In this document: piece after piece, positions 1 through 34,391 of the stretch
Layout of the letters: every line of letters begins with the position of its first letter
Numbering within the stretch: position 1 is the first letter of the stretch
Assembly (NCBI GenBank): GCA_902619495.1
Contig: CACNEM010000007.1
Span: forward strand, 1-34,391
Source of the DNA: an uncultured Pelagibacteraceae bacterium
GTDB lineage: Bacteria; Pseudomonadota; Alphaproteobacteria; Pelagibacterales; Pelagibacteraceae
Reading direction: 5' to 3'
Length of the DNA: 34,391 bases
Translations under genes and position numbers: made by a program
Notes under the pieces: model-generated
The model's database searches: none
The model's input: only the letters and a program-made list of their open reading frames with translations
Told to the model about the DNA's origin: nothing

Positions 1-1687
1 TTTTTATTTGTGATGATCCAGTTTTTCCAGCAAAAGTAAATTTTGGATTTTCTAATCTATGTCTGTAAGAAGTTCCACCTGGCTCATTCGATGATGAAAA
101 CATTGCATCTTTAATTAAATTTATATGTTCTTGATTTTTAAATAAAGGTTTCAAATTGAAATTTGAAACTAGTAAGTCAGTTGGGAGAGGATCATTTGGA
201 TTTTCATTTTTATGTTTCAAATAATTTCTAAGATTATCGTTTTTTTCATCAAATATTATTCTTGGTTTTATTTCAAAACCTCCATTTGCAATTTGAGCTG
301 TCATTAAACATAGTTGCAACGGTGTGCTTTGGAAGTAACCTTGGCCTATTCCTGAGTGAAGAGTTTCACCTAGATACCAATTTTGTCCAATAAATTTTTT
401 CTTCCATTTTGTATTTGGAACTACTCCTGATCTTTCCTCAATAAAATCGTTTAAAACTTTTTTTCCTAAACCAAATCGTTTCGCAGTTTCTGATAGTCGA
501 TCAACACCGAGTTTTCTAGCGACTTCATAAAAATAAACGTCACATGATCTTTGGATTCCTTTTCTTAGATTTACTATGCCATGTCCATCTTTTTCCCAAC
601 AATGAAATTTTTCTCCATATAACTCTATTTTACCTTTGCACGTAAAAGTATCTAATGGTCTAATAATTTTGTTTTCTAAAGCACTTAGCGCTACCAAAGT
701 CTTAATTGTAGATCCAGGGGGATATAATCCTGCTAATGCTTTATTCGCTAAAGGTTTCTTTTCATCTTTTATTAAACTATTCCAGTAAGCTTTATCTAAT
801 CCATGAACAAATTCATTAGGCTCAAAAGTAGGTGAAGAAACTAAAGATACAATATCTCCATTATAAACGTCCATCACACATACTGCGGCTGCTTTATCTT
901 TTAATAGTTCATTAGTAAATTTTTGGACCTCGTAATCTAAAGTTGTTTTAAAGCTTTTACCTGCTTGACCTTCATCAATTTTGATTTCTCTTATTCTTTT
1001 ACCATAAGCATTAACTTCATAACGTTGATAACCAACCTTACCAATTATCTGTTCATCTAATTTTCTTTCCAAACCAGTTTTTCCAACAGCCATTCCTGGT
1101 ACAGCTAAATCTTTGAGGTATTCTTTTGTTTGTAAATCTTTTGTGCTTATTTGCGAAACATAACCTAAAATATGAGCTGAAGAATTATCAGGATAAGTTC
1201 TTGCAACAGACACAATAGGTTCTACGCCTTCAAGTTCATGTAAAAATAAATTTATTCTTGAAAAATCAGCCCAAGTTAAATTTTCAGAAACTATTACAGG
1301 TTCCCAGGGTTTTTGTTTCTTTATTACCCTTTTTAAGTAAGAAACTTTTCTATCAGTGATATTTAAAATTGCCTTTAATCTTACAAACAAATTATCCAGG
1401 TCTTTGGCGTTTTCTGGAACTAAATGTACTTGGTAAAGTGGTTCACTTGATGCAATTTCTATATCAAAGAAATCTTTTATTGCCCCTCTTTCAGGTGCCA
1501 ACTTCCATTCTCTAAATCTATTTTTATCAGATAATGATTTGTATTTAGTTGCTTGGTTAATCTGAAGAGAGATAAGTCTTCCTACTAAACCTACCATCAC
1601 AACAGCTTTTGCAGCAGTTATTAAAAACATTCTTCTACTTATAAGTTTTGATTTAATTACAGTATTACCTGAACCAGGACTAAGCAT
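1..1687 (-). CDS. mrdA: Penicillin-binding protein 2 (PBP2), 3' end cut by window
   Basis: This is a class B peptidoglycan transpeptidase of the elongation machinery. It cross-links new wall during rod growth and is anchored in the inner membrane with its catalytic domain in the periplasm. The open frame runs 562 codons from the ATG at 1687 to the window edge. A single N-terminal hydrophobic segment lies near residues 20-36. All three active-site motifs are readable: SxxK as PPGSTIK with Ser326 and Lys329, the second motif as RSCD with Ser381, and KTG at residues 555-557. The gene overlaps the end of mreD by 8 bases, fixing the start and implying translational coupling in mreBCD-mrdA. Only the last few dozen residues are missing. 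Assignment is firm. Confidence 0.93.
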   Translation of the reverse strand, partial: MLSPGSGNTVIKSKLISRRMFLITAAKAVVMVGLVGRLISLQINQATKYKSLSDKNRFREWKLAPERGAIKDFFDIEIASSEPLYQVHLVPENAKDLDNLFVRLKAILNITDRKVSYLKRVIKKQKPWEPVIVSENLTWADFSRINLFLHELEGVEPIVSVARTYPDNSSAHILGYVSQISTKDLQTKEYLKDLAVPGMAVGKTGLERKLDEQIIGKVGYQRYEVNAYGKRIREIKIDEGQAGKSFKTTLDYEVQKFTNELLKDKAAAVCVMDVYNGDIVSLVSSPTFEPNEFVHGLDKAYWNSLIKDEKKPLANKALAGLYPPGSTIKTLVALSALENKIIRPLDTFTCKGKIELYGEKFHCWEKDGHGIVNLRKGIQRSCDVYFYEVARKLGVDRLSETAKRFGLGKKVLNDFIEERSGVVPNTKWKKKFIGQNWYLGETLHSGIGQGYFQSTPLQLCLMTAQIANGGFEIKPRIIFDEKNDNLRNYLKHKNENPNDPLPTDLLVSNFNLKPLFKNQEHINLIKDAMFSSSNEPGGTSYRHRLENPKFTFAGKTGSSQIK

Positions 1688-2192
1688 CTTGAACTCCTAT
1701 GAAACTCATTTGATAAAGATTAAAAAGAAACCAAAAAACTGGGAATAAAAACAGAGTAAAAAAAGTATTATAACTAATTTTTGCATAAGAAATTGTAATG
1801 TCTGAAAAATTATTAAGTAAAGAAAAGAAAAGTAAATTAGCAAATAGCAAAGCTATTAGAAAGGTGAACCAGTCTGAAGCGATTGTGGTATTAACACTTT
1901 TGTTTCTAACATAATTTCCTACAAAACAAACTACTAGGTAAGATAGTGAACTAATACCTAATGGAAACCCCATCACTACATCATTAATAAGTCCTGCAAG
2001 AAAAATATGTCCTGTTCCCATTAGATTAGGGCGTTTTATAATCCAAAAATAAATTATTATGATTTGTAAGTTCAAAGATAAAATTTCAAAAAGTTTTTCT
2101 AAATTTGTATCTATTTCACTTATAGATAGATAATACAGCAAGAGTAAAGGACCGGATGCAAATAATTTATTTAATATATTTCCTTTTGCCAT
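1680..2192 (-). CDS. mreD: Rod shape-determining protein MreD
   Basis: MreD is a small multi-pass inner-membrane protein of the elongasome, linking MreC and PBP2/RodA to the MreB filaments. The 170-residue product is almost wholly hydrophobic with about five predicted membrane segments, and its length suits the family. Sequence conservation in MreD is weak, so the call rests mainly on position: it lies directly between mreC and mrdA. Its ATG shares one base with the mreC stop (TAATG), and its own end overlaps mrdA by 8 bases. The segment FLAGLINDVVMGFPLGISSL matches the usual MreD pattern of a gly/pro-rich turn after a membrane helix. Confidence 0.88.
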   Translation of the reverse strand: MAKGNILNKLFASGPLLLLYYLSISEIDTNLEKLFEILSLNLQIIIIYFWIIKRPNLMGTGHIFLAGLINDVVMGFPLGISSLSYLVVCFVGNYVRNKSVNTTIASDWFTFLIALLFANLLFFSLLNNFSDITISYAKISYNTFFTLFLFPVFWFLFNLYQMSFIGVQDA

Positions 2193-3037
2193 TAAAAAAC
2201 TTCCTTTGTTGGTTTTATTAAGTTTACAGTCACAAAAGATAATTGATTAGGATCCACGAATAATTCAACTTCTCCATTCTCTGTGGTTTTTCCGATAGGT
2301 GTTCCTGCATTAAAGATTCCATCTTTTCCAGATGCAAATACATTAGTATTTTCTAAAATTTCATAATCTTCAGGCAAGTATTCTAAATTAGGATTTTTAC
2401 CACCACTGCCAGATAGGATGGCTTGAGCGCCTTCATCCAATGTTACTGGAATTCTGCTGTTAAGATCATTAAGTAATAATACTCTCGACGATAAATAATT
2501 GGTTTCAACGACTCTTCCAACTAAATAATTGTCTTTAGTGACTGGCATGCCTTTAAGAATACCAATTCTTGTTCCTTTATTAATTATAATTGACTTTAGA
2601 AAAGGGCTATTTTTATCAACCAGAACTTTTGCTAGAATAATATTAGTTAGATTTTTATTAAAATATTCTGTTTCTAGGATTTTTTGTAAATTCTTATTTT
2701 CATCAGACAAAAATTCAACGTTTAACTCAAGAGACTTATATTTTTCTAGCTGTTCCTTTAATTTCTTGTTTTCTTCTCTGACACTTAAATAACTTGATAT
2801 ATCCTTACCTGCTTGAGGAAAAAATCTAGTTGGTGTTGAGGCCAAAAAAGTTACTCGATAAACTACATCATTTATAAAGCCTCTAATAGGTTTCGTAAAT
2901 TTTACGCCATAAACATCTAGAAAAAAAATTATAAGAGCCAAAAATATTAATGAGAGAACTGAAAATTTTTGAGCCCCTCCTCTTTGAAGAAGAGCAGAAC
3001 GAAAAGCTATACTAAAATCATCTCTACTAACTGACAT
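2192..3037 (-). CDS. mreC: Rod shape-determining protein MreC
   Basis: MreC is a bitopic membrane protein whose periplasmic part contacts PBP2 and helps activate the elongasome. The 281-residue product has a short cytoplasmic N-terminus, one membrane helix near residues 27-44, a charged coiled-coil stretch around residues 85-120, and a C-terminal beta-rich domain with the typical pattern VVETNYLSSRVLLLNDLNSR. Length is normal for the family. It lies 19 bases after mreB and is coupled to mreD by a TAATG stop/start. Confidence 0.92.
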   Translation of the reverse strand: MSVSRDDFSIAFRSALLQRGGAQKFSVLSLIFLALIIFFLDVYGVKFTKPIRGFINDVVYRVTFLASTPTRFFPQAGKDISSYLSVREENKKLKEQLEKYKSLELNVEFLSDENKNLQKILETEYFNKNLTNIILAKVLVDKNSPFLKSIIINKGTRIGILKGMPVTKDNYLVGRVVETNYLSSRVLLLNDLNSRIPVTLDEGAQAILSGSGGKNPNLEYLPEDYEILENTNVFASGKDGIFNAGTPIGKTTENGEVELFVDPNQLSFVTVNLIKPTKEVF

Positions 3038-3056
3038 TTATTCATTAAAAAATAAA

Positions 3057-5664
<2,608 letters not shown>

Positions 5665-5697
5665 AGCTTAATATTTTTTAAAAATTTAAAGCTTCTC

Positions 5698-5725
5698 ATA
5701 TTACAATCAAAGCTAGAATTTGCAA
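5698..5725 (-). promoter_or_regulatory. Putative sigma70-type promoter for leuA
   Basis: On the minus strand TTGCAA (5725-5720) is followed after 16 bases by TAATAT (5703-5698). Transcription would start near 5691, about 27 bases before the leuA ATG. This lies in the only gap over 40 bases in the hflK-to-mrdA block, which supports an independent start for leuA and possibly the mre genes. The AT-richness makes chance matches likely. Confidence 0.4.
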
Positions 5726-5767
5726 ATAATTATGTAGTTCAACTTAGTGTTTTAGACTCAGATTGGG

Positions 5768-7337
<1,570 letters not shown>

Positions 7338-7338
<1 letters not shown>

Positions 7339-9104
7339 TAAACTAAAACTTTCCCTTCATCTGAAATTTCTTCCTCTTCTTCTGGACCTAAGATCATTTG
7401 ATTGTGTGGTTTACCTGAAGGAATCATTGGGAAACAGTTTTCTGCTTTGTCAACAACACAGTCAAATATGACTGGCTTATCAATATTTATCATTTCTTTA
7501 ATTTTTTCATCTAATTCTGATGGTGTTTTTGCTCTTATACCAACACATCCATATGACTCGGCAAGCTTAACAAAGTCTGGCAATGCAGCTGTATAACTTT
7601 CGGAATAATTTTTTTCGTGTAAAAGTTCTTGCCATTGACGAACCATACCCATGTACTCGTTATTTAAAATGAATATTTTAATTGGTAATCTATATTGAAC
7701 GGCAGTAGACATTTCTTGCATTGTCATCAAAACAGATGCTTCTCCAGCAATATCAACTACTAGTTTCCCAGGATTTGCAATTTGAACTCCAATAGCTGCT
7801 GGGAGCCCATATCCCATCGTGCCAAGACCTCCAGATGTCATCCATCTATTTGGTTTATTAAATTTATAATGTTGAGCTGCCCACATTTGATGCTGACCCA
7901 CTTCAGTAGTAATAAACGTATCTTGATTTTTTGTTAATTCATACAATCTTTGAACTGCATGTTGGGGTTTAATAATTGTATCACTATTAGTAAAGTTTAA
8001 AGATTTTTTTTCTCTCCATTTTTCAATTTGTTCCCACCATTTAGACGTTTTTTGCTTGTTAGAATTAACAAAGTTTTTATTTTTTTCTTTGAATCTTTTA
8101 ATTAAAGATTTTAAAAGTGTAGTAACATCACTAACAATAGCTAAATCTACTTTAATATTTTTTCCAATTGATGATGGATCAATATCAACATGAATTTTTT
8201 TTGAACGAGGTGAGAATTCATCAACCTTTCCAGTAATTCTATCGTCGAACCTTGCACCAATATTTATCATTAAATCACAATCATGCATCGCATTGTTTGC
8301 TTCATAAGTTCCGTGCATACCTAGCATGCCTAAAAATTGTGGATCGTCACCAGGATATGCTCCAAGGCCTTGTAGAGTTGATGTTATTGGAAACCCAGTT
8401 AAAGAAACTAATTCTCTTAAATGTTTGCTCGCGTCAGGTCCAGAATTAATAACTCCTCCGCCAGTATAAAAAATAGGCTTAGAAGATTTTTTTATAAGAT
8501 CAATAAACTTATCTAATTCAGAGTTAGGTATTTTATAAGTAGCTTTACCATTAAGTTTTTTTTTAAGTGTATTCTTGAAAAATTTGTATTTACCTTTTTT
8601 AAATTGTATGTCTTTTGGAATATCGATTAAAACTGGTCCAGGCCTACCCGTGGTTGCTACCTCGAATGCTAAATGTAAAATTCTTGAAAGATCATTTACA
8701 TCTTTAACAAGCCAATTATGTTTTGTACAAGGTCGCGTTATTCCAGTTGTATCACACTCCTGAAAAGCATCTGTTCCTATTAAATGGGTTGGTACTTGTC
8801 CTGATATACAAACAAGAGGAATCGAGTCCATGTAAGCATCTGTAAGAGCTGTTACTGCATTAGTGGCACCAGGCCCGGAAGTTACTAATAATACTCCTGG
8901 CTTACCACTCGACCTCGCGTACCCCTCTGCGGAATGACCTGCGCCTTGCTCGTGTCTTGCTAAAATATGTTTTATAGATTTATGATTTTTTAATTCATCA
9001 TAAATTGGCAATACAGCACCTCCAGGGTAACCAAAAATATATTCAACTTTTTGGTCTTCTAGTGCTTTAAATACAATTTCTGCTCCGCTAAATAATTTTG
9101 GCAT
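7338..9104 (-). CDS. ilvB: Acetolactate synthase, large catalytic subunit
   Basis: This ThDP-, FAD- and Mg-dependent enzyme condenses pyruvate with pyruvate or 2-oxobutyrate at the head of valine, leucine and isoleucine synthesis. At 588 residues it is full length. The N-terminal PYR domain has GYPGGAVLPIYDEL and the catalytic Glu52 in RHEQGAGH. The C-terminal PP domain has the ThDP motif with Glu in place of the common Asp (AGEASVLM ... LNN) followed by GMVRQWQ, a known variant style in alphaproteobacterial AHAS as far as I recall. It lies 37 bases after miaA. Confidence 0.96.
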
Positions 9105-9141
9105 TCATACAATCTAGCCTAGAAATGATTTGCGTCAAGTT

Positions 9142-10059
9142 TTAGCTGACGACTTTTAATGATTTTTTTAGAAGAATTGAGAAATTTTTCGAATAAAGCT
9201 TATTCCAATTCTTCATATGGCCTCTTGCCCAAGTATTTTGTCTCTTAGCGTATTGTCTGGTCTTTATATTGATAAGGTCTTTGCATTGGTCTAGCGAGAT
9301 TGATCTCTTCAAAAAATCATTGATTTCTTGAACACCTATTAGTTTATTCGCTGATAAACTTTTTTTAATTTTAAGTTTATTGAATTTTCTTACTTCATTA
9401 ATACATTGATTTTTAATCATTAGCTCTGTCCTTTGAGAAATTTTTTTTAACAATTCTTCCCTTGGAATATCAATGAATATTTTTTTTATTTCAAAATCTA
9501 AAAAATCAGATTTTGTATTGGTAAACCAGTCAAGTAATGATTTTTTTGTTTTAATCTTTACTTCATAAGCTCTTTGAATTCTTTGTGAGTCAGTTGGAAG
9601 AATTCTGCCCTTAATTTTAGGATCAAGTTTAAGTAGAAGATCATAAAATCTTTTAAAGCCGATTTTTTTATACAAATTTCTGACTTTATTTCTTGTTTTT
9701 AAATCTATATTAGGAATTTTACTTATACCTTTTGTAATCGTATTAAAATAAAGGCCAGTTCCTCCGACAACTATTGGAATTTTTTTCTTTTTCAAACAAA
9801 AATTAATTTTTTTTTTTGCTTGTTTAAGCCAGTCTCCTGCAGAAAAATATCTTTTAACTGAAATTACCCCATAAAGATGGTGTTTGATCTTTTGAGTATC
9901 ACTTGAACTTGGGCGAGATGACAAGATTTTAAATTCTTTAAATACTTGCATACTGTCCGCATTAATAATTTCTCCATTTAATTTTCTGGCTAAACTAATT
10001 GCTAGTTTTGATTTTCCTGATGCTGTGGGTCCAGCTAAAAGAATAATTTTTTTTGACAA
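9142..10059 (-). CDS. miaA: tRNA dimethylallyltransferase
   Basis: MiaA transfers a dimethylallyl group to A37 of tRNAs reading UNN codons. The 305-residue product has the P-loop GPTASGKS at residues 10-17 and the family motif ADSMQ (Asp35-Gln38). The C-terminal region contains the RQYAKRQNTW motif that contacts tRNA. Only one base separates it from the upstream degP-like gene, so the two are almost certainly cotranscribed. An inverted repeat with arms 9133-9137 and 9147-9151 straddles its stop codon but lacks a U-tract. Confidence 0.95.
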   Translation of the reverse strand: MSKKIILLAGPTASGKSKLAISLARKLNGEIINADSMQVFKEFKILSSRPSSSDTQKIKHHLYGVISVKRYFSAGDWLKQAKKKINFCLKKKKIPIVVGGTGLYFNTITKGISKIPNIDLKTRNKVRNLYKKIGFKRFYDLLLKLDPKIKGRILPTDSQRIQRAYEVKIKTKKSLLDWFTNTKSDFLDFEIKKIFIDIPREELLKKISQRTELMIKNQCINEVRKFNKLKIKKSLSANKLIGVQEINDFLKRSISLDQCKDLINIKTRQYAKRQNTWARGHMKNWNKLYSKNFSILLKKSLKVVS

Positions 10060-10060
10060 A

Positions 10061-11464
10061 CTAATTTATTTTAACACCTAAGTATCGTCTTCGATTATCT
10101 TTATTAATTATTGTTAATAATAATGTTTTCTCACCTTTCTTAAAAAAACCTTCAACTTTTCTTTTAAGATCAGAAGAATTTTTTACAGAAGTTTTTTGAA
10201 CTTCGATAATTATGTCATTAACACTTAATAAATTATACAAAGGACTACGATTTGAGATATCTGTTATTACTACTCCTGTAGTCTTTTTATTTAAATTTCT
10301 TGAAGAAATATCTTCGTTTGTGATTTCTCTCACTGCTATTTTTAAATTCTCAATATCAATATCTTTTTTAACTTTTTGAGGTTTTGTTTCTTTAAATTCT
10401 TCAGAAGTTTCAAGTCTACCAAGAATCAGTCTTTTGGAAATTAATCTTTTATTTCTCCAAATTTTTAATTCAACACTTTTGCCAACCTCAGTGCTTGCAA
10501 CAACATTTGGAAGTTTTTTCATTGTATTAATTCTTGTGCCGTCAAATTCCAATATAATATCTCCAGCTTTAATTCCTGCTTTTTCCGCAGGACTATTTTT
10601 TCCTACACTTGCAACTAATGCACCCTCAGGTTTTTTTAATTTTTCTACTTCAGCAATCTCTTTACTTACTTCTTGTATTCTTACACCCAACCAACCTCTT
10701 TTTGTCTCTCCAAATTTTAATAACTGATCTATAACATTTGATGCTGCGTTAGCTGGAATAGCAAAACCAATTCCAATAGAACCTGACTGACCAGGAGCTA
10801 TAATTGCAGTATTAATCCCTATTACTTCTCCTTTCATATTAAATAAAGGTCCACCGGAGTTACCTCGGTTTATTGAAGCATCAGTTTGAATAAAATCCTC
10901 ATATCTTGTTAGTCCGATCTGTCTGTTTCTAGCAGAAATTATACCAGAGGTTACAGTGCCACCTAAACCAAAAGGATTTCCTATTGCTACAACCCAGTCA
11001 CCAACTCTTGCCTTGCTAGAGTCACCAAATGAAACTGGTTTAAACTTATCATTGGTTTCCATTTTTATAACTGCAATGTCCATATATGGGTCTGCGCCAA
11101 TAACTTTTGCTTCATACTCTTTTTCTCCTACTCTTACTAAAATATCCTCTGCATTAGCAACTACATGATTATTTGTAATAACAATTCCTTTTTCATCTAT
11201 GACAAAACCAGATCCTAGAGATGAAGCTTTTCTCTCTGTTGGTCTTTCAAAATCTTTAAACATTTCTCCAAATGGTGATCCTGGCGGAAACTGAAATGGA
11301 AATTGATTTGTTGTTGTTCTTACGGTTTGAGTTGTAGAAATATTCACTACGGAAGGCATTAATTTTTCAGCTAAATCAGCAAAAGACTCTGGCACAGGTT
11401 TTGCGTTAGCAAACGAGAAATTTATTATTAAAAATAAAATAAGTATCTTTTTAATAGAAGTCAT
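10061..11464 (-). CDS. degP: DegP/HtrA-family periplasmic serine protease
   Basis: This is a periplasmic quality-control protease/chaperone. A signal peptide covers about residues 1-21 (KKILILFLIINFSFANA). The trypsin-like domain has the triad His100 (TNNHVV), Asp129 (DPYMDIAV) and Ser203 (GNSGGPLF). PDZ1 follows at about 250-345 and a second, more divergent PDZ at about 375-465. The 467-residue length fits the family. It abuts the DUF2065 gene without a gap and sits downstream of hflK-hflC, the classical alphaproteobacterial arrangement. Whether it should be called DegP, DegQ or MucD cannot be settled from sequence alone. Confidence 0.93.
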   Translation of the reverse strand: MTSIKKILILFLIINFSFANAKPVPESFADLAEKLMPSVVNISTTQTVRTTTNQFPFQFPPGSPFGEMFKDFERPTERKASSLGSGFVIDEKGIVITNNHVVANAEDILVRVGEKEYEAKVIGADPYMDIAVIKMETNDKFKPVSFGDSSKARVGDWVVAIGNPFGLGGTVTSGIISARNRQIGLTRYEDFIQTDASINRGNSGGPLFNMKGEVIGINTAIIAPGQSGSIGIGFAIPANAASNVIDQLLKFGETKRGWLGVRIQEVSKEIAEVEKLKKPEGALVASVGKNSPAEKAGIKAGDIILEFDGTRINTMKKLPNVVASTEVGKSVELKIWRNKRLISKRLILGRLETSEEFKETKPQKVKKDIDIENLKIAVREITNEDISSRNLNKKTTGVVITDISNRSPLYNLLSVNDIIIEVQKTSVKNSSDLKRKVEGFFKKGEKTLLLTIINKDNRRRYLGVKIN

Positions 11465-11650
11465 TTAACTTTTTATATACCAAATTATTAAAAAACCGAT
11501 AATCAAAAAAACTGTTCCTAATAATCTTAGTTTGTTCTCAGGAGTATTTTTAATTAATTCTAATATGCTTTTAATTCTTGACGGGAAAATGGCTAAAAAC
11601 AGACCTTCCACAAAAAAAATCAAGCCAATTGCTATAATAAACTCGTTCAC
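11465..11650 (-). CDS. DUF2065 (YjeT-like) small membrane protein
   Basis: A 61-residue protein with two membrane helices (about residues 4-21 and 41-58) separated by a short charged loop containing FPSRIK and ENKLRLLG. This is the DUF2065/YjeT pattern, and the family is typically encoded next to hflK-hflC as here. It lies 14 bases after hflC and directly abuts the protease gene. Molecular function is unknown. Its position suggests a role with the HflKC complex. Confidence 0.85.
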   Translation of the reverse strand: MNEFIIAIGLIFFVEGLFLAIFPSRIKSILELIKNTPENKLRLLGTVFLIIGFLIIWYIKS

Positions 11651-11664
11651 GATTTAAATTTTAT

Positions 11665-12540
11665 TTATCTTTTAATATTTGGTTTAATTGACTTACCAAA
11701 AAACTTAAAGAATTCGCTGTCCGGCGATAATACTAGTGAAGTTTCTCCACCTATCAGTGCTTTTTCATATGCTTGCATTGCTCTGTAAAAAGCAAAAAAT
11801 TGTGGGTCTCTTCCGAAGGCATTAGCAAAAATCTTATTTCTTTCACCATCTCCCTCACCTTTCATTATCTCGGACTTTTTATTTGCCTGAGCTAAAATTA
11901 CAGTTACATCTTTATCTGCTGTTGATCTTATTTTTTGTGCAATCTCAGCACCTTGTGCTCTGAATTCTTTTGCTTCTCTTTCTCTTTCGGTTTGCATTCT
12001 TTTATAAATTGCTTCACTGTTGGCAGGTGGTAAATCGGCTCTTTTAATTCTTACATCTACAATATTTATTCCAAAGTTTTTTGCTTCTTCATTTACTTGT
12101 GACTGTATAATCTGCATCTGTCTCGCTCTATCAGTTGATAGTAAAGTTGCTAATTCTTGTGTACCTAGTACACCTCTAATTCTAGAATTAATGATCGTAG
12201 ATAATCTTGATCTTGCAACTCTCTCATTTCCGACTGAAATATAAAACTTTAATGGATCTACAATTTTAAACCTTGCAAATGCGTCAACTATTAATCTTTT
12301 TTGATCAGCTGCAATAACTTCCTCTGGATCGTTATCTAAATTTAAAATTCTTTTATCTAAGTAAACTACGTTCTGAATGAAAGGTAATTTAAAATTTAAT
12401 CCAGCTTTTGTAACAATTTTCTTTGGATCACCAAATTGAAGTACGATTGCCTGGCTAATTTCTTGTACAATAAATAATGATTGGAAAACGACTACTCCAA
12501 CCAATAATATTGCTGGAACTATAAATTTAACGCCTTTCAT
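11665..12540 (-). CDS. hflC: HflC, SPFH-domain FtsH regulator subunit
   Basis: HflC pairs with HflK into a large membrane cage around the FtsH protease and modulates its degradation of membrane proteins. The 291-residue product has an N-terminal membrane anchor at about residues 5-24 and an SPFH/band-7 domain beginning near residue 25 (QAIVLQFGDPKK). A long helical region with EREREAKEFRAQGAE follows. The start shares one base with the hflK stop (TAATG). Confidence 0.95.
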   Translation of the reverse strand: MKGVKFIVPAILLVGVVVFQSLFIVQEISQAIVLQFGDPKKIVTKAGLNFKLPFIQNVVYLDKRILNLDNDPEEVIAADQKRLIVDAFARFKIVDPLKFYISVGNERVARSRLSTIINSRIRGVLGTQELATLLSTDRARQMQIIQSQVNEEAKNFGINIVDVRIKRADLPPANSEAIYKRMQTEREREAKEFRAQGAEIAQKIRSTADKDVTVILAQANKKSEIMKGEGDGERNKIFANAFGRDPQFFAFYRAMQAYEKALIGGETSLVLSPDSEFFKFFGKSIKPNIKR

Positions 12541-13655
12541 TAATTGTTACTCCCTTTTTTTAATTCCGGTAAAGGCAAGTAAGGAACTACACCTGAACCT
12601 GATTCTTTATCAATAATTACTTTATCTATATCTGCTAAAACCTTTTCCATTGTCTCAAGATACATTCTTTCTTGTGTAACTTGTTTTGCGTCTTTATACT
12701 CGTTATAAATTGCTAAAAATCTACTAGCTTCACCCTCAGCTTTCGCTACAACTTCTTTTTTATAAGCTTCTGCTTGTTGTAAAACTTGCTCTGCTTCACC
12801 TCTTGCTCTTGGAATAACATCATTAGCATAAGCCTCTGCTTCGTTTTTAGATCTTTCTCTATCTGCTCTAGCAGCCTGTACATCTCTAAATGCATCTATA
12901 ACTTGCTCAGGTGGGTCTGCTTGTTGAGTTTGAACTTGAGTTAATTGAATTCCTGAACCGTACTCATCTAAAATTAACTGAGCTATCTCTTGGACTTCTA
13001 CCTCAATTTTAGATCTACCTTCAGTTAAAATATTTTGAATTCTATTTTTTGCTATTACCTCTCTCATCGCAGTCTCTGATGCAGCTTTAACTGTTTCAAC
13101 TGGACTTTGAATATTAAATAAAAACTTTTGTGCATCTTTAATTACCCAAAAAACGGAGTAATTTATATCTACAATATTTTCATCTCCGGTTAACATAAGA
13201 CTTTCTTCTGGAACGTTTCCTACACCAGATGATCTCCCGCTATCACTCGCTGGTCTAAAACCAACATCTACACGATTAACTTTTGTAACCTTTGGAGTTA
13301 ATACTCTCTCAAAAGGTGTTGGAAAATGATAATGCAATCCTGGTTGAGTTGTGTTTACATATTTACCAAATCTCAACACGACACCTTGTTCATCAGGTAA
13401 TACTCTGTAGAGACCACTTGCAACATAAAGTAAAGCAATTATTATCAGGCCTATAACTATAGGTCTTGAGCCTCCAGACTTTCCTCCAGAGAACTTATTT
13501 ATGGTTTTTTGAAAATTTTTTATAACATCGTCTATACTTGGCGGATCTTGTCTTGATCCAGATCCATTTCCACCTGGAGAACTTCTTCCACCGTCTCCAC
13601 CCGGAGGAGTTCCCCATGGAGATTGGTTTTTTAAAATCTTATCTTTGAAACTCAT
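12540..13655 (-). CDS. hflK: HflK, SPFH-domain FtsH regulator subunit
   Basis: HflK is the partner of HflC in the FtsH-regulating membrane complex. The 371-residue protein begins with a Gly/Ser/Pro-rich cytoplasmic tail (residues 12-40), typical of HflK, then a membrane helix at about 65-83. The SPFH domain starts at DEQGVVLRFGKY, and the C-terminal helical region is rich in Ala/Glu. It is the first gene of the long minus-strand run. A promoter-like sequence places the transcript start essentially on the ATG. Confidence 0.95.
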   Translation of the reverse strand: MSFKDKILKNQSPWGTPPGGDGGRSSPGGNGSGSRQDPPSIDDVIKNFQKTINKFSGGKSGGSRPIVIGLIIIALLYVASGLYRVLPDEQGVVLRFGKYVNTTQPGLHYHFPTPFERVLTPKVTKVNRVDVGFRPASDSGRSSGVGNVPEESLMLTGDENIVDINYSVFWVIKDAQKFLFNIQSPVETVKAASETAMREVIAKNRIQNILTEGRSKIEVEVQEIAQLILDEYGSGIQLTQVQTQQADPPEQVIDAFRDVQAARADRERSKNEAEAYANDVIPRARGEAEQVLQQAEAYKKEVVAKAEGEASRFLAIYNEYKDAKQVTQERMYLETMEKVLADIDKVIIDKESGSGVVPYLPLPELKKGSNN

Positions 13656-13662
13656 GACACTT

Positions 13663-13690
13663 TATATAGTGACTTTTGTTATAAAAACAA
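13663..13690 (-). promoter_or_regulatory. Putative promoter of hflK, leaderless-type
   Basis: On the minus strand TTGTTT (13690-13685), 16 bases, then TATATA (13668-13663). A start 7 bases downstream would fall at about 13656, next to the A of the hflK ATG at 13655. No Shine-Dalgarno sequence precedes the ATG, which fits a leaderless message. It lies in the 76-bp divergent hflK/mrp gap. Confidence 0.4.
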
Positions 13691-13731
13691 GTTAAGTAAG
13701 AGCGTTATTATGACCATTAACTTATAAAATT

Positions 13732-14526
13732 ATGAGCAAAAAACCGCCTCCAAAGCAATTTGTTAAAAATCCAATTCAGGGAACGAAATTTACTTTACTA
13801 GTTTCTAGCGCTAAAGGCGGTGTTGGTAAATCTACAGTTGCTGTCAATCTCGCTTTTGCCCTACAAAGCCTAGGGCTAAAAATAGGTATATTGGATGCTG
13901 ACGTTTATGGTCCATCACTGCCAAAATTAGTTAATATAAATGAAAAGCCAAAAAGTGAAGATGGTAAAGCACTGGTTCCAGTTGAAAAATATGATGCTCA
14001 ATGTATGTCGATGGGTTTATTAGTTGATGAGCAAACTCCAATGATTTGGAGGGGGCCAATGGTAATCAGTGCTATTAAAACAATGACTCAAAAAGTTTTA
14101 TGGAAAGATCGAGACATAATTATAATTGATATGCCTCCAGGAACAGGGGACACACAATTAACATTTGCACAAGAAGTAAAAGTTGACGGAGCAATTATAG
14201 TTTCTACTCCTCAAGATTTAGCTTTATTAGATGTTAAACGTGGTATTCAAATGTTTGATAAAACTGGAGTAAGAATCTTAGGACTCATTGATAATATGAG
14301 TTTTTTCAAAGGAGATGATGGTAAAGATTATAAAATTTTCGGAGAAAGTGGTGTCGAAAAAACTGCAAAAGAATTCAAAAAAGAATTTTTGGGCCACTTG
14401 CCTATTCATCAAGATTTAAGGAGTTCAGCAGATACAGGAAAGCCTTTAACTTATTCTGATCCTGATCACGAGGTTTCTAAACTATTTTTAAATATAGCAA
14501 AAAAAATTAAGATTTCTCTAAATTAA
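13732..14526 (+). CDS. mrp: Mrp/ApbC-type P-loop ATPase (iron-sulfur carrier family)
   Basis: Members of this MinD-like ATPase family carry or deliver Fe-S clusters. The deviant Walker A KGGVGKST is at residues 28-35, followed by DADVYGPSLP and the switch motif IDMPPGTGD, all diagnostic of Mrp/ApbC. At 264 residues it lacks the N-terminal DUF59 domain found in longer members. The CxxC that binds the bridging cluster in many homologues is absent: after DNMSFF the sequence reads KGDDGKDYKIFG. The only cysteine I see is Cys91. It is transcribed divergently from hflK and convergently with the next gene, 10 bases away. Confidence 0.9.
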   Translation: MSKKPPPKQFVKNPIQGTKFTLLVSSAKGGVGKSTVAVNLAFALQSLGLKIGILDADVYGPSLPKLVNINEKPKSEDGKALVPVEKYDAQCMSMGLLVDEQTPMIWRGPMVISAIKTMTQKVLWKDRDIIIIDMPPGTGDTQLTFAQEVKVDGAIIVSTPQDLALLDVKRGIQMFDKTGVRILGLIDNMSFFKGDDGKDYKIFGESGVEKTAKEFKKEFLGHLPIHQDLRSSADTGKPLTYSDPDHEVSKLFLNIAKKIKISLN

Positions 14527-14536
14527 ATTTTTAATA

Positions 14537-15151
14537 TTATATCTTTTTTGCAATTATTCTTAAAACCTTAGGATTTTCTTTCTTAAAGATTGCAAATCCT
14601 TTAGAAACTTTAAATTCAATTATTTTAAAATGTTTTTTAATTTCTTTTTTTAGCTCTTGTGGGTTTATAAACCGCCTATAATGTGAAGTAAGGAACTCAT
14701 TCTTGCCAATTTTTTTTCCAATTCCAAATAATTCATCATAAATTGTTCTGGCCTCAATAAATAAATAATCTAATTTTTTAAGTTTCTTAATTTTATTTAT
14801 TAATATTTTTTCTTGTTTTTTATTAATAGTATGAATTGTAAACCTTGAATAAATTGAAAAGTTTTTTTTTATATTCTTATAAGGGAAGCTGACGAAATTT
14901 TTTTTTATAAAATTATTTTTAATTTTTTTAAATTTTTTTTTGTTTAATTTAATAACAGCCGAACTTTGATCTAAACCTATACATTTAAGTTTATTTTTAT
15001 TAAAAAAAATTGTATCTCTACCATTTCCACACCCAATGTCATAAATATTACCTTTATAATTTTTTAAAAATTTTTTACAATGTTTAGAAAAAGAGGAAGG
15101 TTTTAAAACACCTTTAAAATCATTGTAATAGTTATCCCAATAATTTTTCAT
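14537..15151 (-). CDS. Class I SAM-dependent methyltransferase, substrate unknown
   Basis: A 204-residue protein with the SAM-binding motif I YDIGCGNGRDT near residues 37-47 and an acidic residue at the end of strand 2 (CIGLDQS). This gives the core Rossmann-like methyltransferase fold. The N-terminus (KNYWDNYYNDF) and size resemble small thiopurine/TehB-like or sugar-operon methyltransferases. No substrate can be assigned. The gene is unusually rich in Lys and Phe codons compared with neighbouring mrp and thyX. It lies 33 bases downstream of thyX on the same strand. Confidence 0.75.
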   Translation of the reverse strand: MKNYWDNYYNDFKGVLKPSSFSKHCKKFLKNYKGNIYDIGCGNGRDTIFFNKNKLKCIGLDQSSAVIKLNKKKFKKIKNNFIKKNFVSFPYKNIKKNFSIYSRFTIHTINKKQEKILINKIKKLKKLDYLFIEARTIYDELFGIGKKIGKNEFLTSHYRRFINPQELKKEIKKHFKIIEFKVSKGFAIFKKENPKVLRIIAKKI

Positions 15152-15184
15152 AAGTTAAATTTAAAATTAAAAATTAATGAACGA

Positions 15185-16132
15185 TTAAACTAATTTATCA
15201 TCAAATGAAAATGAGTGCATTAGTTCATTCCATTCTCTTTTAGAAAGACCTGAGTTTTCAAGACTTACCTTTTCGCCTTTCGCCATTTGTTGGATTACTT
15301 TTTTTCCTTTAGCGGAAACATGAACAGCGCCAACTCTATAATCTAAAAATGCTGAGTGGGTGATTGGTACCCATTTTTTTACTGTTTCTAACATCGCCTC
15401 AGCATATACTCTTATTTCATATTGAGCGTGATTATCAGCTCTTAAAAATAAAAAATTTAATAAGTTTAATAAGTCTGTTTTCCAATACCATTGTGTATAA
15501 GAATTTAATGTTAAATTCATTCTAGCTAATTCTCTTGCGAGACCAATTTTATTTTCATCAATTATTTTACCATCGAATCGTTCGTTAAGCATTTTTTCAT
15601 AGTTATCGTAAGTTCTGGTGGCATCATCTTTTAATATTTTTAACACTTCATCTGCTTGTTCTCCTGAAATTAAATCACCTCGGCCTTGTCTATTGGAAGT
15701 TGATTGAGCTGAAAGCTGATCTTTTGAAGGAATATAAAATTCTTTATCTAAAATTGAGTATCTTGCAGAATATTCATTAACATTTGCTGTCCTGTGTCTA
15801 ATCCATTGTCTTGCTATAAAAATTGGAAGTTTTACATGATACTTTATTTCACACATTTCAAAAGGTGTAGAATGCCAATGCCTCATTAAATATTTAATCA
15901 ATCCTTCATCTGTAGAAACCTTTTTTGTACCTTTTCCGTATGAGACTCTGGCTGATTGAACTATTGAACTATCATCACCCATATAATCAACAACTCTTAC
16001 AAATCCGTGATCCAGAACTGGTATGGCTTCATATAAAATTTTTTCTAACTCAGAAGATGTTACTCTTTTTGTTTGGCTTCTTTGAGCTTGTTGTTCGGCT
16101 ATTTCTTTCTTTTGTTCAGGTGTTAATTTCAT
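15185..16132 (-). CDS. thyX: Flavin-dependent thymidylate synthase
   Basis: ThyX makes dTMP from dUMP with methylene-THF, FAD and NADPH and replaces ThyA in many streamlined genomes. The ThyX motif RHRx7S is at residues 112-122 ([11 protein letters not shown]), and the FAD-contact sequence HWHSTPFEM precedes it. The frame is open for 15 more codons upstream (to 16177), but those encode a hydrophobic Phe/Ile/Asn stretch that no ThyX carries, so I choose the ATG at 16132 ([10 protein letters not shown]), giving 315 residues. It is the last core gene before the accessory surface region. Confidence 0.94.
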
Positions 16133-16272
16133 GATTATAAAGATGTTTAAAAATATATTAATAAAATTAAATTTCAACCAACATTAAATTTAAATAGTTG
16201 ATAAAACAAAACTATAAAATAAAATTTATTTCAACTTATAGATGTAATAAAAAAAGAGAAGAACTGTACGAT

Positions 16273-17418
16273 TTAATTTTTGTAAAATTTTTCGATAGTA
16301 TTAACTACATGCTTAATATGATTTTTTTTTATAAATTCATGCACAGGAAGTGACAATGATGTATTTGCTAATTTCTCAGCTACTGGAAAATCGCCTTTTT
16401 TATACTTTAAAAATTTTGCTGCTTTTTGTAAATGAACGGGTATTGGATAATGAACTTTAGCATCAATATTATTCTTTATTAAATATTTTTTAAGTTTATC
16501 CCTTTTTTTAACATTAATATGATAAAGATGAAAAACTTCTTTCAAGTGTTTATGTCTTTTAACTAAAGTGATATTTTTATTTTTCGCAAGCAATTTATCT
16601 AACATTATTGAGTTACTAATTCTTTTACTTGTAATGTTATCTAATTTATTTCTCATTTTATAATTTGCAACTACAGCTTGGATAGTATCTAGTCTAGAAT
16701 TATAACCAAAAACTTCTACACTATTTCTGTTCTTTAACCCGTGATTTCTAATTAGGTATAATTTATCTGCCAAAGATTTATTATTCGTAACTATAAATCC
16801 ACCATCACCCCAAACATTAAGATTTTTTAGTGGATGCATACTATATGTGCAGGTATCTCCATAATTTACTAAATGATTTTTTTTAAATCTTGCTCCAATA
16901 ATATGAGCACTATCCTGAATAATTTTTAGATTGTACTTTTTTGCTATAGATTTTATTTTGTCCATTTCACACGGTCTACCTGCCCAATGGACTGGCATTA
17001 TCGCTTTGGTTTTTTTTGTAATTGCTTTTTCAATCTTTGTCTCATCCATGTTATAATCCTCTTTCACATCTACAAAGACTGGTTTTGCTCCTGCTGTAAC
17101 AATTGAACCAACTGTTGCAACAAATGTATATGGAACAGTTATAACCTCATCTCCAGAACCAATGCTAAGCGCTTTTAAACTTAACAATAATGCGTCTGTT
17201 CCATTTCCAACACTAATTGCAAATTTTGCGCCTGTCCTCTTTGCAAAATTCTTTTCACAAATATCTACAGCGCTTCCGAGAGTATAATCGCCTTTTTTAA
17301 CTACTTTTTCTATTTCTTTGAAAACTTTTGAATAATCAGCAAACTGCTCAACTAAGTAGCTATGATTTATATTTAGCTTCTCGTTTTTTTTGTATTCTTG
17401 TGGTAAAAAATTTTTCAT
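16273..17418 (-). CDS. DegT/DnrJ/EryC1-family sugar aminotransferase
   Basis: A PLP-dependent enzyme that typically aminates a keto nucleotide-sugar. Of 381 residues, the fold-type I landmarks are present: GNGTDAL at 71-77 for cofactor phosphate binding, QDSAH with Asp169 under the PLP ring, and the Schiff-base Lys198 in SMHPLKN. It is the last gene of the six-gene operon starting at 22934 and is coupled by TAATG to the dehydratase-like SDR. That pairing suggests amination of the 4-keto (or 3-keto) product. The exact sugar is not predictable. Confidence 0.88.
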   Translation of the reverse strand: MKNFLPQEYKKNEKLNINHSYLVEQFADYSKVFKEIEKVVKKGDYTLGSAVDICEKNFAKRTGAKFAISVGNGTDALLLSLKALSIGSGDEVITVPYTFVATVGSIVTAGAKPVFVDVKEDYNMDETKIEKAITKKTKAIMPVHWAGRPCEMDKIKSIAKKYNLKIIQDSAHIIGARFKKNHLVNYGDTCTYSMHPLKNLNVWGDGGFIVTNNKSLADKLYLIRNHGLKNRNSVEVFGYNSRLDTIQAVVANYKMRNKLDNITSKRISNSIMLDKLLAKNKNITLVKRHKHLKEVFHLYHINVKKRDKLKKYLIKNNIDAKVHYPIPVHLQKAAKFLKYKKGDFPVAEKLANTSLSLPVHEFIKKNHIKHVVNTIEKFYKN

Positions 17419-18422
17419 TATTTTTTAAGTTGTTTATCTTGGTATAGTAAATCTTTTTTTGAAAATATATTTAAATACTTCTTATGATAAAACATTATCT
17501 CCTGTAAACCTTTTTTTAAAGTATAAACTGGTTTCCAGTTCAACTCTCTCATAGTCATATTAGATCCTAATTTGTAAATAAAGTCTTGACCTACTCTACT
17601 TTTTATTTTCTTCACTAATTTTTTTTTATCGTAGGACTTTAGGTCGCATACATTTCTGATTATATCATTAACACTGTAAAATTTTTTTCCTGAAAAATGG
17701 TATGTTTTTCCAATTTTGCCTTTAAGAATCATTTTTTCAATTCCAGAGGAAAAATCATTTGAAAATATAAAGTTTCTTTTAGATAGTCCATTGCCTTGTA
17801 AAGTAAATTTTTTTTTATAATCTACACAATTAATTAATTTTGGAATTAATCTGTAAAGTGGTTGACCAGGACCATAGAAATTTGAAAATCTAGAAATAAT
17901 CAGCGGAAAACCAAAATTTTTTTCGTAATTTTTTAGAAGATTCTCAAAACTTAACTTTGATGTAGCGTAAGGTGTTTGAGGTGAAAATAAACTACTTTTT
18001 TCATCTATATATTTTTTTGATGATCCAAAAATTTCAGGAGTAGATATATATATATATTTTTTTAAAAATTTAGAATTACTTAAAAATTCAATCATCTTAG
18101 TTTTAGACAAAACATTTATTTGAAAATAAGTACCTGAATTTTTCCAGCTTTCATTGACCATACAGATAGATGCAAAATCTATTATCACCTCAGGCCTTAC
18201 TTTTTTTATAATGTTAATTAAATTGTTTGAATTTTTTAAAAAATCAATTTTATATTGTCTAAAATTTTTTTTTTTTTTGTTATACTTGTATGGTAAGTAG
18301 CAATTTCTTTTTTTTTTTCTATATGTACCAAATATTTGATAGCTATTTTTATTCAATAAATAATTGACTGTGGATGCACCTGAAAAGCTAGAGCTACCTA
18401 AAATCAATATCTTTTTTTTCAT
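17418..18422 (-). CDS. NAD(P)-dependent extended SDR, nucleotide-sugar dehydratase/epimerase-like
   Basis: An extended SDR, 334 residues, with the Rossmann glycine motif GSSSFSGAS (9-17) and catalytic Tyr152xxxLys156 (PYATSK). The segment ISTPEIFGSS (126-135) corresponds to the active-site TDEVYG of dTDP-glucose 4,6-dehydratases. Glu130 is kept but the preceding Asp is Pro, closer to the TSE form of GDP-mannose dehydratases. SRFSNFYGPGQP and KRNFIFSNDF are typical of sugar-nucleotide binding. It sits between the E1-like beta gene (4 bases upstream) and the aminotransferase. Confidence 0.82.
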   Translation of the reverse strand: MKKKILILGSSSFSGASTVNYLLNKNSYQIFGTYRKKKRNCYLPYKYNKKKKNFRQYKIDFLKNSNNLINIIKKVRPEVIIDFASICMVNESWKNSGTYFQINVLSKTKMIEFLSNSKFLKKYIYISTPEIFGSSKKYIDEKSSLFSPQTPYATSKLSFENLLKNYEKNFGFPLIISRFSNFYGPGQPLYRLIPKLINCVDYKKKFTLQGNGLSKRNFIFSNDFSSGIEKMILKGKIGKTYHFSGKKFYSVNDIIRNVCDLKSYDKKKLVKKIKSRVGQDFIYKLGSNMTMRELNWKPVYTLKKGLQEIMFYHKKYLNIFSKKDLLYQDKQLKK

Positions 18423-18426
18423 TTAA

Positions 18427-19476
18427 TTAAAAAGGTCCTTTGAAATTTGAGTCAGGCACATCATGAAGAATAGTGTCAGAGTTTTTTAATTTAATTTTTT
18501 TTCCAACAAGTTTACTTATATCGTTTAAAATATCATTTTTTTTAATATAAAAATCTCTCGTATAAAATGTACTAGTTGGTGTTGGTATATCGGGTAATGT
18601 TTTTAATAAAGGTGGTTTGATTAATTTAATATTTTTCTCTCTGTATAATTGAGATAATATCTCTGATCCTATTGAACAAAACGGATGAGAAATAGAGTCA
18701 AGTACAAGAAGTCTTTTAGTCCTTTTTAAAGAGTTTTTAATTACTGATATGTCTAGAGGTTTGATTGATTTTAGATCGATTAAATCAAAACTTATCTTGT
18801 TTATTTTTAATACATTTTTTATAGAGAGCATTTCAATTGTAGAAAGAGAGTAAGAAACCGCTGTAAAATCTTTTCCTTTAGAAATTAATTCCGTTAAGTT
18901 TTGTTTATTTTTATATTTAATTTTTTTTGTTTCTTGTTCAATATTGTGTAACCATCTATGCTCAATAAAAATAACTGGGTTTGGATCTCTTATTGATTTT
19001 TTTAAAAGGTTATAAGCATCTGAAGGAAATGAAGGCATGACAACTTTTAAACCAGGTATATGTGCAAACCAACTTTGTAAACTTTGAGAGTGAGTTGGAC
19101 CTTGTCCCCAACCCTTTCCAACTACTAATCTAATTGTAATTGGTACGCTATTTTTTCCTCCAAACATGTAATGCCATTTTGCTGCGCTATTAACTAGTTG
19201 ATCCATAGCTAATAAAAAAAAATCTAATCTTTGATGCATCATAACACATGGATTATTGTTTAAAGACATACCGACGCCTATTCCAGTCATGGCATTTTCT
19301 GAAGTTGGAGTCTCAAATACTCTTTCAGATCCAAATTTTTTTACCAATCCTTTTGTTGTTCCAAAAAAATTAAGGCTGTCGTTCACCCCTAAACCAAAAC
19401 ATACAAGTTTTTTATTTCTACTCATTTCCTCTGTGAGAGCTTTATTAATTGCTTGTGAGTAAGTTATTTTCGTCAT
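18427..19476 (-). CDS. ThDP-dependent E1 component, beta subunit-like (transketolase C-terminal type)
   Basis: The 349-residue product matches 2-oxoacid dehydrogenase E1-beta / transketolase-C subunits. The Pyr domain has FETPTSENAMTGIGVGM with Glu60 as the ThDP-activating glutamate. The segment GKGWGQGPTHSQSLQSWF, then HIPGLKVVMPSFPSDA, and PNPVIFIEHRWLH, are family hallmarks. The start overlaps the alpha-subunit stop by 4 bases (ATGA), as expected for a heterotetramer. No lipoyl E2 or E3 gene is in the window, and the neighbours are sugar-nucleotide genes. Function is probably two-carbon or acyl transfer in sugar synthesis rather than central metabolism (inference). Confidence 0.85.
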   Translation of the reverse strand: MTKITYSQAINKALTEEMSRNKKLVCFGLGVNDSLNFFGTTKGLVKKFGSERVFETPTSENAMTGIGVGMSLNNNPCVMMHQRLDFFLLAMDQLVNSAAKWHYMFGGKNSVPITIRLVVGKGWGQGPTHSQSLQSWFAHIPGLKVVMPSFPSDAYNLLKKSIRDPNPVIFIEHRWLHNIEQETKKIKYKNKQNLTELISKGKDFTAVSYSLSTIEMLSIKNVLKINKISFDLIDLKSIKPLDISVIKNSLKRTKRLLVLDSISHPFCSIGSEILSQLYREKNIKLIKPPLLKTLPDIPTPTSTFYTRDFYIKKNDILNDISKLVGKKIKLKNSDTILHDVPDSNFKGPF

Positions 19477-20444
19477 CTTTTATATACAAGTTTACTAATG
19501 TTTTTGAATTGAGGTTTTTTTAGTTTATTCAAATAATTAAAATCTTTGTCTACAAAATTTGTTATTTTTTTGTCTAAATTATTTATTTGACTAATTTTAA
19601 ATATCTTATTTTTTATTAAATATTTTTTTGAAAAGTCTATTGGATCCTTTTTTTTCCACTTTTTAACATCCTGTAATTTTCTATATCCAAGAAGAGTGTC
19701 ATCGTTTGGTCCACAATGCTCAAGATATCTATATGTTTCTACTTCTACAAAATGTGTTTTCGGATTTTTTCTTATTTTTTTGAAAAGTTCATCAAATTTT
19801 TTGAATAACTTAAAAGGGTTATCTTGTGTAAAAAGATGTGAAGTTGCACCCATAGCTGAAGCTAATTTATAGATCTTTCTCTTTTCTGGTTGTCTGTCTT
19901 TAATATGAGTATAAACAGAATAGAAATTATTTTCACAAATGAAAATTACCGGTAATTTTTTAAGAATACTAAAGTTAATTGATTCAAAGAAAACTCCTTC
20001 TTCGACTGCTGCGTCACCTATATAAATACAAACTAAATTTTTTTTTTTTGCTAATTTTAGTGAGTAAGCTAGTCCTACTCCAATTGGAATAGAATTTGAA
20101 ACAATTGCTGTACTACCGTAAAAATTATTTTTTAAGTCTACTAAATGCATTGAACCTCCAATACCTTTGCTGCAACCTTCCTCAAAACCATGAAGTTCCG
20201 CAAATAGCTTTTTTGATGATCCACCTTTAGCTAAAAAATGAGCATGTGATCTATGGTAACTTATTGAGATATCATTTTTTTGTAATGCTAAACCGCTAGA
20301 GGCTGCAACTGCTTCTTGGCCTATTGAGAGATGTGTAGGGCATCGCATTTTATTTTTGCTATATTGAGATGCAATTTTTTCTTCAACAACCCTGATTTTT
20401 TTTTGAATTTCATAAATTTTTTTGAAAAAATTCTTCTTAATCAT
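19473..20444 (-). CDS. ThDP-dependent E1 component, alpha subunit-like
   Basis: The 323-residue product resembles pyruvate/acetoin dehydrogenase E1-alpha. CPTHLSIGQEAV at about 35-46, SYHRSHAHFLAKG (62-74), GIGGSMHL, and the ThDP-Mg motif from GDAAVEEG (143-150) to ENN (171-173) are all present, so the cofactor site looks intact. It lies 2 bases after the epimerase and is translationally coupled to the beta subunit. The C-terminal 60 residues are Lys/Asn-rich. Substrate is unknown. The gene organisation argues for a dedicated role in building a surface sugar. Confidence 0.85.
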   Translation of the reverse strand: MIKKNFFKKIYEIQKKIRVVEEKIASQYSKNKMRCPTHLSIGQEAVAASSGLALQKNDISISYHRSHAHFLAKGGSSKKLFAELHGFEEGCSKGIGGSMHLVDLKNNFYGSTAIVSNSIPIGVGLAYSLKLAKKKNLVCIYIGDAAVEEGVFFESINFSILKKLPVIFICENNFYSVYTHIKDRQPEKRKIYKLASAMGATSHLFTQDNPFKLFKKFDELFKKIRKNPKTHFVEVETYRYLEHCGPNDDTLLGYRKLQDVKKWKKKDPIDFSKKYLIKNKIFKISQINNLDKKITNFVDKDFNYLNKLKKPQFKNISKLVYKR

Positions 20445-20446
20445 AA

Positions 20447-21394
20447 TTATTTTACATTTAGTTTTTTCATTTTCTTAAGGTTAAAATTATTTACACCGAA
20501 TTTATTTTTATTTTTACTATCAAAATAATTTATTAATTGTTGAATAGCTTTTTCAACATTATATTTCGGCATAAAACCAGTTTTTAATAATCTTGATGAG
20601 TCTTGTCGATAAGACCTGATATCTTTACTTCTATTAATCTTTATTTTTGATCCCAATTTTTTTTGTATCATTTTAGCAATTTGTAAAATGCTAAGATTCT
20701 CAAATCCAATATTGTAAATGTTATGTTTAAATTTTTTTTTGCTAAGAGCGAAATGATCTATAATCCTGACAATATCTTCTATGTGAATATTTGGTCTTAT
20801 TTGGGCACCTCCATCAACAAAGATTTGTTTTTTAAAAAATCCATCAAAAGTCAATTTATTTACAGTAACGTCTAATCTTAATCTGTCTGAAACTCCGCAT
20901 ACAGTGGCTGGCCTCAAACAAATAATGTCAATTTTATCTTTGAAACTTAAAAAAACTCTTTCTGCAATCATTTTTGTCTTGTTATAAACTGAAATTGGAT
21001 TTAATTTTAAATCTTCTGTTACGTTACGTTCCTTTTTAACTCCATAAACACTTCCGGAACTAAAAAATATGATTTTTTTAACTTTATTCTTAATTGCATG
21101 GTCAGCAATAATTTTAGAAGCAAGAACATTTATTTCCCAAGATATTTCCGGATTTAACTCCACAGTTGGATCATTAGCTACATTTGCTAAATGAATAATA
21201 ATATCAACTTTTTGTATATTTAGTTTATCAAAGTTTCTTACGTCACCTTTTATTACTTTTAAATTTTTATGTTTCTTTAAAGTGTTACCAAACCAAAAAC
21301 TATCATAAACTAAAACTTTATGTTTAAGTTTTAATAAGTGTTGCGTTACTCTTGAACCGATATATCCGCATCCCCCGGTGATTAAAAAATTCAT
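20447..21394 (-). CDS. NAD-dependent epimerase/dehydratase (extended SDR)
   Basis: An extended SDR of 315 residues. NAD-binding GGCGYIG is at 7-13, an FSSGSVYG strand at 111-118 carries the catalytic Ser, and Tyr137xxxLys141 (YNKTK) completes the triad. HLANVANDP and LRPATVCG are typical of UDP-sugar epimerases. In the operon it directly follows the cytidylyltransferase-kinase fusion, so it may act on the activated sugar as HldD does in the heptose pathway, but it is not recognisably HldD. It may equally be a 4-epimerase. Confidence 0.83.
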   Translation of the reverse strand: MNFLITGGCGYIGSRVTQHLLKLKHKVLVYDSFWFGNTLKKHKNLKVIKGDVRNFDKLNIQKVDIIIHLANVANDPTVELNPEISWEINVLASKIIADHAIKNKVKKIIFFSSGSVYGVKKERNVTEDLKLNPISVYNKTKMIAERVFLSFKDKIDIICLRPATVCGVSDRLRLDVTVNKLTFDGFFKKQIFVDGGAQIRPNIHIEDIVRIIDHFALSKKKFKHNIYNIGFENLSILQIAKMIQKKLGSKIKINRSKDIRSYRQDSSRLLKTGFMPKYNVEKAIQQLINYFDSKNKNKFGVNNFNLKKMKKLNVK

Positions 21395-21407
21395 TTATTC
21401 AATATTA

Positions 21408-22934
21408 TTATTTAAAAATGTGGCTTAAATGTTTTTTCAATATATTAAAATTAAAGGTAGAAATATTACCTAATTGATTAATTGAGTAACTGGCTGCGAG
21501 TGAACTTATTAATAATCCGACTTTTTTATTTACATTAGAGCCTAATGTCAGTGAAGATAGAGCAAAAAAAGTATCGCCTGCTCCAACCGTATCTATAGAA
21601 TTATCATTAAATGCAGGACAAGAAATTACTGATTTTGAATTATTGTTGAATAATTTAGCTCCCCATCTTCCCCTGGTTACTATAATATTTTTTAAAGTTA
21701 ATTTTTTAAACAATTTTTTTGTTAAATCCCCGAGCGAAGAACTTCTATCTTTTAATTCGTATCTTAATTCACTTTCATTGATAATATATGAGTTCATATT
21801 TTTATATTTAAAAACAGAATGGTAACCTCTATTAAAAGAATTAATTTGTGTGTTTAAAAATAATTTTTTACCAAACCTAATAATTAAATTTCTTATTTTT
21901 TCAGTTATAATTCCATGTCCATAATCAGCAACTATAATTATATCGTATTTTTTTAAATTAGATTTCAACAACTTATATAACTTAGTTTCTTCTTGCCTCG
22001 TGATTAAATCATCATTTAATTCATATACACCTAGCATTTTTGTTTTTCGATAGTCATCTAAATATCTAGTTTTAGTTATCGTCGGTGAGTTTTTTTTTAT
22101 AAGGAAATGATGCTTTATACTTTTGTTTAATTTATTAAATACATATTTTTTTTCTGAATTTTTTTCACCTAAAAAACTTATAACTTTTACTTCTTTTACA
22201 AAGCTTGAACAAAGATTGGCTATATAACCCACCCCTCCAAGGAACTTAATTTTTTTCTTCTGCTGAACCACCATCATCGGTTCTTTACCAGATTTACCAA
22301 TTGCCTCTGTCGTGATGTACTCATCAATTATTGTTTCCCCTAAAACCAAAACCTTTTTGCTCTTAATATCTTTTAAAAACTCATTAATCTTATTTTGATG
22401 AAATTCTTTACGAAGAGAGTTGACAAATTTTTTGCATTCTACGCTTATATTTTGCAACTCATTTTCATTTATATACTTACTTGAGCTAAAACTTGGCTCA
22501 TTTATCGCTCGAAATTTTCCTTTATTTAATTTAAGCACCTGCAATTCTTTTTTAAGATTAATATCGTTTTTTAAATTTTTATTTGAATAATCATTTCCCT
22601 TACAATAAAAGTTAGGTTTTAAATTCTTAATAATCTTCTCTGATGTAAAATCATTACTTATACAAACGTAATCAATAGTGCTGATCTCTTTTAGAAATTT
22701 TACTCTATTGCTAATTGTGAAAGCTGGTCTACCAGGGCCTTTATTAACAAATTGATCTTCTGTTACTGAAACAACTAAAATGTCACCTAACTTCTTTGCT
22801 GATTGAAAATAATTTATATGGCCTACATGAAGTAAATCGAAAACTCCATGACATAGGACAATTTTTTTTTTTTTAAATTTTTCTTTGATTTCTTTTAGTG
22901 ACTTTATATCTACAATTTTATTTCTCAATGACAT
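21408..22934 (-). CDS. Bifunctional nucleotidyltransferase - PfkB sugar kinase (HldE-like, domains reversed)
   Basis: A 508-residue fusion. Residues about 24-155 form a cytidylyltransferase-like domain with CHGVFDLLHVGHINYF (HVGH at 36-39). Residues about 190-505 form a PfkB/ribokinase-type kinase with FLGGVGYIAN near 237 and the anion-hole/catalytic motif DTVGAGDTFF at 448-457. E. coli HldE (RfaE) has the same two activities but kinase first. With GmhA and a GmhB-like gene in the same region, phosphorylation and NDP-activation of a heptose-7-phosphate is the best guess. It heads the six-gene operon and starts 28 bp from the divergent gene at 22963. Confidence 0.85.
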   Translation of the reverse strand: MSLRNKIVDIKSLKEIKEKFKKKKIVLCHGVFDLLHVGHINYFQSAKKLGDILVVSVTEDQFVNKGPGRPAFTISNRVKFLKEISTIDYVCISNDFTSEKIIKNLKPNFYCKGNDYSNKNLKNDINLKKELQVLKLNKGKFRAINEPSFSSSKYINENELQNISVECKKFVNSLRKEFHQNKINEFLKDIKSKKVLVLGETIIDEYITTEAIGKSGKEPMMVVQQKKKIKFLGGVGYIANLCSSFVKEVKVISFLGEKNSEKKYVFNKLNKSIKHHFLIKKNSPTITKTRYLDDYRKTKMLGVYELNDDLITRQEETKLYKLLKSNLKKYDIIIVADYGHGIITEKIRNLIIRFGKKLFLNTQINSFNRGYHSVFKYKNMNSYIINESELRYELKDRSSSLGDLTKKLFKKLTLKNIIVTRGRWGAKLFNNNSKSVISCPAFNDNSIDTVGAGDTFFALSSLTLGSNVNKKVGLLISSLAASYSINQLGNISTFNFNILKKHLSHIFK

Positions 22935-22956
22935 AATTTTATAAATTTAGTATATT
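22928..22956 (+). promoter_or_regulatory. Putative promoter of the small membrane-protein pair, leaderless-type
   Basis: ATGACA (22928-22933), 17 bases, then TATATT (22951-22956). A start 7 bases on falls at 22963, the A of the ATG. On the minus strand a TATACT (22954-22949) overlaps this -10 and could serve the divergent HldE-like gene. The intergenic space is only 28 bp. Confidence 0.45.
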
Positions 22957-22962
22957 CTAAAC

Positions 22963-23436
22963 ATGTTTTGGTTAATTATATTTTTATCTTTAGCATTAAA
23001 TATTCTTTATTATTTGGTTAGTCAAAAACTAAAAATTAAAATTTTTTCGAGGTATTTCGTTGGATTTATCCTTTATAGCTCTCTAATTTTAAGCTTACTA
23101 ATATATTTTAAATTAGACTTTATTTTTGTCAATTTTTTCTCTTTTTTTGTAATTTATTTACTTTTCTTTATATCGCTTTTTTTAAGCATGTCTATGAAAT
23201 ACATCAAAAGCCCGACTTACTTGATTTTTAAAATTTTAAATAAAAAAAGCACAAAAAAACAAATTATAAAAAAATTAGAAAAACAAAGAATACTAGAAAT
23301 TCGAATAAACGATTTAGAAAAACAAAATCTTCTTTCAATTAAAAATAAGAAAATTTCATTAAAGGAAAATTTAGGAATTATAATTAATCTATTCTTTTTT
23401 ATGAAAAAATTTTTAAATATTAAATCAGAGGGATAA
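22963..23436 (+). CDS. Small membrane protein with C-terminal helix-turn-helix-like region, unknown function (copy 1)
   Basis: I do not recognise a named family. The 157-residue product has three to four hydrophobic helices in residues 1-76. A conserved-looking junction SPTYLIFKIL follows at about residue 83. Next is a charged ~50-residue segment that reads like a small winged helix (helices ..KKSTKKQIIKKL.. and ..RILEIRINDLEKQ.., then a short beta hairpin LLSIKNKKISL), and finally another hydrophobic helix. The next gene has the same layout, and the two are coupled by a TAATG stop/start. It faces away from the HldE-like operon. Confidence 0.75.
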   Translation: MFWLIIFLSLALNILYYLVSQKLKIKIFSRYFVGFILYSSLILSLLIYFKLDFIFVNFFSFFVIYLLFFISLFLSMSMKYIKSPTYLIFKILNKKSTKKQIIKKLEKQRILEIRINDLEKQNLLSIKNKKISLKENLGIIINLFFFMKKFLNIKSEG

Positions 23437-23915
23437 TGAGTATAAATTTTTTAATTCTTATGAATATAATTAGTTACTTTTTATCGTTAAAGATATTTTT
23501 TTTTATTTTTAAGATGAGTTACGCTTTTCCTTTTAGACGTGCAGATTTATTAAGTTTTATATTTAATTTAATATTATTTTCAATAATTTCATTTAAATTT
23601 TACCCAGAATATTTTTTTATTTTTTTATTAATTAATCTTAATTTATTTTATATTTTTTTTCATTTAATAAATATGATTGTTACGTCACCCAGAACTAAGA
23701 TGTTAATTGATCTTAAAGGTCTCAAAAATAATGAAATTGATATTCGACAATATTTAAAAAAATATAATTGTACTGTAATTGTAAATAATAGAATAAGACG
23801 GCTTAAAACTAGCGGACAAATTATTGAAAAAGATAATTATTTTTTTTTAAAGAAAAATAAAATGAATTTCTTATATTTTATTTCCTTAGTTTTTTCTTTT
23901 ATAGAAAAAATTTAA
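23436..23915 (+). CDS. Small membrane protein with C-terminal helix-turn-helix-like region, unknown function (copy 2)
   Basis: Unrecognised family, 159 residues. N-terminal hydrophobic helices occupy about residues 4-82, followed by the junction VTSPRTKMLIDL, comparable to SPTYLIFKIL of the preceding protein. A charged segment (NNEIDIRQYLKKY, then NNRIRRLKTSGQIIEK) and a hairpin ending in YFFLKKNK, then a last hydrophobic helix, complete the same architecture. Its last 30 bases overlap the 3' end of the oppositely transcribed glycosyltransferase gene. Likely acts together with copy 1 at the membrane. Confidence 0.72.
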   Translation: MSINFLILMNIISYFLSLKIFFFIFKMSYAFPFRRADLLSFIFNLILFSIISFKFYPEYFFIFLLINLNLFYIFFHLINMIVTSPRTKMLIDLKGLKNNEIDIRQYLKKYNCTVIVNNRIRRLKTSGQIIEKDNYFFLKKNKMNFLYFISLVFSFIEKI

Positions 23916-24611
23916 CATTCTATAATAAATACTTTTAATAAAAATTTTTATAACTGAGACAATTACGATAAAGGAATTTTTTACACGAAATGCTTTCGAT
24001 CCTTTTTTTCTATCTTTTAGAATGGTTGGTATAATTTTAATTTTAAGATTATATCTATGATAGAGGAAAACAAAAATCTCAATTTGATAAGAAAAGCTTG
24101 AGTTTTTAAAATCAAGTTTTTTTAAAAGTCTGCTTCTATATAATGTTATACCATTAAAGTAAGGAAAAGCAGTGCCATAAATTAAGTTTAGAAAAGGAGT
24201 ATAAATTAAAGTAAATAAATTTCTAAAAAAACTTCTTTCAGTATTATTTGAATAAAAAGTGGTGACAATGTCGTAGTTTTGATTCTTAAGACTAATTATT
24301 TTACTAATTTCTTTAAAAGGATGAGAATTATCAGCTGGTATTTGTATTAGATATTTGCCTTTGCTTTTAGATATACCTTTAAAAAAATTATATCCAACTC
24401 CAAAGTTTTTTTTGTTTCTTAAAATCTTAATCTTTTTATTTTGTTTTTTAAGTTTTTTTACAATTGAAAGACTTTTATCTACACTTCCATCATCAATAAA
24501 AAGAATTTCGTAACTTGAAATTTTACTATACTTTAGCGCTTTAAATATCGAGACAAAACTTTTTTTTACAAGAGTTTCCTCATTATAACACGGTATAATT
24601 ACTGACAGCAT
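23886..24611 (-). CDS. Family 2 glycosyltransferase (dolichol-phosphate mannose synthase-like)
   Basis: A 241-residue GT2 enzyme with the GT-A signature: SVIIPCYNEE at the N-terminus, IDDGS (39-43) for nucleotide binding, and PADNSHP (92-98), the DPM1-type counterpart of the DxD site. The C-terminal hydrophobic stretch at about 205-225 (IVIVSVIKIFI) is too short for the two-helix anchor of GtrB/ArnC proteins but could bind the membrane. Such enzymes load a sugar onto a polyprenyl phosphate. It ends the operon desaturase-SDR-107aa-radical SAM-GT2. Confidence 0.88.
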   Translation of the reverse strand: MLSVIIPCYNEETLVKKSFVSIFKALKYSKISSYEILFIDDGSVDKSLSIVKKLKKQNKKIKILRNKKNFGVGYNFFKGISKSKGKYLIQIPADNSHPFKEISKIISLKNQNYDIVTTFYSNNTERSFFRNLFTLIYTPFLNLIYGTAFPYFNGITLYRSRLLKKLDFKNSSFSYQIEIFVFLYHRYNLKIKIIPTILKDRKKGSKAFRVKNSFIVIVSVIKIFIKSIYYRMLNFFYKRKN

Positions 24612-24615
24612 TTGC

Positions 24616-25779
24616 CTACAAAAAATTTACATGAAGAGGTTTTTGGCCTTTTGAAGGTGATATTTTTGCTAACCCTTTTAAATGATTGTCTAGCGCCTCA
24701 CTTACATAATGTTGAATCGGCATAGATCCCATCATTGTTTGCGCATCAAAATTTGGGGAAGCTAAATAGTTCATTATTTTTCTATATCTTTCAGATTTAA
24801 AAATATCCTTAAATCTTTCATCAACAAAGTTTCCCATATGAAGTTTTGAATATCTTGCATTAAAAAACATGCCTGAAGGTGCAACTAACCCGCTACCACT
24901 AATTTGTAATAAAAATTGAGGACCGTAAAATCTATTATAGGTAGGTTTTCCTTTTCTTTTAATTTTGGACCATTTAACAATCACTTTTGTTTTTTCATTA
25001 CTCATAGACTCAGCTTTTTTAAGAGACTCATACATCTCTTCATACTTATTGTAGTCAACGCCAAGAGTTCCGAGCTCGTCATCTGAACAATGTTTAATCA
25101 CTCCATAATCTACGCCAAGATCAAGAGCAAGTTTTGCAAAAGGTAAGATTTCATCTTTGAATTCTGGCATCAATACCATTTGAATTCCTAAAGTAACTTT
25201 TAAATTTAATTTTTTTTTAAGTTCTACTGCGTATCTGATGTGAGACATTGCTCTATCAAATACCTCAGTATGTTTTTCACTTTTAAACATTATTTTTGAA
25301 TATCCCTCAGGTGTACCTGCGGCGACAGTAAATCTTACCCAAGTTAAAGATGGAAGAACTTGATCGATTTTTTCTGGCTCCCATTCCCATCCATTGGTCG
25401 CATTACCAACGTCGATACCTATCTTTGATGCATGTTGAATAAATGGAACGTAAGCTTTTGAAAGCGTACTTTCACCATCTGAAATTAAAGAGACAGCTTT
25501 TATGCCTACTTCTGCAAAGTCATCTAAAAGGTTTAAAGCTTCCTTTGTTTTGATGCTTGCTCTCTCTTGAGGTTCTTGAACCATTGCGTAACAGAAAGAG
25601 CACATAGCACCGCAGGCTCTTGTCAGTGCCATATCAACTGTTACTGGTGCAATTTGCTCTCCATTTTCCCAGGCTTTAACTCTATCATAATGATAAGATA
25701 GTTTATGGGAATCCAAAATAAGATTTCCCTCTTGAGTGCTCACAGCATTTAAGTTTTCTATTTTTTCAATAGCGCTCAT
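24616..25779 (-). CDS. Radical SAM protein, substrate unknown
   Basis: The 387-residue product carries the radical SAM cluster motif as Cys56-xxx-Cys60-xx-Cys63 (RACGAMCSFCYAM). A GE-like motif follows (SDGEST), with a TIM-barrel pattern (GNATNGWEWEP, VRFTVAAGT). No SPASM-like C-terminal cysteine cluster is visible; the only later Cys I noted is in IKHCSDDE. Its codon and amino-acid composition is less AT-biased than the flanking surface genes, suggesting stronger constraint or different history. The start shares one base with the stop of the 107-aa gene. The lipid and glycan neighbours hint at lipid or sugar modification (inference). Confidence 0.88.
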   Translation of the reverse strand: MSAIEKIENLNAVSTQEGNLILDSHKLSYHYDRVKAWENGEQIAPVTVDMALTRACGAMCSFCYAMVQEPQERASIKTKEALNLLDDFAEVGIKAVSLISDGESTLSKAYVPFIQHASKIGIDVGNATNGWEWEPEKIDQVLPSLTWVRFTVAAGTPEGYSKIMFKSEKHTEVFDRAMSHIRYAVELKKKLNLKVTLGIQMVLMPEFKDEILPFAKLALDLGVDYGVIKHCSDDELGTLGVDYNKYEEMYESLKKAESMSNEKTKVIVKWSKIKRKGKPTYNRFYGPQFLLQISGSGLVAPSGMFFNARYSKLHMGNFVDERFKDIFKSERYRKIMNYLASPNFDAQTMMGSMPIQHYVSEALDNHLKGLAKISPSKGQKPLHVNFL

Positions 25780-26102
25780 TAATTAAATTTGATTCCTCTT
25801 AAATTTCTCAACTTACTTTTATCTCCAACAGGTTCTAACCAAACACTGATACCTTTATCTAATGAAGATTTCAACTTTTCTTCCAGCTCTAAGAGCAAAA
25901 TACCTCTTTCTTTCGCTGGTATAGTTCGCTCAATTTTGAGAACTATTTGGCCATTATCCGGGGCTTCTACAACTTCAAAACCATCATAAATTTTATTTTT
26001 TTTTAATTCTTCGGCAATCATTTCAATTCTAATGCTTTCGGAGAGGTTTTTCCACTTTTCACTTGGTCTAGGCGTTTCTTGATTTGAAAAGTTTTTCACC
26101 AT
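25779..26102 (-). CDS. 107-aa protein of unknown function, coupled to radical SAM gene
   Basis: Not recognised. The product has no membrane helix, signal peptide or cysteine. It looks like a small alpha/beta domain: a helix EKWKNLSESIRIEMIAEEL, strands around DGFEVVEAP and GQIVLKIER, a helix KERGILLLELEEKLK, and a distinctive C-terminus VWLEPVGDKSKLRNLRGI. Coupling to the radical SAM gene by TAATG suggests a partner or substrate-binding subunit. Its composition also resembles that gene rather than the Lys/Asn-rich neighbours. Confidence 0.8.
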   Translation of the reverse strand: MVKNFSNQETPRPSEKWKNLSESIRIEMIAEELKKNKIYDGFEVVEAPDNGQIVLKIERTIPAKERGILLLELEEKLKSSLDKGISVWLEPVGDKSKLRNLRGIKFN

Positions 26103-26112
26103 AATAATTTTA

Positions 26113-26844
26113 TTATTTTCTATTATTTTTCATGTAAAGGCCAGGCATAAATATAAGTAAATATTTAATTAAATAATAAGTCACAAGTGATGTAAGAGTA
26201 ACATATAAGGTTTTTTGAGAAGTATTAATGAATTTAACTATTCTTCTTGCGGCTTCTTCTGATGAAATTTGTAAAAACCTGTAAATTATCCCTGCAATGC
26301 CAGAAGGTTTTTTTAAATTTCTAGAAATTTTAGTTTGTACTGGTCCTAAAATTATTGATTTAAACTCATTAGTATTATTAAAATTTAAAAGGTGAAAATT
26401 TTTTTTTAATAAAAACTTACTTGAAAAATAACCTAACGCCTTTGGATTCGGAATAATGTTCGATGTTGATGAAATACAAATTATTTTTTTGTTTTTAATT
26501 TTAAGTTTTTCGATTGCATCAACGAAATTCATAACACCGAAAAAATTGACCTCAAAACATCTTCTAAAGAGATCCATGTCTAAAATTTTATCATTATCAT
26601 AAATATTTATTCCAGCGTTTAAAATAAAACATTGCGGAATTTTATTTTTTTTTTTTAATTTTTTTAAAAAGTCATAAACAGATTTTTTATTAAGTATATT
26701 AATTTTGTTTGGAATATAATTTTTATTTTTGAAAGTATTATTTAATCTTTTATCAACTCCTAATACTTTTAAATTTCTAGATAAGAGTAGTGATGTTACA
26801 GATTTACCTATACCGTTTGTAGTTCCAGTTACTAAAGCGAACAT
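26113..26844 (-). CDS. Short-chain dehydrogenase/reductase
   Basis: A classical SDR of 243 residues: TGTTNGIG (7-14) for NAD(P) binding, LNAGI (75-79), catalytic Ser in CISSTSN (about 126), and Tyr139xxxLys143 (YFSSK). The C-terminal 30 residues are strongly hydrophobic (YVTLTSLVTYYLIKYLLIFMPG), consistent with membrane attachment and a lipid substrate. It lies 8 bases after the fatty-acid desaturase and 10 before the 107-aa gene, so the operon may process an acyl or polyprenyl chain. Confidence 0.88.
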   Translation of the reverse strand: MFALVTGTTNGIGKSVTSLLLSRNLKVLGVDKRLNNTFKNKNYIPNKINILNKKSVYDFLKKLKKKNKIPQCFILNAGINIYDNDKILDMDLFRRCFEVNFFGVMNFVDAIEKLKIKNKKIICISSTSNIIPNPKALGYFSSKFLLKKNFHLLNFNNTNEFKSIILGPVQTKISRNLKKPSGIAGIIYRFLQISSEEAARRIVKFINTSQKTLYVTLTSLVTYYLIKYLLIFMPGLYMKNNRK

Positions 26845-26852
26845 TTTAAAAA

Positions 26853-27863
26853 TTAATTAATAAATGCAGCTTCAACATAACCTTTTCTGTACGTTTTAGA
26901 AGAGTTATTTTTTTGTACATTTTTTGAAATTAATTTACTTAATTTTTTCAAATTATACCAAGGTATGTTAGGAAATATATGATGTTCGTGATGATAGTTT
27001 ACATTAAAAGAACCAATTAAAATTTTTTCAAGAAAAACAACGATAGCAGATTTATATGAATTTACTTCTGTAAGGAATGATCTTGTGTAAAAAGTACCTG
27101 CTGAATTTGTTTCAGCTGTGCATCCTAATTGATTACTTTGACCGTGCTCAGCCAAACCTCTAATTCTCATTAAAAACATATGTGGACTAATTAGAGGAAT
27201 AATCCAAAATAAAATATAATTGATTATGTTAAAGCCAAATAAAGCAAGTATAAACAGTTGTGTAAGACTTAATTTTGTTAAAGTTAAAAAAAATTCTTTT
27301 TTTGATTTTTTTTCAATATTAACAGTCTCTGTTTTATTTTTACCATAACTTAAAAAAACTTCTAAAGCACTTATCCCGATTAGATCTTTTATAAATAACT
27401 TATATAAATCAAATTTTTTTGTATCTACTACTCTATATTTGTCCAAATCAGTTGGGCTATCATTCGGAGTAGCAGTGTTTACATGATGATTATTGTGACC
27501 AGATCTAAACCCAGCAAAATTAACTCCAATCGGAAAAGCACATAAATAATTTCCAAAGAAATCATTTAATTTATGATTCTTGCTAACCAAAAAATGTGAG
27601 GCTTCGTGAACTAATTGTACGAAAGCGCCTTGACGTCCTGCAATTAAAAATATGCATGGAATATAAAATAAAAAATTATAGTAGGTTAATTTTATTGAAA
27701 CAAAAATAAGTAATGCTGTAGTTAAGTAAAGAATTACAAGAGCTATGAATGTTTTCTTCTCGTCTAAAGTTTCAAGAGCTTTTAGCTCAGATAAATCTAA
27801 TCCTAACTTAAATCTGTTATAGATTTCATCTTTAGAGAAGCATTTTGTATTATTAGACATCAT
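26853..27863 (-). CDS. Membrane fatty-acid desaturase family protein
   Basis: A di-iron membrane desaturase/hydroxylase of 336 residues. The three histidine boxes are intact: H86EASH90, H123NNHH127 and H291HEHH295. Hydrophobic helix pairs flank them (about 40-75 and 195-225). An early hydrophobic pair plus QLVHEASH is typical of the FA_desaturase family, which also includes hydroxylases and sphingolipid enzymes, so the exact reaction is open. It is first of the five-gene operon ending with the GT2 glycosyltransferase. The 112 bp upstream hold no ORF. A weak TTGAAA-17-TAATTA lies just before its start. Confidence 0.88.
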   Translation of the reverse strand: MMSNNTKCFSKDEIYNRFKLGLDLSELKALETLDEKKTFIALVILYLTTALLIFVSIKLTYYNFLFYIPCIFLIAGRQGAFVQLVHEASHFLVSKNHKLNDFFGNYLCAFPIGVNFAGFRSGHNNHHVNTATPNDSPTDLDKYRVVDTKKFDLYKLFIKDLIGISALEVFLSYGKNKTETVNIEKKSKKEFFLTLTKLSLTQLFILALFGFNIINYILFWIIPLISPHMFLMRIRGLAEHGQSNQLGCTAETNSAGTFYTRSFLTEVNSYKSAIVVFLEKILIGSFNVNYHHEHHIFPNIPWYNLKKLSKLISKNVQKNNSSKTYRKGYVEAAFIN

Positions 27864-27975
27864 TAAGGTTAATTACACCAGATGGGTACACGTTTCAATA
27901 AACTAATAATAGTCAAAAAGATTAATTTTAGGGCTAATATCCAAAAAAATTCGACTGCGACAAAATTAAATTTAA

Positions 27976-29256
27976 TCATAATATTTTATATAGAAATAAC
28001 TCATTAGAATAATTGCAATCCGGGCAAGCTAATTGCAAATTTTTGTGATTTATAGAAAAGGATGAAATAATAAATTCTGCTCCAACTTTTTTCGCCTCTT
28101 TAAAATTTATTAATAAATTTTTCTTATCACTAAAAAATAGATACACTCTGTTTCCCCATTCATCATAATATTTTTTTAACTTTTGATTTTGATTAAGTTC
28201 ATCTTCTATAATTTTTCTAAACTTTTTCTTGTACGATAAAGGATAAATTTGATGATAGCCGTCGATTACATAAATATCGTTCATAGCTGCAATCATTGGG
28301 TCAACTCCCAATGAAGCTACTTTAGAATTACCTGTAATATTCTTAATTTTTTTATAAATATCAAATTTATAATAAACATCAAATGAGTTGGTAGCTTTTA
28401 CTCTCAGACTTTTAAAAGTATAATTTTTATTTTCAAATATTATTTTAATTGAGTTTATAATATCTCTATTTTTGTAACTTTTCTTTATCTCTGCTAAAGA
28501 TTTTTCCTCAAGATTTTGTTTAAAAAATTCTTTTGAATACTCAATAAGGGGAAAATAGATTTGCAAAGATATTGATGAAAAAATAGTGAAAATTACAAAT
28601 AATTTTTTATATTTAACATTACTTGTTATTTTTAAAGTCAAAACTAACAAGATGCTAAAAATAAAAGGAATGAAATTTGATATTCTAGAAAAATTATAAC
28701 CTTTAAGAAATATAAGAAAATTTTCAAAAATAAATTGCAAGACTGAAGAAGAAAAAATAGTTTTTAAAATATAAGTAAAAAATAAGAAAAGTAAAAAAAA
28801 CCTAATCTGCTTATTTTTGTAATAAATAATTGATCCTAATATAAACAATTTAACCATATTCATTGGCAAAAAAAATAGCTTAATAAAATCATTTATCATA
28901 AAATTATTTGCTAAATTCGATAACTCATTAATAATTGCACTTAATAAACTTGGTTTATTCATTATAACTCTGTTAGTCGGTTCACCTAAGATTGATAAAA
29001 ATGATGGTATCGATGAAATAGAAAGTCCAATTAGTACTAATATTGAGATTATAAAGAAATTTTTTTTATTATGACTATCCAAGTAAAAAGAACTCAAAAT
29101 TAAAGCCATGATTAGAGACGGTAAGTCAAAAATTATAGAACTATTTAAACCAATAAAAAATATAATGAGATAATGTTTTAATTGGATTTTTTTTTTAATT
29201 AAAATTAAATAGATGAGGTAAGGTAAAAAAAGATAAAAAAATCGTAGGATTATCAT
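27976..29256 (-). CDS. DUF6044/YfhO-like multi-pass membrane protein, C-terminal part of a frameshifted gene
   Basis: A 426-residue open frame with about eight membrane helices, then a soluble C-terminal domain after about residue 240. That domain shows VASLGVDPMIAAMN, YVIDGYHQIYPLSYKKKFRKII and KYYDEWGNRVYLF, a pattern I associate with DUF6044, relatives of YfhO GT-C-type glycosyltransferases. It starts without a natural N-terminus and overlaps the preceding 156-aa frame by 62 bases in the +1 frame. Two 7-T runs lie in the overlap. Together the two frames make one protein of roughly 560 residues. Confidence 0.75.
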   Translation of the reverse strand: MIILRFFYLFLPYLIYLILIKKKIQLKHYLIIFFIGLNSSIIFDLPSLIMALILSSFYLDSHNKKNFFIISILVLIGLSISSIPSFLSILGEPTNRVIMNKPSLLSAIINELSNLANNFMINDFIKLFFLPMNMVKLFILGSIIYYKNKQIRFFLLFLFFTYILKTIFSSSVLQFIFENFLIFLKGYNFSRISNFIPFIFSILLVLTLKITSNVKYKKLFVIFTIFSSISLQIYFPLIEYSKEFFKQNLEEKSLAEIKKSYKNRDIINSIKIIFENKNYTFKSLRVKATNSFDVYYKFDIYKKIKNITGNSKVASLGVDPMIAAMNDIYVIDGYHQIYPLSYKKKFRKIIEDELNQNQKLKKYYDEWGNRVYLFFSDKKNLLINFKEAKKVGAEFIISSFSINHKNLQLACPDCNYSNELFLYKIL

Positions 29257-29665
29257 TATTATTTATTAAGTTGACCAAACTTGCATAAAGTATCGCTCCC
29301 AAGATTGAATAATGTTTATTTTTTGAAAAAGATTTAGAAAATAGATAAAATGAGAAGTAAGCAGCAATTTTTTCCAAGATTTCAACAAAAAAATAAAAAT
29401 GTTTATCAGAAAAAATTATGTGAAAAAAATTAATTGGATAAAGAACTTTATCAAGATAGAACCATTTAAATTCTCCTGATAAAAATAATTTAAAACTGTT
29501 AAAATCTCCTTTGTATATTTTTGAAATTACATGATTATAAACTGTATTAATCTCCAGATTATCATGCGGATATAGAACTACAGAATTAAATAACAGGAGT
29601 GAAATTAAATAATAGGAAGAAAAAATGAATAGAGCTATAATGTGTAAATTTAGTTGTTTATTCAA
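29195..29665 (-). CDS. DUF6044/YfhO-like membrane protein, N-terminal part of a frameshifted gene
   Basis: A 156-residue frame giving the expected N-terminus of the following ORF: a first membrane helix (about 8-28) and a periplasmic loop with VLYPHDNLEINTVYNH, where an acidic HDN motif is where GT-C-like enzymes keep catalytic acids. More helices follow, then the frame ends at LFNFN. Reading one T fewer in either T-run (minus strand, around 29245-29225) joins it to the next frame as ...NPTIFYLFLPYLIYL. Either a true frameshift, a slippage-controlled gene or a sequencing error. Confidence 0.7.
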   Translation of the reverse strand: MNKQLNLHIIALFIFSSYYLISLLLFNSVVLYPHDNLEINTVYNHVISKIYKGDFNSFKLFLSGEFKWFYLDKVLYPINFFHIIFSDKHFYFFVEILEKIAAYFSFYLFSKSFSKNKHYSILGAILYASLVNLINNNDNPTIFLSFFTLPHLFNFN

Positions 29666-29736
29666 TTTTATTTTTAGTGTTTATTTATTTTTTTTTATAT
29701 CTAAGATCCGAATTAATAACAACTTTATATGTATCA

Positions 29737-30252
29737 ATGAAAAAAAAACCTGCCGCGTTTTTAGATAGGGATGGCGTTATCAACTATGATTATGGCTATG
29801 TTTTCAAATATGAAGACTTCAAATTAAGGCCGGGTGTTATTAAAGGATTAAGATATTTAAAAAAGAATAACTATAGAATTTTTTTAATTACAAACCAGTC
29901 TGGTATAGCTCGCGGATTTTTTACTGAGAAAGACTTGAGATTACTGCACTCAAAATTTCAAAGGTATTTAATAAAAAAAAAAATAAAATTAGATGAAATA
30001 AAGTATAGTCCATATCACCCCAAAGGAAAAATTAAAAAGTTTACTAAATCACACGCTTCAAGAAAGCCAGATAATTTGATGATAAAACAAATTTTAAAAA
30101 AATGGTCAATTGATAAGAAAAAAAGTTTTATGATTGGAGATAATCTCTCTGATAAAAAATGTGCAAAAAAAAGCAAATTATATTTTCAATATGCCAAAAA
30201 AAATTTTTATCTTCAGGTAAGAAGTATTTTAAAAAGTAAAAAATTTAGATAA
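29737..30252 (+). CDS. HAD-superfamily phosphatase, GmhB / histidinol-phosphatase-like
   Basis: A 171-residue HAD enzyme from the ATG at 29737. The frame continues 20 codons upstream to 29677, but that extension (Phe/Leu/Tyr-rich) precedes the usual family start MKKKPAAFLDRDG and was rejected. Motif I Asp10/Asp12 (FLDRDGV), TNQSG (52-56), Lys110 (SRKPDN) and Asp135 (MIGDNLSD) fit D,D-heptose 1,7-bisphosphate phosphatase. The zinc-binding CxH...CxC loop of E. coli GmhB is missing (SPYHPKG...SHASRKP has no Cys). It converges with gmhA 2 bases away, supporting a heptose role. Confidence 0.82.
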   Translation: MKKKPAAFLDRDGVINYDYGYVFKYEDFKLRPGVIKGLRYLKKNNYRIFLITNQSGIARGFFTEKDLRLLHSKFQRYLIKKKIKLDEIKYSPYHPKGKIKKFTKSHASRKPDNLMIKQILKKWSIDKKKSFMIGDNLSDKKCAKKSKLYFQYAKKNFYLQVRSILKSKKFR

Positions 30253-30254
30253 AT

Positions 30255-30815
30255 CTATTTTATTTTATTAATCTTAATCAAGTCGCAAACTGCCAATAAC
30301 CAAATTTGATGTGTATTTTCAATATGATTATAGATGTTACTGTCAACCCACAAGTTAATATCTCCGAGTTTAGAAAGTGGATTGTTTTTTTTATGACCTG
30401 TAAAAGTAATTATTTTTTGAATTTTTTTTCTTCTCGCAGCTTTACAAGCATTTAACATATTTTTAGATTTACCACTTGAGGAAATTAAAATTAATATATC
30501 ACCCTTACTTCCATAAAATTCTATGGCTTTTTCAATCCATTTTTCATATCCATAATCATTAGAAAAACAAGTAATAAGATCAGCTTCGTTAAAATTCATA
30601 GCTTTAACTTTAATATTTTTAGTCATATCAACACTTACGTGACTAGCAATTGCTGCACTTCCACCGTTTCCAAATATCAAAATTCTCGAGTTCATTTTTT
30701 TAGCTTTCAAAACTAAGTTTTTAATTTTTATAATATTTGCTAAAATTCTATCATTAGGAATAATTTTAGAACTTATCTTACTTAAATATTTCTTGGCGCT
30801 AAATATGTCGGACAT
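30255..30815 (-). CDS. gmhA: Phosphoheptose isomerase, SIS family
   Basis: GmhA converts sedoheptulose 7-phosphate to a glycero-manno-heptose 7-phosphate, the entry to heptose synthesis. The 186-residue product is a single SIS domain with FGNGGSAAIASH (about 48-59), LISSSGKSKN for phosphate binding, and a C-terminal ENTHQIWLLAVCDL, all as in GmhA. Together with the HAD phosphatase and the kinase-nucleotidyltransferase fusion, three of four steps of a nucleotide-heptose pathway occur within 9.5 kb. Confidence 0.88.
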   Translation of the reverse strand: MSDIFSAKKYLSKISSKIIPNDRILANIIKIKNLVLKAKKMNSRILIFGNGGSAAIASHVSVDMTKNIKVKAMNFNEADLITCFSNDYGYEKWIEKAIEFYGSKGDILILISSSGKSKNMLNACKAARRKKIQKIITFTGHKKNNPLSKLGDINLWVDSNIYNHIENTHQIWLLAVCDLIKINKIK

Positions 30816-30868
30816 TATAACTTATATATTAAATATTTTATAAATATGTAAGTCATTAAAAAATTTTA

Positions 30869-30898
30869 TTGTTTCTGCAAATATTACCATTATATTAT
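30869..30898 (+). promoter_or_regulatory. ssrA: Putative tmRNA promoter
   Basis: TTGTTT (30869-30874) with TATATT (30891-30896, spacing 16) or TATTAT (30893-30898, spacing 18). A start near 30904 would be just ahead of a GTCAGT/ACTGAC inverted repeat (30903-30916) at the head of the precursor. Position is right, but the sequence is AT-rich so chance is possible. Confidence 0.4.
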
Positions 30899-30916
30899 AA
30901 TTGTCAGTTTACTGAC

Positions 30917-31157
30917 TATAACGATAAACGAATTTCGTAATAAACATCACGGACGTGGGGGCAGTACCCACCACCTCCACCAAATACTTATGGGGGTGAA
31001 TTAGGATCGACGGGTGTCTAAAGGCTGTTCTTTCGTTCGAGATAGTTCCGACGTTACGGGCTAATTTATAAATGCAAATCAAAAATTTGCACTTGCAGCT
31101 TAATTAACTTAGTTAATTAAGTTACGGGGTTTGGGGCACCTGGCAACAGAACGCCCC
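30917..31157 (+). ncRNA. ssrA: tmRNA, circularly permuted two-piece type
   Basis: tmRNA rescues stalled ribosomes by acting as tRNA-Ala and mRNA. Here the acceptor piece comes first: T-arm GTGGG / CCCAC (30955-30959 / 30967-30971), 3' acceptor strand CACCTCC (30972-30978), then A and an encoded CCA (30980-30982). A 9-base spacer follows, then the coding piece begins with GGGGGTG (30992-30998), which pairs fully with CACCTCC and gives the G3-U70 alanine identity pair. GGATCGACGGG follows, as in other tmRNAs. The tag frame is 31074-31103 and ends inside a perfect 10-bp hairpin (31099-31108 with 31112-31121). A GGGGC/GCCCC stem closes the 3' end. This permutation is established for alphaproteobacteria. 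The 5' and 3' ends are approximate. Confidence 0.93.
31074..31103 (+). other. tmRNA proteolysis-tag reading frame
   Basis: Resume codon GCA at 31074, then codons for ANQKFALAA and a TAA stop (31101), with a second in-frame stop TAG at 31110. With the tRNA-borne alanine the tag would be AANQKFALAA. It ends in the ALAA that ClpXP-type proteases recognise and is one residue shorter than the E. coli tag. Confidence 0.85.
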
Positions 31158-31160
31158 TTA
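31135..31160 (+). repeat. 26-bp direct repeat, copy 1 (end of tmRNA coding piece)
   Basis: Begins ggcacctggc and ends cgcccctta. It is the natural 3' end of the tmRNA coding piece, where GGGGC pairs with GCCCC. An identical 26-base copy lies at 31544-31569. Its high G+C in this AT-rich setting makes chance identity negligible. Its last three bases also supply the stop codon of the DUF2784 gene. Confidence 0.95.
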
Positions 31161-31520
31161 ATTTCTCTTAAAATTTTTATAAATTAATCCATAAATTAAA
31201 ATATTAATAACTATCAGCGATATGCCAAGATAAATTTGAATTTCCGTAGTTAAGCCTTCAGGATAAATGATTGGAAAAAGATAGTTATTGATAAAATCAT
31301 TAGAATAAGTTGATAGCTCACCTTTATACAAAAACCAATTTTCTAGATAAGTTAATGGGCAAATAGAATTAGTTAGTTCAATGTAAATTCCCCATAATAA
31401 TGCTGGAAGGTGGATATAAATGATTTTTGGAAAAATAAAAAAAATCAGTCCGCCAAAAACAACAAATAAGATAAAAGTTAAATGTACAATTAAAGTAAGA
31501 TTTGCAAAAAATTCGTACAT
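31158..31520 (-). CDS. DUF2784 family membrane protein
   Basis: A 120-residue integral membrane protein with about four helices. The family pattern is clear: an N-terminal helix with LIVHLTFILFVVFGG, HLPALLWGIYIELTNSICPLTYLEN in the middle, and FPIIYPEGLT before the last helix, matching DUF2784. Function is unknown. It lies exactly between the two copies of the tmRNA-end repeat: its stop codon uses the last three bases of copy 1, and its promoter-like sequence reaches into copy 2. Confidence 0.88.
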   Translation of the reverse strand: MYEFFANLTLIVHLTFILFVVFGGLIFFIFPKIIYIHLPALLWGIYIELTNSICPLTYLENWFLYKGELSTYSNDFINNYLFPIIYPEGLTTEIQIYLGISLIVINILIYGLIYKNFKRN

Positions 31521-31525
31521 TCAAT

Positions 31526-31555
31526 ATATTAACTAAAACTATAGGCACCTGGCAA
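31526..31555 (-). promoter_or_regulatory. Putative DUF2784 promoter partly inside the repeat
   Basis: On the minus strand TTGCCA (31555-31550) lies inside repeat copy 2, followed after 18 bases by TAATAT (31531-31526). The start would fall at about 31519, practically on the ATG at 31520. Five of six -35 bases match the consensus. Could be coincidence. Confidence 0.35.
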
Positions 31556-31569
31556 CAGAACGCCCCTTA
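31544..31569 (+). repeat. 26-bp direct repeat, copy 2
   Basis: Exact copy of 31135-31160. The flanks differ: preceded by actata instead of ttgg, and followed by tta instead of att. It lacks the two extra G's needed to close the GGGGC/GCCCC stem, so it is a sequence copy and not a second functional tmRNA end. Confidence 0.95.
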
Positions 31570-31588
31570 TTACTTTTAATAATTTGAT

Positions 31589-32203
31589 ATGAAAAAAATT
31601 CTCTTTCTTGGATATAATCGTGATCAAACATCACTTATCGACAAAATTCAATTACATAAAAAAAATTGGAGTGTTGAACAAACAGAAAAAAAAATTGACC
31701 TAAATTTAGCTCAAAAATTTAATTCAATTATCAGTTTTGGTTATAAACATATAATAAATCGAGAAATTATCGATAATCTTAAATATCCTATAATCAATTT
31801 ACATATTAGTTTCTTGCCCTACAATAAAGGAGCTCATCCAAATTTTTGGTCTTTTGTTGAAAACACACCTTCAGGAGTTACAATCCATCAAGTAGATCAT
31901 GGTATTGATACAGGAAAAATTATTTATCAAAAAAAAATTGATTTTGATCTTTTCAAAAATAAACAAACTCTTACTTTTTCAAAAACTTACAAAGTACTTA
32001 TTAATGAAATAGAAAATTTATTTTTAGAAAATATTGAAGATATTATTAATCAAAAGTTTATTTCGATTGAACAAATTGGCAAAGGAAGTTATCATAGCAA
32101 AAAAGATTTACCTAAACTATTAGATAATTGGGAACAAAATATATATCAAACAGTTTTGAAATATAAAGAATTAAATAAATTAAAAAATATAAAGGTTGAT
32201 TAA
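31589..32203 (+). CDS. Formyltransferase-fold protein (Formyl_trans_N), possibly sugar N-formyltransferase
   Basis: A 204-residue protein with the catalytic core of 10-formyl-THF-dependent formyltransferases: Asn70 and His72 in INLHISFLPYNKGAHPNFW, and Asp107 in VDHGIDTGKIIYQ, the usual Asn-His-Asp triad. The N-terminal half is shorter than in Fmt or PurN and there is no C-terminal Fmt domain. Related single-domain enzymes formylate amino sugars, which would suit the nearby aminotransferase (inference). Its last 24 bases overlap the opposite-strand 79-aa gene. It lies just beyond the second tmRNA-end repeat. Confidence 0.8.
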   Translation: MKKILFLGYNRDQTSLIDKIQLHKKNWSVEQTEKKIDLNLAQKFNSIISFGYKHIINREIIDNLKYPIINLHISFLPYNKGAHPNFWSFVENTPSGVTIHQVDHGIDTGKIIYQKKIDFDLFKNKQTLTFSKTYKVLINEIENLFLENIEDIINQKFISIEQIGKGSYHSKKDLPKLLDNWEQNIYQTVLKYKELNKLKNIKVD

Positions 32204-32419
32204 CCCAATTAAATAAATTGTAGCAAGACCAGTATTTAAAGCTACTAAAGATTTTTCATTCCATAACCAGGAAACTATAGCCAAACCGCTATTGCCTATT
32301 AAAAAAATATAACAGTATAATGGATAAAATCCCAAAGCTGCTGAAATCGCTCCAGCAAGAATAGTTAAAGTAGAGCACCATGCCCAAAATTGATACGGTT
32401 TCGGTTTCAATTTCTTCAT
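32180..32419 (-). CDS. Small membrane protein, unknown
   Basis: 79 residues with a basic N-terminus (MKKLKPKPYQFWAW) and three predicted hydrophobic helices. No recognised family. It is the last gene of a small minus-strand set, 17 bases after the 27-aa ORF, and it overlaps the formyltransferase-like gene tail to tail by 24 bases. Composition (Gly/Ala in helices, few Lys) resembles a maintained core gene rather than junk. Confidence 0.65.
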   Translation of the reverse strand: MKKLKPKPYQFWAWCSTLTILAGAISAALGFYPLYCYIFLIGNSGLAIVSWLWNEKSLVALNTGLATIYLIGLINLYIF

Positions 32420-32436
32420 ATTAAAATTTATTGAAA

Positions 32437-32520
32437 TTAAATAATATACTTATCTACCATATATATAGCTATGCCAGCAGCTATGCCTAAAAGTATCCAA
32501 TGGTAATTTTTTTTCATCAT
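32437..32520 (-). CDS. 27-residue single-helix membrane peptide
   Basis: The frame encodes a basic start (MMKKNYHW), a helix ILLGIAAGIAIYMV with two GxxxG-like turns, and a short tail DKYII. It begins at 32520 overlapping the stop of the MazG-like gene (ATGA), which is the main reason to believe it. It then leads into the 79-aa gene. Too short for homology-based assignment. Confidence 0.5.
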   Translation of the reverse strand: MMKKNYHWILLGIAAGIAIYMVDKYII

Positions 32521-32888
32521 GCAACAAATTTATTTAAATCTGGTTTGAAATAGTTTGGTCCCTTCATTACTTTGCCTTTTTCGTTATAAATTGGTTTCCC
32601 ATCTAAACCCAATTTGCTCATATTTGAACTTTGAACTTCCTTAAAACATTTGTCCAGATTAATTCCAAAAGCATGTCCAGCACCATATGTAACATATAAT
32701 ATATCTGTTAAAGCATCTGCAACTTCTCTGATATCTTTTTTTTCAATTGCATCTTGCAATTCCTTGAGCTCTTCCTTTATTAAATCGTATCTTAAAGATA
32801 TAATTCTTTCGCTCGGAAATTCAGCTTTTTCTTTAACTTCTTGACCAAAAGTTTTCATAAATTTTTTAACACTCTCAAAATTACTCAT
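32517..32888 (-). CDS. MazG/PRA-PH-type nucleotide pyrophosphohydrolase
   Basis: 123 residues with the all-alpha NTP pyrophosphatase signature: EExxE as Glu39-Glu40-Leu-Lys-Glu43 and ExxD as Glu55-Val-Ala-Asp58 (REVADALTDILYVTYG), the Mg-binding set of MazG and phosphoribosyl-ATP pyrophosphohydrolases. The tail SSNMSKLGLDGKPIYNEKGK is typical of the phage/bacterial PRA-PH-like branch. It probably hydrolyses a (d)NTP, and house-cleaning is the likely role. It reads divergently from fumC and is coupled to a 27-aa ORF. Confidence 0.85.
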   Translation of the reverse strand: MSNFESVKKFMKTFGQEVKEKAEFPSERIISLRYDLIKEELKELQDAIEKKDIREVADALTDILYVTYGAGHAFGINLDKCFKEVQSSNMSKLGLDGKPIYNEKGKVMKGPNYFKPDLNKFVA

Positions 32889-32947
32889 TTTTTATCCTTT
32901 ATATTTATAATTATCTAATAAAAGTGTATTATATCAATGAATCAAAC

Positions 32948-34336
32948 ATGAAATACAGAATAGAATTCGATAGCATTGGAAAAATAAAGGTACCTGGTGA
33001 TAAGTATTGGGGAGCATCCACAGAAAGATCAAATAAATATTTTAATATTGGTGATTTTTTGGTTAGACCTCTTGTCATTCACTCCATTGCAATAATTAAA
33101 AAAGCTGCAGCGATAGTTAATACTAGAAATAAAGATCTAGATCCAAAATTAAGCAAATATATTATCAAGGCTGCTGATGAAATTATAAAGGGAAAACATG
33201 ACCAACATTTCCCTCTTAAAGTTTGGCAAACCGGCTCTGGAACTCAAACAAATATGAATGTGAATGAGGTAATAGCAAACAGAGCTATACAAATTATGGG
33301 AGGAAAAATGGGTACAAAAAAACCTATTCACCCAAATGATCATGTGAATAAATCACAATCAACTAATGATGTTTTCCCAACTGCTATGCATATTGCTATA
33401 GCTTTAAAAACTAGAGAAAAACTCTTACCGTATTTAAAACTTTTAGAAAGAGAATTAGCCAAAAAGTCAAGAGAATTTAAAAAAATAGTAAAAGTAGGTA
33501 GAACTCATTTACAAGATGCAACTCCTTTAACTTTAGGTCAAGAATTTTCTGGTTACCAATCTCAATTAAAAAAATGTATCATAAGGATAGAGAGTGCACT
33601 TAAAGAGATTTATAGCTTAGCGCAAGGAGGAACAGCTGTTGGTACTGGTTTGAATACTAGAAAAAACTTCGACAAAAAAATTATTAAAGAGATAAGTAAG
33701 ATAACAAAAATTCCTTTTAGACCCTCAGCTAATAAATTTGCAGCTCTTGCAGCTCACGATGAAATCGTAAACTTTTCAGGCACACTAAACACAACTGCTG
33801 TTTGTTTAATGAAAATAGCAAATGACATAAGATTTTTAGGTTCAGGTCCTAGAGCGGGATACGGGGAATTAATACTTCCTTCTAATGAACCAGGTTCCTC
33901 AATAATGCCTGGTAAAGTTAATCCTACGCAATCAGAAGCTGTTACAATGGTTTGCGTAAAAGTAATAGGAAATCATAATGGAATTACTATGGCGGGCTCA
34001 CATGGTCACTTTGAATTAAATGTTTTTAAACCATTAATAATTCATAATATTTTACAATCTATTGAAATCATGAGTGACTCGGCTAAAACATTTGCTCTTT
34101 ATTGTATCAAAGGTATTAAAGCAGATAAAAAAAGAATCAAATATCTTTTGGATAACTCTTTAATGATGGTTACTGCACTGGCTCCTAAAATCGGATACGA
34201 CAAAGCAGCGAGTATAGCAAAAATGGCTCATAAAAAAGGGACTACATTAAAACATGAGGTCATAAAATCAGGTCTAATAGATGAAAAAGAGTATGAAAAG
34301 ATCATGAGCCCTATCAAAATGACTAGACCGAGATAA
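32948..34336 (+). CDS. fumC: Fumarate hydratase, class II
   Basis: Iron-independent fumarase of the TCA cycle. With the ATG at 32948 (MKYRIEFDSIGKIKVPGDKYWG) the protein is 462 residues, the normal FumC length. The frame opens 8 codons earlier at 32924, but those residues are not part of the family. The superfamily signature GSSIMPGKVNP is at about 316-326, and GSGTQTNMNVNEVIANRA and HPNDHVNKSQSTND are also diagnostic. Divergent from the MazG-like gene. Confidence 0.96.
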   Translation: MKYRIEFDSIGKIKVPGDKYWGASTERSNKYFNIGDFLVRPLVIHSIAIIKKAAAIVNTRNKDLDPKLSKYIIKAADEIIKGKHDQHFPLKVWQTGSGTQTNMNVNEVIANRAIQIMGGKMGTKKPIHPNDHVNKSQSTNDVFPTAMHIAIALKTREKLLPYLKLLERELAKKSREFKKIVKVGRTHLQDATPLTLGQEFSGYQSQLKKCIIRIESALKEIYSLAQGGTAVGTGLNTRKNFDKKIIKEISKITKIPFRPSANKFAALAAHDEIVNFSGTLNTTAVCLMKIANDIRFLGSGPRAGYGELILPSNEPGSSIMPGKVNPTQSEAVTMVCVKVIGNHNGITMAGSHGHFELNVFKPLIIHNILQSIEIMSDSAKTFALYCIKGIKADKKRIKYLLDNSLMMVTALAPKIGYDKAASIAKMAHKKGTTLKHEVIKSGLIDEKEYEKIMSPIKMTRPR

Positions 34337-34337
34337 A

Positions 34338-34391
34338 TTATAAAATTTCAAGCATAAATTTTCTTATTTTTGATAAATTAAATATCTGAAT
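34338..34391 (-). CDS. Possible C-terminal end of a further gene, cut by window
   Basis: Reading the minus strand from the window edge, one frame is open for 17 codons and ends in FNLSKIRKFMLEIL followed by TAA at 34340-34338. It would converge tail to tail with fumC, one base apart, which fits the packing of the region. Too little sequence to identify. Confidence 0.3.
   Translation of the reverse strand: MQIFNLSKIRKFMLEIL

Follow-up and report, generated by a model that had tools for sequence, protein, structure and literature searches.

Two coupled genes of a SAR11 surface-sugar island encode paralogous membrane proteins with predicted winged-helix tails, a possible membrane platform for a short GT2 enzyme

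Within a 34,391-nucleotide stretch of DNA from an uncultured SAR11 bacterium (termed here the window; genome completeness 77%), two small genes, A and B, lie between a sugar-nucleotide operon and a gene encoding a short GT2 enzyme. These and the neighbouring features are:

16273-22934, minus strand: sugar-nucleotide operon of six genes, five of them homologous to genes of the Sneathiella A/B cluster
22935-22962, no strand: gap of 28 bp separating gene A from the divergent PfkB/nucleotidyltransferase gene
22963-23436, plus strand: gene A (protein P0001), 157 aa; three predicted transmembrane (TM) helices, SP junction, predicted winged helix, last helix
23436-23915, plus strand: gene B (protein P0002), 159 aa; paralogue of A, sharing its predicted layout
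23886-24611, minus strand: short GT2, 241 aa, lacking a C-terminal TM hairpin; convergent with B and its proposed partner
27976-29665, minus strand: large DUF6044 membrane protein, its gene lying in two frames that overlap (27976-29256 and 29195-29665)
30255-30815, minus strand: SIS-type protein; the Sneathiella A/B cluster has a homologous SIS gene

The stop codon of A (TAA) and the start codon of B (ATG) have one base in common (TAATG), so that the open reading frames confirm the coupled genes of 157 and 159 aa described in an initial annotation of this DNA. That annotation also had the pair reading away from the sugar operon, which is true of the 28-bp divergent gap beside A but leaves out that B converges upon the GT2 gene, with a 30-bp overlap. 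Promoter-like matches between positions 22800 and 24100 number eight, which is not above the mean for shuffled sequences (10.7).

The operon encodes an aminotransferase, two epimerases, an E1 alpha/beta ThDP enzyme and a PfkB/nucleotidyltransferase fusion. The fusion, the epimerases, E1 alpha/beta, the SIS protein and the GT2 are common to the window and the Sneathiella-type cluster (the shared sugar genes occupy 16273-22934 and 30255-30815 in the window, and their counterpart is at L050 1713-17049); the sugar made by the shared operon genes is perhaps unusual, and a heptose-derived origin is conceivable. The DUF6044 protein is proposed, solely from its layout, to be an extracytoplasmic GT-C-like transferase. 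Its two pieces each align with their own part of a single 566-aa protein from genome G109 (L071:6872-8572), and the two-frame gene reflects either a frameshift break or an assembly error; a frameshift, if real, would bear on the system's functioning in this strain. Between the GT2 and SDR genes sit a radical SAM protein (24616-25779, minus strand), for which none of the 25 NCBIfam models among the matches listed reached its cut-off, and a 107-aa neighbour (25779-26102, minus strand).

Hydropathy analysis places three hydrophobic peaks at the N-terminus of A and three at that of B. These are followed in both proteins by an SP junction, an RIxxL motif (RINDL in A, RIRRL in B), a hairpin and a final helix, a shared layout that had been proposed at the outset and that the sequences and the AlphaFold2 models bear out; the junction motif first given as SPxxxxI/L, on the other hand, describes B (SPxxxxL) but not A, which has SPxxxI. 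The assertion that the proteins belong to no known family likewise holds against Pfam and NCBIfam, neither of which yields a match above cut-off: for A no model in either collection reaches E ≤ 1, and for B there is a single chance-level Pfam match (E 0.16, far under the cut-off) and none in NCBIfam. Nor was a description of the pair found in the literature, as judged from titles and abstract openings.

The AlphaFold2 models share an identical order of elements, namely three long helices followed by helix-helix-helix-strand-strand-helix. For A, the helices span residues 2-23, 27-51, 56-79, 84-93, 98-105, 109-120 and 135-150 and the strands residues 124-127 and 130-133 (pLDDT 64); for B, the helices span 3-30, 32-55, 57-82, 85-94, 103-109, 113-125 and 140-158 and the strands 129-132 and 135-138 (pLDDT 67). 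These models were built from five alignment rows and are of modest confidence. They agree with the winged-helix tails suggested by the initial annotation, and the assignment of both tails to the winged-helix fold is moderately supported: Foldseek gives no match at E ≤ 0.001, but winged-helix regulators make up most of the 50 matches listed; VIA gives middling Z scores (up to 7.8 over residues 82-159), its listed matches being largely winged-helix proteins; and the likenesses are to MarR-, PadR- and CggR-type winged helices. Sequence searches of the PDB brought up a MarR regulator (E 0.39) and, in alignments spanning 30 residues, designed repeat proteins; none of these was accepted as a relative.

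Direct comparison of P0001 with P0002 by BLASTP gives only a weak match (E 0.14), but a comparison of profiles, built from 12 sequences each, aligns A with B over 151 columns at a profile-profile probability of 97.7 (E 1.9e-12), a score reached by none of 100 column shuffles. The full score is 79, and the best of 100 shuffles that kept the TM part and the tail apart reaches 19.8; for the tail alone, the score is 46 and the highest value from 100 column shuffles is 16.6; the TM part alone matches weakly (probability 27.5). It is the SAR11 rows that carry the tail signal (tail-only probability 95.8 for these alone), the Sneathiella rows by themselves being weak (16.7). HMMs from which the window's rows were withheld recover P0001 at 41.3 bits (A HMM) and P0002 at 47.5 bits (B HMM), as against 11.0 and 12.9 bits, respectively, for the best of 2000 shuffles of each protein, and the A HMM matches a Sneathiella-type B protein at 9e-7. 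An A HMM built from Sneathiella rows only gives P0001 7.1 bits, below its shuffles (9.3 bits), and hence P0001 is joined to the Sneathiella A proteins via SAR11 intermediates. By these profile comparisons A and B are paralogues with one predicted layout, as the initial annotation had supposed of their relatedness.

An adjacent A/B pair occurs in 12 distinct genomes: five of 257 SAR11 genomes, including that of the window, and seven of 25 genomes from the order of G760 (termed here the Sneathiella relatives). A adjoins B in all 12 genomes having a true B relative. The profile search of the 257 SAR11 genomes gave eight matches, three of which (G139, G140 and G291) were set aside, from the match table alone, as interrupted by stops or partial. 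When 397 SAR11 genomes were searched with a single sequence, the matches were mostly weak, 69 genomes matching at E ≤ 0.1; four of these were examined--yielding true pairs in G109, where two overlapping genes lie in a sugar cluster, and in G085, and rejecting G092 and G299--and the rest may include further true relatives. The single-sequence matches at SAR11 loci L006-L009 resemble chance. In the window's own assembly there are two further A matches, both weak and partial (E 0.08 and 0.46), and no further B match at E ≤ 0.01.

In wider searches, the B profile matched two of 384 other Alphaproteobacteria, A and B being adjacent in both, and nothing else at E ≤ 0.001 in 397 other genomes of the phylum. 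The Sneathiella A pair was also used to query contigs from 84,980 species; of the 63 stretches obtained, four were confirmed, two of them from Sneathiella. G1167 and G1178 carry B at the exact contig positions of loci L049 and L050, and the A/B proteins of G1181 are identical to those of L051; three of the seven matches among Sneathiella relatives are thus these same loci, which leaves the 12 distinct genomes counted above. Plasmids searched with the Sneathiella A or B protein gave no match, and no A/B match was confirmed in viral contigs.

The immediate neighbours of the pair differ between the two groups. In all seven Sneathiella-type loci, A is directly preceded, within a few bases or with overlap, by a gene of one LPG_synthase_TM BLAST cluster, and is followed by B; the one copy scanned, from L050, matches Pfam LPG_synthase_TM and NCBIfam TIGR00374 (flippase-like). 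SAR11 A/B loci contain no member of this cluster. The six uncut Sneathiella-type loci have A and B inside a co-directional run of biosynthesis genes. In G164, three overlapping genes on a single strand encode A, B and a membrane protein of 423 aa; in G086, a gene encoding a 562-aa membrane protein is divergent from A, and a 457-aa protein of the same locus has no Pfam match; in G109 and G085, the pair diverges from a cluster gene that encodes an alcohol dehydrogenase. From one A/B locus to another, the large membrane proteins show no detectable homology. GT2 enzymes and large membrane proteins are frequent in polysaccharide loci generally.

GT2 enzymes of one BLAST cluster (loosely defined, by single linkage) are present at all ten uncut A/B loci and in 11 of the 12 A/B genomes, which upholds the suggested tie between the pair, a surface-polysaccharide system and a GT2. 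In G1181 the GT2 sits on a separate contig from A and B, and in G085 none occurs in the 14,000 bases examined of its short contig. The GT2 gene immediately adjoins the pair in the window, and at the other uncut loci it lies 1-14 kb away (14 kb in G109). The GT2s of the A/B genomes (n = 11) are 240-249 aa long and lack a membrane hairpin, having at most one hydrophobic peak past residue 200, this peak falling within residues 205-234 in six of the 11. By comparison, eight GT2s from loci containing GtrA--hand-picked, and not blindly, from six loci of Sneathiella relatives, G603 and Hirschia--are 308-364 aa long with two or three peaks past residue 210 (two G1161 GtrA loci were excluded from this comparison, no GT2 having been recognised there).

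Several known systems offer a framework for these observations. In the Gram-positive systems, small DUF2304 membrane proteins (GacJ, WpsB and EpaJ) act as activators of the soluble GT2s GacI, WpsA and EpaI, respectively (PMC8035078, PMC8327497, PMC10821137). A review describes GacI as a cytoplasmic GT2 needing the separate three-TM membrane protein GacJ (PMC8035078). WpsA is a GT2 that lacks predicted TM segments, though it has a hydrophobic bump at about residues 215-235; it is activated by WpsB, which has three predicted TM helices, and in a model the stretch 93-115 of WpsB, located in or close to the fourth and last helix of that protein, touches WpsA (PMC10821137). A and B resemble GacJ, WpsB and EpaJ in being small three-TM proteins of a system with a TM-less DPM-like GT2 and a polytopic transferase; judging from predicted element order and hydropathy, the arrangement of three TM helices followed by a further helix, as in GacJ and WpsB, is present in A and B as well, and their topology would follow suit. 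Unlike GacJ and WpsB, however, they are two paralogues of about 160 aa, each with a predicted winged helix, and their genes do not always adjoin that of the GT2. DUF2304 (PF10066) is absent from the matches of the 24 A/B proteins at E ≤ 10, a list that is shortened by the HMMER filters, which discard most matches above about 0.1.

In human dolichol-phosphate mannose synthase, the membrane subunits DPM2 and DPM3 are required for bringing the cytosolic catalytic subunit DPM1 to the membrane (PMC4281381). A and B may, by analogy, be two membrane subunits for a cytosolic catalytic subunit. The DPM2 and DPM3 Pfam families do not occur among the matches of the 24 A/B proteins at E ≤ 10, under the same filters. 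DPM2 and DPM3 are smaller than A and B and are not known to carry a winged helix.

Taken together, the co-occurrence of A and B with a GT2 in surface-sugar clusters makes them likely membrane helpers of that enzyme, and they probably hold or help the GT2 at the membrane rather than control genes. A more specific reading, to which about even confidence is attached, is that A and B are a two-subunit membrane platform, analogous to GacJ and WpsB, for a GT2 whose product is a polyprenyl-phosphate sugar. On this model, the paralogous pair would reside in the inner membrane, probably as a heterodimer, with three TM helices and a cytoplasmic tail in each subunit (for A we infer that the winged helix lies in the cytoplasm); it would anchor and activate the short soluble GT2, which would load a sugar onto polyprenyl phosphate; and a large polytopic GT-C-like protein would use the lipid-linked sugar outside. 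The pair might also assist the lipid-sugar in crossing the membrane.

The docking surface for the GT2 would be the helix right after TM3 together with the winged helix, and it is the analogy to WpsB along with conservation after TM3 that suggests a GT2 platform to which winged helices were added as docking domains. Among the seven Sneathiella-type rows, mean pairwise identity in the post-TM3 segment is 0.91 for A and 0.74 for B, as compared with 0.63 and 0.64, respectively, in the recognition helix; over all 12 rows, the corresponding values are 0.49 versus 0.36 for A and 0.48 versus 0.46 for B. The post-TM3 segment is thus conserved above the recognition helix clearly in A and slightly in B. 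Gene context, including the survey of SAR11 neighbourhoods, favours the scaffold or GT2-partner role that was among the first suggestions for this pair.

Another suggestion, a flippase role, is possible. In its full form--that A and B are themselves the polyprenyl-phosphate sugar flippase, in place of GtrA, with the winged helices coupling the GT2--it is considered unlikely. GtrA is the usual presumed flippase for polyprenyl-phosphate sugars. A and B resemble it in being small membrane proteins of the same kind of module, and GtrA is thought to act as a dimer (PMC8035078). Unlike GtrA, A and B carry a predicted winged helix, and they have no sequence match to it (the GtrA_DPMS_TM profile, PF04138, is absent from their Pfam matches). 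The argument for replacement is genomic: searching whole genomes with the GtrA profile (PF04138) at E ≤ 0.01, a search that took in the A and B proteins themselves, gave no match in any of the 12 A/B genomes, and in no genome examined for both was A/B found together with GtrA.

Within G760's order, where the comparison can be made with genomes lacking the pair (for SAR11 the A/B genomes alone were covered), the counts are as follows, with Fisher values that overstate the evidence given the relatedness of the genomes and the incompleteness of several: GtrA exceeds its cut-off in 0/7 A/B genomes versus 7/18 others (p 0.13) and reaches E ≤ 0.01 in 0/7 versus 9/18 (p 0.027), the two extra matches falling in frames of 500 aa or more; c14, a large membrane protein of 681 aa, is present in 7/7 A/B genomes versus 5/18 others (p 0.0016); and the 12 c14-bearing genomes comprise seven with A/B but no GtrA, four with GtrA but no A/B (G1163, G1165, G1170 and G1171) and one with neither (G1173, which is 70% complete), a distribution with p 0.010. 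A/B and GtrA are therefore mutually exclusive among c14-bearing Sneathiella relatives. In G1165, c14 is grouped with GtrA and a long GT2; the distance from c14 to GtrA is about 17 kb in G1171 (on one contig) and about 58 kb in G1163, and near c14 in G1170 there is just a weak GtrA match, about 2 kb away. Where c14 occurs without A/B in Sneathiella relatives it belongs to another shared locus type, whose first gene product begins MRVAIVQSNY (L087 5972-14582, L106 2930-11340 and L104 4019-7809); in L106 a GT2-like gene is split across two frames.

Against a flippase in GtrA's place, the LPG_synthase_TM-cluster gene that precedes A in all seven Sneathiella-type loci could do the flipping, and A-like proteins also occur beside GtrA. 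These proteins are more distant relatives: G603 has a single A-like protein of 215 aa beside a GT2 and GtrA, and plasmid pHbal01 of Hirschia baltica has an A-like gene, HBAL_RS16110, beside a GT2 and GtrA according to the record's annotation (the A HMM matches these at 1.3e-6 and 2.5e-10, respectively, within a small set of ORFs). The Hirschia A-like, glycosyltransferase and GtrA genes stand in a row at L078 8977-11120. Because in both genomes the A-like protein accompanies GtrA and a long GT2, the family is no strict substitute for GtrA; and because it accompanies a GT2 even where GtrA is present, a GT2-partner role is favoured over pure flippase replacement. A bolder version, in which an A/B heterodimer would replace both GtrA and the membrane domain of GtrB--six TM helices flipping the polyprenyl-phosphate sugar and two winged helices, perhaps taken over from DNA-binding folds, clamping the soluble GT2--is regarded as speculative and doubtful.

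Regulation, the remaining role put forward in the initial annotation, would make A and B membrane-bound transcription regulators of the polysaccharide cluster that sense a signal from the envelope or from lipids. DNA is the usual ligand of winged helices, the predicted fold of the tails is that of MarR-, PadR- and CggR-type regulators, and the pair is divergently transcribed from the operon in the window and from the alcohol-dehydrogenase gene in G109 and G085. Unlike those regulators, A and B have three TM helices, and gene context gives this role no support. The co-directional biosynthesis runs around the pair in the six uncut Sneathiella-type loci fit it less well, as does the peak of conservation after TM3 (despite its small margin in B over 12 rows) and as may the net charge of the recognition segment (-1 to +1 for A in the seven Sneathiella-type proteins; 0 to +3 for B in all 12), set beside tails that in SAR11 are lysine-rich overall. 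A regulatory role is accordingly the less likely part of an initial interpretation that, as a whole, is partly supported, and it is held to be rather improbable. Also improbable is service in some other surface-polymer step, for instance alongside a polymer exporter or the LPG_synthase_TM protein, the link to the GT2 then reflecting shared islands: these islands are full of glycosyltransferase genes and the nearest membrane partner in Sneathiella-type loci is LPG_synthase_TM rather than the GT2, but SAR11 A/B loci have no member of that cluster, and the split between short and long GT2s, along with the exclusion of GtrA, indicates a polyprenyl-phosphate step.

A family that seemingly swaps with GtrA in sister genomes provides a natural test of what moves polyprenyl-phosphate sugars and how soluble GT2s stay at the membrane, and Hirschia baltica is a named strain in which the family could be tested. 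If the platform reading is true, it would give a role to two genes of a SAR11 surface-sugar island.
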